DNA of 64,000 bases, from assembly GCA_017434885.1 (NCBI GenBank), contig JAFSGE010000020.1, positions 1 through 64,000 on the forward strand, in the 5' to 3' direction. The notes under the pieces are model-generated. The model was given only the letters and a program-made list of their open reading frames with translations, had not been told where the DNA came from and ran no database searches. The number at the start of each line of letters is the position of its first letter. Within the stretch, counting starts at the first letter, position 1. Made by a program: the position numbers and the translations under genes. Shown here piece after piece: positions 1 through 64,000 of this stretch. This DNA is from Lachnospiraceae bacterium. Lineage in GTDB: Bacteria; Bacillota; Clostridia; Lachnospirales; Lachnospiraceae.

Positions 1-90
1 CCTTGAAGACTACGAGGTAGATAGGAATGAGGTGTAAGTGCAGTAATGCATTCAGCTGACATTTACTAATCGGTCGAGGGCTTAACCACA
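1..90 (+). rRNA. 23S ribosomal RNA, 3' end (partial)
   Basis: The first ~90 bases carry the conserved 3' end of bacterial 23S rRNA: the GACTACGAGGT and GATAGG segment, GTGTAAGTGCAG, CATTCAGCTGAC, and the terminal CGGTCGAGGGCTTAACC that closes the 5'/3' helix of the large subunit. The gene is cut by the window edge, so only the tail is visible. The exact mature 3' end (about 88-90) is estimated by comparison with known 23S ends. Confidence 0.95.
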
Positions 91-243
91 AGTATGAATG
101 CAAGCATTCAAACTTGAGAAAAACGCAAGCGTTTTTCCAGATAGTGAAGATGTTGAAGGATAAAAGATTCGCTAAAGTGAACTTTGAGATTTGGTATTCG
201 GTTTTGAAGGTATGATGAAATATTTTCAAAAAGAATTGTATGT
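90..243 (+). other. rRNA operon trailer with two stem-loops, no 5S gene
   Basis: This stretch follows the 23S gene. It contains a hairpin at 90-115 (arms AAGT..GAATG and CATTC..ACTT, loop CAAG) and a second at 118-137 (GAAAAACG/CGTTTTTC, loop CAAG), both plausible processing stems. No 5S rRNA core sequence can be found before the terminator, although a 5S gene usually follows here. No open reading frame of note is present. Confidence 0.6.
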
Positions 244-270
244 AAAAAGCAGTGTAAGCTGCTTTTTTTG
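244..270 (+). terminator. Intrinsic terminator of the rRNA operon
   Basis: A 9-bp stem (AAAAAGCAG with CTGCTTTTT, loop 253-258) runs directly into a seven-T tract. It ends the transcript that includes the 23S gene. Confidence 0.85.
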
Positions 271-312
271 TATAAAAAAGATGAATTTACTGAATATTAG
301 GAAGAAATTTTG

Positions 313-341
313 TTGTTTGTACCAAAAATATGTGTTATAAT
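313..341 (+). promoter_or_regulatory. Sigma-A promoter for cheV
   Basis: TTGTTT at 313-318 and TATAAT at 336-341 are separated by 17 bases. A start near 348 would leave a ~40-base leader before cheV. It looks like a vegetative promoter, not a flagellar sigma-D one. Confidence 0.65.
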
Positions 342-387
342 TCTTAATATAATAAACAAAATACCCTGAATGAACGAGGTGTGCGGA

Positions 388-1284
388 ATGGATACAAATA
401 TTCTTTTAGAGAACGGAACAAATGAATTAGAAGTATTAGAGTTTGAGTTGGACGGTAATGCATATGGTATTAACGTAGCAAAGATTAAGGAAATTATAAC
501 ATATCAGAGTGTTACTCCGGTACCTAATTCACATCCTAGCATTGAAGGTATTTTCATGCCGAGAGATACTATGATTACTGCAATCGATTTGAAGAATTGC
601 CTTCAGAGAGGTGTTTCTAAAGAAGGCGGACTCTTTATTGTAACTAATTTTAATAAGCTTGATATTGCATTTCATGTTGATCAGGTAAGAGGTATTCACA
701 GAGTTTCATGGAATCAGATTATTAAGCCCGGTGCAACAGTTTCATCTGCTGAAGAAAGCATTTCTACCGGTATTGTTAAGTTAGATAACAGATTGATTAT
801 TATTCTTGACTTTGAAAAGATCGTAACAGATATTAATCCTGAAACAGGTCTTAAGATAAGTGAAATTGATGAAATGGGTAGCAGAAGCAGAAGTGATGTG
901 CCGATTTTGATTGCGGAAGATTCTATCTTATTAAACAGACTGATTGTTGATTCCCTTAAGAAGGCAGGTTACGATAATCTGATACATACCTGCGATGGAC
1001 AGGAAGCATGGGATGTTATTTGTGAGTGCAAGGAAAAGGGTACATTAAAGGATCATGTTCAGTGTATCATTACTGATATTGAAATGCCTATGATGGATGG
1101 TCATAGATTAACTAAGTTAGTTAAGTCATCCGATGATACCAAAGACATTCCTGTTATTATCTTCTCATCATTAGTAAATGACGAAATGAGAAGAAAAGGC
1201 GAATCATTGGGAGCAGATGCTCAGTTATCCAAGCCTGAAATCGCAAATCTTGTAAGAGTAGTGGATAGTTTGGTTCGTAAATAA
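388..1284 (+). CDS. cheV: Chemotaxis protein CheV (CheW domain plus receiver domain)
   Basis: CheV couples chemoreceptors to the CheA kinase and takes part in adaptation through a phosphorylatable receiver. Residues ~14-155 form a CheW-like domain. Residues ~170-298 form a CheY-type receiver with acidic residues (IAEDS), the phosphoacceptor region CIITDIEMPMMDG, and SKPE near the end. ATG 388 is preferred because GAGGTG (376-381) sits six bases upstream; an in-frame ATG at 370 lacks a ribosome site and would add six residues. The gene stands alone between its own promoter and a terminator. With the receptor at 35371 it implies a motile cell. Confidence 0.92.
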   Translation: MDTNILLENGTNELEVLEFELDGNAYGINVAKIKEIITYQSVTPVPNSHPSIEGIFMPRDTMITAIDLKNCLQRGVSKEGGLFIVTNFNKLDIAFHVDQVRGIHRVSWNQIIKPGATVSSAEESISTGIVKLDNRLIIILDFEKIVTDINPETGLKISEIDEMGSRSRSDVPILIAEDSILLNRLIVDSLKKAGYDNLIHTCDGQEAWDVICECKEKGTLKDHVQCIITDIEMPMMDGHRLTKLVKSSDDTKDIPVIIFSSLVNDEMRRKGESLGADAQLSKPEIANLVRVVDSLVRK

Positions 1285-1303
1285 ATAATTGATTGTAATT
1301 AGT

Positions 1304-1336
1304 AATAAAGAGCCGGAAGTAATTCCGGCTTTTATT
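1304..1336 (+). terminator. Intrinsic terminator after cheV
   Basis: An 8-bp GC-rich stem AGCCGGAA (1311-1318) / TTCCGGCT (1323-1330) with a four-base loop is flanked by A-rich sequence and followed by TTTATT. Confidence 0.85.
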
Positions 1337-1366
1337 CTTGAATAGATTGAAATAATAGGAGAAAAA

Positions 1367-2167
1367 ATGGACGCAGATAAAATATCATTATTAATTGAAA
1401 AAATAAAAGATGCAGAACTTGTTTTGGTGGGAATCGGTGAAGAATGTGATATAAATAAAAACGATTTTGAAAATGCGCAGACATATAAAGAAATCGTAAA
1501 TTCTTTGGGAGATAACGCTGAAAAAATAATTCCTTATGTAAAAAGGGAGCTGATAGAGACAAATGCATTAGAGGTTATTGCTGACAAATCACAAATGTAT
1601 CAGAATCTTTTGAAATTAATTGGTGAAAAAAATTATTTTGTGGTTTCTCTTTGTACAGACGGATTGATTGAAAAAGCAGGATTTGCCCCTAAAAGAATTG
1701 TTGAGCCTTGTGGAAATTATAATAAGTTACAGTGTGCTGCAAAATGTACGGCAGATTTGTACGAAATTGATGAACAGGTTTCAAAACAGATAGCAAAACT
1801 AAAAGAAAAAAATGTAAATGTCGAATTGCCTGTTTGCCCTAAATGTGGAAATCCTTTAATTTTTAATAATATTGATGCGGGGTCCGATTATGTGGAAGAA
1901 GGGTATTTGGAGCAGTGGCAAATATATACGAAATGGCTTCAGGGAACTGTGAATCGTAAGGTTTGTATCATAGAATTGGGAGTAGGAATGAAATTTCCCT
2001 CTGTAATCAGATGGCCTTTTGAAAAAGTGGCATTTTTTAATCAAAAGGCATCATTTTTCAGAGTACACAGCAGACTTTATCAGATGACGGAAGAAGTAAA
2101 AGATAAAGGATTCGGAATAAAAGCTTTACCTGATGATTTTTTAAAAGAATTGTCTAATAGGCTTTAG
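1367..2167 (+). CDS. Degenerate SIR2 (sirtuin)-like protein
   Basis: The 266-residue protein resembles NAD-dependent deacylases of the SIR2 family. Visible features are an N-terminal strand-glycine segment (LVLVGIGEE), a four-cysteine zinc site (QCAAKC and CPKCG), and a C-terminal block IIELGVGMKFPSVIRWPFE typical of sirtuin-like Firmicute proteins. The usual GAGxS loop and the catalytic histidine (HG) are not evident; EPCGN stands in the expected place. It may therefore be a pseudo-enzyme, an NAD or ADP-ribose binder, or a divergent enzyme. The start is supported by AGGAG five bases upstream of ATG 1367. The neighbour downstream begins 44 bases later on the same strand. Confidence 0.65.
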   Translation: MDADKISLLIEKIKDAELVLVGIGEECDINKNDFENAQTYKEIVNSLGDNAEKIIPYVKRELIETNALEVIADKSQMYQNLLKLIGEKNYFVVSLCTDGLIEKAGFAPKRIVEPCGNYNKLQCAAKCTADLYEIDEQVSKQIAKLKEKNVNVELPVCPKCGNPLIFNNIDAGSDYVEEGYLEQWQIYTKWLQGTVNRKVCIIELGVGMKFPSVIRWPFEKVAFFNQKASFFRVHSRLYQMTEEVKDKGFGIKALPDDFLKELSNRL

Positions 2168-2211
2168 TGTGGTAAACTAGAAACGAAATAAAGAGAAAGC
2201 GGGGATTAGTC

Positions 2212-4194
2212 ATGTCTACTGATGAAGAATATTTAGATAATCTACTGAAAGCTTTTGAAGAAGAAGAAAAAATACGCGAAAAAGAAAATCCGGTTGTGCC
2301 GGAAGTTGAAGCTATACAGGAATCGGAAATGCAGGATGAGGATGAGCCGGAAATATTGGATGAATCCTATTTGGAGAGTGTCTTTGCCGAAAATATGATT
2401 ATGGATGCAGCACTTTTAGAGAGTGCATTAGCAGGTACTGCAAGTTTAGAGGATGCACTTTTTGAAAGTCCGGTTGCAGTAAGTACAGAATCAGATATAT
2501 CAGTTGCAGAAGAAACTTTGGAAGAAGTGGCTTCTGAGGAAACATTTGAGGAAACTATGTCTTCCGTTGAATCACTTTTGGAAAATGCTCTTTTAGAAAA
2601 TGATTCTGACGAAAGTTCTCTTTCGGAAAGTATATTTTCTGAAGCTACATATCCGGAAAACATAAGTTCAAATGATACAGAAGCAAGTGATACAGAAGCA
2701 AGTGATACAGAAGCAAGTAATTCAGATGCAAACGATGCTTTCTTGGAAAATTTCTTTGCTGAAAGTGCGGCATTAAATGAGGAAGAACAGGGCGGATTAG
2801 ATGATGACCTGAGTGCTTTTTTTGCTGAAAGTGTCGAAGAAACCAATGAGGAACAGGGTACAGCAGGCGTTGATGATTTTGCAGAGATAGAAAAATTATT
2901 GCAAATGGCAGAAAGCAACGCATCTTCTGAAGGCGGGGAAGGTCAAGATGCTGCAATTCAAGAATTGGTAGAAGAACCTAAAGAAAAAAAGAAAAAGAAA
3001 AAACGCGGTTTGCCTTGGAAGAAAAAAGCAAAGGAAGAGGAAGCGGCTGAAGCAGAAGAAACAGATGGTTCAGAAAGTGCAGATATTGTTCTTGAAGATG
3101 CAGTATCAGAAGATAAAGAACAGGAAGATGCTCCAATAGATGAGTTCGCATTTGCGGCAGGGCTTTTTGATTCAGCATCGGATGACTTTACTGTTGCTGA
3201 CGCAGAAGCTGAGCAGAAGGGCAGAAAAAAAGCTAAAAAAGAAAAGAAGAAAAAAGAAAAAGTCCAAAAAGAAGGTGGCGGATTCTTTGGCAAGCTGTTA
3301 GAAGCGCTCTCAGAGGAAGATGAGGAAGAAGGAACTGTAACTCCGGAAGGAGAAGCGTTAGAAGAGGACGAAATTTTAAAACAGCTTGAAGCAGAGGAAA
3401 AAGCAAAAAAAGGTAAGAAGCCTAAAAAAGAAAAGAAAAAGAAGAATAAAAAGAAAGATAATGAAGGCGAAAATCCCGATGATTTAGATTTTGATGCTGA
3501 GGGTGACGAAGAAGGCGGAAAAGGAAAAAAGAAAAAGAAGAGAAAAGAAAAGAAAGTAAAGGAAAAACCAGAGGGCGGCGAGATTGTCAAAGAAAAAGGC
3601 AAAAAGGTGCTGTCAAGAAAGTCATTCCTTTCACTGATTGCTTTTTGTGCATCTTTGATAGCTGCAATTGTGTGTTTGAGTGCTTTTTTACCCGATTATG
3701 TAGAGAAAAAACAGGCAAGGGAAGCTTTTTATGCCGGTGACTATGAAGATGCATATGTTCTTTTATATGGTAAAAATTTGAATGCCGGTGACGAACTGAT
3801 TTTCGGAAGAGTAAGCCTTGTGCTTCAACTGGAAAGAAAAACAGAAAGCTATTATTTCCATCAGGAAGAAGGAAAGCAGGCTGAGGCATTAAATTCATTG
3901 TTTGAAGGTGTGCGCATGTATCAGGAAATGGTGCAGGGGGATGTCTTTGGAGCAGAAGAAGAATTGCAGAGTAGTTATAAAAAGATACTGGATATTTTGA
4001 ATCAGCAATATGCAATAGATGAGGCATATGCGTTGGAGATTATTTCCTACAATGACCTTAGGTATTCCGAAAAAGTATATGCAATTGTGGACGGTACAGA
4101 CGGAGCGGAAGAAGAAACTCCGGCAGGACCGGAAGATATTTTGCCGGAGGAAGAAGCAATTATTCAGACAGAATCCGGAAATGAAGGAGCATAA
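2212..4194 (+). CDS. Acidic/lysine-rich single-pass membrane protein of unknown function
   Basis: I do not recognise a family. The first ~250 residues are strongly acidic and rich in Ser, Glu and Ala, with a tandem DTEAS repeat near residues 155-170. Residues ~255-465 alternate acidic stretches with lysine runs (KKKKKK). One hydrophobic segment lies at about 472-494. The C-terminal ~165 residues look helical and TPR-like (REAFYAGDYEDAYVLLYGK). Topology is probably N-terminus inside and helical domain outside. It ends four bases before hisH, so it may be co-transcribed with it, but no link to histidine synthesis is evident. Low-complexity composition makes homology searches unreliable. Confidence 0.6.
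   Translation: MSTDEEYLDNLLKAFEEEEKIREKENPVVPEVEAIQESEMQDEDEPEILDESYLESVFAENMIMDAALLESALAGTASLEDALFESPVAVSTESDISVAEETLEEVASEETFEETMSSVESLLENALLENDSDESSLSESIFSEATYPENISSNDTEASDTEASDTEASNSDANDAFLENFFAESAALNEEEQGGLDDDLSAFFAESVEETNEEQGTAGVDDFAEIEKLLQMAESNASSEGGEGQDAAIQELVEEPKEKKKKKKRGLPWKKKAKEEEAAEAEETDGSESADIVLEDAVSEDKEQEDAPIDEFAFAAGLFDSASDDFTVADAEAEQKGRKKAKKEKKKKEKVQKEGGGFFGKLLEALSEEDEEEGTVTPEGEALEEDEILKQLEAEEKAKKGKKPKKEKKKKNKKKDNEGENPDDLDFDAEGDEEGGKGKKKKKRKEKKVKEKPEGGEIVKEKGKKVLSRKSFLSLIAFCASLIAAIVCLSAFLPDYVEKKQAREAFYAGDYEDAYVLLYGKNLNAGDELIFGRVSLVLQLERKTESYYFHQEEGKQAEALNSLFEGVRMYQEMVQGDVFGAEEELQSSYKKILDILNQQYAIDEAYALEIISYNDLRYSEKVYAIVDGTDGAEEETPAGPEDILPEEEAIIQTESGNEGA
2671..2730 (+). repeat. 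15-bp in-frame tandem repeat (4 units, last diverged)
   Basis: Units at 2671-2685, 2686-2700 and 2701-2715 are nearly identical (GATACAGAAGCA core) and a fourth at 2716-2730 is diverged. Each encodes five residues of the S/N-D-T-E-A type, so changes in copy number would keep the frame. Confidence 0.8.
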
Positions 4195-4197
4195 CAA

Positions 4198-4815
4198 ATG
4201 ACAGCAATTATTGATTACGATGCAGGTAATATCAGAAGCGTGGAAAAGGCACTGCAGGCACTTGGAGAAGAAGCAATTGTAACAAGAGACAGGGAAACAA
4301 TCTTAAAGGCAGACAGGGTGATATTGCCCGGTGTAGGTGCTTTTGGTGATGCCATGGACAAAATCAGAAGTTATGGTCTTGAAGAGGTAATTAAAGAAGT
4401 GGTGGCAAACAAAACACCGTTCCTTGGTATCTGTCTTGGATTGCAGCTTATGTTTGAACGGAGTGATGAGAGTGACGGAGTGCCCGGATTAGGACTTTTA
4501 AAAGGAGAAATTTTAAGGATTCCAGATGCACCGGGGCTTAAGATTCCTCATATCGGATGGAATTCATTGACCTATCCCAATAAGGGAAGACTCTATGAAG
4601 GAATTCCGGAAAATTCTTATGTATATTTTGTGCATTCTTATTACTTAAAAGCCGGGGAAGATGATATAGTAGTAGCGGCAACGCAGTATGGGACAGAGAT
4701 TCATGCTTCCGTGGAGAAGGACAATATATTTGCCTGTCAGTTCCATCCTGAAAAAAGTTCTGATGTGGGACTTACCATTTTGAAGAATTTTATCAAGATA
4801 AAGAGGGAGGATTAG
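4198..4815 (+). CDS. hisH: Imidazole glycerol phosphate synthase, glutaminase subunit HisH
   Basis: HisH hydrolyses glutamine and passes ammonia to HisF in the fifth step of histidine synthesis, which also yields AICAR for purine synthesis. The 205-residue protein is a class I glutamine amidotransferase: nucleophile Cys79 in [12 protein letters not shown], and the His-Glu pair in CQFHPEKSS near the C-terminus. Length is normal for the family. It lies two bases before hisF, and the two products form one enzyme. No other his genes are in the window. Confidence 0.96.
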
Positions 4816-4817
4816 AA

Positions 4818-5576
4818 ATGCATACAAAACGAATTATTCCCTGTTTAGATGTAAATAACGGAAGAGTGGTAAAAGGAACAAATTTTGTGAATTTAAGGGA
4901 TGCCGGTGACCCGATTGAAGTGGGAAAGGCGTATGACAAAGCCGGTGCAGATGAACTTGTATTTCTTGATATTACAGCATCTTCCGATGCCAGAGAGATT
5001 AAAGCTGAATTGGTCAGAAAAGTAGCGGAAACCATATTTATTCCCTTTACGGTAGGCGGCGGAATCAGAAGTGTGGACGATTTCAGAATGATTCTGCGTG
5101 AAGGGGCTGATAAAGTTGCGGTTAACTCCGCTGCGATTATGAATCCTGCGCTTATCAGTGAAGCTGCAGAGAAATTTGGAAGTCAGTGTGTGGTTGTAGC
5201 TATTGATGCTAAGAGAAGACCTGACGGCGGTTGGAACATTTTTAAAAACGGTGGTCGTGTTGATATGGGAATTGATGCCATTGAGTGGGCAATCAAGGCA
5301 GAAAAGCTGGGAGCGGGTGAAATTCTTTTAACCAGCATGGACTGCGACGGAACCAAGGCAGGATATGATATCGAACTGACACGCATGGTTTCGGAAAATG
5401 TTTCCATTCCGGTAATTGCGTCCGGAGGTGCAGGCACGGAAGAACACTTTTACGAGGCACTGACGGCAGGTGGTGCAGATGCAGCCTTGGCAGCATCACT
5501 TTTCCACTACAAAGAGCTGGAGATTAATCAGGTGAAGAAATACCTTCAGAATAAGGGTGTTTCTGTTAGATTATAA
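4818..5576 (+). CDS. hisF: Imidazole glycerol phosphate synthase, cyclase subunit HisF
   Basis: HisF is the (beta/alpha)8 synthase half of the HisH-HisF complex and converts PRFAR plus ammonia into imidazole glycerol phosphate and AICAR. The 252-residue sequence has the N-terminal catalytic aspartate in [14 protein letters not shown], the second catalytic aspartate in [15 protein letters not shown], and phosphate-binding glycine loops ([15 protein letters not shown]). GAGGATTAG gives a ribosome site just upstream of ATG 4818, overlapping the hisH end. The coupling to hisH suggests balanced translation. Confidence 0.96.
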
Positions 5577-5596
5577 AGGAAAAAGAGGGTATCACT

Positions 5597-6274
5597 ATGG
5601 CAATGATTACAAATGATTGGTTGGATACCATAAAGGGTGAGTTTGCCAAGCCATATTATAAGGAATTATATCAGTTTGTATTAAAGGAATATAATTCGCA
5701 CGTAGTATATCCTCCTGCGGATGATATTTTTAATGCCTTTCATCTCACCCCGTTAAGTGAAGTAAAGGTTCTTGTTTTAGGGCAGGATCCGTATCACAAT
5801 GAGCATCAGGCGCATGGATTGTGTTTTTCCGTTTTGCCGGATCAACCGGAGATTCCGCCTTCCTTACAGAACATTTATAAGGAATTGCAGGATGATTTAG
5901 GATGTTATATTCCCAATAACGGTTATCTTGAAAAGTGGGCAAAACAGGGTGTACTGATGTTGAATACGGTGTTAACGGTAAGGGCGCATCAGGCAAATTC
6001 CCATCAGGGAAAAGGCTGGGAACAGTTTACGGATGCGATTATTCAGGCGGTAAATGCACAGGATAGACCGATAGTGTATTTGCTTTGGGGAAGACCTGCA
6101 CAGAGCAAAATTCCCATGCTTACCAATCCGAAACATTTGATATTAAAAGCTCCGCATCCGAGTCCGCTATCTGCATACAGAGGCTTTTTTGGATGTAAGC
6201 ATTTCAGTCAGACCAATGAATTCTTGCAAAAAAATGGGATTCTGCCTATTGATTGGCAGATTGAAAATTTATAA
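5597..6274 (+). CDS. ung: Uracil-DNA glycosylase (family 1)
   Basis: Ung removes uracil from DNA to start base-excision repair. The 225-residue protein has the water-activating motif GQDPYHNEHQAHG (Asp64) and the C-terminal HPSPLSAYRGFFG motif with its catalytic histidine, both diagnostic of family 1. The start ATG 5597 follows AAAGAGGG at good spacing, 20 bases after hisF, so it is likely the last gene of the same transcript. The downstream gap holds a consensus promoter for the next unit. Confidence 0.96.
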   Translation: MAMITNDWLDTIKGEFAKPYYKELYQFVLKEYNSHVVYPPADDIFNAFHLTPLSEVKVLVLGQDPYHNEHQAHGLCFSVLPDQPEIPPSLQNIYKELQDDLGCYIPNNGYLEKWAKQGVLMLNTVLTVRAHQANSHQGKGWEQFTDAIIQAVNAQDRPIVYLLWGRPAQSKIPMLTNPKHLILKAPHPSPLSAYRGFFGCKHFSQTNEFLQKNGILPIDWQIENL

Positions 6275-6300
6275 TAATTGTTGTAAATAATAAAAAATTA

Positions 6301-6329
6301 TTGACAAAGCATCGTAACTTGATTATAGT
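6301..6329 (+). promoter_or_regulatory. Consensus sigma-A promoter for the TrmB-like regulator/lysA unit
   Basis: A perfect TTGACA (6301-6306) and TATAGT (6324-6329) are separated by exactly 17 bases, predicting a start near 6336. Confidence 0.8.
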
Positions 6330-6344
6330 GTTCCTATAAAGAAC
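6330..6344 (+). promoter_or_regulatory. Small inverted repeat at the transcription start (candidate operator)
   Basis: GTTC at 6330-6333 and GAAC at 6341-6344 flank CTATAAA and lie across the predicted start point of the promoter just upstream. The position suits a repressor, perhaps the regulator encoded next, but the arms are only 4 bp. Confidence 0.3.
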
Positions 6345-6400
6345 TACTAATGAGGTCGGTGCTTTTGTTTTGGAAAAATATTAAAGCGTACTGACATTTG

Positions 6401-7147
6401 ATGCAGATGGCAGGAAGAATGGAAGAGAATATTATACTTGAAAAACTAGGAATGTTTGGTATGACCAGACAAGAAGCAAATATTTATTTATGCCTGTATC
6501 AAAATGGTGAATTGACCGGTTATGAGGTTGCCAAACAAACAGGGATTTCCCGCTCAAATGTGTACAGCGGCTTGTCTGCTCTTGCAGAAATGGGAGCGGC
6601 ATATCTTCTGGAAGGAAACACCAGTAAGTACATGGCAGTTCCGATTGAGGAGTTTTGTGAGAACAAAATAAGAAATCTAAAGAGGGATAAAGAATATCTG
6701 ACGGAACATATTCCGGCGGTGAAAGTGCAGGAAATCGGATACATTACCATTACAGGTTCTGCCAATATCAGGAATAAAATAATTGATATGATCAGGCAGG
6801 CAAAATGCAGGGTTTATCTCTCAGCGTCAACATCACTGATTGAAGAACTACAGGAAGATTTACTGGCCGTCATTGCAAAAGGACACAAGCTGGTACTGAT
6901 TACGGATGGAGAGATGAAAAATCAGAAGCTTTCAGAGGGGAGCATCTGTTATCTGGGAGAAGATAAGCAGCAGAATGTCAGGTTGATTATTGATTCCTCT
7001 TATGCACTTACCGGAGAACTTACGGGAAGCAAGAGTGATACCTGTTTGTACACGGGGCAGGAAAATTTTATCAGAATATTTAAGGATGCACTTCGCAATG
7101 AGATGCGATTAATTGAACTTACGGAAGGAGAAAAGCATCATGAGTAA
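6401..7147 (+). CDS. TrmB-family transcriptional regulator
   Basis: Residues ~10-75 form a winged-helix domain (GMTRQEANIYLCLYQNGELTGYEVAKQ... RSNVYSGLSALAEMG split across the helices) of the TrmB type. Residues ~105-245 resemble a PLD-like effector domain found in such regulators. TrmB proteins usually sense sugars, but here the gene overlaps lysA by eight bases, which suggests control of lysine or cell-wall precursor supply. The start is uncertain: ATG 6401, ATG 6407 and ATG 6419 are all in frame, with TTG 6398 also open and a stop just upstream; only 6419 has a close (short-spaced) AGGA. The ligand is unknown. Confidence 0.75.
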   Translation: MQMAGRMEENIILEKLGMFGMTRQEANIYLCLYQNGELTGYEVAKQTGISRSNVYSGLSALAEMGAAYLLEGNTSKYMAVPIEEFCENKIRNLKRDKEYLTEHIPAVKVQEIGYITITGSANIRNKIIDMIRQAKCRVYLSASTSLIEELQEDLLAVIAKGHKLVLITDGEMKNQKLSEGSICYLGEDKQQNVRLIIDSSYALTGELTGSKSDTCLYTGQENFIRIFKDALRNEMRLIELTEGEKHHE

Positions 7148-8411
7148 ATTACCATTTGTGACAAAAGAAAAGGTGGAGGAAATTGTAAATCAGTATCCCA
7201 CCCCCTTTCACATTTATGATGAAAAAGGAATCAGGGAGAATGCAAAAGCGGTAAAAGAAGCGTTTGCATGGAATCCCGGGTTTAAAGAATATTTTGCAGT
7301 AAAGGCAAATCCCAATCCCTGCCTGATTCAGATCTTGAGAGAATACGGATGCGGATGTGATTGTTCTTCCATGTCAGAACTGATGCTCAGCAAAGCAATG
7401 GGTGCGGTGGGAAGCGACATCATGTTTTCCTCAAATGACACTCCGGCAGAAGAATATGCTTATGCGGCTGAGCTTGGCGCGATTATTAATCTGGATGATA
7501 TCACACATATCGAATATGTGGAAGGTATTTTGGGGAAGTTGCCGGAAACCATGAGCTGTCGTTTTAATCCCGGCGGTATATTCCAGATGAGTAACGGTAT
7601 TATGGATAACCCGGGAGATTCTAAATACGGTTTTACCACAGAGCAGATGTTTGAAGGATATCGTATGCTGAAAGAAAAAGGAGTGAAAAACTTCGGAATT
7701 CATGCGTTCCTTGCAAGTAATACCGTGACCAATGAGTATTATCCGATGCTGGCAAAACAACTTTTTGAACTTGCAGTGAAACTGGAAAAAGAGACAGGCG
7801 CCGATATTAAATTTATCAATCTTTCCGGTGGTGTGGGAATTCCTTACAGACCCGATCAGGAAGCAAACGATATCAGAGTAATCGGTGAGGGCGTTCGTAA
7901 AGTATATGAAGAAATTCTGGTACCGGCAGGAATGGGTGATATAGCTATTTTTACCGAAATGGGCCGTTTTATGATGGGACCTTACGGTCAGCTTGTAACT
8001 AAGGCAATCCATGAAAAGCATACACATAAGGAATATATCGGAGTGGATGCTTGTGCTGTGAATCTGATGAGACCGGCAATGTACGGTGCATATCATCATA
8101 TTACGGTTTTGGGAAAAGAAGAGGCACCTTGCGAGTGCAAATATGACGTGACAGGTTCCCTTTGTGAAAATAATGATAAATTTGCAATAGACAGAATGCT
8201 TCCTAAGATTGATAAAGGTGATTATTTGGTAATCCATGATACCGGAGCACATGGTTATGCAATGGGATACAATTATAACGGTAAATTGAAATCAGCAGAG
8301 CTTCTTTTGAAAGAGGACGGAAGCGTTGCATTAATCAGAAGAGCGGAAAGTGCAAAGGATTATTTTGCCACTCTTGATTGTTTACCGATTTATAAAGAAT
8401 TTGAATTTTAG
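7140..8411 (+). CDS. lysA: Diaminopimelate decarboxylase
   Basis: LysA decarboxylates meso-diaminopimelate to L-lysine using pyridoxal phosphate. The 423-residue protein has the PLP lysine in EYFAVKANPNP (Lys55), the glycine-rich phosphate site (LSGGVGIPY), and the C-terminal substrate motif HDTGAHGYAMGYNYNG. ATG 7140 has GGAAGGAG nine bases upstream and overlaps the end of the regulator gene by eight bases, so the two are translationally coupled. Together with ddh (8639) it covers the last steps of the dehydrogenase pathway to lysine. Some residues resemble carboxynorspermidine decarboxylases, but the ddh neighbour supports lysA. Confidence 0.88.
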   Translation: MSKLPFVTKEKVEEIVNQYPTPFHIYDEKGIRENAKAVKEAFAWNPGFKEYFAVKANPNPCLIQILREYGCGCDCSSMSELMLSKAMGAVGSDIMFSSNDTPAEEYAYAAELGAIINLDDITHIEYVEGILGKLPETMSCRFNPGGIFQMSNGIMDNPGDSKYGFTTEQMFEGYRMLKEKGVKNFGIHAFLASNTVTNEYYPMLAKQLFELAVKLEKETGADIKFINLSGGVGIPYRPDQEANDIRVIGEGVRKVYEEILVPAGMGDIAIFTEMGRFMMGPYGQLVTKAIHEKHTHKEYIGVDACAVNLMRPAMYGAYHHITVLGKEEAPCECKYDVTGSLCENNDKFAIDRMLPKIDKGDYLVIHDTGAHGYAMGYNYNGKLKSAELLLKEDGSVALIRRAESAKDYFATLDCLPIYKEFEF

Positions 8412-8414
8412 GTC

Positions 8415-8443
8415 TTGTCAATAACAGCCGAATATGCTATTAT
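8415..8443 (+). promoter_or_regulatory. Promoter for tRNA-Leu
   Basis: TTGTCA (8415-8420), a 17-base spacer, and TATTAT (8438-8443) predict a start near 8450, about 32 bases before the tRNA. An alternative TATAAT at 8441-8446 would leave a 20-base spacer. Confidence 0.5.
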
Positions 8444-8458
8444 AATATTCGGCTGTTA
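8422..8458. terminator. 14-bp perfect hairpin after lysA, overlapping the tRNA promoter
   Basis: TAACAGCCGAATAT (8422-8435) and ATATTCGGCTGTTA (8445-8458) pair perfectly around a nine-base loop. No T tract follows on either strand, so termination may be inefficient or factor-assisted. The loop and 3' arm contain the -10 region of the tRNA-Leu promoter. Confidence 0.6.
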
Positions 8459-8481
8459 AAGCAAAAGAGTTTTACAGTAAT

Positions 8482-8564
8482 GCCGGTGTGTCGGAATGGC
8501 AGACGAGGCAGACTCAAAATCTGTTGTGGGCAACCACGTGTGGGTTCAAGTCCCACCGCCGGCA
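8482..8564 (+). tRNA. tRNA-Leu (anticodon CAA)
   Basis: The 83-base cloverleaf has acceptor arms GCCGGTG/CGCCGGC with discriminator A, an anticodon loop CTCAAAA giving anticodon CAA (codon UUG), a long class II variable arm as expected for leucine, and a T arm GTGGG-TTCAAGT-CCCAC. The CCA end is not encoded. It lies between lysA and ddh with its own promoter and terminator. Confidence 0.95.
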
Positions 8565-8567
8565 GTG

Positions 8568-8612
8568 AAAAGACCTTATGAATCATTTGATTTGTGAGGT
8601 CTTTTGTTTTTG
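8568..8612 (+). terminator. Intrinsic terminator of tRNA-Leu
   Basis: An 11-bp stem AAAAGACCTTA (8568-8578) / TGAGGTCTTTT (8595-8605) with a 16-base loop is followed by GTTTTTTG. It lies directly before the ribosome site of ddh, so ddh probably needs read-through or a promoter I could not identify. Confidence 0.75.
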
Positions 8613-8638
8613 AAAAATTAGAAAAGAGGAGTAAAGAA

Positions 8639-9622
8639 ATGATTAGAATCGGCATATTAGGATACGGCAATTTAGGAAAAGGCATTGAAAGCGCAATTAC
8701 GCAGAATGCAGATATGGAGCTTAAGGCAGTTTTTACAAGAAGAAATCCTGACAGTGTTACAATCAGAACAGTAGGAGTACCTGTTTTGCACACAGACAAA
8801 TTGCAGGAAATGAAAGAGGAAATCGATGTACTTGTTCTTTGCGGTGGCAGTGCAACGGATTTGCCTGAGCAGACACCTGAATATGCAAAATACTTTAATG
8901 TAGTGGACAGCTTTGATACCCATGCAAGAATACCGGAGCATTTTGCAAATGTAGATAAAGCAGCAAAAGAAAGCGGAAAGACAGCAGTAATTTCCGTAGG
9001 TTGGGATCCTGGAATGTTTTCTTTAAACCGTCTTTATGCAAATGCTATTCTTCCCGAAGGTAAGGATTATACTTTCTGGGGAAAGGGAGTAAGCCAGGGA
9101 CATTCTGATGCAATCAGAAGAGTAGAAGGTGTGAAAAACGGTAAGCAGTATACGATTCCTGTGGAAGCGGCGCTTGAAGCTGTAAGAAGAGGTGAAAATC
9201 CCGAACTGACTACCAGAGAAAAACATATCAGAGAATGTTTTGTCGTGGCAGAGGAAGGTGCTGACCTTGCAAAGATTGAGTCGGAAATCAAAAATATGCC
9301 CAATTATTTTGCGGATTATGATACAACCGTGCATTTCATTACAGAAGAGGAACTGGAAAGAGAGCATAGCGGTATTCCTCATGGTGGTTTTGTGCTCAGA
9401 AGCGGTGTGACAGGAATGAACAGAGAGCATAAACACTTGATTGAATATAGTTTGAAGCTTGATTCCAATCCTGAATTTACAGCATCTGTCATTGCAGCAT
9501 ATGTAAGAGCGGCATACCGCATGAACAAAGAAGGTATGTGTGGTTGTAAAACAGTGTTTGATATTCCGCCTGCATATTTATGTGCACAGTCAGGAGAGGA
9601 ACTTCGCAAAAACCTGTTATAA
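8639..9622 (+). CDS. ddh: meso-Diaminopimelate dehydrogenase
   Basis: Ddh catalyses the one-step NADPH-dependent amination of tetrahydrodipicolinate to meso-diaminopimelate, used for lysine and peptidoglycan. The 327-residue protein starts with a Rossmann motif (IRIGILGYGNLGKGIE) and carries family blocks such as LCGGSATDLPEQTPEY, SVGWDPGMFSLNR, GKGVSQGHSDAIRR and SGVTGMNREHKH. ATG 8639 follows AGAGGA with eight bases between; an upstream in-frame start at 8594 lies in the tRNA terminator and is unlikely. The neighbour lysA uses its product. Confidence 0.95.
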   Translation: MIRIGILGYGNLGKGIESAITQNADMELKAVFTRRNPDSVTIRTVGVPVLHTDKLQEMKEEIDVLVLCGGSATDLPEQTPEYAKYFNVVDSFDTHARIPEHFANVDKAAKESGKTAVISVGWDPGMFSLNRLYANAILPEGKDYTFWGKGVSQGHSDAIRRVEGVKNGKQYTIPVEAALEAVRRGENPELTTREKHIRECFVVAEEGADLAKIESEIKNMPNYFADYDTTVHFITEEELEREHSGIPHGGFVLRSGVTGMNREHKHLIEYSLKLDSNPEFTASVIAAYVRAAYRMNKEGMCGCKTVFDIPPAYLCAQSGEELRKNLL

Positions 9623-9652
9623 GAATTAAGAATAAATTTCATAAAAAGCTAT

Positions 9653-9708
9653 AAATACCGGATAGAATATCAACTACGAAAATCTGATGTTCTATTCGGT
9701 ATTTTTTT
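9653..9708 (+). terminator. Intrinsic terminator after ddh
   Basis: A long stem pairs AAATACCGGATAGAA with TTCTATTCGGTATTT (one or two mismatches) around a ~25-base loop and ends in a run of seven T. Confidence 0.8.
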
Positions 9709-9784
9709 GATTATTTTCTTTTGTTTTGTTCAATACTATATTAAAATATACTTAATAATAAAATGGGGAAAGCGAGGGAGAATG

Positions 9785-10273
9785 ATGAAACTGTTTCAGA
9801 ACTTATTATCGGGAAAAAACAAATGTCGTATCATTGCGCCTGTTAGTGGAAAACTGGTTAGTGTGAAGGAGGCGAAAGACCCTACTTTTCGGGATGAAAT
9901 ATTGGGAAAAAGTGTGACTGTTATACCGAGTGAGAACCGTTTTTATTCACCTGCAGACGGCGTTGTGACAACAGTATTTCCTACAGGACACGCAGTTGCC
10001 ATTACTACAACAGATGGAGCAGAGGTTTTGATTCATGTGGGAATTAATACTGTAAAATTAAACGGGAAATTTTTCAACCTTCATGTAAAGGAGGGGCAGA
10101 AGGTTTCGGCAGGAGATCTTCTTTTAGAGGCAGATATTGAACAGATTCAAAAAGAAGGATATCAAATTATTACCCCTATTATCATTTGTAACACGGATGA
10201 ATTTACAGAAGTTACAAAAACGGAACCCGGAGATATTTCGGTGGGTGATACCGTAATGACTTTGAAAAAATAG
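9785..10273 (+). CDS. PTS EIIA component, glucose/GlcNAc family (Crr-like)
   Basis: This soluble EIIA passes phosphate from HPr to the EIIB domain of the sugar permease. The 162 residues match the glucose-type EIIA fold: PVSGKLVSVKEAKDPTF at the N-terminus, His69 in GHAVAI, and the phospho-accepting His84 in VLIHVGINTVKLNG. ATG 9785 has GAGGG six bases upstream; ATG 9782 is directly before it. It is the first gene of a five-gene unit (EIIA, EI, HPr, EIIBC, NagB) with gaps of 10-40 bases. The substrate is inferred from nagB. Confidence 0.92.
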   Translation: MKLFQNLLSGKNKCRIIAPVSGKLVSVKEAKDPTFRDEILGKSVTVIPSENRFYSPADGVVTTVFPTGHAVAITTTDGAEVLIHVGINTVKLNGKFFNLHVKEGQKVSAGDLLLEADIEQIQKEGYQIITPIIICNTDEFTEVTKTEPGDISVGDTVMTLKK

Positions 10274-10283
10274 GAGACTTTCC

Positions 10284-11897
10284 ATGAAAACATATACCGG
10301 AAATAGTGTATTAAAAGGAATTGCCATAGGGAACATATACAAATATCAAAAGAACAATGCAAAAGCGGAACGGAAGGCAATTATTGATATTGCAGGAGAG
10401 CTTGACCGATTTGAGGATGCGCTTGAAGTGGCAAAAGGACAACTGGAAATTTTATATCGTGAAGCGGTAAATCATGTGGGAGCAGAGCAAGCGTTTATTT
10501 TTGATATTCATAAGATGATGCTTGAGGATGAGGACTACCTGAGTTGTATCAGACAAAGCATTACACAGGGAATTAATGCAGAGTATGCGGTGCAGACGGC
10601 AGGAAAGAAATTTGAAGAATTGTTTGCGTCTATGGATGATGAATATATGAAGGCAAGAGCTGTAGATATGAGAGATATATCTGACAGAGTGCTTTCGGTG
10701 TTGATGGGGACGGCAGGCGATGAAATTACTGCGAAAGGACCTGTAATTGTAATTGCTGATGATTTGACACCCAGTGAAACCGTCAAGATGGACAAAAGCA
10801 AGATTCTTGCATTTGTTACCATAAAAGGGTCATTAAATTCCCATACGGCAATTCTTGCAAGGAGTATGAATATTCCGTCTTTGGTGAATACATCTCTGTT
10901 ATTCGAGGAGATATCGGACGGTATGCTGGCGGTAGTAGACGGATTTACCGGAAAACTGATTGTAAATCCGGATGAAAAAGTGTATGCAGAAATGCTTCAA
11001 AAACAAGAAAACTGGCACTTGGAGGAAGCAGAATATAAGCTGCTTAAAGGAAAAGAAAATGTAACAACAGGCGGTAAAAGCATTGAGATATATGCCAATA
11101 TCGGAAATGTAAGTGATATTGACAGTGTGATAGAGTCAGATGCAGGAGGAATCGGACTGTTTCGAAGTGAGTTTTTGTATTTGGGAAGAGAAGATTTTCC
11201 TTCGGAAGAGGAACAGTACCGGTGTTATAAAAAAGTTATTGATGCCATGGACGGTAAAAAAGTAATTATCAGGACACTGGATATCGGTGCAGATAAAAAG
11301 GCAGATTACTTTCAGCTTGAGAGTGAGGAGAATCCTGCATTGGGATATCGCGCTATCCGAATCTGCCTTGACAAACCTGAAATATTTGAGACACAGCTTC
11401 GTGCAATTTACAGAGCAGCGGCCGGTGCAAAGGTAGGAATTATGTTTCCCATGATTATTTCTATTGAAGAAATAACCCGGATAAAAGAAATTGTAACCCG
11501 GGTAAAGGAGGACTTGAAAAGGGAAGGTTATCAAATCGGGGAAGCAGAACTGGGAATTATGGTGGAAACTCCTGCGGCGGCACTGATGGCAGACGAGCTT
11601 GCAAAAGAAGTTGATTTTTTCAGTATAGGAACCAATGATTTGACACAATATACTTTAGCAATTGACAGACAGAATCCTAAGTTAGAGAAGTACTGTGATA
11701 CGCATCATCCGGCAGTTCTTAGGCTGATTCGGATGATTACGGAAAGTGCTCATAAGGCAGGTATATGGGTGGGAATCTGCGGGGAACTGGCCGGAGATAC
11801 TGACCTTACAGCTACTTTTCTTGATATGGGAATTGATGAACTGAGTGTTTCACCTTCATTGGTACTTCGGGTGAGAGGGGCAGTAAGAAAAATATGA
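10284..11897 (+). CDS. ptsI: PTS enzyme I (phosphoenolpyruvate-protein phosphotransferase)
   Basis: Enzyme I takes phosphate from phosphoenolpyruvate and gives it to HPr. The 537-residue protein has the phosphohistidine site GSLNSHTAILARSMNIP (His187), the PEP-binding barrel with GIGLFRSEFLY and EENPALGYRAIR, and the catalytic cysteine in WVGICGELAGD. It is somewhat shorter than the usual ~575 residues, mainly near the C-terminus. It lies 10 bases after the EIIA gene and 21 before HPr. Whether it is the only EI or one dedicated to this operon cannot be told from this window. Confidence 0.95.
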   Translation: MKTYTGNSVLKGIAIGNIYKYQKNNAKAERKAIIDIAGELDRFEDALEVAKGQLEILYREAVNHVGAEQAFIFDIHKMMLEDEDYLSCIRQSITQGINAEYAVQTAGKKFEELFASMDDEYMKARAVDMRDISDRVLSVLMGTAGDEITAKGPVIVIADDLTPSETVKMDKSKILAFVTIKGSLNSHTAILARSMNIPSLVNTSLLFEEISDGMLAVVDGFTGKLIVNPDEKVYAEMLQKQENWHLEEAEYKLLKGKENVTTGGKSIEIYANIGNVSDIDSVIESDAGGIGLFRSEFLYLGREDFPSEEEQYRCYKKVIDAMDGKKVIIRTLDIGADKKADYFQLESEENPALGYRAIRICLDKPEIFETQLRAIYRAAAGAKVGIMFPMIISIEEITRIKEIVTRVKEDLKREGYQIGEAELGIMVETPAAALMADELAKEVDFFSIGTNDLTQYTLAIDRQNPKLEKYCDTHHPAVLRLIRMITESAHKAGIWVGICGELAGDTDLTATFLDMGIDELSVSPSLVLRVRGAVRKI

Positions 11898-11918
11898 TAT
11901 TAAGAAAAGAGGCAGTAA

Positions 11919-12176
11919 ATGAAAGAATTTGACTATGTGATAGCAGACCCGGTTGGGGTGCATGCAAGACCGGCAGGGCTTTTGGTAAAGAAAGCCTCCG
12001 AATTCAAAAGTGAAATTATCATCAGCAACGGTGAAAAAAGTGCAGAAGCAAAAAAGCTGATTTCGCTTATGGGACTGGGAATCAGAAACGGTGATAAAAT
12101 TCATTGTAGGATAGAGGGAGAAGACGAGGAAGATGCACTTTTGGAAATGCAAAATTTTTTCCGTGAGAATTTGTAA
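11919..12176 (+). CDS. ptsH: HPr-like phosphocarrier lacking the regulatory serine
   Basis: HPr relays phosphate from enzyme I to EIIA. The 85-residue protein has phosphorylated His15 in GVHARPAG. In typical Firmicute HPr, Ser46 is phosphorylated by HPr kinase for carbon catabolite repression; here the aligned segment reads EAKKLISLMGLG, with lysine at position 46, and the only nearby serine (Ser49) falls where glycine or lysine is usual. It therefore looks like a transport-only HPr serving the surrounding PTS operon. Another, Ser46-bearing HPr would be expected elsewhere in the genome. Confidence 0.9.
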   Translation: MKEFDYVIADPVGVHARPAGLLVKKASEFKSEIIISNGEKSAEAKKLISLMGLGIRNGDKIHCRIEGEDEEDALLEMQNFFRENL

Positions 12177-12194
12177 AGGAAAGGGGAATTTGTG

Positions 12195-13685
12195 ATGAAA
12201 TATTTGCAGAAACTTGGAAAATCATTGATGCTTCCGGTTGCGGTACTCCCCATCTGCGGTATTTTGATGGGAATCGGTTATGCATTGTGTCCTGCAACCA
12301 TGCAGGGCGGTGAAATTACCGGTATTATAAATATCATCGGGTTTTTCCTGGTAAAAGCGGGCGGTGCGCTGATTGATAATATGGCACTTTTGTTTGTAAT
12401 CGGTGTAGGCGTGGGAATGGCAGATGACCATGACGGAACGGCAGGTCTTGCAGCATTTGCTTCGTGGCTGATGATTACCACATTGCTGTCTGTAGGTACA
12501 GTAACTACCTTATTGCCTGACGTGGCAGAAGATACGGCAAGAACACTTGCTTTTGAAAAAATAAACAATCCTTTTATCGGAATTTTATCGGGAATTATCG
12601 GAGCTGCCTGTTATAATCGGTTTAAGTCAGTGAAACTTCCCGACTGGCTTTCCTTTTTCAGCGGAAAACGGTGTGTGGCCATTGTGGCGGGAATAGTTTC
12701 CATTATTGTTTCGGCGATATTACTGTTTACATGGCCCGTTGTGTTTGGCGCTCTGATTAGTGTAGGAAATGCCATTGCAAAGATGGGACCTTTGGGAGCA
12801 GGTATTTATGCCTTTTTAAACAGACTGTTAATTCCAACGGGACTGCATCATGCGCTGAACAATGTATTCTGGTTTGATACTATCGGACTTGGTGATTTGA
12901 CACATTTCTGGGCAGGAGAGATTAGCGGAGACGTATCCTGGAGTCTGGGTATGTATATGTCCGGTTTTTTCCCGTGTATGATGTTTGGTGTTCCCGGAGC
13001 TGCACTTGCCATGATTCAGACCGCAAAAGAAGGCAGGAGAAAAGTAGCAATCGGGTTGGTAGCCTCGGCCGCAGTTTGCTCTTTTGTGTGCGGAGTAACA
13101 GAACCTTTTGAATTTTCATTTATGTTCCTCGCACCGGTATTATATCTGATTTATTCGCTCCTCTACGGAATTTTTACGGTGATTACCGTGCTTGTAGGAT
13201 TCCGTGCCGGCTTTAGTTTTTCAGCAGGAGCAACGGATTTACTTTTTTCATCATCTCTGCCTGCGGCAGAGAATACCTGGATGATTCTTCCTCTGGGAGC
13301 TGCGGCATTTGTAGTATTTTATCTGGTGTTCCGTTTCGCCATCCTTAAATTTGATTTGAAGACGCCCGGCAGAGAAGATGATGACCGGGATGAAAAAGAG
13401 AAAATCATGCAGAACGATAAGAAAAAGGGAGCTTCCGGAAGTGAATCTTATGAGGAAGCGGCAAGGCTGATTGTAGAGGGACTTGGCGGAAAAGAGAATA
13501 TTGCATCTCTTGATAACTGTATCACCAGACTCCGTATTGAGATTAAAGATGCCGATAAAGTGGATGAAAGTAAGATAAAAGCGGCAAATGTGGCAGGAAT
13601 TATGCGACCCGGAAAAACTTCCGTGCAAATTATTATCGGAACAAAAGTACAATTTGTTGCAGATGAGATAAAAAAGGTGTTATAA
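12195..13685 (+). CDS. PTS EIIBC component, N-acetylglucosamine/glucose family (NagE-like)
   Basis: This membrane permease imports and phosphorylates a hexose. Residues 1-~390 form the EIIC domain with about ten membrane segments and the family signatures FLNRLLIPTGLHHALNN and GVTEPFEFSFMF. A charged linker (~395-415) leads to an EIIB domain with the phosphocysteine Cys442 in LDNCITRLR. ATG 12195 follows GGAAAGGGG; a GTG directly upstream is an alternative start. The following nagB supports N-acetylglucosamine as substrate, though glucose-type permeases are closely related. The EIIA domain is supplied by the separate gene at 9785. Confidence 0.9.
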   Translation: MKYLQKLGKSLMLPVAVLPICGILMGIGYALCPATMQGGEITGIINIIGFFLVKAGGALIDNMALLFVIGVGVGMADDHDGTAGLAAFASWLMITTLLSVGTVTTLLPDVAEDTARTLAFEKINNPFIGILSGIIGAACYNRFKSVKLPDWLSFFSGKRCVAIVAGIVSIIVSAILLFTWPVVFGALISVGNAIAKMGPLGAGIYAFLNRLLIPTGLHHALNNVFWFDTIGLGDLTHFWAGEISGDVSWSLGMYMSGFFPCMMFGVPGAALAMIQTAKEGRRKVAIGLVASAAVCSFVCGVTEPFEFSFMFLAPVLYLIYSLLYGIFTVITVLVGFRAGFSFSAGATDLLFSSSLPAAENTWMILPLGAAAFVVFYLVFRFAILKFDLKTPGREDDDRDEKEKIMQNDKKKGASGSESYEEAARLIVEGLGGKENIASLDNCITRLRIEIKDADKVDESKIKAANVAGIMRPGKTSVQIIIGTKVQFVADEIKKVL

Positions 13686-13723
13686 TAGGTAGCAGACTTT
13701 TTTATGTAAAGGAGAATACGAAA

Positions 13724-14449
13724 ATGAGAATAATTAGAGCAAAAGATTATGATGACATGAGCAGAAAGGCAGCAAACATTATTGCAGCCCAGATGATTAT
13801 GAAGCCTGACTGTGTTCTTGGTCTGGCAACAGGTTCCACACCTATCGGAACTTATGCGCAGCTTGTGGATGCATATCAGAAAGGTGACCTTGATTTTTCC
13901 ACCATTACAACTGTAAATCTGGATGAGTATAAGGGAATTACAAGGGACAACGACCAAAGCTACTATTATTTCATGAACGATAATTTATTCAGTAAGGTAA
14001 ATATTGATAAGGCGCGTACCTTCCTTCCCGATGGCATGGAAGCAGACAGCAAAAAGGCATGTGAAGAATACGACAAGATTGTAGAGCAGGTCGGCGGACA
14101 GGATTTACAGCTTCTCGGACTTGGTCACAACGGACACATCGGTTTTAACGAGCCCAGTGATGTATTCAAATCAGGTACCCATTGTGTAGATTTAACAGAA
14201 TCTACGATTAAAGCAAACCAGAGATTCTTTGCAAGCTATGATGATGTTCCCAAACAGGCATATACCATGGGTATTAAGACTATTATGTCGGCAAAGAAAA
14301 TTCTTGTTGTGGTAAGCGGCGCAGATAAGGCAGCCATCTTAAAGGAAGTTGTGACAGGACCTATTACCCCTAAGGTGCAGGCATCTATTTTACAGCTTCA
14401 TGATGATGTAACAATCGTGGCGGATGAAGCAGCTTTGTCCATGTTATAG
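13724..14449 (+). CDS. nagB: Glucosamine-6-phosphate deaminase
   Basis: NagB converts glucosamine 6-phosphate into fructose 6-phosphate and ammonia. The 241-residue protein shows LATGSTPIGTY (phosphate loop), the catalytic aspartate in VNLDEYKGI, and GLGHNGHIGFNEPSD with active-site His and Glu. Length fits the short Firmicute NagB form. It follows the EIIBC gene by 38 bases with AAGGAG ahead of ATG 13724, and ends the PTS operon before a strong terminator. The deacetylase NagA, needed between the PTS and NagB for N-acetylglucosamine, is not in this operon. Confidence 0.96.
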   Translation: MRIIRAKDYDDMSRKAANIIAAQMIMKPDCVLGLATGSTPIGTYAQLVDAYQKGDLDFSTITTVNLDEYKGITRDNDQSYYYFMNDNLFSKVNIDKARTFLPDGMEADSKKACEEYDKIVEQVGGQDLQLLGLGHNGHIGFNEPSDVFKSGTHCVDLTESTIKANQRFFASYDDVPKQAYTMGIKTIMSAKKILVVVSGADKAAILKEVVTGPITPKVQASILQLHDDVTIVADEAALSML

Positions 14450-14457
14450 AGTGAATG

Positions 14458-14484
14458 AAAAGAGGGGAAAACCCTCTTTTCTTT
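14458..14484 (+). terminator. Intrinsic terminator of the PTS/nagB operon
   Basis: AAAAGAGGG (14458-14466) pairs with CCCTCTTTT (14472-14480) around a five-base loop, followed by CTTTATG. Confidence 0.8.
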
Positions 14485-14543
14485 ATGTCTGTTTTGGTGT
14501 ATATTTATGTATGGAGCAATAGTTACTTAAATGAGGAATTGCG

Positions 14544-14867
14544 ATGAAGTGCAAAGAGACAGAGAAGATGATTCCTTTATTTCTGGAGGATGAATTAGAC
14601 ACAGAAGAATTACGTGAATTCATGGAACACATAGATAAATGTGCGGAATGCAAGGAAGAACTTTCCATTCAGTTTCTTGTCACGGAAGGACTATCCAGAT
14701 TGGAAGCGGGAAATGTATTTGATTTGCAGCATGAACTGGATGACAGAATGGGAAATGCAGACCATTCTTTAAAGCGAAGGGAAAATATGCAATGGCTTTT
14801 GTACGGACTGGAAGGACTTGTGGTTTTAGCCATTATTATTTTAATCGGAATGCTTGTACTATTATAA
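14544..14867 (+). CDS. Small zinc-finger membrane protein (anti-sigma-factor-like)
   Basis: The 107-residue protein has an N-terminal zf-HC2-like motif: Cys3, then HIDKCAECKEEL giving His-x3-Cys-x2-Cys, the ZAS signature of anti-sigma factors. A transmembrane helix (~residues 84-105, LLYGLEGLVVLAIIILIG) ends the chain. This layout places the zinc domain in the cytoplasm. No sigma factor gene is adjacent, which is unusual because anti-sigma genes normally follow their sigma gene; polA starts 15 bases downstream. It could be an orphan anti-sigma or a general membrane zinc-finger protein. Confidence 0.7.
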   Translation: MKCKETEKMIPLFLEDELDTEELREFMEHIDKCAECKEELSIQFLVTEGLSRLEAGNVFDLQHELDDRMGNADHSLKRRENMQWLLYGLEGLVVLAIIILIGMLVLL

Positions 14868-14882
14868 AAGTTAGGTGAGAAA

Positions 14883-17534
14883 ATGAGCAAGTTAGTTTTA
14901 ATAGATGGACACAGTATCTTAAACAGAGCATTTTACGGAGTACCGGATTTGAGCAACAGCGCCGGACTTCATACAAATGCTGTTTTTGGATTCCTCAATA
15001 TTATGTTTAAAATTCTGGACGAGGAAAAGCCTGATTATTTGACGGTTGCATTTGATGTAAAGGCACCTACATTCCGTCATGAAATTTATAAGGAGTATAA
15101 AGGAACCAGAAAGCCTATGCCGGAGGAACTTCGTGAGCAGGTGCCGGTGATGAAAGAAGTGCTTCTTGCAATGGGAATTACTGTAGTAGAGATGTCCGGC
15201 TATGAAGCTGATGATATTTTGGGAACGCTTGCCAAAAGAGCGGAAAAAGAGGGAATGAATGTCTCTTTGGTTTCCGGGGACAGAGATTTGCTTCAGATAG
15301 CAACCGATAAAATTAAAATCAGAATTCCCAAAACAAAAGGAAGTAAGACAGAAATAGAAGATTATTATGCCAAAGATGTAGAGGAAAAGTATCAGGTAAA
15401 TCCTGTTCAGTTTATTGATTTAAAAGCACTGATGGGAGATACTGCGGATAATATTCCCGGTGTTCCTAAAGTGGGTGAGAAGACAGCTACTCAGCTTATG
15501 GTAGAATTTGGCAGTCTGGACGGTATCTACGAGCACTTGGAAGAAGTGACTAAGAAAGCAATCAAAGAATCCTTACAGGAAAATAAGGAACTTGCCTATC
15601 TGAGCAAAACCCTTGCCACGATTAACACAGACAGTCCTGTGGAATTATCATTTGAAAATGCACAGGTAAAAGACTTCTATACAGAAGAGGCATACAAAAT
15701 ATTCAAAAAATTAGAGTTTAAGCACCTTCTTGCCAAGTTTGAAAAAGGAATCTCCAACGAAGAAATTACTGCCAAGTTTTACATGGTAAGTGACTTCGGA
15801 AAAGCAGAGGAAGTTTTTGAAGCGGCAAAGAAAGAGGCAAAAGAAAAACAGGAAGAAATCGGATTTTATGTCCTTTCGGATGAGACGAGGAAAGAGTTAC
15901 AGTCAGTGGCACTCTCACTTTCCGGTGGAAACACGTATTTCATGAAAGCGGAAGGCTTTTTGACATCCGCATATCTGAGCGGGAAGCTCTCAGCACTTGC
16001 AAAGGAAGCAAGGCTTTCCTGCGGAGATATCAAAAACAGTTATGCTTTTTTGAAAACGGATGATACAGAGCGTTTTTTTGATGTGGTATTGGCTGCTTAT
16101 CTGCTGAATCCGCTAAAAAATGATTATACCATAGAAGATATTGCCAATGAGCATTTGGGACTGATGGTTTCCGACCGTGTGCAGCGGTTTGGAAAGATGA
16201 GCCTTTCAAAGGCGCTGGAAGAAAAAACAGAAGAATTTTGCGAATATGCCTGTTATCTTGCGTATATCAGTAAAACAGCAACACCGGTGCTTCGAAAAAA
16301 CTTGGAAGAAACGGGTATGTATAAGCTGATGCAGGAAATTGAAATGCCGCTTACCTATGTGCTTTATGATATGGAGAAGGAAGGCATTAAGGTTAAACCG
16401 GAAGCATTAAAGAGTTACGGAGAAACCTTGTCAGGCAGAATTGTGGAACTGGAGAAACAGATTTACGAAAAGGCCGGTGTGGAATTTAACATCAATTCTC
16501 CCAAACAGCTTGGAGAAGTGTTGTTTGAACAATTGCAGATTCCCGGTGGCAAAAAGACAAAGACCGGATATTCCACTGCGGCGGATGTACTTGAAAAGCT
16601 TTCCGGTGAATATCCCATCGTGACAGATATTTTGGAATACCGTGGTCTTGCAAAGCTGAAATCCACCTATGCAGACGGACTTTCTGCTTATATTGGAGAA
16701 GAGGACAGAATACATTCTACGTTTAATCAGACCATAACGGCAACGGGCAGAATCAGTTCTACGGAACCGAACCTTCAGAACATTCCGATGCGTATGGAAC
16801 TTGGAAGACAAATCAGAAAGGTGTTTATTCCCAAAGACGGATACCTGTTTACCGATGCAGACTATTCTCAGATTGAGCTGAGAGTTCTTGCCCATATGTC
16901 AGGAGATGATCAGCTTATTGAGGCATATAAGACAGATGCGGATATCCATAGAATTACGGCATCTAAGGTATTTAAGACACCATTTGATGAGGTGACGGAT
17001 TTACAGAGAAGAAATGCCAAGGCGGTAAACTTTGGTATTGTATACGGAATCAGTTCCTTTGGATTAAGCCAGGACCTTAGTATTACCAAGAAGGAAGCGG
17101 CGGAATACATTGAACAGTATTTTAATACGTATCCCGGTATTAAACAGTTTTTGGACAATGCAGTGGCGCAGGCGAAGGAAACAGGTTATGTGACCACCAT
17201 GTTTGGCAGAAGAAGACCGGTGCCGGAGCTTTCTTCCGGTAATTTCATGCAACGTTCTTTCGGTGAAAGAGTGGCGATGAATTCCCCCATTCAGGGAAGC
17301 GCGGCAGACATTATCAAAATTGCCATGATACGTGTTTACAGACGGCTCAAAGAAGAGGGGCTTGCATCCAAATTAATTTTACAGGTGCATGACGAACTTT
17401 TGATTGAGACAAAGGAAGATGAAAAAGAGCAGGTGGCGTTGATTTTGGAGGAAGAGATGAAGGGCGCGGCAAATCTTGCGGTAAGTCTGGAAATCGACCT
17501 TCATACAGGCGCGAACTGGTATGAGGCAAAATAA
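14883..17534 (+). CDS. polA: DNA polymerase I
   Basis: PolA fills gaps and removes RNA primers. The 883-residue protein has an N-terminal 5'-nuclease domain (~1-290; YEADDILGTLAKRAE, SGDRDLLQ, MGDTADNIPG), a middle 3'-5' exonuclease-like domain (~315-480), and a C-terminal polymerase domain with motif A DADYSQIELRVLAH, motif B RRNAKAVNFGIVYG and motif C QVHDELLIE. The DxE exonuclease motif is not visible in the middle domain, so proofreading is probably lost, as in several Gram-positive Pol I enzymes. It is followed two bases later by coaE, a common gene order. Confidence 0.97.
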   Translation: MSKLVLIDGHSILNRAFYGVPDLSNSAGLHTNAVFGFLNIMFKILDEEKPDYLTVAFDVKAPTFRHEIYKEYKGTRKPMPEELREQVPVMKEVLLAMGITVVEMSGYEADDILGTLAKRAEKEGMNVSLVSGDRDLLQIATDKIKIRIPKTKGSKTEIEDYYAKDVEEKYQVNPVQFIDLKALMGDTADNIPGVPKVGEKTATQLMVEFGSLDGIYEHLEEVTKKAIKESLQENKELAYLSKTLATINTDSPVELSFENAQVKDFYTEEAYKIFKKLEFKHLLAKFEKGISNEEITAKFYMVSDFGKAEEVFEAAKKEAKEKQEEIGFYVLSDETRKELQSVALSLSGGNTYFMKAEGFLTSAYLSGKLSALAKEARLSCGDIKNSYAFLKTDDTERFFDVVLAAYLLNPLKNDYTIEDIANEHLGLMVSDRVQRFGKMSLSKALEEKTEEFCEYACYLAYISKTATPVLRKNLEETGMYKLMQEIEMPLTYVLYDMEKEGIKVKPEALKSYGETLSGRIVELEKQIYEKAGVEFNINSPKQLGEVLFEQLQIPGGKKTKTGYSTAADVLEKLSGEYPIVTDILEYRGLAKLKSTYADGLSAYIGEEDRIHSTFNQTITATGRISSTEPNLQNIPMRMELGRQIRKVFIPKDGYLFTDADYSQIELRVLAHMSGDDQLIEAYKTDADIHRITASKVFKTPFDEVTDLQRRNAKAVNFGIVYGISSFGLSQDLSITKKEAAEYIEQYFNTYPGIKQFLDNAVAQAKETGYVTTMFGRRRPVPELSSGNFMQRSFGERVAMNSPIQGSAADIIKIAMIRVYRRLKEEGLASKLILQVHDELLIETKEDEKEQVALILEEEMKGAANLAVSLEIDLHTGANWYEAK

Positions 17535-17536
17535 CC

Positions 17537-18133
17537 ATGAAGGTGATTGGAATTACGGGCGGTGTGGGGGCCGGAAAATCGGAAATACTGGACTATATCT
17601 CTCGAAACTACAACAGCAGAATTATTTTGGCAGATGAAGTGGCACATCAGGTAAAAGAACCCGGTGAGATTTGCTATAAGCCGTTAATTGAGTTGCTTAC
17701 TGAAGAAATTCTGAATGAAGACGGCAGTATCAATAAACAGCGAATGGCAGAAAAAATTTTTTCATCCGAGGAGCTCCTTGCACAGGTAAATGAAATTATT
17801 CATCCGGCAGTGAAAGATACGATTATAAAAGCCATTGAAGAAGAACGGGAAAGCAAAATATATGATTTCCTTTTTATCGAAGCGGCGCTTTTAATTGAAG
17901 CGGGATATTTGGAAATTGTGGACGAGTTGTGGTATATTTATGCTGATGAGCAGATACGAAGGAAGCGGCTTAAGGAATCGAGAAATTATTCCGATGAAAA
18001 GATTGATTCCATTATGGAAAGCCAGCTTGATGAAGAAGAATTCAGAAAACATTGCAAGGTAGTCATTGATAACAGCGGCAGTCTTGCAAAATCATATGAA
18101 CAAATAGACAGGAAATTGGGGGATTATTTGTGA
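17537..18133 (+). CDS. coaE: Dephospho-CoA kinase
   Basis: CoaE phosphorylates the ribose 3'-hydroxyl of dephospho-CoA, the last step of coenzyme A synthesis. The 198-residue protein has a P-loop GITGGVGAGKSE (residues 5-16), the lid segment LADEVAHQVKEPG, and the C-terminal VVIDNSGS typical of the family. It starts two bases after the polA stop and its stop overlaps the GTG start of the next gene, so polA, coaE and the FtsA-like gene form one translationally coupled unit. Confidence 0.95.
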   Translation: MKVIGITGGVGAGKSEILDYISRNYNSRIILADEVAHQVKEPGEICYKPLIELLTEEILNEDGSINKQRMAEKIFSSEELLAQVNEIIHPAVKDTIIKAIEEERESKIYDFLFIEAALLIEAGYLEIVDELWYIYADEQIRRKRLKESRNYSDEKIDSIMESQLDEEEFRKHCKVVIDNSGSLAKSYEQIDRKLGDYL

Positions 18134-20220
18134 CAGACGGAAAGAAATATACAGGACAGTTGGTATTCGGTTTGGATATCGGTACAAGAAGTATTGTTGG
18201 AACGGTGGGATATAAGGAGGGCGACCGTTTCATTGTTGTTGCCCAGAGGGTGAAGGAGCATGAAACCAGAGCCATGCTGGACGGACAAATTCATGATATT
18301 ATAGCGGTAGGAGAGACCATACGTGTTGTGAAGGAACAGCTGGAAGCTGTGATTGGTCGTAAACTGACAGATGTATGTATTGCAGCTGCAGGCCGTGTGC
18401 TTCGTACTGTGACTACTCATGTGGAATATCCTTTTGGCAGTGATAAAGAAATCGGGCAGGAGGATGTATATGCACTGGTTTCTGCCGGTGTGGAGAAAGC
18501 CTACGAGGAATTTTTGGAGAGTGCGAAGGATGAGGAAACAAAGTTCTATTGTGTGGGACATTCCGTAGTCCGTTATTATTTGAACGGGTATCCTATGGGA
18601 AATTTGGAAGGGCACAAAGCCAGAACTGTAGGTGTGGACCTGATTGCTACCTTTTTACCGGAGGATGTTGTGGACGGTTTGTACAAGGCAGTGGAAATAG
18701 CCGGTCTTACTGTTGCCAATATGACATTGGAGCCCATTGCGGCAATTCAGGTAGCAATTCCTGAGAGATTCCGTATGTTGAACATTGCCTTGATCGATGT
18801 AGGAGCGGGTACCTCTGATATTTCCATTACCAATGACGGATGTATTTTAGCGTACGGCATGATTCCCATAGCAGGAGATGTGCTGACAGAGAATATTGCA
18901 AAGCATTGTCTGGTGGATTTTGCGACAGCAGAGCAGATTAAAAGAGATGCGGGACTGATGGATATTGTATCCTTTGAAGACATTATGTTCCTGCCCCAAA
19001 CAATTGCCAGCAGCGAAGTACTTGCCATTACCGACCCAATTGTAAAGGATATGGCAAAGCAGGTAGCGGAAAAAATTAAGGAACTCAATGGCGGTAAAGC
19101 TGTCAGCGCGGTATTTGTAGTTGGCGGGGGCGGTAAAATTCCCGGATACACACAGGCAATTTCCGAAGAACTGGGTATTGCCAAAGAACGTGTTGCCCTT
19201 AGAGGCGAGGAAGTGATGCAGCAGATTGTTTTTGAGGAAGATATCAAGAAAGACAGTTTACTTGTTACGCCTATCGGTATCTGCTTAAATTTCTATGAAC
19301 AGAGCAATAACTTTATTTTTGTAAGTTTTAACGAAAGCAAAGTAAAAATATATGATAATAATAAACTGACGGTTGCGGATGCTGCCATGCAGGCAGGCTT
19401 CCCCAATGACGGCCTGTTCCCCAAACGTGGCAAGGCACTTGCGTTTACCGTAAACGGCAAGAACCGGATTGCAAGAGGTGAGCCGGGAGAAGGGGCAACC
19501 ATTACCATTAACGGAAATGCGGCAGGAATTTATGCGCCCATTCATGCAAATGATATCATCCGTGTAACGGAGTCTACCGCAGGTGCGGAAGGAAAACTTA
19601 CCATCGGAGAACTGCCGGAAGCAGGAGACAGCTTTATGGTGAATGTCAACGGACAAAAGGTACAGCTTCCCAAATTTGCAAGTGTGAACGGACAGCTGCA
19701 GTCCAATTACTATGAGATTCAGCAGAATGATGCGGTGGAAATGCTGAACTATTATACGGTGCAGCAACTTACGGAATTTATGGATGTAACTCTTGATTTA
19801 CATACTGACATCTATGTAAATAATGAATTGGCATCTATGGATACACCTGTGTATGAAAACTTTTCGGTGACGTGGACTTTAGGAAACGGTCTTTACTATG
19901 AGGAATCTACAGAGAGCGAAGCGCAATCTGCAAATCCGGCAGAGGAAAACATAGCTGAAAATGGTGGCAATGATGCAGGTGAAACAAATGCAGAACAAAG
20001 CTTTGCAAGTGTGCACAGTATTATTGTTCTGGTAAACGGAAAGCCGGTTCAGCTCAGTGGGAAGACCAGTTATATTTACGTAGATGTGTTTGATTATATT
20101 GATTTTGATTTAACAAGACCAAAAGGAAAAGGAATTGTTACCACATTAAACGGCAGACAGGCGCAGTACATGGAGCCGGTTTACGACAGTGATGTGATAG
20201 AAATTTACTGGCAGGAGTAG
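18130..20220 (+). CDS. FtsA-like actin-family ATPase with long C-terminal extension
   Basis: The first ~380 residues have the actin-like ATPase fold of FtsA: phosphate-1 motif FGLDIGTRSIVGTVG, phosphate-2 ALIDVGAGTSDISI (~219-232), adenosine motif VFVVGGGGKIPGYT (~328-341), and an SHS2-like inserted region. The protein runs to 696 residues, far beyond the ~420 of FtsA. The extra ~310 residues hold beta-rich segments with repeated NG(K/Q) turns and an acidic Asn/Glu linker at ~596-622. Translation starts at GTG 18130, which overlaps the coaE stop. A role in division, shape or envelope assembly is likely; the exact function is unknown to me. No FtsZ gene is nearby. Confidence 0.75.
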   Translation: MTDGKKYTGQLVFGLDIGTRSIVGTVGYKEGDRFIVVAQRVKEHETRAMLDGQIHDIIAVGETIRVVKEQLEAVIGRKLTDVCIAAAGRVLRTVTTHVEYPFGSDKEIGQEDVYALVSAGVEKAYEEFLESAKDEETKFYCVGHSVVRYYLNGYPMGNLEGHKARTVGVDLIATFLPEDVVDGLYKAVEIAGLTVANMTLEPIAAIQVAIPERFRMLNIALIDVGAGTSDISITNDGCILAYGMIPIAGDVLTENIAKHCLVDFATAEQIKRDAGLMDIVSFEDIMFLPQTIASSEVLAITDPIVKDMAKQVAEKIKELNGGKAVSAVFVVGGGGKIPGYTQAISEELGIAKERVALRGEEVMQQIVFEEDIKKDSLLVTPIGICLNFYEQSNNFIFVSFNESKVKIYDNNKLTVADAAMQAGFPNDGLFPKRGKALAFTVNGKNRIARGEPGEGATITINGNAAGIYAPIHANDIIRVTESTAGAEGKLTIGELPEAGDSFMVNVNGQKVQLPKFASVNGQLQSNYYEIQQNDAVEMLNYYTVQQLTEFMDVTLDLHTDIYVNNELASMDTPVYENFSVTWTLGNGLYYEESTESEAQSANPAEENIAENGGNDAGETNAEQSFASVHSIIVLVNGKPVQLSGKTSYIYVDVFDYIDFDLTRPKGKGIVTTLNGRQAQYMEPVYDSDVIEIYWQE

Positions 20221-20273
20221 TTTTTATAGGTAGGGATATTCTGCAAAGAAAAAAGTAAAAAAGAGGTGCAACA

Positions 20274-21086
20274 ATGAGATTATGCAGTATCGCCAGCGGT
20301 AGCAGCGGAAACTGTATTTATGCGGGGAGTGATTCCACACATATTCTTGTGGATGTGGGAATCAGCGGAAAAAGAACAGAAGCGGGACTGAATGAACTGG
20401 ATTTGTCCATGAGGGATATTGACGGTATTTTTATCACTCATGAACATACCGACCACATTGCAGGATTGGGAGTGCTTAGCCGGAAATATGAGATTCCCAT
20501 CTATGCAACGAGAGGAACCATAGCAGCAATTAAGAAGTGTTCTTCGGTAGGGAAAATACCGGAGGAGCTGTTCATTCCGATTTGCGCAGATGAAAAAATT
20601 GTGGTAAAGGATTTGGTGTGTAATCCCATGCGGATTTCCCATGATGCGGCAGAACCGGTGGCATACCGGATCAGCCATGGGAAGAAAAAGGTGGGAATTA
20701 TCACAGACCTTGGCAATTACAATGATTATACGGTAGAGTCTTTAAAGGGAATGGATGCGCTTTTGCTTGAGGCAAATCACGATGTGAGGATGTTGCAGGT
20801 GGGGCCGTATCCTTATCATCTGAAGCAAAGAATTTTGGGAGACAGAGGTCATTTATCCAATGAGCGTGCAGGGCAATTATTAAGCCGTCTGCTTCACGAT
20901 AAGCTGCAGGCGGTTGTGCTTGGACATCTGAGCAAAGAAAATAATTTGCCGGAGCTTGCATATGAGGCAGTCCGGGTAGAAGTGACCATGGAGGCAGCCA
21001 GGACGGAAGTACCGGTGATGATTAATGAAATACCTATGCAGGTAGCAAGGAGAAGTGAAGTAACACCGGTGATTCATATTGCATAA
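20274..21086 (+). CDS. Metallo-beta-lactamase-fold hydrolase (YycJ/WalJ-like)
   Basis: The 270-residue protein is a compact metallo-beta-lactamase-fold enzyme: N-terminal ASGSSGNC, the metal motif THEHTDHIAGL, LLEANHD and VLGHLSKENN. This pattern fits the YycJ/WalJ group, linked in Bacillus to WalRK signalling and to nucleic-acid (5'-exonuclease) activity. RBS GAGGTG lies before ATG 20274. It stands 53 bases after the FtsA-like gene and may be part of that transcript. The WalRK genes are not in the window, so the functional link is by family only. Confidence 0.88.
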   Translation: MRLCSIASGSSGNCIYAGSDSTHILVDVGISGKRTEAGLNELDLSMRDIDGIFITHEHTDHIAGLGVLSRKYEIPIYATRGTIAAIKKCSSVGKIPEELFIPICADEKIVVKDLVCNPMRISHDAAEPVAYRISHGKKKVGIITDLGNYNDYTVESLKGMDALLLEANHDVRMLQVGPYPYHLKQRILGDRGHLSNERAGQLLSRLLHDKLQAVVLGHLSKENNLPELAYEAVRVEVTMEAARTEVPVMINEIPMQVARRSEVTPVIHIA

Positions 21087-21163
21087 AAAGAGATTCGGGG
21101 TTATACTCAGTAAGGATTTACAAGAATAAGGAGGAAGCAGAAGAAGACTTCTGCAAAGAGAAA

Positions 21164-21436
21164 ATGAAAAAGACAATTATTACAGTGGTAGGAAAAGACA
21201 CCGTGGGTATTATTGCAAAGGTATGTACTTATCTTGCAGAAAGTACCATCAATATTGAAGATATTTCCCAGACCATTGTTCAGGGATATTTCAACATGAT
21301 GATGATAGTGGATACTAACAAATCTGAAAAGCATTTTGGCCAGATTTCAGAGGAGTTGCAGGCTCTCGGCGAAGAAATCGGTGTGGTTATCAAATGTCAG
21401 AAAGAAGAAATTTTTGACAAGATGCACAGAATTTGA
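21164..21436 (+). CDS. ACT domain protein (UPF0237 family)
   Basis: The 90-residue protein is a single ACT domain: KTIITVVGKDTVGIIAKVCTYLAE begins the beta-alpha fold, with glycine in the ligand-binding turn. ACT domains bind amino acids or similar small ligands. It is followed 18 bases later by the UPF0210 gene, an arrangement conserved in Clostridia and streptococci, so the two likely act together, though their shared function is not established. Confidence 0.9.
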   Translation: MKKTIITVVGKDTVGIIAKVCTYLAESTINIEDISQTIVQGYFNMMMIVDTNKSEKHFGQISEELQALGEEIGVVIKCQKEEIFDKMHRI

Positions 21437-21454
21437 GGTGGGAGATAAACTGAC

Positions 21455-22819
21455 ATGATTAACTTATTTGAAGTAGTAGAAACCAATGAGATGATTGCCA
21501 AGGAAAATCTGGATGTCCGTACCATCACTTTGGGTATCAGTCTGCTTGACTGTATTGATTCCGACCTTGACAAGTTAAATGACAAAATATATCACAAAAT
21601 TTATGAAGCGGCAAAAGACCTTGTGGTGACAGGAGAAAAGATTTCAAGAGACTTCGGTATTCCTATTGTAAACAAGAGAATTTCAGTTACACCCATTGCA
21701 CTGATTGGTGGCGCAGCATGTAAGACAGTTGAAGATTTTGCATCCATAGCAAAAACACTGGATAAAGTGGCACATGAAGTGGGCGTGAATTTCATCGGCG
21801 GATACTCTGCACTGGTATCAAAAGGAATGACACCGGCAGATGAACTTTTGATTCGCTCCATTCCTCTTGCATTGTCATCCACAGAGCGTGTCTGTAGTTC
21901 TGTTAACTTAGGCTCCACCAAGACCGGAATTAATATGGACGCGGTAAAGCTGATGGGAGAAATCATAAAGGAAACAGCGGAATATACCAAGGAAGCAGAT
22001 TCTCTCGGATGTGCCAAGTTGGTAGTATTTTGTAATGCGCCGGACGATAATCCATTTATGGCAGGTGCGTTCCATGGTGTAACAGAGGCTGACAAGATTA
22101 TCAACGTGGGTGTCAGTGGACCGGGCGTTGTAAAGACGGCTATCAGTAAAGTACGCGGTGAGAATTTTGAGGTTCTCTGCGAAACCATCAAAAAGACAGC
22201 TTTTAAGGTAACCAGAGTGGGACAGCTTGTAGCACAGGAAGCATCCAGAAGACTTGGAGTACCCTTCGGTATTGTAGACTTATCCCTTGCACCCACACCG
22301 GCAGTTGGTGATAGTGTGGCAGATATTCTCTGCGAAATCGGATTGGAATATGCAGGTGCACCGGGAACAACGGCGGCCCTTGCATTGTTAAATGACCAGG
22401 TAAAGAAAGGCGGTGTTATGGCTTCTTCTTACGTTGGAGGACTTAGCGGTGCGTTTATTCCCGTCAGTGAAGACCAGGGTATGATTAATGCCGTGGAAGC
22501 AGGAGCCCTTACCTTGGAGAAGTTGGAAGCAATGACCTGTGTTTGCTCCGTAGGTCTTGATATGATAGCAATCCCCGGAGATACCAAGGCAACCACCATT
22601 TCCGGTATTATTGCAGATGAAATGGCAATCGGTATGGTAAACCAGAAAACAACAGCAGTGAGAATTATTCCTGTTGTAGGAAAAGGCGTAGGAGAAACCG
22701 TAGAGTTTGGCGGACTTTTGGGATATGCGCCTATTATGCCGGTAAATCAGTTCTCCTGTGATGCATTTGTGAACAGAGGCGGCAGAATTCCGGCACCTAT
22801 TCACAGTTTTAAGAACTAA
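21455..22819 (+). CDS. UPF0210/DUF711 (PFL-like) family protein
   Basis: The 454-residue protein matches the conserved UPF0210 family (DUF711), whose fold resembles glycyl-radical enzymes of the pyruvate formate-lyase superfamily but without the glycyl-radical loop. Typical segments are [47 protein letters not shown] and [15 protein letters not shown]. It is paired with the ACT protein upstream. The molecular function is not known. ATG 21455 lies 18 bases after the ACT gene. Confidence 0.9.
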
Positions 22820-22852
22820 CAGAATCCTAAGGAAAAATTAAGACAAGCAACA

Positions 22853-22881
22853 TTGTACTACCTCATGTGTTGTGCTATAGT
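22853..22881 (+). promoter_or_regulatory. Promoter of the chimeric transporter cluster
   Basis: TTGTAC (22853-22858) and TATAGT (22876-22881) are separated by exactly 17 bases, predicting a start near 22888. The left arm of the large inverted repeat lies in this promoter. Confidence 0.65.
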
Positions 22882-22921
22882 TTGTATGTGAAAACAAACA
22901 AGGCACAATATGTGAGGTAGT
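22857..22921 (+). promoter_or_regulatory. 65-base imperfect palindrome spanning promoter spacer and ribosome site
   Basis: Arms 22857-22875 and 22903-22921 match as inverted repeats at 16 of 19 positions, and an inner GTTTG/CAAAC pair (about 22880-22898) extends the symmetry. The right arm contains the ribosome site GAGGT (22914-22918) of the next gene and ends in TTTT. If transcribed from upstream it would fold into a long hairpin hiding the ribosome site. If transcription starts at ~22888 only the right arm is in the RNA, and the repeat could then be a protein-binding operator. Confidence 0.55.
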
Positions 22922-22924
22922 TTT

Positions 22925-25183
22925 ATGATGAGAACACAAATAAAAGGTAAAATAGCAACAATTTTTATCATGATATTTATTGCAGCGATTATGATTGCAG
23001 GCTGCGGCAAAAAGGAAGAAGAAAGTACGCGGAAGGACTTTTATTATTTGCCGGAGTACCGGGAATTGCCGATAGAGGCAAATTATATTGCAGATTTAGC
23101 CGAAGCTGATGATGTGGTGTACATGATGACCAATTCATGGGATGAAGAAACTTATGAGACAAGTACTGATTTGTACGCATATCATCCGATGGATGAGCAG
23201 TGTGACAAGGTTGCCCTTCCCATTCCGCAGGAATGCAGCGTACAGAGTATGTATGTAAATGACATGGGAAATCTGATTCTGTCTGTTGGCAGATATGAAG
23301 AAAATGCAGAGACAGGAGAATACAAAGAATACAGAGAATTGTGGGAGGTTTCCCCTTCGGATGGCAATATTTTGAATACAAAAGATATTACTGATGCATT
23401 TTCGGCAGCGGAATATTTTTATCCCCAGTACTGCGTGGCAGACAGCAAGGGAACCATATATACCAGTGACGGAAGTGAAAATATTTTTGTGATAGATAAA
23501 GAGGGAACACTGGTTGCACAGATAGCATTGGATGACTGGATAGAAGATTTGTTTGTGGATAAAAATGACAATGCATATATAAAGAAATGGACTTCTGAGG
23601 GCGCCCGGATTATACCGGTAGATGTAAATGCAAAGAAGCTTGGTGACCCGGTAACGGCAGCAAATATTACAAGAGAAGGAAACTCATATAATCAAAAGCA
23701 TTATAAAGGAACCGATACTGATTTGATAATTAGTGACAATACCGGTGTATATACTTATGACTTTGCAACAGACAGTGCAGTAGATGTATTTGAATGGCTG
23801 GATGCGGATATGAACTGTGACAGTGTGCAGGAGATGGGGCTGCTTTCAGACGGAAGATATTGGGTGATGCTACAGGATTATACCGGAGAAAAGCCGGAAT
23901 ACTCCTTTGCCCTATTGACGAAGACTCCGGCATCGGAGGTTCCGGTGAAGGAAGAACTTACCTTTGCAACAATGTACTTGAGTCAGGATATGAGACGTAG
24001 TATTATAGAGTTTAACAAAACAAATGAACAGTATCGTATTCTGGTAAAGGAATACCAGTCGGATGATTACAATGCGGCAATCACACAGTTTAACAATGAT
24101 ATTACCGGAGGAAACTGTCCTGATATCGTAAACATGACAGGTCTTGACTTTGAAAGATATGCAAGTAAAGGTGTGTTGGAGGATTTGTATCCTTTCATGG
24201 AAAAAGACGGTATTAAAAAACAGGACTATCTGGAGAATGTACTGACCGCTTATGAAAAGGACGGAAAACTTTACGGAATTATTCCCCAGTTTGCGATTAA
24301 TTCGGCAGTGATAAAAACTGCAAACGCAAAAGGACAGACAGGATGGACGCTGGATGAAATGCTGACAATAGCAGAGGAAAGCGGTGTGCAGGATGTGTTC
24401 AATTACGGCAGTCAATCGGGGGCATTCCGGTTTTGTGTATTTTATAATATCAATGAATTTATTAATTGGAAAACCGGAGAGTGCTTCTTTAACAGCGAAG
24501 AATTTATGAAGGTGCTTGAGTTTGCTGCAAAATTGCCCAAAGAGCCGGATTATGAAGCGGAGAGCGTGGGACTTTCAGAACGGATTCGGAATGACAAATT
24601 ATTATTATTGGAGAACGGTATCAGTTCCGTGCAGGAATATCAGATGTTGCATACCATGTTTGGGGAGGATATTACTTTTATCGGTTATCCAAACAGTGAG
24701 CGGAAGGGAAATCTGATACGTTCTACAAATACAGATATTGCCATTACCTCAAAGTCCGATAACAAGGAAGCTGCATGGGAATTTGTAAAAGTCTTTTTAT
24801 CCGACGAATATCAGGAGGGACTGGTAAGTGAACATGGCGGTTGGGGATTTCCTATCAAGCGTTCGGCTCTTGAAAAGCAGTTTGAACTGGATATGACACC
24901 GAATTATTATGAAGACGAATCGGGCAATCAGACAGAGAGTCCCAAAACCAGTTGGGGATATGATGATTTCCAGGCGGAAATCTATGCTGCAAAGCAGGAA
25001 GATATCGACGCGGTTATGGAAGTTCTTACATCGGCAGAAAGACCTGCAGGGTCTGTGAACGAGGAGATTATGACCATTATCACAGAGGAGACGGAGGCAT
25101 TTTTCGGCGGACAGAAATCGGCAAAGGAAACAGCAGATATTATCCAGAACCGTGTGAAAATATATGTGAGTGAAAATTCATAA
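22925..25183 (+). CDS. Large extracellular solute-binding lipoprotein
   Basis: This 752-residue protein begins with a lipoprotein signal (hydrophobic IATIFIMIFIAAIMIAGC, lipidated Cys27). Residues ~45-335 look like a beta-propeller-type region rich in aspartate/glycine turns. Residues ~340-750 form a family 1 solute-binding domain (TFATMYLSQDMRRSIIEFNKTNEQY onward; NCPDIVNM; DIAITSKSDNKEAAWEFVK). Binding proteins are usually ~450 residues, so the propeller is extra. It heads a cluster with two permeases, and its closest visible relative is the second half of the chimera at 29172: both end in similar (A/T)FF(G/S)GQK motifs. Confidence 0.85.
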   Translation: MMRTQIKGKIATIFIMIFIAAIMIAGCGKKEEESTRKDFYYLPEYRELPIEANYIADLAEADDVVYMMTNSWDEETYETSTDLYAYHPMDEQCDKVALPIPQECSVQSMYVNDMGNLILSVGRYEENAETGEYKEYRELWEVSPSDGNILNTKDITDAFSAAEYFYPQYCVADSKGTIYTSDGSENIFVIDKEGTLVAQIALDDWIEDLFVDKNDNAYIKKWTSEGARIIPVDVNAKKLGDPVTAANITREGNSYNQKHYKGTDTDLIISDNTGVYTYDFATDSAVDVFEWLDADMNCDSVQEMGLLSDGRYWVMLQDYTGEKPEYSFALLTKTPASEVPVKEELTFATMYLSQDMRRSIIEFNKTNEQYRILVKEYQSDDYNAAITQFNNDITGGNCPDIVNMTGLDFERYASKGVLEDLYPFMEKDGIKKQDYLENVLTAYEKDGKLYGIIPQFAINSAVIKTANAKGQTGWTLDEMLTIAEESGVQDVFNYGSQSGAFRFCVFYNINEFINWKTGECFFNSEEFMKVLEFAAKLPKEPDYEAESVGLSERIRNDKLLLLENGISSVQEYQMLHTMFGEDITFIGYPNSERKGNLIRSTNTDIAITSKSDNKEAAWEFVKVFLSDEYQEGLVSEHGGWGFPIKRSALEKQFELDMTPNYYEDESGNQTESPKTSWGYDDFQAEIYAAKQEDIDAVMEVLTSAERPAGSVNEEIMTIITEETEAFFGGQKSAKETADIIQNRVKIYVSENS

Positions 25184-25223
25184 ATAAGGAACGGATTTTT
25201 TTGTCATAAGGAATGAGAGAGGA

Positions 25224-26177
25224 ATGAATATTCTCAAAAAAGAAACGGCAAGTAAAGAACTCATCAAAAGAGGCCGTATCAAAAAAGAAAAAAGAACGCA
25301 TCAGGCGGCAGCCGGGCGTGACAAAAGGGGAAAGGCAGCCTCATGGGGCTTCCTTTCTCCCAGTCTGCTCGGAGTACTGCTGTTTTTTGTGTTACCCTTT
25401 TTTGTAGTGATTTTCTATTCGGTGGTAGACAATCCGATTAACAATGAATTTGTTTTTTTTGACAATTTTATCAGAGTGTTTAATAATGCGGCATTCAGAC
25501 AGGCGGCTTATAATACATTCCGTTTTTCAATAGTTGCGGTACCTCTCGCGGTAGTGTTGTCTTTGCTGCTTGCCATGATGCTGGATAGCAGAATTCCATT
25601 TGGCAGTCAGTTCAGGACCTGTTTTTTAAGTCCCATGATGGTGCCAATTGCATCGGTAATATTAATTTGGCAGGTTTTGTTTCATTATAATGGTCTGGCA
25701 AATGAAATATTGCAGAGCTTTGGCGGCGGAAAAATTGACTGGCTGAAATCGGAGCATGCGCAGGTAGTGGTGGTGCTTTTGTTTTTGTGGAAAAACCTTG
25801 GATATAATATGATTTTGTTTATGGCGGCATTATCCAGTATCCCGAAGGATATTCTGGATGTGGCTGTGTTGGAAAGTGCAAAGCCTTATCAGATATTCTG
25901 GCATATAAAAATTCGTTATCTGTCATCAACAATCCTGTTTGTGACGATAATGTCCTTGATAAATTCTTTTAAAGTATTTAGGGAAATTTATCTGTTAACG
26001 GGCAATTATCCATATGATACAATATATATGTTACAGCACTTTATGAATAATACTTTTGCGCAGCTTGATTATCAGAGGTTATCTGCGGCAGCAATTATGA
26101 TGTCGATAGTAATGGTGATTATCATCGGTATCTTATTCCTGACCGAGAGTTATTTCGGAAAGGATGTGGAAGAATGA
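25224..26177 (+). CDS. ABC sugar transporter permease (UgpA/LacF type)
   Basis: The 317-residue protein has six predicted membrane helices after a long basic N-terminus (~45 residues rich in Lys/Arg). It ends with the permease region including the EAA-like loop (DVAVLESAKPYQIFWHIKIRYLSSTI), where the expected EAA-glycine motif is changed to ESAKP. It is the first of a permease pair and overlaps the next gene by four bases. An ATPase is not encoded here. Substrate is unknown; family members carry oligosaccharides. Confidence 0.9.
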   Translation: MNILKKETASKELIKRGRIKKEKRTHQAAAGRDKRGKAASWGFLSPSLLGVLLFFVLPFFVVIFYSVVDNPINNEFVFFDNFIRVFNNAAFRQAAYNTFRFSIVAVPLAVVLSLLLAMMLDSRIPFGSQFRTCFLSPMMVPIASVILIWQVLFHYNGLANEILQSFGGGKIDWLKSEHAQVVVVLLFLWKNLGYNMILFMAALSSIPKDILDVAVLESAKPYQIFWHIKIRYLSSTILFVTIMSLINSFKVFREIYLLTGNYPYDTIYMLQHFMNNTFAQLDYQRLSAAAIMMSIVMVIIIGILFLTESYFGKDVEE

Positions 26178-27103
26178 AAAAGGAAACACAAAGAACCGGC
26201 AACAGAAATGCAGGGAGGAGACGGCGCAGACATGCAATCAGGATGGTGGCGGCAACACTTGTGGCGGCAGGATTTGCCGTGCTGTTTCTGATGCCGATTG
26301 TGCTTACCATAACCAATTCCTTTATGTCGGCATCTGAAATTTCGGCAAACTACGGACAGGTTTTTTCGACTACGGACAGCGGCGGGAAAACATTTATTGC
26401 TGAACGGGTAAATTTAAAATTTATTCCGGATATGGTGTCTTTTAGCCAGTATTGGACGGTGCTGTTGAAAAGCCCTGATTATTTGTTTAAATTCTGGAAT
26501 TCCGTGATATTGGTAGTTCCCATAGTGGTATTTCAACTTCTTGTGGCTGCAGGAGCAGCTTACGGATTTACCCGGTACAGAGGCAGACTGAAGGAAATGA
26601 TATTTTTTCTGTATATTATACTGATGCTGATGCCTTATCAGGTAACGCTTGTGCCGAATTATTTAGTTTCGGACTGGCTGAATATTTTGGATACCAGATG
26701 GGCAATCTGGTTACCCGGAGTTTTTTCACCCTTTGCGGTATTTTTGCTTACCAAATATATGCGAAGAATTCCAACGGGTGTGATAGAAGCGGCGCAGATA
26801 GACGGTGCAGGAGAATGGCAAATATTCCGATGCATTTGTATGCCGCTTTGCAAAGGAGCAATATGCTCTGTGGCAATTTTGATATTTATAGATTACTGGA
26901 ATATGGTAGAACAGCCGCTGATTCTGATGGGAGATGCGGATATGCACCCGCTGTCGGTATTTCTTTCAAAGATTAATGAAGGAGAAGTGGGACTTGCGTT
27001 TGCTGTGGCAACCATTTATATGGTGCCGCCGCTTCTGGTATTTTTGTATGGAGAAGATTATCTGGTAGAAGGAATTACTTACCAGGGAGGAATTAAAGGA
27101 TAG
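26174..27103 (+). CDS. ABC sugar transporter permease (MalG/UgpE type)
   Basis: The 309-residue partner permease has six predicted helices and a standard EAA loop (EAAQIDGAGEWQIFRCICMPLCKG) that docks the ATPase. An unusually long first external loop (about residues 55-100) follows helix 1. The start overlaps the stop of the upstream permease (ATGA-type junction), so the pair is translationally coupled. Substrate unknown. Confidence 0.9.
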   Translation: MKKETQRTGNRNAGRRRRRHAIRMVAATLVAAGFAVLFLMPIVLTITNSFMSASEISANYGQVFSTTDSGGKTFIAERVNLKFIPDMVSFSQYWTVLLKSPDYLFKFWNSVILVVPIVVFQLLVAAGAAYGFTRYRGRLKEMIFFLYIILMLMPYQVTLVPNYLVSDWLNILDTRWAIWLPGVFSPFAVFLLTKYMRRIPTGVIEAAQIDGAGEWQIFRCICMPLCKGAICSVAILIFIDYWNMVEQPLILMGDADMHPLSVFLSKINEGEVGLAFAVATIYMVPPLLVFLYGEDYLVEGITYQGGIKG

Positions 27104-27121
27104 AAAGGCACGGTTATTACG

Positions 27122-29182
27122 ATGAATGAAAACAAGGCAGTAAAAAGAAGAGACTGGGTAAAAAATGTCGCAATTATTTTCTTGACGGTGATGTTGCTTC
27201 TGACCTTCTTTTCCAATACCATTATGAATTATTCCCTGCCGGAGGTGGCGACAAGATATGTGGAGCCCGGAAGTATTACTGCGAAAGTGCGCGGGACGGG
27301 GAATGTGGAAGCCACAGACCCATATAATGTAATGATGAAAGAATCAAGAGTGATTGCAAGTGTTGCGGTTGCAAAGGGAGACTATGTGGAGAAGGACCAG
27401 GTAATTTATTATCTGGAGGATAAAGAAAGTGAAGAACTTGATAAGGCAAGAGAAGAGTTGGAAGAACTGGAGCTTGCCTATATGAAAGGCATGTTTGGCG
27501 GAACGGTGTCACCGGAGGTAATCAGTAAAGTTGCAAGCGGAAATACAGGAAGCTTTTCCACTTATCAGGCAAAGGTTACTGACATGCAAAACCGTTTGCA
27601 GGCAGCGCAGGACAGAGTAACAGAGTGTCAGAATGCGTTAAACGCATTAAATCTGCAAAGCTCCATCAGCAGCAATGATGCCAGCATCAGCACCATACCG
27701 GATGAACTGGAAAAAGCAGATGCCACGGTTGACCTGGCAAATGCGGAAGAATCTTTTGAAAGAAAAAAGAATAAAAAGATTACAGAAATTAATAAAGAAA
27801 TTACAGAAAAAGAAAAACAGATTGAGGATTTGCAGATATTGATATCCGGTGCACAGGCTATGTCTGCGGGAAGCGTTACAAGCGGAACGGGAAGCAATGC
27901 AGGTAATAACACAGGAAACGGTACGGGAAGCGGAAGTAATGCAGGAAGCAGTTCTTCAGACAGTACAGCATATAACAATGCGGTTGCCGATTTGAATGCA
28001 AAACGCAGTGCGCTTCAATCCATTGGTGCTCCCAGTAATTACGGTATTAATTGGTCTACTGCCTCAGAAGGGGATATTGCAAACTGGTACAATCATTTAC
28101 TGTGGGGAAATATGAGTGCCGATATGCAGAAGGCATGTGAAGCAAAATACGGTGAATACCGTGTGGCGGCAGATACGCTTAACAATATTGTAAGTACACT
28201 TGGCGAATATGGAAGTTCTTATAACAGACAAGGGCAGCTTGAGGCTTTGGAGGATGAACTGGCAGAATTGCAGAACAGACTTGCGGAGGTGGAAGCAATT
28301 ACTGTTTCTTCCAGTGACAGCGTGCAGGATGCTCAGGAGAGATTAGAGCATGCCAACAAAAACATTACGGAAATCACCAGTGCCAATAAGCAGACAGCGG
28401 TGGCATATCAGAATAAAATACTGAATGCAGAGGCAGCATTGAAAAATGCTCAGGCTGTGTACGATTTACTCAGTGAAGAACAAAAAACACTGGCGGCAGA
28501 TATCAATGCGGAGCTTGATTTGTCTAAGGCTAACAAAGATATTGCCGAGAAAAAAGAAGAAATTGCAAAACTGGAGGCAGCGTCTATGGGGGCTGCGGTT
28601 ACGGCACCTGTTGCAGGGCTGATTACGTCTCTTACGTATGTTGCGGGTGAGACTGCGGGAACAGAAGAACCTGCCGCAGTAATTCAGGTGGACGGCAAGG
28701 GATATACTGTCAGCTTCTCCGTAACAAACCAGCAGGCGCAGAAGGTGAAAGTAGGAGATGTGGCAGAATTACAGAACGCATGGTATTACGATGATGTGCA
28801 GGCGATTTTGTCAGCCATTAAACCTGACCCGGAGAGCATGGGACAAAAGAAACTGCTTGTGTTTGATGTGACGGGAAGCAGCCTTACAACAGGTCAGGCA
28901 CTGAATCTTTCTGTAGGACAAAGAAGCGCAGAATATGAGCTTGTGGTGCCCAACAGTGCCATCAGGGAAGACAGTAACGGAAAATTTATTTTAATTGTAG
29001 AGTCCAAAAGCAGTCCTCTCGGAAACCGTTATATTGCCACAAGAGTGGATGTGGAAGTACAGGCATCCGATGACAATAATACAGCTATATCGGCAGGACT
29101 TTACGGATATGAATATGTGATTACCACATCTACCAAGCCGGTAGAAGCAGGAATGCAGGTGAGATTAAGTGATGCGCAGTAA
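27122..29182 (+). CDS. HlyD/MacA-like membrane fusion (adaptor) protein
   Basis: The 686-residue protein has one N-terminal membrane anchor (~14-35), a lipoyl-like hairpin half (GSITAKVRGTGNVEATDPYNV), two long coiled-coil arms (~100-250 and ~380-510) and a return lipoyl half (AAVTAPVAGLITSLTYVAGE) followed by beta-barrel domains. This is the order of RND/MacA-type adaptors. A Gly/Asn/Ser-rich linker at ~255-285 interrupts the arms. Gram-positive adaptors usually pair with MacB-like exporters, and the next gene begins with a MacB-like domain. It overlaps that gene's start by 11 bases. Confidence 0.85.
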   Translation: MNENKAVKRRDWVKNVAIIFLTVMLLLTFFSNTIMNYSLPEVATRYVEPGSITAKVRGTGNVEATDPYNVMMKESRVIASVAVAKGDYVEKDQVIYYLEDKESEELDKAREELEELELAYMKGMFGGTVSPEVISKVASGNTGSFSTYQAKVTDMQNRLQAAQDRVTECQNALNALNLQSSISSNDASISTIPDELEKADATVDLANAEESFERKKNKKITEINKEITEKEKQIEDLQILISGAQAMSAGSVTSGTGSNAGNNTGNGTGSGSNAGSSSSDSTAYNNAVADLNAKRSALQSIGAPSNYGINWSTASEGDIANWYNHLLWGNMSADMQKACEAKYGEYRVAADTLNNIVSTLGEYGSSYNRQGQLEALEDELAELQNRLAEVEAITVSSSDSVQDAQERLEHANKNITEITSANKQTAVAYQNKILNAEAALKNAQAVYDLLSEEQKTLAADINAELDLSKANKDIAEKKEEIAKLEAASMGAAVTAPVAGLITSLTYVAGETAGTEEPAAVIQVDGKGYTVSFSVTNQQAQKVKVGDVAELQNAWYYDDVQAILSAIKPDPESMGQKKLLVFDVTGSSLTTGQALNLSVGQRSAEYELVVPNSAIREDSNGKFILIVESKSSPLGNRYIATRVDVEVQASDDNNTAISAGLYGYEYVITTSTKPVEAGMQVRLSDAQ

Positions 29183-32100
29183 AAAGATGATGTTATCCGC
29201 TGCAGTAGTGATTTGTCTGGTCGTTTATGGTATAATAGTGTTAGGAAGTAACCGGATGATTTCAAAATTATCCGATCAACAGGCTGCAGAACGTTGGGAT
29301 AAGGATGGGAATTATGCACAGGTTACGGCGTTCTTTGCAAAAGGGACAGCGGTGGATGATTTCCAAATCAAAGGATTTGAAAAAAATCTGGAGGCAGCAT
29401 TGGAAGAAGCTGCGGTTGTAAATGAAAATCCGAGCAGCAGACTGTATGTGGATGCTTATAGCGGACAGGGAAAAGTGATAATAGAGAATGGTCAGACATC
29501 AGTGGAAGTAAATGCAGTCGGAATCGGCGGAGATTTTTTTACCTTTCATCCGGTGAAGCTTCTTGACGGCGGATATTTTTCAGGAAATGATCTGATGAAG
29601 GATTCCGTTATCCTTGATAATGAGACTGCATGGAAATTATTCGGTTCTCATGAGATAGAAGGCATGAGTATTATGATTGGCGGCGTGCCTCACTATATTG
29701 CAGGTGTTTATGAGAAAGACGCAGGTCGTTTTTATGAAGCGGCAGGATTAAATGCACCGCTTGTATTTGTGTCTTATGAAACATTAACTGCTTATGGCAG
29801 TGGGGGGAATATCACTGCTTATGAATTGCTTTCACCTAATCCGGTAAAAGGATTTGCGGCAAATGCAGTAAGAGAAAAATTCGGCCTTTCGCAGAATGAA
29901 ATGCAGGTAGTGGAAAATTCTGCACGGTTTTCTGCAGAGGCAATGGTTAGTGTTTCTTTGGATTTTGGAATACGTTCCATGCAGAATGCAGCAATGCAAT
30001 ACCCTTATTGGGAAAATGTTGCAAGGGCATATGAAGATGTCAGGGCACTTTTGTTTATACTGCAGAGTATTTTTTTGCTAATAGCAATGAGTATTGTAAT
30101 TGTGTTTATGGTGATAAAAGGGAGAATCGGATTGAAGAAGGCAGGAAAATTTGTAAAAAGCAGAATGAGTTACTGGTGTTTGTTTGTGTTGTCGGTTGTT
30201 TCTCTTTGCGGCTGCGGAAAAGGAAGTGCATCAGAAGCGGTTACTGCTAATAAAGATTGTATTTACCGGTTGGAAGAAATTCAGCTGAAAGAAGAAAATG
30301 CCGGAGGGTTCAGCCTGTTAAAAAGCGGCGAAGGTTTTTATGCGTACTGCTATAATTATGATGGCGGAAATCCGGGGACAAAAATTGATTTTTACAGCTT
30401 GGATGCAGACGGTGGCATAGGAGAAAAACACACATTATCTTTCGGCGAAAATGCAAGTCCCAATATATTTCGTTCTGATAAGCAGGGGAATCTTTATGTA
30501 ATTGAAAATGTGTATGCTACGGAACCGGATGAAAATGGTGTTTATACGGATAAATATTATCTTTTAAAAATGACGGTGCAGGGAGAAGAACTGTTTCGTA
30601 TCTGCCTTAATGATTTGAAAGAGCTGGAAGGACTTGTATCAGACGGATATTTTTATGCCGGTGATATGCTTCTGTCGGATACAAGCATCTATTTGAATAT
30701 TGCAGGAAAGTATGCCGAATTTGATGTTGACGGAAACTTCGTGAAAATCATAAACGCGGAAGGACTTGACGGTGCCCAGCTGTTATTACTGGAAAACGGA
30801 AAGATTGCAGCGGTAACGTATGAGGATAACGGTGTATATGCTTCTTATGCAGATTTGGAAACGGGAACCTTTTCCGATAAAGCCAAATTACCCGGAACGT
30901 CATATGAATATTCGGTTTATCCGGGAATCGGTTACGATTTGTATCTGGTGAATTATTACGGAGTTTACGGATATAATGTGGGAGAAGAAGAAAAGACACA
31001 GTTAATGAATTACATTGACTCCGATTTGGGAATGACTAATGTGTTTAATCTGGTTCCCATCAGTGAGACAGAATTTTTTGCTTCCTATGACGATATGGAA
31101 ACTTATGACATACTGGTTGGTAAATTTACCAAAGTAATGCCTGAGGATGTAAAAGAGAAAAAGGTGCTTGTGCTTGCCTGCAACGGATTAGATTGGGAAA
31201 TCCGAAGGGCAGTGGTTCAGTTCAACAAAAGCAATGAAGAATGTCGGATTAGTATAGAAGATTATGCATCACTGTACGGAGTGGAAAATGATTATATGGC
31301 AAGTGTGAACCGGCTGAATAATGATATTATTTCCGGGAAAGTGCCTGATATTTTAGTGGTGGATTCCAATATGCCGGTAGAAAGCTATATTGCAAAAGGG
31401 CTGTTTGAAGATTTGAAACCTTACGTGGAAGCAGACCCTGAACTTGATATGAATGATTTTATGCCAAATATTATTGAGGCATTTTCCACAGACGGAAAGT
31501 GGTATCAGATGGTTCCGTCATATTCAATATATACCTTGGTGGCAAGACAGAGTGATGTGGGAGAAGAATGTGGATGGACCATCGGGGAAGCAGTCCGGCT
31601 TTTGGATTCCAAGCCGGAAGGAACTGAATTTTTGACATTTACCACAAGAGACAGTGTGCTTTTAAGCAGTATTACCATGGCGGGAAATCAGTTTATTGAT
31701 TGGGAAAGCGGAAAATGCAGTTTTGATTCGGAAGGCTTTATTGAATTACTTCATTTTGCAAATCGGTTTCCGGAAGAAGGAAATGAAGTTTATACAGAAG
31801 ACTTCTGGATGAATTATGATGCTATGTGGAGAGAGGGCAAGGTGATTTGCCAGATTACCAATATTTCTGATTTCAGAAATTATAACTATGTTGCAAAAGG
31901 AAGTTTTGGGGAACCGATTACCATGATAGGCTTTCCTTCAGAGAATGAAGAGGGAACTGCGATTATGCCGGGGATGAGACTTGCCATGTCAGCTAAATCC
32001 AAAAATAAGGAAGGGACATTTGCATTTATGCGGTATTTCCTGACAGATGAATATCAAAAGTCACTTTCCTACGGACTTCCGCTTAGTATGAAACAAATGG

Positions 32101-32405
32101 ATGTTATGGCTGAGGAAGCTATGAAGGTACCTACCTATACAGATGAGAACGGTGTTGAAGTGGAATCACCGGAGTTGTATTATATCGGTGATACGGAAAT
32201 TGAAATTGCGCCGATGACAAAAGAAGAAGTGGCAAGACTGAAAGAAGACATAAGCAGTGTCAGTCATGTATACAGTTATAATGAAAATCTGATTCAGATT
32301 ATTCAGGAAGAAGTAGCAGCATTTTTCAGCGGACAAAAAACAGCAGAGGAAGTTGCAGGAATTGTTCAAAGCAGAGCGCAGATTTATGTAAATGAAAACA
32401 GATAA
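29172..32405 (+). CDS. Chimeric protein: MacB-like periplasmic core fused to a solute-binding lipoprotein
   Basis: One uninterrupted frame of 1077 residues holds two modules. Residues 1-~316 resemble the front part of a MacB/FtsX permease: helix 1 (~8-28), an extracellular MacB_PCD-like domain (VNAVGIGGDFFTFHPVKLLDGGYFS, VILDNETAWKLFG), then helix 2 (~290-315). The last helices of such permeases are missing. After a basic loop (KGRIGLKKAGKFVKSR) comes a perfect lipoprotein signal (YWCLFVLSVVSLCGC; Cys348), then a propeller-like region and a binding domain related to the lipoprotein at 22925. Topology would suit a real fusion, cleaved or not. An internal TTG at 30132 could instead start a separate lipoprotein. 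Confidence 0.75.
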   Translation: MRSKKMMLSAAVVICLVVYGIIVLGSNRMISKLSDQQAAERWDKDGNYAQVTAFFAKGTAVDDFQIKGFEKNLEAALEEAAVVNENPSSRLYVDAYSGQGKVIIENGQTSVEVNAVGIGGDFFTFHPVKLLDGGYFSGNDLMKDSVILDNETAWKLFGSHEIEGMSIMIGGVPHYIAGVYEKDAGRFYEAAGLNAPLVFVSYETLTAYGSGGNITAYELLSPNPVKGFAANAVREKFGLSQNEMQVVENSARFSAEAMVSVSLDFGIRSMQNAAMQYPYWENVARAYEDVRALLFILQSIFLLIAMSIVIVFMVIKGRIGLKKAGKFVKSRMSYWCLFVLSVVSLCGCGKGSASEAVTANKDCIYRLEEIQLKEENAGGFSLLKSGEGFYAYCYNYDGGNPGTKIDFYSLDADGGIGEKHTLSFGENASPNIFRSDKQGNLYVIENVYATEPDENGVYTDKYYLLKMTVQGEELFRICLNDLKELEGLVSDGYFYAGDMLLSDTSIYLNIAGKYAEFDVDGNFVKIINAEGLDGAQLLLLENGKIAAVTYEDNGVYASYADLETGTFSDKAKLPGTSYEYSVYPGIGYDLYLVNYYGVYGYNVGEEEKTQLMNYIDSDLGMTNVFNLVPISETEFFASYDDMETYDILVGKFTKVMPEDVKEKKVLVLACNGLDWEIRRAVVQFNKSNEECRISIEDYASLYGVENDYMASVNRLNNDIISGKVPDILVVDSNMPVESYIAKGLFEDLKPYVEADPELDMNDFMPNIIEAFSTDGKWYQMVPSYSIYTLVARQSDVGEECGWTIGEAVRLLDSKPEGTEFLTFTTRDSVLLSSITMAGNQFIDWESGKCSFDSEGFIELLHFANRFPEEGNEVYTEDFWMNYDAMWREGKVICQITNISDFRNYNYVAKGSFGEPITMIGFPSENEEGTAIMPGMRLAMSAKSKNKEGTFAFMRYFLTDEYQKSLSYGLPLSMKQMDVMAEEAMKVPTYTDENGVEVESPELYYIGDTEIEIAPMTKEEVARLKEDISSVSHVYSYNENLIQIIQEEVAAFFSGQKTAEEVAGIVQSRAQIYVNENR
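30120..30134 (+). promoter_or_regulatory. Candidate internal ribosome site and TTG start for the lipoprotein half
   Basis: GGGAG at about 30120-30124 lies seven bases before an in-frame TTG (30132-30134). Starting here gives MKKAGKFVKSRM followed by a hydrophobic stretch and the lipobox SLCGC (Cys28), a textbook lipoprotein signal peptide. Another in-frame ATG is at 30165. This suggests two overlapping products from one frame. Confidence 0.5.
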
Positions 32406-32427
32406 ATAACTACTACGGAGAAAAGAA

Positions 32428-33702
32428 ATGAGCCAGTTGAAACCTCAAAAAAGTTTATACGGAAAACTGTTGGCGATGACATTGACGCCCTTGCTGGTGC
32501 TTGCAGTGGTCATCACTTCCTTTAGTGCGCATAGCTTTGCCAATACAATGAATGAGGAAGTAAAGAAAGGGTTAATGGATTTAAACTCCACAATTCTGAC
32601 TTTGTATGATCATTTATATCCCGGAGACTATACGGTAGTAGAGCAGGACGGAGCACTTTATCTGCTGAAGGGAGAACATCAGATAAACGGCGATTTCTCC
32701 ATTATCGATACGATTAAGAAAAATACGGGAGTGGATGTGACTTTCTTTTACAGGGATATCAGAGTGATTACCACACTGACAGGAAGTGACGGAAACAGAA
32801 TGATAGGAACAAAAGTAAATGCTGTGGTTACAAGAGATGTCTTAGAGACCGGAGAGGCAGCATTTTATCCCAGCGTGGCGATCGGAGAAAACAATTACTT
32901 TGCATATTATGCGCCGGTGATTAATTCGGACGGTAGTGTTATGGGGATGCTGTTTGTGGCAAAGCCTACGGAAGAAGTGTACAAAAGTGTGATAAAATCT
33001 GTTTTGCCGATTGTTTTGCTTGGTTTGGTTGCAATGTTACTGGCTGCTGTTATTACCATACGTTTCAGCAGACAGCTTATTGATGCAATTAAAAAGATAC
33101 AGTCGTTTCTTGCAAAAGTTGCAAAGGGAAATCTGAGAGATGTTCTTGATTATGATGTGGCAAAGAGAAATGATGAACTGGGTGAAATGGGACGCTATGC
33201 AGTTACCATGCAGAAGGCGTTGATTGAACAGGTGGAAAAGGATGCGTTGACCGGACTTTACAACAGAAGATACGCGGAAAAGAAAATCAGGGAAGTGCAA
33301 AATGCACAACTGGATGAATTTAATGTTGCTTTGGGCGATATTGATTTCTTCAAAAAAGTCAACGACACTTACGGGCATGAATGCGGAGATGTTGTGCTGA
33401 GCCGTGTGGCAGGTATTCTCGGTAAGAATATGCGCGGAAAAGGATTTGTAGCCAGATGGGGTGGGGAAGAATTTTTGCTGGTATTTGAAAACAGTGTTTT
33501 TGAAGATTCGGTAGATATGCTTACTCACATTTTGGAAGAAATCAGAAGGGAAGAGATTTTCTATAAAGGAAAAATTGTCCGTATTACCATGACATTTGGT
33601 ATTTGCAAGGGTAACACGGACAATGTAGACTTACTGATTCGTGAAGCAGACAGTAAGCTTTATGAAGGAAAAAATAACGGAAGAAATCAAATCGTACAAT
33701 AG
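32428..33702 (+). CDS. Membrane diguanylate cyclase with extracellular Cache-like sensor
   Basis: The 424-residue protein makes cyclic di-GMP. Helices at ~14-34 and ~190-213 flank an extracellular single-Cache-like sensor (STILTLYDHLYPGDYT, IGTKVNAVVTRDVLETG). A HAMP-like segment leads to a GGDEF domain starting DALTGLYNRRYAEK, with the active loop GGEEF (345-349). The product-inhibition site expected as RxxD five residues before the loop reads RGKG (336-339), so feedback inhibition is probably lost. It follows the chimera by 22 bases and may sense the same substrate. Its end overlaps the convergent hydrolase gene by 16 bases. Confidence 0.92.
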   Translation: MSQLKPQKSLYGKLLAMTLTPLLVLAVVITSFSAHSFANTMNEEVKKGLMDLNSTILTLYDHLYPGDYTVVEQDGALYLLKGEHQINGDFSIIDTIKKNTGVDVTFFYRDIRVITTLTGSDGNRMIGTKVNAVVTRDVLETGEAAFYPSVAIGENNYFAYYAPVINSDGSVMGMLFVAKPTEEVYKSVIKSVLPIVLLGLVAMLLAAVITIRFSRQLIDAIKKIQSFLAKVAKGNLRDVLDYDVAKRNDELGEMGRYAVTMQKALIEQVEKDALTGLYNRRYAEKKIREVQNAQLDEFNVALGDIDFFKKVNDTYGHECGDVVLSRVAGILGKNMRGKGFVARWGGEEFLLVFENSVFEDSVDMLTHILEEIRREEIFYKGKIVRITMTFGICKGNTDNVDLLIREADSKLYEGKNNGRNQIVQ

Positions 33703-35180
33703 AGATGTCCGTTAAATTCCCGGAACAGGCTTTCTTCCTGTTTCTTCATAAAGACGGTAAGGTCATCATCACCAAAGACCAGTTCGAAGTATACGCTTCC
33801 TACATAAGCATCAATAATATGTGCTTTGATATAAAGGGTGTTTTCGTTTACCCACAGACCGCTTGCGGCATACTGTTGGTCGTAAATGGGAAAACATCCG
33901 GTAAGTAATGAATCAAAACCGAAGGAAAAGGAATAATCCTGTCCTTTTATACGGAATGATAATGTGCCGGCGGCAAAATTGCTGCCGGCATTTTTATCGG
34001 ATAACCTGTGGTCTGTCGATTCCTTTATGCTGTCGGATGTTTCAAAGGAAACAGAAACGGTTTCAAATCCCATTGGATTTTCCGAAGCGGTATAAACACG
34101 GTTGTTGATACGATTGATATCAGGTGTAAAAGTGTTCGTGCTGCGAAGCGGTGTCATTTTCAAGTTGCTAAGAAAATCGTAATACTCGCTTTGGGTGCCT
34201 GTGTTTACCGGAAGTGGTTGGCTACTGATGTAAGGAAGGATTTCTTCATACAAAGCGTCATATATCAGTTGATTGCCGCCGCCGATTCCCTGAGTGTCTG
34301 CAGTGGTAATACAAATCATATCATAATCCGGCAGAAAGATAATAAGCTGACCGCCCATGCCGTAACAGCAATAACCGCCTTTTTCGTTTCGCCAGAACTG
34401 ATAGCCGTAACCCTGTGCCTCACTTAATACAGGAGCGGTCATGCGGGTATCGGAGAGATGGGAGGTGGCTTCTTTAATATACTCTGCAGAAAGAAGCTGT
34501 TTTCCTTCAACCATGCCATTGTTATAAATCAGATAAGCAAAACGGAGCAAATCCATGGTCGTTGCAACAAGTCCGCTGCCTCCCATGGATACGCCGAAAG
34601 GGTCGGTTATCATATATGATTCTGCTGAGAAGCCTAAAGGCGCCAGCTTCTCCTTTAAATAATCCAGCATGGGTTTGCCGGTGAGCTTCTCAACCAAGGC
34701 GCAAAGCGTATGGGGAGAAGAAGTATCATAATGAAATAATTTGCCTGCCGGATGTGTGGGTGTTACCGTAAAGAAGCTTTCTACCCAATCACTGCTTAAA
34801 TCCTGTTTATAGGTAGTTGATGCGTGGCAGGTACGCATCATAAGCATATCACGGATGGTCATATCGGCGATATAGGGATGCACATTATCCGGCACCTTTT
34901 CCGGAAAGTGTGTTACGATTTTATCATCCAGAGAAAGTTTCCCTTCTTCCGCTAAAAGACCGATAGCAACAGAAGTAAAACTTTTGCTGACGGAAAACAT
35001 ACGGTGAAGCTTCTCCTTATAAAAGGGGGCATAATAGCCTTCTGTAATAATATGGTTTTTGTGAAACAAAAGAATACTGTGCATGGGAACTTCGTGCCGC
35101 TTTAGACGTTTGATAAAATTTATAATGCATCCCGAGGGAATTCCTGTATTTTCAGGAAGTGTAGATTGAAATGTAAGCAT
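33687..35180 (-). CDS. Serine hydrolase of the beta-lactamase/class C family
   Basis: The 497-residue protein has the SxxK catalytic pair in MFSVSKSFTSVAIG (Ser63, Lys66), the following LSLDDKIVTHFP block, and GSGLVATTMDLLRFAYLIYNNG, all typical of class C beta-lactamase-like esterases and DD-peptidases. No signal peptide is seen, so it is likely cytoplasmic and acts on a small ester or peptide, not as an antibiotic resistance enzyme. A C-terminal ~150-residue extension is beta-rich. The start is set by GGAGG five bases before ATG 35180; an upstream open frame has no ribosome site. It is divergent from the chemoreceptor gene. Confidence 0.85.
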   Translation of the reverse strand: MLTFQSTLPENTGIPSGCIINFIKRLKRHEVPMHSILLFHKNHIITEGYYAPFYKEKLHRMFSVSKSFTSVAIGLLAEEGKLSLDDKIVTHFPEKVPDNVHPYIADMTIRDMLMMRTCHASTTYKQDLSSDWVESFFTVTPTHPAGKLFHYDTSSPHTLCALVEKLTGKPMLDYLKEKLAPLGFSAESYMITDPFGVSMGGSGLVATTMDLLRFAYLIYNNGMVEGKQLLSAEYIKEATSHLSDTRMTAPVLSEAQGYGYQFWRNEKGGYCCYGMGGQLIIFLPDYDMICITTADTQGIGGGNQLIYDALYEEILPYISSQPLPVNTGTQSEYYDFLSNLKMTPLRSTNTFTPDINRINNRVYTASENPMGFETVSVSFETSDSIKESTDHRLSDKNAGSNFAAGTLSFRIKGQDYSFSFGFDSLLTGCFPIYDQQYAASGLWVNENTLYIKAHIIDAYVGSVYFELVFGDDDLTVFMKKQEESLFREFNGHLYCTI

Positions 35181-35230
35181 AAATAACCTCCAAAATTTGT
35201 ATAAAATGATGATATCATAAACGGTAACTG

Positions 35231-35259
35231 TTGACAATATGCCATGGATTTGATATATT
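35231..35259 (+). promoter_or_regulatory. Consensus sigma-A promoter upstream of the chemoreceptor gene
   Basis: TTGACA (35231-35236), a 17-base spacer and TATATT (35254-35259) give a strong promoter ~110 bases before the GTG start. A second TATAAT lies at 35328-35333 but has a poor -35 element. Confidence 0.6.
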
Positions 35260-35370
35260 TTTTTACAATACGCATTAATCTGGTATAAAAAATGCACAAA
35301 TATATTTAAAAAAAGTTAAAAGTATTGTATAATATAACTTAACAACGTGCAGAGGATAGGAGGAGAAAAA

Positions 35371-37581
35371 GTGAAAATACAGATTCCAAAAGCGAAAAAA
35401 GAAAAGACACCGAAAGTTCCAAAAGCTCCTAAAGCGCCGAAACTTCCGAAAGAAAAGAAGGAAGGAAAACTGCCGGTTGGGAAAAAGGCGAAAACAGACG
35501 GAAAGCAGAAACAGAATATAGCGAATGGTAAGCAGTCGGGATTTATGCTGTTCGGTATTCAGAATAAAATTGTTTTGTGCTTTTTGATTCCTATGATTTT
35601 TATGATTGTAATCGGATTGTCAGCTTATCAGAAAGCTGCAGGCGGTATGAGTCAGAAATTTCAGGAGTCAACCATTCAGACCATTGATATGGTGAATGAG
35701 TACATAGACATGAGCTGTGCGTTTGTGGAATCGGAAGGTATGAAGTTTGCTTTTGATGCCAATGTAGGAAAATACCTGAACGGTTCTGTTGAGAATGATC
35801 CGGTAGAAAAGATGAATGTGCTGAATGCCATTCAGGATGATCTGTTATCTGCACAGACCACAAACTCTTTCATTGACAATATACATATTGTAACCAAAGA
35901 AAACGTAAGCATGCTTACCACCGGAACAAGTACCAGTATCAAAGGTAATTTGTCTGAGTATCAGGAATTAATGTCGGCCGGTGCAAGAGGTGTAGTGAAG
36001 TGGGTAGATGACCATCAGATGCTGGAAGATTATCTGGCACTGAAAACAACAGACTATATTTTGGCTTACCAGACAATGACTAAATCCAACAACGGATGTA
36101 TTGTTATTGATGTTAAGGAATCTACCATTAGGGAATTTCTTGCAGATTTGGATTTCGGCGAGGGTAGTATTGTGGGTTTTGTTACTGCAAACGGCAAGGA
36201 AGTTATTGCAGAGCCTTTGGAAGAAGGACAGAGCAGCAGCGTTGCAGAAGGGGAAATTGTATTTTTTGATAAAGATTTCTTTTCACAGATTTCCGAAGAG
36301 AATCTTCAAGGGTCCGGAGAAGTAAAGTTTAGAAACGAAGATTTTTTGTTTATGTATTCCAGAAGTGAAGAGACGGGAGCTACCGTTTGTGCATTGGTTC
36401 CCATGAAAGTAATCACCGGACAGGCACAGGAAATTAAGAGCCTTACATTCGGACTGATTCTTCTTGCCAGTGTGATTGCCCTTGGAGTTGGTATTTCCAC
36501 CGTAATGGGAATACAGAATAACATGAAACGTATCTCCAAGAAATTCGGCGAAGTAGCCAAAGGCGATCTGACTGTAGAAATCACGGCAAAAGGCCGCGAC
36601 GAGTTCCAGGGACTTGCCGGTTCGGCAACACATATGATTGTAAATACCAAGAAACTGGTAAATAAAGTAACCAATGCCACAGAACAGCTGGAAGAATCCT
36701 CCAAGGGTGTTGAAGAAGCATCTGTTGTTATTAATGAATATTCAAACGAAATTACCAGAGCAATCAACGAAATCAACGAAGGTATCAGCAGACAGTCCAG
36801 ACATGCACAGCAGTGCGTGGAACTGACAGATGTGCTTTCCGATGATATTCAGCAGGTCAGCCGTGTGGTAGAAACAGTTGAGAAACTGGTTGACAGAACA
36901 GAACAGATGATTGAACAGGGTATTGAAATTGTAAAAGTACTTGGTGACAGGGCACATGAAACCACCGAAATGACTGCTCAGGTATCTGATAGTATTGTAG
37001 CGCTTAAGAAAGAATCGGAAATTATCAATACTTTCGTAGAAACCATTACATCAATTTCTTCTCAGACCAATCTGCTTTCCTTAAATGCTTCCATAGAAGC
37101 GGCAAGTGCAGGAGAAGCGGGAAGAGGCTTTGCGGTAGTTGCGGAAGAAATCCGTAAGCTGGCAGATGATTCTGCGCAGGCGGCAGGACAAATCAGAAAT
37201 AATGTTGCCAATATCGGTTCCCAGACGGCACAGAGTGTTGCCGTTGCCAATGAGGCACAGTCCATGGTTGCTCTGCAGACACAGGCAGTAGAAAAAGTGG
37301 TTACTGTGTTTGACGACATGCGTAAGCAGATGAATCAGCTGATTCAGGGCCTGAAAGATATTGTCGAAAATACTGAGAAGGCTGATGGTGAGAGAAGTGA
37401 TACCGTGGAAGCGGTAAAGGACATTTCCAATATTATTGAAGAGACAGCCGGCAGTGCGGAAATTGTAAAAGACATGGCTGAGAAACTTCTTGCCAATGTG
37501 GAAAAATTAAATAATACGGCAGATGTTCTCGGAGAAAACATGAAAGAACTTAAGACAGAAATTTCTGTCTTCAAGATATAA
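35371..37581 (+). CDS. Methyl-accepting chemotaxis protein with Lys/Pro-rich N-terminal extension
   Basis: The receptor starts at GTG 35371, five bases after AGGAGGAG. Residues 1-~57 are a basic cytoplasmic head with PK repeats ([16 protein letters not shown]). Helix 1 (~66-86) and helix 2 (~350-372) flank an extracellular Cache-like sensor, followed by HAMP and a long coiled-coil signalling domain with the conserved hairpin [18 protein letters not shown] and [13 protein letters not shown]. It is 736 residues long. The basic head is not usual for these receptors. With CheV it supports a chemotaxis array; its closeness to the pectin operon suggests sugar sensing, which is inference. Confidence 0.9.
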
Positions 37582-37620
37582 AATACAAAAATGTAAAAAA
37601 TTTGGTTTGTTTCATAAAAA

Positions 37621-37634
37621 TGTAAGCACTTACA
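37621..37634 (+). promoter_or_regulatory. LacI-type operator O1 (TGTAAGCACTTACA)
   Basis: A 14-base palindrome with perfect arms (TGTAAG/CTTACA) and a CA centre, identical to the site at the uxaB promoter. It lies ~171 bp upstream of O2, allowing looping. It is also near the end of the chemoreceptor gene. Confidence 0.65.
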
Positions 37635-37750
37635 GCACGGTTTTACAAAATTTTTAAATGTTTTTGGCAAAAAAAAGCCTTTCTTTGTAAAATTTTTATA
37701 GAAAAAGGTGAAAAAATAGTAAAAAAGTATAGATTTTTTATGTTTTTCTC

Positions 37751-37779
37751 TTGCAAAGAGCATTTGGATGTGTTATTAT
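37751..37779 (+). promoter_or_regulatory. Promoter of the pectin oligosaccharide transporter operon
   Basis: TTGCAA (37751-37756), a 17-base spacer and TATTAT (37774-37779) predict a start near 37786, immediately before operator O2. Confidence 0.65.
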
Positions 37780-37791
37780 TTGTACAAGATG

Positions 37792-37805
37792 TGAAAGCAC
37801 TTACA
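37792..37805 (+). promoter_or_regulatory. LacI-type operator O2 at the transporter promoter
   Basis: TGAAAGCACTTACA differs from O1 at one base. It begins 12 bases after the -10 element, a position where a bound repressor would block transcription. CcpA-type control is an alternative because cre sites look alike, though they normally have a CG centre. Confidence 0.65.
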
Positions 37806-37843
37806 TCAAAAAGAAAGTAAACCAATATTTTAAGGAGGTCTTT

Positions 37844-39478
37844 ATGAAAAAGAAATTAATTTCTATGCTTTTGACAGCTGCTATGGTAGCTTCATTAGTA
37901 GGATGTGGCGGCGGCGCTGCTACAGAAGAAGCACCTGCTGCTGACACACAGACAGAAGCAGCTGCAACAGAAACAAAAGAAGAAGCTCCTGCTGAAACAG
38001 AAGCAGCAGCTGAAGAGTACAAACTCGAATCCGTTAACATGGTAATCAACGGAACATTAACTGCAACAGTTGACAACGGTCAGGCTGATTTCGAAAAGCA
38101 GTGGGAAGAAGCTGTAGGTGTTGACCTTATCATCCAGCAGTTAGACCACTCCGGTTACGTAGATGCAGTTGGTCGTCTCTTCGCAGGTGGCGATTATCCT
38201 GACGTAATCATCATGAGTGCTGATATGTATGCACAGTATGCTCCCACAGGTCTTCTTTGGGACATGACAGAAGCTTATGAAAACGCTGAATTCCAGGCAA
38301 GAATGACTCTTCCTGCAATCAACGAAAACCTTAAGAAAGACGGTAAGCTTTACGGTTTCGCTCCTACATACGGTAATGGTTGTGTTACTTATGTAAAGAA
38401 AGCTTGGTTAGACGCTGTAGGCCTTAACGCAGATGACATTAAGACATACGATGACTACTACAACATGCTTCTTGCATTCCACAACGAAGATCCCGATGGA
38501 AACGGAACAAAGGGTGACACATACGGTGTTGTAGCTGCTGGTTTCTTAGGAAACGAAGCTCCTTACATCAACTACTTACCTGAATTCTGGCAGAATGCAT
38601 ATCCTGCAATCCTTCAGGGCTCTGACGGTGTATGGTATGACGGATTCCAGACACAGGAAACAAAGGATGCTTTATTAAGATTACAGCAGGCTTACGCTGA
38701 TGGCGCAATTGACCCTGAAACACTTACAGCATCTACAAAGATCGCTCGTGAAAAATGGTTCTCCAATGACCAGACAGGTTCCTCAGGTGTATTCACATAC
38801 TGGGCAGGTTCTTGGTATCAGACATTAACAGATAACCTTATTAAGAACGAAGTTGACGAAGAATTAGTACAGTTAGCACCTATCGCAGAAGTAGAAGCAA
38901 TCGGTGGTTACCTCAACAGAGAAGCTCCCGTTTGGTGTATCATTGACGATGGTGACGGTGACAACGCTCGTGAACAGGCTATCTTCGATGCATTCATCGA
39001 AACAATGATGGACGGTGATGTAGTTCAGACACTTTGGACATATGGTGCAGAAGATGTACACTGGTCCACAAAGGCTGAAAGCTTTGTAACTAACCCTGAC
39101 GACCCTGACAAGAAGAAAGAATACAACTACGAAGAAGGTCAGTTCCACTTAAAACAGTCTCCTAACGACCCTAACTCTGTATGGAAAAAGAACCATCTTG
39201 ATCCTGCATTGGTAGTTTGTGAACTTACAAACGGTTTCGTTGATACAGCAGAATTAGCAGTAGCTGGTAACAAGTTCTTTACAGAGAACTGTATCGATGC
39301 TCCTATCTCTCCTGCATCTGAAACATACACAAACGAATCCGGTACTATTTATGATGCTAAGCTTGCAGTTGTAACAGAAGTAGTTGTTAACGGCGGTGAC
39401 GTTGACGCAGCTATGGATAACTATGTAGCAACAGTTGGTTCTATCATTGACCAGTGCTTAAGCGAATTAAATCAGTAA
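37844..39478 (+). CDS. Oligosaccharide-binding lipoprotein of an ABC importer (LplA type)
   Basis: The 544-residue protein has a lipoprotein signal (LISMLLTAAMVASLVGC, Cys21), a flexible Ala/Glu/Thr linker (~22-57), and a large family 1 binding domain (VGRLFAGGDYPDVIIMSADMY; LKKDGKLYGFAPTYGNG). A strong TAAGGAGGTC lies before ATG 37844. Codon use differs from neighbours, with many GCT, AAC, TAC, GAC and AAG codons, as expected for a very highly expressed gene. The adjacent permeases and pectin enzymes suggest oligogalacturonides or rhamnogalacturonan fragments as ligands. LacI operators precede it. Confidence 0.92.
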   Translation: MKKKLISMLLTAAMVASLVGCGGGAATEEAPAADTQTEAAATETKEEAPAETEAAAEEYKLESVNMVINGTLTATVDNGQADFEKQWEEAVGVDLIIQQLDHSGYVDAVGRLFAGGDYPDVIIMSADMYAQYAPTGLLWDMTEAYENAEFQARMTLPAINENLKKDGKLYGFAPTYGNGCVTYVKKAWLDAVGLNADDIKTYDDYYNMLLAFHNEDPDGNGTKGDTYGVVAAGFLGNEAPYINYLPEFWQNAYPAILQGSDGVWYDGFQTQETKDALLRLQQAYADGAIDPETLTASTKIAREKWFSNDQTGSSGVFTYWAGSWYQTLTDNLIKNEVDEELVQLAPIAEVEAIGGYLNREAPVWCIIDDGDGDNAREQAIFDAFIETMMDGDVVQTLWTYGAEDVHWSTKAESFVTNPDDPDKKKEYNYEEGQFHLKQSPNDPNSVWKKNHLDPALVVCELTNGFVDTAELAVAGNKFFTENCIDAPISPASETYTNESGTIYDAKLAVVTEVVVNGGDVDAAMDNYVATVGSIIDQCLSELNQ

Positions 39479-39510
39479 TTTGCAAAATGAATAATTAATT
39501 TCTTATGTGG

Positions 39511-39539
39511 TGGCTGCCCTTGCAGTAGCAGGGCAGCCA
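39511..39539 (+). terminator. Stem-loop between binding protein and permease genes
   Basis: TGGCTGCCCT (39511-39520) pairs perfectly with AGGGCAGCCA (39530-39539) around a nine-base loop, with no T tract. Such elements usually stabilise or partly attenuate the message so that binding protein is made in excess over permease. Confidence 0.6.
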
Positions 39540-39655
39540 TTCATAGAGATTAACATGAAATATTGATGGGAATGCTTTCTGAGACCGCCATATACTCCGG
39601 CGGCCAAAAAAGAATGGAGTAGCTGATAAAGGGATTAAGAAAGGAAGAAAACGGT

Positions 39656-40618
39656 ATGAGTAAAAAAGTAGTAATGACATCGACAGGTGTACCGGTACGT
39701 GAAAAACCTTTAGGACTTCGCATCTGGAACAACCGGGGATATTATTTAATGTTTTTACCGGTTTTTATATTTGTATTATTGATTAACTATTGGCCTATGC
39801 TTGGCGTACGCTATGCATTCTATGACTACAAGCCGGTAGGTGAGCCTGTATTCGTAGGATTAAAGCATTTTCAAAAGTTATTTGAAACGGATGCATTCTG
39901 GAATTCATTTACAAACACATTGGAACTGAGTATTATGAGATTGATTCTTACCAATGTGGCATCCATTGTAGTATCCGTATTCTTAAATGAAATGGGAAAT
40001 TTAGTTGCAAAGAAGACTTTGCAGACATTAATATATCTGCCTCACTTTATGTCATGGGCAGTAGTAGCATCTATCTTCAGTTTGTTGTTATCACCTTCCG
40101 CAACAGGTATGGTGAACGGTTGGTTAAAAGACCTTGGTGTAATTCCTGCAGATCAGATGGGTATTTATTTCCTTGCTGATTCCAAGGTTTGGAGACCTAT
40201 TTTCTACCTGATTAATATTTGGAAGGAAACAGGTTGGGGAACCATTATCTTCCTGGCAACCTTATCAGGTATTAACCCTGAACTTTACGAAGCAGCAGAT
40301 ATTGACGGTGCTACCAGACTTCAGAAGATTCGTTTTGTAACCATGCCTGCACTTGCTAATACCATTATTACCGTATTAGTACTGAATCTGGCTAAGGTTC
40401 TTAACATGTTTGAACCTGTATTCGTATTGTACAACAATGCAGTATATGATGTGGCTGACGTTATTTCCACATATATCTATCGCCAGACATTTGCAATCGC
40501 ACTTCCGAACTACGGTTATTCCACAGCAGTTGGTTTGTTCCGTTCCTTAGTAGGTGGTGCACTGGTAATCCTTTGTAACTGGCTGAGTAAAAAAGTCCGT
40601 GGACGCGGAATCGTATAG
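39656..40618 (+). CDS. ABC permease for pectin oligosaccharides (LplB type)
   Basis: The 320-residue protein has six predicted helices and the EAA loop YEAADIDGATRLQKIRFVTMP that contacts the ATPase. The N-terminal NRGYYLMFLPVFIFVLLINYWPMLG is typical of LplB/YtcP-type permeases that import uronic-acid-containing oligosaccharides. RBS AGGAAG precedes ATG 39656. Gene order binding protein, LplB, LplC is standard. No ATPase gene is adjacent. Confidence 0.92.
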   Translation: MSKKVVMTSTGVPVREKPLGLRIWNNRGYYLMFLPVFIFVLLINYWPMLGVRYAFYDYKPVGEPVFVGLKHFQKLFETDAFWNSFTNTLELSIMRLILTNVASIVVSVFLNEMGNLVAKKTLQTLIYLPHFMSWAVVASIFSLLLSPSATGMVNGWLKDLGVIPADQMGIYFLADSKVWRPIFYLINIWKETGWGTIIFLATLSGINPELYEAADIDGATRLQKIRFVTMPALANTIITVLVLNLAKVLNMFEPVFVLYNNAVYDVADVISTYIYRQTFAIALPNYGYSTAVGLFRSLVGGALVILCNWLSKKVRGRGIV

Positions 40619-40629
40619 GAGGGAATGAC

Positions 40630-41496
40630 ATGGCAAAGGAAAAAGTGGTTTATAAGCCCAAAAAGAAAAAAATTCAGTTATTTGACGTTGTCAATTATAT
40701 CGTGTTTATCATTCTCGGATTACTGATTATGGTTCCTATTTGGAAGGTACTTGTTGACTCCTTGAATCAGGTAGGTGTTTATCAGTTCCGTTTATGGCCT
40801 GAACAGTTTACTGTTGACGGTTACAGAGTAATTATTGAGACAGAAGCATTATACAGACCGTTTGTTAACTCTGTTGTAACAACTATCTTAGGTGCGTTGC
40901 TCGGTTTGGTATTATCCACACTTGGTGGTTATGTACTTGCACAGAAGACATTGCCCGGACGTGATTTAATGGCATACTTCCTGTTATTCACCATGATTTT
41001 CTCCGGTGGTATGATTCCTGAGTACTTGGTTATGAAAAACCTTGGATTGGTTAACAGTATGTGGATTTTAGTTGTTAAGCATGGTATTAATGTTTACAAC
41101 TTAGTTCTCATGAAGAACTTCTTTGAAAACATTCCTGAAAGCCTTTATGAGGCTGCAAGAATTGACGGATGTACCCCTGCAGGTATTTTCATCAAAATCG
41201 TGCTTCCTCTTTCAAAAGCAGCACTTGCTTCCATCGGACTTATGTTTGCGGTAGCAGTATGGAATGACTATACCAACGTTAAGATTTATATTACTGACCC
41301 TACACAGGTTAACTTCCAGTATAAACTGAGAAACATGATTATGGACGGTGATACACCGACAACAGCTTACTCTGTATCTCAGACAACCCTGTTCAACGCA
41401 GGTATCGTAGCAGCGGTACTTCCTTTCATGGCATTGTATCCGTTCTTACAGAAGTATTTCGTACAGGGTGTAAATATCGGTGCTGTTAAGGAGTAA
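40630..41496 (+). CDS. ABC permease for pectin oligosaccharides (LplC/YtcP type)
   Basis: The 288-residue partner permease has six predicted helices and the EAA loop YEAARIDGCTPAGIFIKIVLP. The N-terminal DVVNYIVFIILGLLIMVPIWKVLVDSLN matches the YtcP/LplC branch. It starts 11 bases after the previous permease with GGAGGG as ribosome site. Its end is only four bases before the esterase gene, so import and cytoplasmic processing are made from one message. Confidence 0.92.
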   Translation: MAKEKVVYKPKKKKIQLFDVVNYIVFIILGLLIMVPIWKVLVDSLNQVGVYQFRLWPEQFTVDGYRVIIETEALYRPFVNSVVTTILGALLGLVLSTLGGYVLAQKTLPGRDLMAYFLLFTMIFSGGMIPEYLVMKNLGLVNSMWILVVKHGINVYNLVLMKNFFENIPESLYEAARIDGCTPAGIFIKIVLPLSKAALASIGLMFAVAVWNDYTNVKIYITDPTQVNFQYKLRNMIMDGDTPTTAYSVSQTTLFNAGIVAAVLPFMALYPFLQKYFVQGVNIGAVKE

Positions 41497-41500
41497 ACCC

Positions 41501-42190
41501 ATGGCAACAATTTATTGGGCCGGTGATTCCACCGTACAGTACAATGACATAACAACATATCCGCAGACCGGAATAGGTCAGGTTCTTCATCTATATTTGA
41601 AGCCGGATGTGAAAATATCAAATCATGCCAAGAACGGCAGAAGTACCAAAAGCTTTATTGATGAGTCAAGGGTACCGGCTATCTATGATGCGATTACGGA
41701 AGGTGATTTTCTTTTCATTCAATTTGGACATAATGATGAAAAGATACAGGATTCTACCAGGTATACAGAACCTTATTCAGATTTTATGATTAATTTGGAG
41801 AAGTTTGTAAATGTGGCGCGAAATAAGAAGGCATTACCTGTTTTGATTACCCCTCTTGAGAGAAGAAATTTCGACGGGCAGGGTAAACTGACACCGGGAT
41901 TTCACGGAGACTATGTAAAAGCAATGAAGCAGACTGCCGTGAACTTAGATGTTCCGTTAATCGATTTATATACTATGAGTCGAGAGGAACTGACAAAAGC
42001 AGGAGATGCGGAAAGCAAAAGCTGGTATATGAATTTCCCGGCAGGTAAATATTCCTCCAAACCGGAAGGCTCCGAAGATAATACACATTTGCAGTATGCA
42101 GGTGCAGTAAGATATGCAGGATGTGTGGCAAAAGGGCTTAAGGAATTAGGTGGAGTATATAAGGATTTGTTGTTAGATGAATTAGTATAA
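41501..42190 (+). CDS. SGNH esterase, rhamnogalacturonan acetylesterase-like (CE12)
   Basis: The 229-residue protein is a GDSL/SGNH hydrolase: block I AGDSTVQ (Ser10), block III FGHNDE, and the C-terminal DNTHLQYAGA with catalytic His. This pattern fits CE12 enzymes such as YesT/RhgT that remove acetyl groups from rhamnogalacturonan. No signal peptide is present, so it works in the cytoplasm on imported fragments. AAGGAG lies ahead of ATG 41501; a frame-open start at 41480 inside the permease gene is less likely. Confidence 0.88.
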   Translation: MATIYWAGDSTVQYNDITTYPQTGIGQVLHLYLKPDVKISNHAKNGRSTKSFIDESRVPAIYDAITEGDFLFIQFGHNDEKIQDSTRYTEPYSDFMINLEKFVNVARNKKALPVLITPLERRNFDGQGKLTPGFHGDYVKAMKQTAVNLDVPLIDLYTMSREELTKAGDAESKSWYMNFPAGKYSSKPEGSEDNTHLQYAGAVRYAGCVAKGLKELGGVYKDLLLDELV

Positions 42191-42202
42191 TAAGAACATT
42201 AA

Positions 42203-42232
42203 AAATGGCTTGGGAGTTTTCCTGAGCCATTT
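42203..42232 (+). terminator. Intercistronic stem-loop
   Basis: AAATGGCT (42203-42210) pairs with AGCCATTT (42225-42232), extended by four inner pairs (two of them G-T). It is followed by GTGTAATT without a clear T run, so it may attenuate or stabilise and not fully terminate before the GH43 gene. Confidence 0.5.
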
Positions 42233-42268
42233 GTGTAATTAAATATTATTTGTAAAGGAGTGTACAAA

Positions 42269-43846
42269 ATGGAACGTTTGTGGAAATCTGATTTAGGTGA
42301 CGGTAATTTTAAGAATCCGATTTTGTTTGCGGATTATTCCGATCCGGATGTGATTCGTGTGGGAGATACATTTTATATGACGGCATCCAGCTTTAACTAT
42401 ATTCCGGGGTTGCCGATATTGACATCTAAGGATTTGGTGAACTGGAAACTTGTGAATTATGCACTTGAAAAGATTGATTATGATAAATATGATATTCCGC
42501 AGCATTCCAAGGGAGTATGGGCACCTGCAATCCGTTATCATGAAGGCAGATTCTATATATACTATGGTATGCCGGACGAAGGTTTCTTTATGGTAAGTAC
42601 TACAGATCCGCTTGGCAAGTGGGATGAACCGGTACTGATTTTGGAGGGAAAAGGACTGATAGATTCCTGTCCGTTTTGGGATGAAGACGGTAAGGCTTAT
42701 CTGATTCACGGATATGCCAAGAGCCGTATCGGTTTTAAGAGTTATCTTGGTATTTTTGAAATGAATCCGGAGGGAACCAAGGCCATTACAGAAGACCATA
42801 TTCTTTACAACGGTGTGGAAACACAGCCAACCATTGAAGGGCCTAAGGTGTATAAGCGCAACGGATATTATTACATATGGGCACCGGCAGGTGGTGTAAA
42901 GACCGGATGGCAGACGGTTCTTCGCTCCAAAAACATTTACGGACCTTACGAAGAAAAGATTGTAATGATACAGGGAAATAGTGAGACAAACGGACCTCAC
43001 CAGGGTGGCCTTGTTGATACGGTTAATGGTGATGAATGGTTTATACATTTTCAGGATAAAGGACTTTACGGAAGAATTTGTCACCTGCAGCCTGTTACAT
43101 GGGAAAATGACTGGCCAGTTGTAGGTGTTAATGCTAAGGACGGCTGTGGTGAACCATGTATTATCCACAAAAAACCGAATACAGGAATTACGGAAGAACC
43201 ATGCTATTTGGAAGCATCTGATGACTTTGAAAGTGACAAATTGAACTTGTTGTGGCAATGGCTCGGAAACAGCAAAGAAGAATTTTCTTCTCTTACGGAA
43301 AAGCCCGGTTCACTGCGTTTGTACGCATTGAATCCTTCAGGAAGAGAAGATGCTATTTTATGGGAATGTGCCAATGTTTTGACCCAGAAACTGGTTTGCC
43401 CCTATTTTGATGCAACTACCTGTGTAGATGTGGCTGCTTTATCCGATAATGGTCAGGCCGGAATGACGATGATGGGTGGACATTATGCTTATCTGGCAGT
43501 CAGAATGATTGATGGAAAAAAGAAACTTGTATTTGCCAAGGCGTATGATGAAGGAAATGAAGTGAAAGAAGATGTGAAAGAATTAGCAGTTCTTTCCGAT
43601 ACACAAAACCAGGTTTGGTTTAGTGCACGCATGGAACAGGGCGAGAGTGGTCCTGTGTTTAAGATGTTTTATGAACTTACCGAAGGAGTGCGGGTAGAAG
43701 TAGAGACAGATTTTATGCCATCAGACCATACATGGGTAGGAGCAAAAATCGGACTTTTTGCAAATGCGTTGGGAATGGAAAGCGTGAATGGAAGCGTAAA
43801 ATGCGGATATGCAGATTTCACCTATATTCATGTAAAAGCGTTATAA
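42269..43846 (+). CDS. Glycoside hydrolase family 43 (arabinofuranosidase/xylosidase-like), cytoplasmic
   Basis: The 525-residue protein has a five-bladed propeller GH43 domain (1-~310): catalytic aspartate in YSDPDVIRVGDTFYMT, the pKa-modulating Asp in LIDSCPFWDEDG, and the acid Glu in QPTIEGPKVYKRNGYYY. Residues ~325-525 form the C-terminal beta-sandwich typical of the beta-xylosidase/arabinosidase branch. No signal peptide is seen. RBS AAAGGAG precedes ATG 42269. It likely trims arabinose or related side chains from imported pectin fragments; the exact bond cannot be told from sequence. Confidence 0.9.
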   Translation: MERLWKSDLGDGNFKNPILFADYSDPDVIRVGDTFYMTASSFNYIPGLPILTSKDLVNWKLVNYALEKIDYDKYDIPQHSKGVWAPAIRYHEGRFYIYYGMPDEGFFMVSTTDPLGKWDEPVLILEGKGLIDSCPFWDEDGKAYLIHGYAKSRIGFKSYLGIFEMNPEGTKAITEDHILYNGVETQPTIEGPKVYKRNGYYYIWAPAGGVKTGWQTVLRSKNIYGPYEEKIVMIQGNSETNGPHQGGLVDTVNGDEWFIHFQDKGLYGRICHLQPVTWENDWPVVGVNAKDGCGEPCIIHKKPNTGITEEPCYLEASDDFESDKLNLLWQWLGNSKEEFSSLTEKPGSLRLYALNPSGREDAILWECANVLTQKLVCPYFDATTCVDVAALSDNGQAGMTMMGGHYAYLAVRMIDGKKKLVFAKAYDEGNEVKEDVKELAVLSDTQNQVWFSARMEQGESGPVFKMFYELTEGVRVEVETDFMPSDHTWVGAKIGLFANALGMESVNGSVKCGYADFTYIHVKAL

Positions 43847-43908
43847 AAAGAGCATGTTTATCGTGAAGATGTTGTTTGGGAAGAATGAAATTGCAGGAGG
43901 CGGATGGG

Positions 43909-45852
43909 ATGACGTTACAACAGGCGATTGAAACTGAAAATTTAGCGGAAGTAACAAGGATTCTGGTGGAAAATCCACCTTGTATCGATGATAAAAATGA
44001 AGAAGGTATTCCTTTATGCCTATATGCGGCAAAAGTGGGAAATTTCGAGATTGTGAAGTATATCGTGGAGTACTCCCGTGCCAGTATGAATACAGTGGAT
44101 GATAATAACAGAAATATTCTGCATTACGGAGCAATGTCAGGAAATGTTAAATTAAACCGATATTTAGTTGAAAAGGTTGGCATGAGTATTGCATCAGGAG
44201 ACAGAAACCTGGTTACGCCTTATCAGATAGCGTATGAAATGGGACATAAGGAACTACTTGCTTATTATCAGGAAGCGGTAGGTGCGGCATATGAGGATAT
44301 GTACCATAATCCTATTCGTACGGGAATGTTCCCTGACCCTTCTATTGTAAGGGTTGGAGAGGATTATTATATGGTGAATTCATCCTTTATCTTTTTCCCC
44401 TGTATTCCGGTTTCCCACTCCAAAGACCTGATTCATTGGGAAATTATCGGTCATGCCATTACCAATCCGAAGTGGGCGAATTTGGATGAACTGGAGGGCG
44501 GAAGAGGATATTGGGCGCCGGATATTTCTTATGATGACGGTACCTTTTATATTACGGCAACCTATCGTTTAAATGATACAGGAACGGTTTACAGAAGACA
44601 AATTGTGGTTTCTTCCGATAAACCGGAGGGACCTTACAGTGAACCTGCATACATTGAAGAAGATGGAATTGATCCTTCTATTTTCCATGAGGATGGCAGA
44701 CATTATATGCTGCTGAATCGCGGTGCAAGGATTTTTGAACTTTCTTCGGATTGTAAAAAACAGATTTCTGAGGCTTCGTTATTATATTATGGAGATCAGA
44801 AGCGTGCACCGGAAGGACCCCATATTTTGAAAAAAGACGGATATTATTATCTCTTTTTGGCAGAAGGAGGTACCGGACCGGGACACCGCATTTCTGTTGC
44901 CAGAAGCAGAGAGCTTATGGGCAATTATGAACCTTGTCCCTATAATCCCATTATGCGGCAGATGGATGAAAAAGCAGGAATTCAAAGATGCGGACATGGC
45001 AAGCCTGTTTGTACCCAGAATGGGCAGTGGTATATGGTATATCTCTGTGGCCGTATGATTGGAGAGGGATATAGCATTTTAGGAAGGGAGACTGCTCTTG
45101 ACCCTATCACATGGACTGCTGACGGCTGGCCGATAGTAAACAATTTGGATGGCCCCAGTGTGCTTCAGATAAAGCCGGAGTTGCCGGAAAATATAATTAG
45201 TGCAAAAGAAGTGCAAAAGGGTATCTTTGTGGATGGATTGCCGAAGGAGTTTATTACACCAAGACCACCGGAAGAAGATGCCATTTCCTTTGAGAATGGC
45301 TGTCTTGTGTTAAAGGGAAGCAAGGCGCCTCTTAGCAGCGTGGATTCCAGAAATATACTGGTGAGACGACAGACTGCATTCTGCTTTGAAGCAGAATCTG
45401 ACTTTATTGTACCTGATTTGAAAGATGGACAGGAAACAGGACTTACCTGTTATTATGATGAAAATACATGGGTTTGTTTTTATGTTTCCAAGAAGGAAGA
45501 AGAATATTTTCTGCAAATCAGAGAGCATATCGGAGCGGAAGATATTTATCATGAGCGCAAAGTAATTGAAAATCCGGTAGGATGTAATTACTGTTTTGGC
45601 GTACATGCGGAATATTTGCAGAGAAACTTTTACTACCGGGTGCTTGATGATGTACAGAATAAAGGCTGTGTGATAAAAGCAGATGAAGACAATCAAAATT
45701 TTGAAATGCAAACGCTTGATAATGTGTATTATCTTTGTGATGAAGGCATACGTATGGGCAAACGTTTTACCGGTGCCATGGTAGGAATTTACGGTTATGG
45801 CAGGGAAAATCCGTTGTATGTAACCTTTACGGATTTCAGATATCGTGAGTGA
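43909..45852 (+). CDS. Ankyrin-repeat / glycoside hydrolase family 43 fusion
   Basis: Residues ~1-125 resemble ankyrin repeats (GIPLCLYAAKVGNFEIVKYIVE; NRNILHYGAMSGNVKLNRYLVE; TPYQIAYEMGHKELLAYY). From ~131 a GH43 propeller follows: catalytic Asp in FPDPSIVRVGEDYYMVNSS, Asp in GIDPSIFHEDG and acid Glu in EGPHILKKDGYYYLF, with a C-terminal beta-sandwich to residue 647. No signal peptide is present, in keeping with a cytoplasmic place. ATG 43909 follows AGGAGG by eight bases; an open start at 43876 is weaker. Ankyrin repeats normally bind proteins, so this enzyme may be tethered to a partner. Confidence 0.85.
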   Translation: MTLQQAIETENLAEVTRILVENPPCIDDKNEEGIPLCLYAAKVGNFEIVKYIVEYSRASMNTVDDNNRNILHYGAMSGNVKLNRYLVEKVGMSIASGDRNLVTPYQIAYEMGHKELLAYYQEAVGAAYEDMYHNPIRTGMFPDPSIVRVGEDYYMVNSSFIFFPCIPVSHSKDLIHWEIIGHAITNPKWANLDELEGGRGYWAPDISYDDGTFYITATYRLNDTGTVYRRQIVVSSDKPEGPYSEPAYIEEDGIDPSIFHEDGRHYMLLNRGARIFELSSDCKKQISEASLLYYGDQKRAPEGPHILKKDGYYYLFLAEGGTGPGHRISVARSRELMGNYEPCPYNPIMRQMDEKAGIQRCGHGKPVCTQNGQWYMVYLCGRMIGEGYSILGRETALDPITWTADGWPIVNNLDGPSVLQIKPELPENIISAKEVQKGIFVDGLPKEFITPRPPEEDAISFENGCLVLKGSKAPLSSVDSRNILVRRQTAFCFEAESDFIVPDLKDGQETGLTCYYDENTWVCFYVSKKEEEYFLQIREHIGAEDIYHERKVIENPVGCNYCFGVHAEYLQRNFYYRVLDDVQNKGCVIKADEDNQNFEMQTLDNVYYLCDEGIRMGKRFTGAMVGIYGYGRENPLYVTFTDFRYRE

Positions 45853-45907
45853 TTGCGATTATTTCACCTTGCTGCAAAATGCAAATGAGGTGTGAGGAGT
45901 TTTTGTG

Positions 45908-47260
45908 ATGGCGAAAAAGATAAACAGAGAATTGATATTAAGCGGAAATATGCTAAAGGCTATTCTGACACTTGCCATTCCGGTGGTGATTAACAGTTTT
46001 CTTCAGACAATGTATAATCTGACAGACACATACTGGCTTGGAAAGCTGGGAACGGAAGAACTGGCGGCGATTAATCTGGTAACCCCGGTACAGAATATTG
46101 TGATTAATTTCGGTACGGGAATTACAGTGGCGGGTTCTGTTTTGATTGCGCAGTATCTCGGTGCAAGAAAAGATGAAGAAGCAAAAAGTATGGCGAATCA
46201 GATTTTTGCCAGTGCCATGATTTTTGCCGTGGTTTGTGCAACGTTATGTGCAGTGTTGACTCCAAGTATCGTAACCTGGCTGGGAGCGGAAGGGGCAACA
46301 TGGCAGAACGGAAAAACTTATCTGCAGATTGTAATTTTGGATATGCCCTTTTTGTTTACGGTGAATCTCTATGCGGCAATTAATCAGGCACAGGGGGATA
46401 CGCTTCGTCCCATGCTGTTAAATTTGGTGGGAATTGTCGTTAATATGATTTTGGACCCGCTTCTGATGGTAGTGTTTGCCTTGGGAGCAGCAGGAGCAGC
46501 GCTTGCAACAGTGAGCTCCAAATTGTTGATTGCGGTGATAGCGTTTGTATTGTTACATAATCGGAATAAGGATGTATATTTGCAACTGTCTAAACTGAAA
46601 TTTGAAAAAGAGAAGTTGAAAAGTATTCTTACAATAGGGCTTCCGACGGCTATCGGCGGCAGCACAATGCAGTTTGGATTTTTGTTGATGACAAGAAATG
46701 TATTAAAATACGGAACACAGGCTATGGCGGCATATGGAATCGGAAATAAAGTAAATGGTCTTATTTCTTTGCCGTCCAACGGTATCGGCTCTGCAGTGGC
46801 TACGATTGTAGGACAAAATGTGGGAGCTGAGCAGCTTGAGAGGGCGGATTACGGATATAAGCTGTCTCGAAAGATGATTGTAATCTTTTTGTTTGCAGGC
46901 GGTATGATTTTATCAAGAAAACCGATTTCGACAGCTATAGTAAGTATCTTTTCCGATGACATGGAAGTGATTGCCATGGCGGCAGAATTTTTAAGTATCA
47001 TGGCATTTTGTGTGTTTACCAACGGTATCTACAATACTACCATGGGACTGTTTCAGGGAAGCGGCCATACGGAAGTGACAATGATAATTGATGCATCCAG
47101 GTTGTGGGTGTTTCGCTTTGCAACATTGTTTGTCTGTGAATATCTTCTTCATATGGGAGTTCAAAGTGTTTGGTATTCGGTGGTGGTCAGTAATGCCATT
47201 TCTGCATTGCTGCTCTGGGTTGTATATAAGACCGGATATTGGAGAAAAAAGAGAGGATAA
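45908..47260 (+). CDS. MATE family efflux transporter
   Basis: The 450-residue protein has about 12 predicted membrane helices in two halves and MATE signatures: LAIPVVINSFLQTMYNLTDTYWLGKLG at the start and GIGNKVNGLISLPSNGIGSAVATIVGQNVGA in the second half. MATE pumps export organic cations or metabolites using sodium or proton gradients. ATG 45908 follows GAGGAG by eight bases; GTG 45905 is adjacent. It trails the GH43 fusion by 55 bases and ends at a terminator. A link to pectin metabolism is not evident. Confidence 0.92.
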   Translation: MAKKINRELILSGNMLKAILTLAIPVVINSFLQTMYNLTDTYWLGKLGTEELAAINLVTPVQNIVINFGTGITVAGSVLIAQYLGARKDEEAKSMANQIFASAMIFAVVCATLCAVLTPSIVTWLGAEGATWQNGKTYLQIVILDMPFLFTVNLYAAINQAQGDTLRPMLLNLVGIVVNMILDPLLMVVFALGAAGAALATVSSKLLIAVIAFVLLHNRNKDVYLQLSKLKFEKEKLKSILTIGLPTAIGGSTMQFGFLLMTRNVLKYGTQAMAAYGIGNKVNGLISLPSNGIGSAVATIVGQNVGAEQLERADYGYKLSRKMIVIFLFAGGMILSRKPISTAIVSIFSDDMEVIAMAAEFLSIMAFCVFTNGIYNTTMGLFQGSGHTEVTMIIDASRLWVFRFATLFVCEYLLHMGVQSVWYSVVVSNAISALLLWVVYKTGYWRKKRG

Positions 47261-47273
47261 AAATAAAAGATAT

Positions 47274-47313
47274 AAGCCTGCGGGAAATAATAACTATTTC
47301 TGCAGGCTTTTTG
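47274..47313 (+). terminator. Intrinsic terminator after the MATE gene
   Basis: AAGCCTGC (47274-47281) pairs with GCAGGCTT (47302-47309), extended by GAAAT/ATTTC (47284-47288/47296-47300), and runs into TTTTT. It closes the transporter/GH43/MATE region and lies between convergent genes. Confidence 0.8.
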
Positions 47314-47316
47314 TAT

Positions 47317-48153
47317 TTAACAGCGCGCGTTTTTTCGGAATTTTAACGGTGAGACTCCTGCAATTCTTTTAAAACAATCGCTGAAATAGGCATTGCCGGT
47401 AAAACCGGATTCGGTTGCAATTTCTGTCATGCTTAAGTCTGTTTCTACCAGCAATTTTTGTGCACAGATGATTTTCTCGTTCAACACAAAAGCTGAGTAT
47501 GGTGTGTGAAGATGATTGACAAATACCTTTGACAAATAGGAGGGTGAAATATGAATCGCCCGTGCTGTTTGCTCAAGAGAGGGATTTTCCCGAAGGTGAG
47601 TTTTAATGTGTTGAATAGCGTCGAGCAAATAAGTCTGTTTATTTTTTGTGTGCATATGGTTTGCCAATACGGAATCTTCTTCCCGGATGCAGGCGATAAT
47701 TAATCGATGCAACAATCCTTTTAGTAAAAGTTCGGAATATTCATTGTAGTTTGCCCATTCCCGTTCCATTTCCAGCAGAATGGCGTAAATGTTTTTTGCG
47801 GTTTCTTCGCTGAGGCTGATAACATGTCTGCGGCACAATTCATCATAAGTTTTCTGACCGGTTATTTCCAGTAAATCCTCAATCATGGAATCTGTAAATT
47901 TAAGCAGTACACGCTCATAGGGAGCGTGGGAAATATAGGTAGTGCGACGGTAAACTCCTTTTGGAATAAATACGATATCGCCGGCTTTTGCTATGGCAGT
48001 GAAATCCGGTGAGTAAATCAGGCGGTCACCGCTTACCATAAAAGAAATGCCGTAAAAGTCTGTATATGCTTCAGCCGCTGACATTTCGTAATAGGCGGGA
48101 CGCAGTGTTCTGTCAAAATGAAAGTGATATCCGGGTTTTAAAGGAAGAGGCAT
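47317..48153 (-). CDS. AraC-family transcriptional regulator with cupin sensor
   Basis: The 278-residue protein has an N-terminal cupin-like sugar-binding region (~1-120; DRLIYSPDFTAIAKAGDIVFIPKGVYRRT) and a C-terminal pair of helix-turn-helix motifs (~180-278; SLEQTARAIHISPSYLSKVFVNH and STEIATESG-like MTEIATESGFTGNAYFSDCFKR). AAAGGA precedes ATG 48153 on the minus strand. The family usually activates sugar-use genes. Its position in the pectin locus suggests a role there, but the target is not shown by the sequence. Confidence 0.92.
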   Translation of the reverse strand: MPLPLKPGYHFHFDRTLRPAYYEMSAAEAYTDFYGISFMVSGDRLIYSPDFTAIAKAGDIVFIPKGVYRRTTYISHAPYERVLLKFTDSMIEDLLEITGQKTYDELCRRHVISLSEETAKNIYAILLEMEREWANYNEYSELLLKGLLHRLIIACIREEDSVLANHMHTKNKQTYLLDAIQHIKTHLRENPSLEQTARAIHISPSYLSKVFVNHLHTPYSAFVLNEKIICAQKLLVETDLSMTEIATESGFTGNAYFSDCFKRIAGVSPLKFRKNARC

Positions 48154-48317
48154 GATTTAAGTCCTTTCTGATGATAATAACATTTTTATGATATCATCTT
48201 TATATGGTGTGTGTAAATGACTGAAATCTAAAAAATGAGAAAAAGTAAGCGGATGAATTAAAGAAATATAATGCAGAAAATGATATGATAACAATAGAAT
48301 AAATAAGGAGAGAAATC

Positions 48318-49250
48318 ATGAAAAATCAGAAGACGGAAAGAATACTGCGACATATGGACAGTGTAATTGTGGGAAAGAGCGAGATATCTAAATTTTTACT
48401 TGCGGCAATGCTTGCAGGAGGACATGTGTTGCTGGAGGGAGTGCCGGGAGTTGGGAAGACGACGTTTGCCAATGTGCTTGCCAAATCAGTGAATTGCCGG
48501 TTTGCAAGGATTCAGTTCACGCCGGATACGATGCCAAGTGATATTACGGGGACTTCTCTCTACAATTATGAAAAGCATGCTTTTGAATATGCAGAAGGGG
48601 TTTTGATGAACAATATGATTTTGGCAGACGAAATTAACAGAACTTCGCCCAAAACACAAGCAGCGCTGCTTGAGGCAATGGAGGAGGGCTGTGTAACCGT
48701 TGATGGCGTGACGCACATGCTTCCTAAGCCTTTTATGGTAATTGCAACCCAAAATCCGGTGATGCAAAGAGGAACTTATTATTTGCCGGAATCCCAGCTT
48801 GACAGATTTATGATGAAAATTTATATTGGTTATCCGAAAGAAGAGGAAGAAATCGGTATTGTCAAAAATATGCTGGAGGGAAAAAGTGCAAAACAGATAG
48901 AAAGCGTGATTGATAAAGAAGAACTGTTGCAAATGCAGAAGGATGTGGAAACGGTAATTATACAGGATAATCTGATTGCATACGCAACGGAATGTGTCAG
49001 AAATACCAGAAATCACGAAAAGGTTCTGCTTGGGGCAAGCCCAAGAGCGCTGCTTGCATGGATAAAGGCATCCAAGGCATATGCGTTTGTGGAAGGCCGG
49101 GAATATGTGACACCGGATGATTTAAAGCTTTTGGCGCCGATTGTACTTGCTCACAGACTGAGTATGGTACAGAGCATACATGATGATGCCGGTGCAGAAG
49201 AAGTAATCAGGGAAATTCTTAGAAAGGTGAGAGTGCCGCTTGAAAGATAA
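48318..49250 (+). CDS. MoxR-family AAA+ ATPase
   Basis: The 310-residue AAA+ protein has Walker A GVPGVGKTTF (41-50), Walker B MILADEINR, sensor 1 region MVIATQNPVMQRGTYYLPESQLDRF, and the C-terminal lid. MoxR ATPases act as chaperones for partner complexes, often those with DUF58 and von Willebrand proteins. It is the first gene of a three-gene operon (MoxR, DUF58, transglutaminase-like) conserved across bacteria. AAGGAGAG precedes ATG 48318. The cellular target is unknown. Confidence 0.94.
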   Translation: MKNQKTERILRHMDSVIVGKSEISKFLLAAMLAGGHVLLEGVPGVGKTTFANVLAKSVNCRFARIQFTPDTMPSDITGTSLYNYEKHAFEYAEGVLMNNMILADEINRTSPKTQAALLEAMEEGCVTVDGVTHMLPKPFMVIATQNPVMQRGTYYLPESQLDRFMMKIYIGYPKEEEEIGIVKNMLEGKSAKQIESVIDKEELLQMQKDVETVIIQDNLIAYATECVRNTRNHEKVLLGASPRALLAWIKASKAYAFVEGREYVTPDDLKLLAPIVLAHRLSMVQSIHDDAGAEEVIREILRKVRVPLER

Positions 49251-50352
49251 AATGTTGTTTTGGCGCAGATTTATTTATCTCGGATGTTTTGTGTTGTCGT
49301 TGGTATTTATCAGTTTTTATGGCGGGAATCTTCCTTATATGCTGTTTTTTATGATGGCGGTCAACGGTGCAATTTCGTTATTATATATATTATATGTATA
49401 TGCTACTGTAAAGATTTATCAGGAAATACCGGAAAGAAAGGTAATGAAGCAGGAAAAAGTTTCTTATCGATTGCTACTGAATAACGAGAGTCTGGTGGCG
49501 TATCGGGATATGAAATTAAACTTCATGGAAGGACTTTCGGAAATCGGAATTGAGGAGAAGGGTAGCATCGGACTTGGTGCCGGTCATGGAAAAGAGTTTT
49601 TCGGAGATTTGTTCTGCCGTTATTCGGGAACTTATTATGTAGGGATAGAAAGTATTGAAATTATGGATTATTTCAAGATTTGGCGTATTCGATTTCCTAT
49701 GCCGCAAAAGCTGAAGGTTACCGTAAAACCAAGACTGCTTGAACCGGAGAATCTGTTGTTTTTGAAGAGGGAAGAGTCAGGAAATGCAGGACATAGGGGA
49801 AGCAGTGAATATGAACTTGACAGTGAAGTGCGCAAATATTGTCAGGGAGATAACAAAAAACAGATTCATTGGAAAAACTCTGTCAAAAAGGCACAACTTA
49901 TGGTGCGGAACCGGGATGCGGAAGAAAAAACGGAATTTATTGTTATTATGGATGGCAGTATGGGAAAAGTTTCTTTTGCAGAAAAAATAATCAGTTGTGA
50001 TAAGCTAAGGGAAGTTGTTCTCTCTTTGGTAAATTATCTGTACAGGGAAGGATATATTGCAAAGGTTCTTATGGACGGTGAATATGAACAGGAGATTTGT
50101 GCTTCGGGAGATTTTCGTGTTTTTTATAATCAGGTTGTCGGCTATCAGTTTGGGAAAAGCGTATTTTCGAAGAGAAATTTGAGGGGAATCTTAGAGATGG
50201 GAGTACATAATACTCCGATTGTGATGTTAACCTCTGCTCATTCCCTGCTTGCGGAAGATTGCTTTGCTGTGTTGGCAGAACAATTGAATGTGTCGGTTAT
50301 TAATGTGGATTTGTATGAGAGAGTGGAAGATATTTTACAAATAAAAGAATAA
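49240..50352 (+). CDS. DUF58 domain membrane-anchored protein
   Basis: The 370-residue protein has two N-terminal membrane helices (~8-55) and a DUF58 region with the signature SEVRKYCQGDNKKQIHWKNS (~200-220) followed by a vWA-like fold (EFIVIMDGSMG). Translation probably begins at TTG 49240, eight bases after AAAGGTGAG and overlapping the MoxR stop by 11 bases; ATG 49252 is an alternative. DUF58 proteins act with MoxR ATPases in envelope processes, but the activity is unclear. Confidence 0.9.
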   Translation: MKDKMLFWRRFIYLGCFVLSLVFISFYGGNLPYMLFFMMAVNGAISLLYILYVYATVKIYQEIPERKVMKQEKVSYRLLLNNESLVAYRDMKLNFMEGLSEIGIEEKGSIGLGAGHGKEFFGDLFCRYSGTYYVGIESIEIMDYFKIWRIRFPMPQKLKVTVKPRLLEPENLLFLKREESGNAGHRGSSEYELDSEVRKYCQGDNKKQIHWKNSVKKAQLMVRNRDAEEKTEFIVIMDGSMGKVSFAEKIISCDKLREVVLSLVNYLYREGYIAKVLMDGEYEQEICASGDFRVFYNQVVGYQFGKSVFSKRNLRGILEMGVHNTPIVMLTSAHSLLAEDCFAVLAEQLNVSVINVDLYERVEDILQIKE

Positions 50353-50378
50353 TGGTATTATCTCAGGGATGAAAAGAA

Positions 50379-52634
50379 ATGACGGAAAATCAAATCAGTG
50401 ATAAAAGAACAAAACAATATATGGTTGCGGAAACTGTTTTTGTGATAGCTGTTGTATTGCTTTCGTTGGAAGAAATAATTATTACGTGGTGCAATATACA
50501 TATTGATGCGTTAGAAATACTGTTTTTTTGTATTATGGCTGCAACAGCACTTTTGATTCATAATTTGTTGAATAATAAAGTAGTTACATGGGTTATGATT
50601 GCCTATGTGCTTGCTATGGTGTGCTATTTTCTTCTGTTGCAAAAAGAAAGCAGTCTGCAGAATGCTTTGCTGTTGGTGGTGAATGTTGGAGCAGCTTGGA
50701 TGTTTTATTTTTTGTTTAAATTAAAAACCATAAGAATTGTGAGCGGAATTGCCATGATGGGATTGATGTTGACCGGATATTTTATGGATGTTTCTTTTCC
50801 GAGAGCTGTAATTGCAATGGTTATTTTTTTATTTTTGTATTCACTATCGGAAGCAGTTAACGTTTTTTCTTCAGCAAATGCGGGACTTCTTGTGGTAATA
50901 TACGCATTGGTGGCTGTTTTAACAATACTCATGCCTGCGTCAGAAAAACCATATGACTGGGGATTTGTCTATCGGATAACGGAATGGACAAAACAATTAG
51001 TCAAAAACGTGGCAGTAGAGTTACAGTATCGGTTTGGGGATGAAGGCAGTGGTGAAATGCTTGCTTTTCGAGTGACCGGATATTCGGAGGACGGAATGAA
51101 TTTGTTTCAGCGTATGGTGGAAACAGATGTGGAGCAACTGACACTTCAGGGCGACTATACACGAAAACAGCTTTACTTAAGAGGAAATGTCTATGATGAG
51201 TATACAGGAAGCGGCTGGATAAGGAATGAGAAAAAGCAGGAGATTGATTATCGGACAGATACTCTGATGACGCTTTATGCAATTTTTGACAAGACCACGG
51301 ATGCGGATGAATTGCACCGTTTTATGGAAATCAAAGAACAGAAAATAATATTGAAAAACATAAAAACACAGACTTTATTTTATCCGCTGAAAATCATTGA
51401 TATTTCAGAAAAAGAGATTACGCAAAGGGGAGATATTGCTTGTGCAGATAAGATAAATGCCAGAGGGTATATGTATACTTATTGTTTTGTGGATATTGAT
51501 TATGCCAATGAAAAAGTGATTGAGATACTGAAGGAAAGTAAAGCGATTGCATATGAGGAGGAACAGTACTATCGTATGTATGAACATTTGGAAGAACTTT
51601 TTCAGATAGAAATACAGCCGATTCCCTTTACTGCCTTTTGTGATATGGCGGAAAGGGTAAAAGAATCGGCATATAAATATGGTGTGGGTGAGTGTGAATT
51701 TGTTTCGGAAAAAGTGGAAAATCTTACAGATAAAATTGCTGTCGGATGCCAAAATACGTATGAGGCCTGTAAGGAATTGGAAACTTACCTTCAAGGATAT
51801 CACTACAATCAATCGGTACACATGACGGAGAGTGAGAACGTACTGGATACTTTTTTGTTTGAGGAAAAAGAAGGGTATTGTGCACATTATGCAACGGCAC
51901 TCACCTGTATGCTTCGCAGACTCGCAATTCCGGCGAGGGTCGCAGATGGATATCTGGTAAATTACAAGGAGCGGGAGGATATCTATGAGTATGTTGTTTC
52001 CTCAAAACGTGCTCATACGTGGTCGGAGGCTTATGTGGATGGTTTTGGATGGATTCCTTTAGAACCAACTACAGCTTATGCTGCCAATACCAATAAAGCG
52101 TGGTATTCGGAGCAAGCAAATGTCTTGGAAGCGGAGGAAGAATCGGATGACGGAAATATGCCTGATAAGAACAGTGAATTTTCAAATGAGGAAGCATTTC
52201 CGTTAGCAGAAGAAAAAATGCAGGCAGAAGAGGCGGCTGAGTACAGGCGAAATGCGGAGCAAATAGAATATCTTTTGCAGATGGGGAAATTTATGGCAGG
52301 AATGGTGCTTTGCGTATGCGTGGCGATAGGACTGTTTGTTTTTGGTAAAAGAGCAGCAATAAAGAGAAGCACCAATCCGGATGTAGTATTTACGTACTTT
52401 CTTTACAAACTGGAAAAAAGATATTTTGTAAAAGAAAGTGCAGAGACGATAGAAGAATACTTTGGCCGATTATGCGGGGAAAGAAACGTATCTGCAGAAG
52501 AGAAAGAACAGTTTTTTGTAATAAGCAGAGCAATGGAAGCCTATTGGTATGGACAAAAAGATGTAGATGCGGAAATTATGAATAAAATGAAAACATATAC
52601 AGATGAGAGGTTGCAAAAGAAGAGGCGTGTTTAA
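50379..52634 (+). CDS. Transglutaminase-like membrane protein (TgpA/YebA type)
   Basis: The 751-residue protein has about six N-terminal helices (~15-195), a large external transglutaminase-like domain (~200-570), and a further helix near 645-665 with a C-terminal cytoplasmic tail. The active residues are Cys501 in GYCAHYATAL and His546 in RAHTWSEAY. The third residue is Glu562 (LEPTT) in place of the aspartate of many transglutaminases, a change I believe is common in this bacterial group. It completes the MoxR-DUF58-transglutaminase operon. A protease or peptide-crosslinking role in the cell envelope is likely by family. Confidence 0.9.
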   Translation: MTENQISDKRTKQYMVAETVFVIAVVLLSLEEIIITWCNIHIDALEILFFCIMAATALLIHNLLNNKVVTWVMIAYVLAMVCYFLLLQKESSLQNALLLVVNVGAAWMFYFLFKLKTIRIVSGIAMMGLMLTGYFMDVSFPRAVIAMVIFLFLYSLSEAVNVFSSANAGLLVVIYALVAVLTILMPASEKPYDWGFVYRITEWTKQLVKNVAVELQYRFGDEGSGEMLAFRVTGYSEDGMNLFQRMVETDVEQLTLQGDYTRKQLYLRGNVYDEYTGSGWIRNEKKQEIDYRTDTLMTLYAIFDKTTDADELHRFMEIKEQKIILKNIKTQTLFYPLKIIDISEKEITQRGDIACADKINARGYMYTYCFVDIDYANEKVIEILKESKAIAYEEEQYYRMYEHLEELFQIEIQPIPFTAFCDMAERVKESAYKYGVGECEFVSEKVENLTDKIAVGCQNTYEACKELETYLQGYHYNQSVHMTESENVLDTFLFEEKEGYCAHYATALTCMLRRLAIPARVADGYLVNYKEREDIYEYVVSSKRAHTWSEAYVDGFGWIPLEPTTAYAANTNKAWYSEQANVLEAEEESDDGNMPDKNSEFSNEEAFPLAEEKMQAEEAAEYRRNAEQIEYLLQMGKFMAGMVLCVCVAIGLFVFGKRAAIKRSTNPDVVFTYFLYKLEKRYFVKESAETIEEYFGRLCGERNVSAEEKEQFFVISRAMEAYWYGQKDVDAEIMNKMKTYTDERLQKKRRV

Positions 52635-52637
52635 AAA

Positions 52638-52701
52638 AAGAGGCACAGGATGATACGTCCTGTGCCTCTTGGGATTATATTCAACTCTAGGGAGAGAGTT
52701 G
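52638..52701 (-). terminator. Intrinsic terminator of the regulator-uxaC operon (minus strand)
   Basis: A perfect 13-bp stem (52638-52650 with 52658-52670, loop 52651-52657) is followed on the minus strand by a run of seven T, so it ends uxaC transcription. The plus strand has no T tract after it but the stem could also slow the convergent operon. A smaller 7-bp hairpin CAACTCT/AGAGTTG sits at 52682-52701. Confidence 0.85.
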
Positions 52702-52714
52702 GCCGTAAATTATA

Positions 52715-54130
52715 TTATGCTTCCTTTAAGTCGAAACCAAAGTATCTTACTGCATTGTTGTAAGAAATGCCGGTAACGATCTCGGAAAGAATATCCATAT
52801 CTGCGGGGAACTCGCCGTTTTCAACAAGGTCACCAATCAGTTCGCACATGATACGACGGAAATATTCGTGTCTTGTGTAGGAGAGGAAGCTTCTTGAGTC
52901 AGTGAGCATTCCGACAAATCCTGATAAGTTACCTAAGTTTGCCAGTGAGAGCATCTGATCTCTCATACCAATCTTGTGGTCATTGAACCACCATGCGCTT
53001 CCCTGCTGAATTTTAGCAACGGCAGTGGAATCCTGGAAACATCCGAGAATGGTGCCGATTGCCTGATTGTCATTAGGATTTAAGCTGTAAATAATGGTCT
53101 TGGGTAATTCGTTTGTTTCGATTAAGGCATTTAAGAAATCTGCCATCTGCGCGGAGGGAGCATAGTTGTTGATGCAGTCATAACCGGTATCGGGACCTAA
53201 TTTTTCGTACATCAGACGGTTGTTGTCTCTCTTACATCCGTAGTGAAGCTGCATTACCCAGTTTCTCTTATTATATTCTTTGCCTACAAATACCATGAAA
53301 GCCGTTTTGAAGGTTAATTCTTCTTCTCTTGTTACTTTTTCACCTGCAAAGCGTTTTGCAAAGATAGCTTCAACTTCTTCTTCGGTAGCAGGATAGTACA
53401 TTACATATTCCAGTGCGTGGTCGGAAACATTACAACCCATGGAAGCAAAGAAATCCATACGATTCTGTAAAGCTGCCTTTAAGGTAGCGAAGGAAGTAAC
53501 CTTGATGCCGCTTACATCAGAGAGAGTAGCAAGGTAATCTAAATATTCAGGTTTTTCGATGTTCATGGCTTTGTCAGGACGCCATGCAGGAAGAACCTGT
53601 ACATCAAAAGAATCGTCTGCTGTAATTTTGGCATGCCATTCAAGAGAGTCTACCGGATCATCTGTAGTACAGATTAAAGTAACGTTAGACTGCTTGATGA
53701 TATTGCGAACGCTCATGGAAGGTTCAGCAAGCTTTGCGTTGCAGATGTTCCAAACTTCTTCTGCGGTATTTTTGTTTAAGGTACCGTAGTAACCGAAATA
53801 TCTCTGTAATTCAAGGTGGCTCCAGTGATAAAGTGGATTGCCGATGGCTTTGCCGAGAACCTCAGCCCATTTCATAAATTTCTCTTTGTCAGAAGCATTA
53901 CCTGTAATGAAATGCTCATCCACACCGTTGGAACGCATAAAACGCCATTTGTAGTGATCGCCGCCAAGCCATACCTGAGTAATGTTTTCAAATTTGCGGT
54001 CCTCAGCGATTTCCTTGGGATTGATATGACAGTGATAATCTAATACAGGTGTTTTTTCTGCATACTCATGAAAAAGAGTCTGCGCGGTGGGAGTGGATAA
54101 TAAGAAATCCTTGTCCATAAATGCTTTCAT
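52715..54130 (-). CDS. uxaC: Uronate isomerase
   Basis: UxaC interconverts D-galacturonate and D-tagaturonate (and glucuronate/fructuronate), the first step of uronate use. The 471-residue protein shows the metal motif LDYHCHINPKEIAEDRKF, ITQVWLGGDHYKWRFMRSNG, LICTTDDPVDSLEWH and the C-terminal SFLSYTRHEYFRRI, all characteristic. AAGGAGGA precedes ATG 54130 on the minus strand. It lies 38 bases after the LacI regulator gene in the same operon, divergent from uxaB-uxaA, which carry out the next two steps. Confidence 0.97.
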   Translation of the reverse strand: MKAFMDKDFLLSTPTAQTLFHEYAEKTPVLDYHCHINPKEIAEDRKFENITQVWLGGDHYKWRFMRSNGVDEHFITGNASDKEKFMKWAEVLGKAIGNPLYHWSHLELQRYFGYYGTLNKNTAEEVWNICNAKLAEPSMSVRNIIKQSNVTLICTTDDPVDSLEWHAKITADDSFDVQVLPAWRPDKAMNIEKPEYLDYLATLSDVSGIKVTSFATLKAALQNRMDFFASMGCNVSDHALEYVMYYPATEEEVEAIFAKRFAGEKVTREEELTFKTAFMVFVGKEYNKRNWVMQLHYGCKRDNNRLMYEKLGPDTGYDCINNYAPSAQMADFLNALIETNELPKTIIYSLNPNDNQAIGTILGCFQDSTAVAKIQQGSAWWFNDHKIGMRDQMLSLANLGNLSGFVGMLTDSRSFLSYTRHEYFRRIMCELIGDLVENGEFPADMDILSEIVTGISYNNAVRYFGFDLKEA

Positions 54131-54168
54131 GTTGTAGTTCCTCCTTGATAGAATCGTTTATTTTATGG

Positions 54169-55179
54169 CTAAAGAGCCGTACTTGCGCGATGAACCAATT
54201 CTCCTGAGAAAATGGTTTTTTGAGGCATTTCTTCACCGAGAAGAGTGCCGATACATGTTTTTACAAGTTGTGAACATAAGGTCTCCAAATGGTTGTCCAC
54301 GGATGTGATTTCCGGTTCGCTGCATGTGGTGAGAATGGAATTGTTGTAGCCGATAACGGATAAATCATCGGGAACGGAAAGGTTGTTTGCTTTGGCATAT
54401 TTGATGGCGCCTGCCGCAAGCATATCCTCCGAAGCAACAACGGCGTGGAATTCCAATCCTTTTTTGTGCAAATCATTTAAAAATTTGCAAACACCGTCAA
54501 TATCTTCGTGCGTACCGTTGAAAAACTGCTGATACTGTTTGTTTAGCGGTACATCCTTCATCAGATAAGCGGACTGGTAACCGTTTAATTTTTTCTTACC
54601 GCTGTAGGAATTGGAATTATATAAATAAAGAATATCGTTAATTCCTTTGTTCAGCAGTGCGAGAGTGGCATCCTGTGTGGATTTAAAATCATCACACATG
54701 GTGCAATATACATTGGGACAATCAAGGTCAGCATTTAACAGCATGATGGGAACCTGCTGGGCAGCATCTTTAATATATTGATTGTCACCGGATTCGGCCG
54801 CAATAAAAGTGGAACCTACCATAATCACACTGTCCACACGCTGGTTTAACAAAAGAGAGAGGGAAGCCTTCATATCTTCCGGGTCATAACCTGTACAGCA
54901 TAATACGGAATGGTAGCCGCCTGCTCGCAGGTTTCTCTCTATGTAATATACGGCTTTGGCAAGGTAAAGGTCAGAAGAGTCGGCACAGAGAATACCTACG
55001 GTGTTCATGGAATTAAGTCCCAGCCCTCTTGCAAAAGCATTGGGAGTGTAACCGCATTGTTCGATGATATCAAGTACCTTCTTTTTTGTCTTAGGTTTTA
55101 CGTTTGCGCTGCCGTTCAGCACACGGGAAACAGTGGCGATGGATACGCCGGCCTGTTTGGATATGTCGTAAATTGTCAA
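54169..55179 (-). CDS. LacI-family repressor, likely regulator of galacturonate/pectin genes
   Basis: The 336-residue protein starts with the LacI helix-turn-helix (TIYDISKQAGVSIATVSRVLNGS) and continues with a periplasmic-binding-protein-like sensor (~60-336). I place the start at TTG 55179, nine bases after AGGAG, which gives the canonical TIYDI beginning; ATG 55188 is only two bases from that site. It shares an operon with uxaC and diverges from uxaB. An operator-like TGTAACCATTTACA lies in its own leader, and matching sites precede uxaB and the transporter, so autoregulated repression relieved by a uronate is the simplest model. Confidence 0.88.
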   Translation of the reverse strand: MTIYDISKQAGVSIATVSRVLNGSANVKPKTKKKVLDIIEQCGYTPNAFARGLGLNSMNTVGILCADSSDLYLAKAVYYIERNLRAGGYHSVLCCTGYDPEDMKASLSLLLNQRVDSVIMVGSTFIAAESGDNQYIKDAAQQVPIMLLNADLDCPNVYCTMCDDFKSTQDATLALLNKGINDILYLYNSNSYSGKKKLNGYQSAYLMKDVPLNKQYQQFFNGTHEDIDGVCKFLNDLHKKGLEFHAVVASEDMLAAGAIKYAKANNLSVPDDLSVIGYNNSILTTCSEPEITSVDNHLETLCSQLVKTCIGTLLGEEMPQKTIFSGELVHRASTAL

Positions 55180-55245
55180 TAGAATCATCTCCTCCCCGTT
55201 TCATTTGTGCAAAAACTTAATAATTATCATGTAAAATCACAATCT

Positions 55246-55259
55246 TGTAACCATTTACA
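55246..55259 (-). promoter_or_regulatory. LacI-type operator O3 in the regulator leader
   Basis: TGTAACCATTTACA keeps perfect TGTAA/TTACA arms and matches the O1/O4 sequence at 12 of 14 positions. It lies 17-30 bases downstream of the -10 element of the regulator promoter. Confidence 0.55.
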
Positions 55260-55275
55260 CAAAAAAACTGATTTC

Positions 55276-55304
55276 ATTATACAATAGACATTCTTAAAAA
55301 ACAA
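55276..55304 (-). promoter_or_regulatory. Promoter of the regulator-uxaC operon
   Basis: On the minus strand TTGTTT (55304-55299), a 17-base spacer and a perfect TATAAT (55281-55276) predict a start near 55269. Confidence 0.7.
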
Positions 55305-55357
55305 GGACAGATTTTAGAAAATATGAAAAAACGTTGTAAAACTGCAAAAAAACGCTA

Positions 55358-55386
55358 TTGACTTATGCACAAAAGGGTTGTAAAAT
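55358..55386 (+). promoter_or_regulatory. Promoter of the uxaB operon
   Basis: TTGACT (55358-55363), a 17-base spacer and TAAAAT (55381-55386) predict a start near 55393, inside operator O4. Confidence 0.7.
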
Positions 55387-55391
55387 TAATG

Positions 55392-55407
55392 ATGTAAGCA
55401 CTTACAT
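55392..55407 (+). promoter_or_regulatory. LacI-type operator O4 at the uxaB promoter
   Basis: ATGTAAGCACTTACAT has perfect 7-base arms around a CA centre; its inner 14 bases are identical to O1. It overlaps the predicted start point, as expected for repression. Confidence 0.75.
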
Positions 55408-55456
55408 AAATGCTTGAAATGAACAAAAATAAGAACAAAACGCAAGGAGAAGAAAA

Positions 55457-56917
55457 ATGGAATTAATATCTAAGAGCAAAACAGGTAAAAAAGAAAGACC
55501 CGTAAAGGTTCTTCAGTTTGGTGAAGGAAATTTCCTTCGTGGATTTGTTGATTACATGATTGACATTGCAAATGAAAAGGGAGAGTTTGACGGAGATATT
55601 GTACTGGTAAAACCCATTGAGTTCGGTACACTTGATCGTTTTCATGCACAGGAATCCCAGTATACTGTGTCTCTGAGAGGTATTGTTGACGGAGAAGCTA
55701 CCGTACAGAACAGAATTGTTACCAGTGTAACAGATGTTGTTGCTGCCCATGAAGAATATGAAAAATACAGCGCATTTGCAAAGCTTGATACATTAAGATA
55801 CATTGTTTCCAACACAACAGAAGCGGGTATTGTATACGATGAAAATGATAAGCTTGAAATGTGTCCTCCTATGAGCTTCCCCGGAAAGCTTGCTAAGTTC
55901 TTATATGAAAGATATAAACATTTTAACGGCGCAATGGACAAGGGGCTTGTGATGTTGCCTGTAGAATTAATTGATGACAACGGTATCCGCTTGAAAGAAT
56001 GTGTATTGAAGCAGGCTGATAATTGGAATTTGGAAGCTGAATTCAAAACATGGATTGAAGAAGCTTGTATTTTCTGCTCTACATTGGTAGACAGAATTAT
56101 CACAGGATATCCCAGAGAAGAAGATGCAAAGCTTTGGGAAGAATGGGGATACAGAGATGAACTTATCGTAACAGGTGAACCTTTTGCACTCTGGGTTATC
56201 GAGTGTCCCAAGGATATCAGCGGTGAACTTCCTTTGGATAAGGCAGGCCTTCCTGTTATTTATACAGATAATCAGAAGCCTTACAAGCAGAGAAAGGTTC
56301 GTATCTTAAACGGTGCGCATACTTCCTTTGTACTGGCTTCCTATCTTGCGGGAAATGATATCGTATTAGAATCCATGAAGGATGAAACGGTATTTAACTT
56401 CATGAAGACAACTATCTTTGATGAAGTAATTCCTACACTTACATTGCCTAAACAGGATTTGGTTGATTTTGCAGAAGCTGTAATTACCAGATTTAATAAT
56501 CCTTATGTAAAGCATGCGCTTCTTTCCATTTCCTTAAACTCTGTTTCCAAGTGGAGAGCAAGATGTATGCCCAGCTTTTTAGGCTACATTGAATTGAATA
56601 AAGAACTTCCCAAGTGTCTGACATTCTCCCTTGCAGCACTGATGGCATTTTATAAAGGAACAGAAATCAGAGACAAGGCTTTAATCGGACACAGAGACGG
56701 ACAGGAATACAATATTATGGACGATATGGCTGTTCTTGAGTTCTTTGCAGCAAACAGCGAAAAGCCTTCCAAGGAATTTGCACAGAACTTCCTTAGCAAT
56801 GAAGAATTCTTTGGTCAGGATTTAACCAAGATTGACGGTCTTGTTGATACAATCGCAGGATATCTTGATGAAATTGCAGCTAAGGGAATGAGAAAGACAT
56901 TGGAAGAGCTTGTTTAA
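55457..56917 (+). CDS. uxaB: Tagaturonate reductase (altronate oxidoreductase)
   Basis: UxaB reduces D-tagaturonate to D-altronate with NADH. The 486-residue protein belongs to the mannitol/altronate dehydrogenase family: N-terminal VLQFGEGNFLRGFVDYMID (nucleotide site) and the signature KVRILNGAHTSFVLASYLAG with conserved Lys and His. The preceding NAAG-type ribosome site is AAGGAG before ATG 55457. It is the first gene of an operon continuing with uxaA, GH105, GH28 and an isomerase-like gene, controlled by O4. The related UxuB (mannonate) is less likely given UxaA next door. Confidence 0.94.
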   Translation: MELISKSKTGKKERPVKVLQFGEGNFLRGFVDYMIDIANEKGEFDGDIVLVKPIEFGTLDRFHAQESQYTVSLRGIVDGEATVQNRIVTSVTDVVAAHEEYEKYSAFAKLDTLRYIVSNTTEAGIVYDENDKLEMCPPMSFPGKLAKFLYERYKHFNGAMDKGLVMLPVELIDDNGIRLKECVLKQADNWNLEAEFKTWIEEACIFCSTLVDRIITGYPREEDAKLWEEWGYRDELIVTGEPFALWVIECPKDISGELPLDKAGLPVIYTDNQKPYKQRKVRILNGAHTSFVLASYLAGNDIVLESMKDETVFNFMKTTIFDEVIPTLTLPKQDLVDFAEAVITRFNNPYVKHALLSISLNSVSKWRARCMPSFLGYIELNKELPKCLTFSLAALMAFYKGTEIRDKALIGHRDGQEYNIMDDMAVLEFFAANSEKPSKEFAQNFLSNEEFFGQDLTKIDGLVDTIAGYLDEIAAKGMRKTLEELV

Positions 56918-56942
56918 TAATAAATCAGGAGATTACAATCAC

Positions 56943-58421
56943 ATGCAGATTTTAAAAATTCATGAAAATGATAACGTGGCAGTAGCAATCGAAACTATCG
57001 CAGAAGGTACTGCTGTCAATGTAAACGGCACAGAAGTTGTTGCAAATATGGAAATTCCGGCGGGTCACAAAATGGCCCTTCGGGATATTGCCGAAGGCGA
57101 ACAGGTAATTAAATACGGTTGTCCCATCGGAAATGCAAAAGAAGCAGTGAAAAAAGGCGACTGGATTCACGTACACAACGTAAAGACAGGACTTGGCGAT
57201 TTGCTTACTTATACTTATGAACCCGTAGATGTAAAGAATCCCGAAGGAAAAGAGGTTTTCTTTAACGGCTTTGAAAGAAAAGACGGCAAAGCGGGTGTGA
57301 GAAATGAAATTTGGGTTATTCCTACCGTAGGCTGCGTTAATAATGTGGCAGGAGCTATTGCTAAGCAGGCAAATGCATTTGTAAAGGGAAGCGTGGAGGA
57401 GGTTATTTCTTTCCCTCATCCTTACGGCTGTTCCCAGATGGGAGATGATCAGGAACACACCAGAACTATTTTGGCTGACCTTATTAATCATCCCAATGCA
57501 GGCGGCGTACTTGTTCTTGGACTTGGCTGTGAAAACAGTAACATTGATGTGCTGAAGCCTTATATCGGTGACTATGATGAGAACAGAGTGAAGTTTTTGG
57601 TATGTCAGGAATCCGATGATGAGATTGCAGACGGTGTAGAACTGGTGAAGGAACTGATTGAATATGCAGCGCCCGAAAAGAGAGTGCCGATTAGTGCGTC
57701 TAAGCTGATTGTAGGTCTTAAGTGTGGTGGTAGCGACGGCTTTTCCGGTATTACGGCAAATCCTTTGGTGGGTAAATTCTCCGATTTGTTAATCGGAGCA
57801 GGCGGAACAACTATTTTAACCGAAGTTCCGGAAATGTTTGGTGCAGAAACTCTGCTCATGAACCGCTGCGAAAATGAAGAGTTGTTTGACAAAACAGTAA
57901 CATTGATTAACGACTTTAAGAATTATTTCAAGAGTCATAATCAGACTATATATGAAAATCCTTCACCCGGTAACAAGAAGGGCGGTATTTCCACATTGGA
58001 AGATAAGTCTTTGGGATGTACGCAGAAGTCCGGCAGTGCACCGGTTAAAGGGGTACTTCATTACGGAGAAACTGTTAAGACTCCCGGCTTAAATCTGCTC
58101 AGTGCACCCGGTAACGATTTGGTGGCAGCCACAGCACTTGCAGCAAGTGGTGCCCATATTGTTCTGTTTACAACAGGAAGAGGAACACCTTTTGCATCTC
58201 CTGTACCGACTATGAAAATTTCCAGTAACTCAAGACTTGCAGGAAAGAAGTCTAACTGGATTGATTTCAATGCCGGCGTATTGGTAGAGAATGAAACTAT
58301 GGAAGAAACTGCAGGAAAGCTGTTTGATTATGTATTGGAAGTGGCTTCCGGTAAGAAGGTTTGCAGTGAAGAAGCAGGCTTCCATGATATGGCTATCTTT
58401 AAGCAGGGTGTTACCTTATAA
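56943..58421 (+). CDS. uxaA: Altronate dehydratase
   Basis: UxaA dehydrates D-altronate to 2-keto-3-deoxygluconate with an iron cofactor. The 492-residue protein has an N-terminal SAF domain (~1-95) and a large catalytic domain with FERKDGKAGVRNEIWVIPTVGCVNN, FPHPYGCSQMGDD, LGLGCENS and LKCGGSDGFSGITANP. ATG 56943 is preferred; AGGAG lies 11 bases before it, and an open start at 56910 overlaps uxaB. Full length matches the E. coli enzyme (~495). The kinase and aldolase for its product are not in this window. Confidence 0.95.
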   Translation: MQILKIHENDNVAVAIETIAEGTAVNVNGTEVVANMEIPAGHKMALRDIAEGEQVIKYGCPIGNAKEAVKKGDWIHVHNVKTGLGDLLTYTYEPVDVKNPEGKEVFFNGFERKDGKAGVRNEIWVIPTVGCVNNVAGAIAKQANAFVKGSVEEVISFPHPYGCSQMGDDQEHTRTILADLINHPNAGGVLVLGLGCENSNIDVLKPYIGDYDENRVKFLVCQESDDEIADGVELVKELIEYAAPEKRVPISASKLIVGLKCGGSDGFSGITANPLVGKFSDLLIGAGGTTILTEVPEMFGAETLLMNRCENEELFDKTVTLINDFKNYFKSHNQTIYENPSPGNKKGGISTLEDKSLGCTQKSGSAPVKGVLHYGETVKTPGLNLLSAPGNDLVAATALAASGAHIVLFTTGRGTPFASPVPTMKISSNSRLAGKKSNWIDFNAGVLVENETMEETAGKLFDYVLEVASGKKVCSEEAGFHDMAIFKQGVTL

Positions 58422-58444
58422 AAAACAGGTTAAGGAAAAACAAC

Positions 58445-59548
58445 ATGAATAACATAACATTTGAAAATTATATTGATGCTTATCTGGCAGATTACAAAAA
58501 TTGTAAAACCTATTGGAATTACGAAGACGGCTGTGTGTTAATCGGTTGCAGGGAATTGTATTATGTGACCGGAGATGAGAAGTATTACAATTTTATCAAG
58601 AAATATGTTGATGCGTTTGTGGATGAGGAAGGTAATATTTCTCCTTATGAAATGCAAAATTACAATATTGATTGTATCAACAGCGGTAAGATTCTGTTTT
58701 TCCTGTATGACAAGACAGGAGAAGATAAATACCGTAAAGCCATGGATGTGATGATGGAGCAGCTTAAGAGTCAGCCCAGATGCGAAAACGGAAGTTTCTG
58801 GCACAAGAAAATTTATCCCAATCAGTTGTGGCTTGACGGTCTTTACATGGCACAGCCTTTTTACATGGAATATGAGACCAAGTATCACAAAAAAGAAATG
58901 TACAACGATATTATCCGTCAGTTTGAAAATGTACAGAAATATCTGTATGATGAAGAAAAGGGACTTTGCTATCACGGATATGATGAAACAAAGTCGATTT
59001 TTTGGGCTGATAAGGAAACAGGACGCTCTAAGAGTTTTTGGCTTCGCAGTATTGGGTGGCATTTGATGGCAATTATTGATACTATGGATGCCATGAGCTT
59101 TGAAATCTTTGAACATTACAAGAGACTGCAGGATATTTTCAAATTGCTGATTAAGGGCATTTTACAGTATCAGGATAAAGAAACCGGTCTGTTTTATCAG
59201 GTGGTTGACAAAGCAGAGGCGGAAGGAAATTATACGGAAACATCCGGAAGTGCCATGGTGGGATATGTTATTTTGAAGGCATGCCGCATGGGTGTACTTT
59301 CAAAAGAAAAGTATATGCCTATCGGTATGAAAATTGTAGAAAGCATCTTACATAACAAATTTACGGAAGGTGAGGATGGGTTACATCTTCGTGATATTTG
59401 TGGCGGTGCAGGACTTGGCCCGGCAACAGATTTACGCCGTGACGGCAGCGTAACATATTACCTGAATGAAAAAGTAGTTATGGATGAATGTAAAGCAGTG
59501 GGCGTTCTGATGCAGGCATATGCACAGTATTTACAACTGCAAAAATAA
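58445..59548 (+). CDS. Unsaturated rhamnogalacturonyl/uronyl hydrolase (GH105), cytoplasmic
   Basis: The 367-residue protein matches GH105 enzymes such as YteR and YesR, which release unsaturated galacturonate from lyase-cut rhamnogalacturonan. Catalytic aspartates fit Asp76 (NIDCINSGK) and Asp131 (LWLDGLYMAQPFY); the alpha/alpha-barrel pattern continues to GLGPATDLRRDGSVTYYLNE. No signal peptide. It follows uxaA by 23 bases. Its expected substrates are lyase products, but no pectate lyase is in this window, so lyases must be elsewhere or supplied by other bacteria. Confidence 0.92.
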   Translation: MNNITFENYIDAYLADYKNCKTYWNYEDGCVLIGCRELYYVTGDEKYYNFIKKYVDAFVDEEGNISPYEMQNYNIDCINSGKILFFLYDKTGEDKYRKAMDVMMEQLKSQPRCENGSFWHKKIYPNQLWLDGLYMAQPFYMEYETKYHKKEMYNDIIRQFENVQKYLYDEEKGLCYHGYDETKSIFWADKETGRSKSFWLRSIGWHLMAIIDTMDAMSFEIFEHYKRLQDIFKLLIKGILQYQDKETGLFYQVVDKAEAEGNYTETSGSAMVGYVILKACRMGVLSKEKYMPIGMKIVESILHNKFTEGEDGLHLRDICGGAGLGPATDLRRDGSVTYYLNEKVVMDECKAVGVLMQAYAQYLQLQK

Positions 59549-59569
59549 GTAAGTTTATGATACAATAAA

Positions 59570-59593
59570 TTAGAGGGCGAGAGTGCCCTCTAA
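59570..59593 (+). terminator. Hairpin between GH105 and GH28 genes
   Basis: TTAGAGGGC (59570-59578) pairs with GCCCTCTAA (59585-59593) around a six-base loop, followed by TGTTATA. The weak T content suggests partial termination or an RNA processing point. Confidence 0.6.
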
Positions 59594-59667
59594 TGTTATA
59601 TTAAGGCGAATGATAAATGTTTCACAACCTATAGTGACATCGTATAAAATCACAGGAGGAAAGAAAA

Positions 59668-61224
59668 ATGGATGTAAAGCTGATTATGAAGTCAGCCAGA
59701 AGCGCAGTAATTGAAATCGCAGACGGAGGAACTTATTACACCAAAGAAAACTATCAAATTTGGATAAACGGAGAGCTTGTAAAAGAGGCAGAAACCGTGA
59801 TTACTTCTCTGTTTGATTTGAAACCGGAAACGGAATATCAAATTGAGATAAAAGCGCAGGATGGAAATATTCTTGGTGAGATTGCTTTTGCTACCGATTA
59901 TGAATTTGTTACTTTGAATGTAAAAGACTTCGGTGCAAAGGGTGACGGAGTACAGGATGACACCAAATATATTCAGGCGGCCATTCTTTCTTGTCCCAAA
60001 AACAGCAGAGTGCTGATTCCTGCAGGAACATATCGCATTACCAGTTTGTTCCTTAAGAGCAATGTTGCGATTGAAGTGGCAAAGGGAGCAGAACTGAAGG
60101 CTGATACCGAGAGATATGCATACCCCATGTTTCCCGGTCTGATTGAAAGCTATGATGAAAAAGATGAATACAATTTAGGTTCGTGGGAAGGAAATCCTCT
60201 TCCGATGTTTGCAGCAATTATCACAGGTGTTGAAGTGGAAAATGTAGTGATTTACGGAGAAGGAACCATTAACGGTTGCGGTTCTAAGGAAAACTGGTGG
60301 CACAATCCTAAGGTGATGAGAGGTGCGTTCCGTCCCAGAATGTTCTTTATCAATCATTGTAAAGGCATTACACTGCAGGGCGTGAAATTCTGTAACAGTC
60401 CTTCCTGGACCTTACATCCTTACTTTAGTAATGATTTGAAATTTTATAATGTAGTGATTGAAAATCCCAGTGATTCGCCGAATACTGACGGATTGGACCC
60501 TGAATCCTGTAAGGGAATTGAAATTGCAGGTGTTCGTTTCTCTTTGGGAGATGACTGTATTGCGATTAAGTCCGGTAAGATTTACATGGGCAAAAAACAT
60601 AAAACGCCTTCCGAGGATATTATAATCAGACAGTGTCTGATGGAGAACGGACATGGTGCAGTTACCATCGGAAGCGAGATGGCAGGCGGTGCCAAGAACA
60701 TTAAAGTAGAGGATTGTCTGTTCCGACATACCGACAGAGGGCTTCGTATTAAGACCAGAAGAGGTCGTGGTCAGGATGCGGTACTTGACAGAATCACCTT
60801 TAAAAACATTGATATGGATCATGTCATGACGCCTTTTGTGGTAAACAGTTTTTATTTCTGTGACCCGGACGGAAAGACGGAATATGTACAGAGCAGAGAG
60901 TGGATGCCGGTAGATGACCGTACACCATATATCAAGAGACTTGATTTTGAGGATATCCACGCAACAAACTGTCATGTTGCAGCTGCTTACTTCGATGGAC
61001 TTCCGGAACAGAAAATTGAAGAAATTATTATGAGAAATATTTCCGTTACTTATGCAGAAAATCCCAAGGAAGATGTACCGGCCATGTCTGACGGTGTAGA
61101 AAAGTGTACTTTGAAGGGTATTTTTGCTAATAATGTAAAAAGACTTGTGCTTGAAAATGTTTCCGTAACGGGACAGAAAGGAGAGGCTTTGACACTGACA
61201 AATGTAGATGTGTTGGAGCAGTAA
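59668..61224 (+). CDS. Polygalacturonase family GH28 (exo-type likely), cytoplasmic
   Basis: The 518-residue protein has an N-terminal fibronectin-III-like domain (~1-85) and a right-handed beta-helix with all four GH28 motifs: NTDG (272-275), GDDC (294-297), GHG (328-330) and RIK (360-362). The N-terminal extra domain and inserts resemble exo-polygalacturonases such as the Thermotoga and Yersinia enzymes. No signal peptide is seen, which is unusual for a polygalacturonase, so it probably trims imported oligogalacturonides. AGGAGG precedes ATG 59668. Confidence 0.93.
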   Translation: MDVKLIMKSARSAVIEIADGGTYYTKENYQIWINGELVKEAETVITSLFDLKPETEYQIEIKAQDGNILGEIAFATDYEFVTLNVKDFGAKGDGVQDDTKYIQAAILSCPKNSRVLIPAGTYRITSLFLKSNVAIEVAKGAELKADTERYAYPMFPGLIESYDEKDEYNLGSWEGNPLPMFAAIITGVEVENVVIYGEGTINGCGSKENWWHNPKVMRGAFRPRMFFINHCKGITLQGVKFCNSPSWTLHPYFSNDLKFYNVVIENPSDSPNTDGLDPESCKGIEIAGVRFSLGDDCIAIKSGKIYMGKKHKTPSEDIIIRQCLMENGHGAVTIGSEMAGGAKNIKVEDCLFRHTDRGLRIKTRRGRGQDAVLDRITFKNIDMDHVMTPFVVNSFYFCDPDGKTEYVQSREWMPVDDRTPYIKRLDFEDIHATNCHVAAAYFDGLPEQKIEEIIMRNISVTYAENPKEDVPAMSDGVEKCTLKGIFANNVKRLVLENVSVTGQKGEALTLTNVDVLEQ

Positions 61225-62067
61225 GTGTGTATGCAGTTAGGAATTCGTTTTCATGATACCAAAGCACTTCCTTTGGAGGAGAGACTTGCAGAAGTAAACA
61301 GACAGGGATTTTCCTGTGTACATGTGGCACTTTCCAAGGTGATTAAAGAAAATTCTGTGGCACCGGAAGCATTAACACCCGGTTATGCAATGTATTTAAA
61401 AAGGCTGTTTGAAGCGCAGAAGCTTGATATTGCGGTACTTGGCTGTTATTTAAACCTTGCAAATCCCAATCCTGACAAGCTTTCGGAAATCGTGGAGAAA
61501 TATAAGGCACATATCCGCTTTGCAGCTCATTTGGGATGCGGTGTTGTGGGAACCGAGACCGGTGCTCCCAATGAAGAGTACAAATATGAGCCTGCCTGCC
61601 ACAGCGAAGAAGCTTTGGAGCTATTTATTAAGAACTTAAGACCCATTGTGGAGTATGCAGAAAAAATGGGTGTGATTTTTGCCATTGAACCGGTATGGAA
61701 ACATATCGTTTGTAATCCGGTAAGAGCAAGAAGAGTACTGGATGAAATTAATTCTCCCAATTTGCAGATTATTTTAGATCCGGTCAATCTGCTTGATATC
61801 AGCAATTATCAGGACCAGATAGCAATTGTAGAAGAAGCTATTGATGTACTTGGTAAGGATGTGGCGGTAGTGCATATCAAGGATTATGTGGTAAAAGACG
61901 GAAAACTGGAGTCTGTAGCGGCAGGTAACGGATGTATGGATTATTCGGCAATCATGAAATTTATCAAAGAGCGGAAACCTTATATTCATACAACATTGGA
62001 GAATACCGTGCCGGAGAATGCCGTGCAGGCAAAAGAACATATTTGGAAGTTGTGGGAAGAAGCATAA
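61225..62067 (+). CDS. Sugar phosphate isomerase/epimerase-like TIM-barrel protein
   Basis: The 280-residue protein is an AP-endonuclease-2-type (beta/alpha)8 barrel of the xylose-isomerase-like superfamily. Metal-site candidates are the acidic and histidine residues in FAIEPVWKHIV, IILDPVNLLD and VAVVHIKDYV. GTG 61225 starts one base after the GH28 stop with GGAG six bases ahead; ATG 61231 is the alternative. In this operon it may isomerise an unsaturated uronate or keto-sugar from GH105 or GH28 products, a role not proven by the sequence. Confidence 0.82.
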   Translation: MCMQLGIRFHDTKALPLEERLAEVNRQGFSCVHVALSKVIKENSVAPEALTPGYAMYLKRLFEAQKLDIAVLGCYLNLANPNPDKLSEIVEKYKAHIRFAAHLGCGVVGTETGAPNEEYKYEPACHSEEALELFIKNLRPIVEYAEKMGVIFAIEPVWKHIVCNPVRARRVLDEINSPNLQIILDPVNLLDISNYQDQIAIVEEAIDVLGKDVAVVHIKDYVVKDGKLESVAAGNGCMDYSAIMKFIKERKPYIHTTLENTVPENAVQAKEHIWKLWEEA

Positions 62068-62088
62068 TGGAAGTTACGTGCGGAGCAC

Positions 62089-62112
62089 ATGGAAGCCCGT
62101 TAAGGCTTCCAT
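62089..62112. terminator. Hairpin between convergent genes, stop codon in the loop
   Basis: ATGGAAGCC (62089-62097) pairs perfectly with GGCTTCCAT (62104-62112) around a six-base loop that contains the stop codon of the minus-strand pectinesterase gene (62100-62102). There is no T tract on either strand. Confidence 0.55.
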
Positions 62113-63104
62113 ATATCTTCGCCGGAGAGAACTTTTTCTTTTGTGTAGAATAAAGCCTCTTCGTCGGTTAATTGTTTTACGTAGGGAGCTCGTTCATCGG
62201 CAGAAACAGCACCTTCGCCGTAGCTTTGATATTCGGCATAGTAAATAGTGCCATGTGCCTCTGTTTTGTTCCAATCGTGGAAGCCTTCTTTTCTGATATG
62301 ACTTCCGAGATAACAATTCAGAAGTACGGTTTTAGCAAAGTTACGCCAGGGACGTCCTAAGTAGCAGCTTGCTTTGGGACAGGTTCCTGTAAATCGGCAG
62401 GATTCAAATACATATCCATAGGTTTGACCCTCTGCGGTGGAAGCGGCAGTGGCATAGCTGTAGATGGGTGCTTTACCATCTTTGGAAAGCAACTCTTCAG
62501 AATAAACGGAAGCAATTTCACAGTTTTCAAAGTAAGCAGTGGCACTTCCGAAAATGAAATCAATATCGCCGCAGATATAACAGTCTTTATAGTATTGTCT
62601 GCCGTTGATACGGGGAGCAAACTCTTTAGGACCGGTAAATCCGCCGGGACTTAAAGCAGTGGGTGGAAGAGGACCTGTAAAGAGAGTATCCTGATAGCTT
62701 TCCAAACGACAATTTTTGACAAAAATTTTGTCACCGTCCGCATACAGCGCAATAGCCTGTCCGGCTTTGGAGCGGGGAGCAGAGGCATTGCGGATGGTAA
62801 GATTTGATAAGGTGATGTCATGACTGTCAAGGAACATGGTATAGGAACGGAAAGTTCCTCGTTTAGAGCCGTCCTCCATGAGCATGTTAGCATAGTCATC
62901 ATAAGTGATAACCGTTGAAGCGGTATCTTCACCTTCGATGGTTACAAAAGGACGTGAGACGGTTACTTTTTCGTGATAGATGCCGGGTTTTAGCAAAATA
63001 TGTACCGGTGCATCAAAATCATCGGGAATTGCCGTTAAGGCATCCGATAAACTAAAAAAACAATTTTCATCAGTTAATGTTTTGGAAACAGTAAACTTTA
63101 GCAT
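62100..63104 (-). CDS. Pectin methylesterase (CE8), cytoplasmic
   Basis: The 334-residue protein removes methyl esters from galacturonan. The right-handed beta-helix carries the CE8 motifs: Gln138-Asp139 in SYQDTLF (acid/base), Asp182 in GDIDFIFG (nucleophile), and the arginine of YLGRPWRNFAKT. No signal peptide is present, so it acts on methylated oligogalacturonides after uptake. AAAGGA precedes ATG 63104 on the minus strand. It is convergent with the isomerase-like gene and alone on its strand, so its control is separate from the uxaB operon; no copy of the LacI operator is seen upstream. Confidence 0.94.
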   Translation of the reverse strand: MLKFTVSKTLTDENCFFSLSDALTAIPDDFDAPVHILLKPGIYHEKVTVSRPFVTIEGEDTASTVITYDDYANMLMEDGSKRGTFRSYTMFLDSHDITLSNLTIRNASAPRSKAGQAIALYADGDKIFVKNCRLESYQDTLFTGPLPPTALSPGGFTGPKEFAPRINGRQYYKDCYICGDIDFIFGSATAYFENCEIASVYSEELLSKDGKAPIYSYATAASTAEGQTYGYVFESCRFTGTCPKASCYLGRPWRNFAKTVLLNCYLGSHIRKEGFHDWNKTEAHGTIYYAEYQSYGEGAVSADERAPYVKQLTDEEALFYTKEKVLSGEDIWKP

Positions 63105-63253
63105 GTGAGATTCCTTTCTTACTTATCAGAGGTATGTTTTTGTGAATGATTCTGATAAAGCATTAATTTCCATAAAATATGGATGATTATAAAATATTTA
63201 CCTGTTAATCATATCATAATTAGCAGGAAAAGAACAGAAGGAGAAGGGTGGAT

Positions 63254-64000
63254 ATGAGTAGATTAAAAATCAGCACACCGAATAAAGCGCAGCTTACTGT
63301 AGAGCGCCTTTATAAGGATTTGGAACGTCACATTATTGCCAGTCCTCCGGGACTTTGTCCCATTGATTTGCAGCTTTCTTTTTTGAAGACTTGTCATGCA
63401 CAGACCTGCGGAAAATGTATTCCCTGTCGTGTGGGACTTGCGCAGCTGGCCAATTTGATTGAGGATGTACTGGAAAACCGTGCTACGTTAAAAACGCTTG
63501 AGATGATTGAGGTTACAGCAAACAATATCACGGACTCGGCAGACTGTGCCATCGGTTATGAGGCGGCACATATGGTACTTGCAGGTCTTGACGGCTTTAG
63601 AGAAGATTATTTATACCATATTGAACACGGAAAATGTTCTTACGCCATTACCCAGCCCGTTCCCTGTGTGGCACTTTGCCCTGCGGGTGTGGATATTCCC
63701 GGATATATTGCATTGGTGGGAGAAGAGAGATATGCGGATGCGGTAAAGCTGATTCGTAAGGATAATCCGTTTCCTACGGCCTGTGCACTTATTTGTGAGC
63801 ATCCCTGTGAAGCGCGATGCCGTCGTAATATGATTGACAGCTCCGTTAATATCAGAGGATTAAAGAGAATGGCAGTAGACCAGGCAAGAGCCAATACAGT
63901 GCCTGTTCCCGAAAAGGCACCTGCTACCGGAAAGAAGATTGCTGTTGTAGGCGGTGGTCCCGGTGGTCTTTCTGCAGCTTATTATCTGGAACTGATGGGA
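63254..64000 (+). CDS. Iron-sulfur/FAD pyridine-nucleotide oxidoreductase (partial, cut by window end)
   Basis: The frame opens at ATG 63254 after GAAGGGTG and is still open at the window end (249 codons visible). Residues ~40-75 carry cysteines like the NuoF-type 4Fe-4S domain (TCHAQTCGKCIPCRVG). Residues ~130-200 match the N-terminal iron-sulfur domain of glutamate synthase small subunits (CPAGVDIPGYI; CEHPCEARCRR). From ~225 an FAD-binding motif starts (KIAVVGGGPGGLSAAYYLE). This layout fits flavoprotein subunits of NAD-linked hydrogenase, formate dehydrogenase or bifurcating complexes. The rest of the gene and its partners are outside the window. Confidence 0.88.
   Translation, partial: MSRLKISTPNKAQLTVERLYKDLERHIIASPPGLCPIDLQLSFLKTCHAQTCGKCIPCRVGLAQLANLIEDVLENRATLKTLEMIEVTANNITDSADCAIGYEAAHMVLAGLDGFREDYLYHIEHGKCSYAITQPVPCVALCPAGVDIPGYIALVGEERYADAVKLIRKDNPFPTACALICEHPCEARCRRNMIDSSVNIRGLKRMAVDQARANTVPVPEKAPATGKKIAVVGGGPGGLSAAYYLELMG

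Follow-up and report, generated by a model that had tools for sequence, protein, structure and literature searches.

A conserved uptake operon of gut bacteria that combines an importer with export-pump parts, and the in-frame joining of its last two genes

The 64,000-nucleotide stretch of Lachnospiraceae DNA analysed here, referred to below as the window, carries on its forward strand a run of genes for a solute-binding protein, SBP1 (22925..25183), two importer permeases, P1 (25224..26177) and P2 (26174..27103), an HlyD/MacA-like adaptor (27122..29182) and, overlapping the end of the adaptor gene, a frame of 1077 codons (29172..32405) in which a MacB-like core is followed by a second solute-binding protein, the lipoprotein SBP2. 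SBP1 contains an SBP_bac_8 domain and is 28% identical to SBP2. Both permeases match BPD_transp_1, and P1 resembles UgpA, GlcT and MalF below the respective NCBIfam cut-offs. The adaptor, which the first-pass annotation had correctly placed upstream of the fused gene, shows the domain match and coiled coil of the HlyD/MacA type: it matches HlyD_3 above the cut-off as well as MFP, EmrA and MacA chains, with RND_mfp falling below its NCBIfam cut-off. The next gene, for a sensor diguanylate cyclase of the Cache-GGDEF type (32428..33702), is a common neighbour and probably lies outside the transporter proper.

The fused frame runs uninterrupted from ATG 29172, with GTG 29169 as an alternative possible start, and at E<=1e-3 it yields two Pfam domains, MacB_PCD at residues 37-208 (29280..29795; E 7e-9) and SBP_bac_8 at residues 707-966 (31290..32069; E 5e-16), with no FtsX domain at this threshold. 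Its front half, residues 1-320 (29172..30131), contains two hydrophobic segments beginning at about residues 6 and 293, the latter being helix 2 (approximately residues 293-311; 30048..30104), immediately N-terminal of which stands a PYWEN motif (30003..30017). A profile of the front half matches MacB chains in the PDB and, weakly, YknZ chains. Downstream of helix 2 there follow a lipoprotein signal peptide (30132..30212), with a basic n-region and a hydrophobic core, and the lipobox LCGC at residues 345-348 (30204..30215), with Cys348 as the predicted site of lipidation. The earlier description of this gene as a single-frame chimera of a MacB-like core between two helices and a complete lipoprotein, with a lipobox near residue 348, is thus confirmed. 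The predicted topology places a short N-terminus inside, helix 1 across the membrane, the core outside, helix 2, a Lys/Arg-rich loop inside and a lipoprotein signal that would be cut on the outside, which lends support to the arrangement that the first-pass annotation had regarded as workable given the basic loop between helix 2 and the lipobox helix.

For the N-terminal half of SBP2 (30216..31271) a propeller is a tentative guess, based on weak matches in a few of 37 members: to PQQ_2 in two, to the WDR75 propeller in one and to Kelch in one. The SBP2 profile matches CbpC (7x0o; E 7e-30), Lmo0181 and YesO, and its best matches include oligosaccharide-binding proteins and also one that binds iron. 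Given that the best solved relatives include CbpC, Lmo0181 and YesO, the ligand of SBP2 is likely to be an oligosaccharide.

A whole-protein search found a match in 34 of 35 other genomes of the same genus, and one region was taken from each of the 34, giving a same-genus set of 35 loci including the window; the front half is present in 34 of these, the locus in G010 ending at a contig end. The two halves form one frame in three of the 34, namely the window, G016 (57% identity) and G026 (60% identity), so that the proposed search for the same fusion in related genomes was productive. They are separate genes in the remaining 31, with a standalone front ORF of 330-383 codons, and same-frame relatives including G007, G011 and G018 have stops between the halves. 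Among the loci of a second set, retrieved by an alignment-based search of genome contigs (80 loci retained out of 175 relatives, the majority with titles that name Lachnospiraceae or one of its genera; a single-sequence search of contigs gave no related loci), 78 were split and the two fused ones were again G016 and G026; many of these 80 loci come from the same species as the same-genus set. When genomes of the family were searched with the front profile, no other front stood in an open frame longer than 559 codons among the matches listed.

The three fused loci form one group in the trees built from P1-P2-HlyD (0.74), the front (0.986) and SBP2 (0.996), and also in a five-protein IQ-TREE phylogeny (support 65 as printed after re-rooting), where their sister is the split locus G005. 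The fused species are of common ancestry and do not represent three independent events; the trees are most simply read as a single origin of the fusion, which was then retained. Split SBP2 starts could be placed in 25 loci, the lipobox pattern having failed or the gene being cut elsewhere; 7 of these 25 genes have their start 16 bases before the front gene ends and another 2 share 4 bases with it, which indicates a close coupling of front and SBP2 in many of the split species as well. At such an overlap, a short indel would suffice to join the frames. A W-x-x-F C-terminus is found in 25 of the 31 split same-genus front proteins, and the long C-terminal tail of the front is absent from the fused species and from the shorter front proteins of the split loci G003, G005, G017 and G022. 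As judged from these comparisons, the fused ORF is natural, the two genes at the end of a conserved importer operon having been joined in frame. The view of the fusion as the layout of the system accordingly holds in part: the fusion itself stands, as a derived feature confined to a small group (3/34) and not as the core of the system.

We scanned 97 front proteins (the window, 78 from the 80-locus set and 18 from divergent loci described below) and detected MacB_PCD in 96 and an FtsX domain at E<=0.01 in none; in the 34 same-genus front proteins, MacB_PCD was present in all and FtsX in none. Both MacB-type control proteins (L208 and L209) do have FtsX. The first-pass annotation had considered that orthologues might be split into two genes of which the first carries a full FtsX permease. 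The split is indeed prevalent (31/34), and a full FtsX permease was found in none of the 97. Hydropathy plots of 78 front proteins gave two segments in 67, three in 10 and one in a single truncated protein. The PYWEN motif is kept in all 34 same-genus front proteins, with variants in distant ones; across all 97 the Pro and Glu of the motif never vary, though 78 of the 97 come from loci retrieved partly via PYWEN, so that the 80-locus set is no test of motif conservation. By domain content and hydropathy, then, the front half consists of a MacB-type external core flanked by two helices and is devoid of the FtsX C-terminus.

Around this protein, gene order is conserved. P1-P2-HlyD lies directly upstream of the front in each of the 68 loci whose upstream sequence exceeds 6 kb, with median gaps along P1-P2-HlyD-front of -3, 31.5 and 18 bases, and SBP2 follows the front directly in 71 of the 72 loci with room for it, the exception being L158. 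Among 20 further, divergent loci, 18 have the same type of front, 8 of them in families other than that of the window; the remaining two, L208 and L209, possess an FtsX domain and belong to the true MacB type. In the divergent set P1-P2-HlyD again immediately precedes the front in 17 of 17 loci, the eighteenth being cut by a contig end, and SBP2 adjoins the front in just 8 of 18, which suggests that P1-P2-HlyD-front forms the core of the system and that the binding protein is more loosely placed. The front profile was matched in 30 of 299 genomes of the family, 25 of 391 of the class and 17 of 299 of the phylum, where the outer tallies overstate the system, given that the two weak phylum matches inspected (L208 and L209) proved to be ordinary MacB types.

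P2 is 57-68% identical to its counterparts in five operons outside its family and 66-74% identical to those of two divergent operons within it, compared with 23-29% for 12 other permease matches of the same genome; in the same cross-operon comparison, HlyD and the front show 22-45% identity over the aligned parts. By these identities, P2 is a lineage of its own. The contiguity of P1-P2-HlyD-front together with this separate lineage indicates that the importer probably has HlyD and the motor-less MacB core as dedicated parts. The ABC-ATPase signature LSGG[QEM], searched as a signature only, occurs in 11 of the 80 locus stretches and in none of them between P1 and SBP2; outside the operon the genome contains two TOBE_2 matches, candidates for an ATPase of the MalK/MsmX type that may pair with P1-P2. 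We conclude that this is an uptake operon, conserved in gut bacteria, that combines an importer with parts usual in export pumps. The tie between an exporter-type core with its adaptor and an importer-type binding protein, proposed from the window, is upheld as a property of the whole operon (68/68 and 17/17 loci).

The fused gene contains, in addition, signals for a second start. Separate production of the lipoprotein from TTG 30132, with a GGGAG site, had been suggested, and both elements are kept in all three fused species. GGGAG stands upstream of TTG (30132..30134) with a spacer of 7 bases, as part of a putative Shine-Dalgarno (SD) sequence GGGAGA (30120..30125) that encodes Gly-Arg and is identical in the three species; six bases after GGGAGA, TTG or, in G016 and G026, ATG occupies one aligned codon. 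The Gly encoded by this sequence aligns with Trp in 30 of the 31 split species, and its codon is GGG in 3/3, though GGG accounts for just 7-10% of Gly codons in the fused species. The SD energy at this aligned codon is -8.4 to -8.6 kcal/mol in all three, and of the 23 aligned start-codon columns shared by them, solely that of the internal start reaches -6 or better throughout, with two near misses (-5.5/-6.4/-5.8 and -6.3/-5.8/-8.2). Because of these near misses, and of the spread from 0.8 to -10.8 among the remaining gene starts of the fused loci, SD energy is not decisive; the split SBP2 starts have a median of -9.7 (n=25, the best SD being taken for each), a little stronger than the internal start. 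Under free shuffling of synonymous codons, 486, 7299 and 903 of 20000 shuffles were as strong, the figure of 7299 belonging to G016, so that this test favours an internal signal in two species and is weak for G016; more weight consequently falls on the aligned-start scan, itself limited by the two near misses. Most likely, the gene gives rise to two products, a precursor that could be cut by the lipoprotein signal peptidase LspA and additional lipoprotein from the internal start.

Taken together, we favour an explanation, with a probability of roughly 60% for the whole, in which the last two genes were fused in frame, SBP2 is produced in both ways, and HlyD and the front protein serve as accessories of the P1-P2 importer. 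That the fused frame stems from an error in sequencing or assembly, or from gene decay, could be argued from the two separate genes of most relatives (31/34), and this explanation merits practically no credence and was discarded: three assemblies at 57-60% identity have the same fusion, and of 78 front columns invariant across the 31 split loci, 67 stay invariant when the fused three are added. Conservation of this kind is no proof of a use for the fusion as such, because nearly all of its codons (all but about two) are shared with one or the other separate product. It is also improbable, in our estimate, that HlyD and the front combine with an ATPase and a permease from elsewhere into an exporter, next to importer genes that are mere neighbours. 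Such cores and adaptors do export in known systems (PMC5985334), and the genome holds 12 FtsX matches elsewhere; against this stand the unbroken contiguity with P1-P2 (68/68 and 17/17), the absence of an FtsX domain from all 97 front proteins and the distinct lineage of the adjoining P2.

The remaining alternatives concern the fate of the fused product. If the internal start were unused, SBP2 would come solely from the LspA-cut precursor, at a fixed 1:1 ratio to the front; we consider this unlikely while giving it some weight, in that the stop-free frame in three species, the lipobox in all three, the LspA-type genes of the genome and the weak codon-shuffle result in G016 all accord with it, and the retention, in 3/3, of an SD sequence with a start codon at the same aligned position speaks against it, even with an SD somewhat below the split SBP2 median. 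An uncut precursor in which SBP2 stays attached to the front half, akin to binding domains fused to permeases, would likewise explain the single uninterrupted frame and would have precedents in OpuA and GlnPQ; the full lipobox of all three fused species (LCGC, LTGC in G016 and LSGC in G026), in each case behind a basic n-region and a hydrophobic core, speaks against it, and we regard it as very improbable.

Comparison with known systems helps to define what is unusual here. HlyD adaptors and MacB cores are usually regarded as parts of export or mechanotransmission systems. Like MacAB and YknXYZ, the MacB-type (type VII) ABC transporters, the operon has a MacB_PCD core after a first helix and a MacA-like adaptor; unlike them, its front lacks FtsX, no ATPase signature was found within the operon, and front and HlyD have importer permeases as neighbours in all loci in which this is visible. 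With CUT1-type oligosaccharide importers (UgpAE/MalFG-like; CbpC, YesO), which in Firmicutes commonly have their ATPase encoded outside the operon, it shares two BPD_transp_1 permeases and SBP_bac_8 proteins, and it differs in the dedicated HlyD adaptor and MacB-like core and in the extra N-terminal half, about 350 residues, of its binding proteins. The chimeric importers OpuA and GlnPQ, in which binding domains are fused to the permease, resemble the fused gene in having a binding protein in frame with a membrane protein; in the fused gene, by contrast, SBP2 is joined to an accessory core and not to a permease, and has its own lipoprotein signal and internal start. The MCE-type importers (Mla, Pqi, Let), which transport lipids in other envelopes, similarly pair importer permeases with a ring- or tube-forming external protein, from unrelated protein families. 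The parts of the operon thus belong to known families, and we know of no earlier example of the combination or of the fused form; judging by titles and abstract openings, no account of the operon or of an internal lipobox was found in searches of open-licence papers.

In the favoured explanation, of in-frame fusion with dual production of SBP2, ribosomes starting at 29172 would make a 1077-residue precursor comprising helix 1, the outside core, helix 2, the basic inside loop and the lipoprotein signal. Lgt and LspA, for the latter of which the genome has two matches of the appropriate type, could process this precursor at Cys348 into a three-helix front protein, which would retain the signal peptide as its third helix, and a lipid-anchored binding protein; ribosomes starting at 30132 would supply further SBP2. 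Cleavage by LspA behind two helices has, as far as we know, no tested precedent. Outside the membrane, the motor-less MacB core would bear the MacA-like adaptor, an accessory of P1-P2; adaptor and core might hold or guide the binding proteins or their oligosaccharide ligand, and P1-P2 would be powered by ATP through a MalK/MsmX-type ATPase encoded elsewhere. The contact between HlyD and the front is drawn by analogy with MacA and MacB: according to PMC5985334, the external domain of MacB, on which the MacA ring rests, stands above a central bundle of the first two helices of each monomer, with helices three and four packed around the outside. As the front keeps just these first two helices and the core, it can be read as a motor-less MacB base for HlyD, serving P1-P2. 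More tentatively, and with some doubt on our part, the operon may exemplify a class of ABC importers in which a motor-less MacB core bears a MacA-like hexameric funnel across the cell wall and passes oligosaccharide to the binding proteins, the chimney of an export pump being put to use for import and the fused group being one in which LspA separates the two proteins from a common precursor.

The presence of this gene set in several families, with the MacB motor gone and the remainder tied to a dedicated importer, suggests a role in uptake through the thick wall. If so, the labels 'efflux adaptor' and 'ABC transporter permease' would mislead when applied to these genes. The fused species, for their part, are a test case provided by nature for the ability of Lgt and LspA to act on a lipoprotein signal located behind two membrane helices.

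The motif W-x-x-F forms the C-terminus in 25 of the 31 same-genus front proteins (the two-helix, MacB-like core lacking a motor) that are encoded separately from the solute-binding protein SBP2. In some of the split relatives (examples are loci L040, L042 and L065), the codons of the motif overlap the ribosome site or start codon of SBP2, and its conservation may therefore have a cause at the DNA level. The front protein of family f105 (L194:9587-10918) seems to carry further hydrophobic segments C-terminal to helix 2; its sole domain match is the MacB external core, MacB_PCD, and no match to the FtsX permease domain was found in it. Two LspA-type (lipoprotein signal peptidase) matches are present in the window's genome, on contigs C25 and C26.

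Perhaps through error or decay, the adaptor HlyD occupies two ORFs in genomes G030 and G024, as does SBP2 in G022 (loci L061, L055 and L053 for these genomes together). Tandem pairs of SBP1-type genes lie 5' of the permease gene P1 in L099, L107, L113, L118, L130, L132, L140 and L162.

Directly 3' of the operon in the window is a Cache-GGDEF gene (32428-33702), followed farther on by an MCP gene (35347-37581). The former also immediately follows the operon in many relatives, and an MCP gene is located farther downstream in some. These neighboring genes suggest that the ligand is also sensed.
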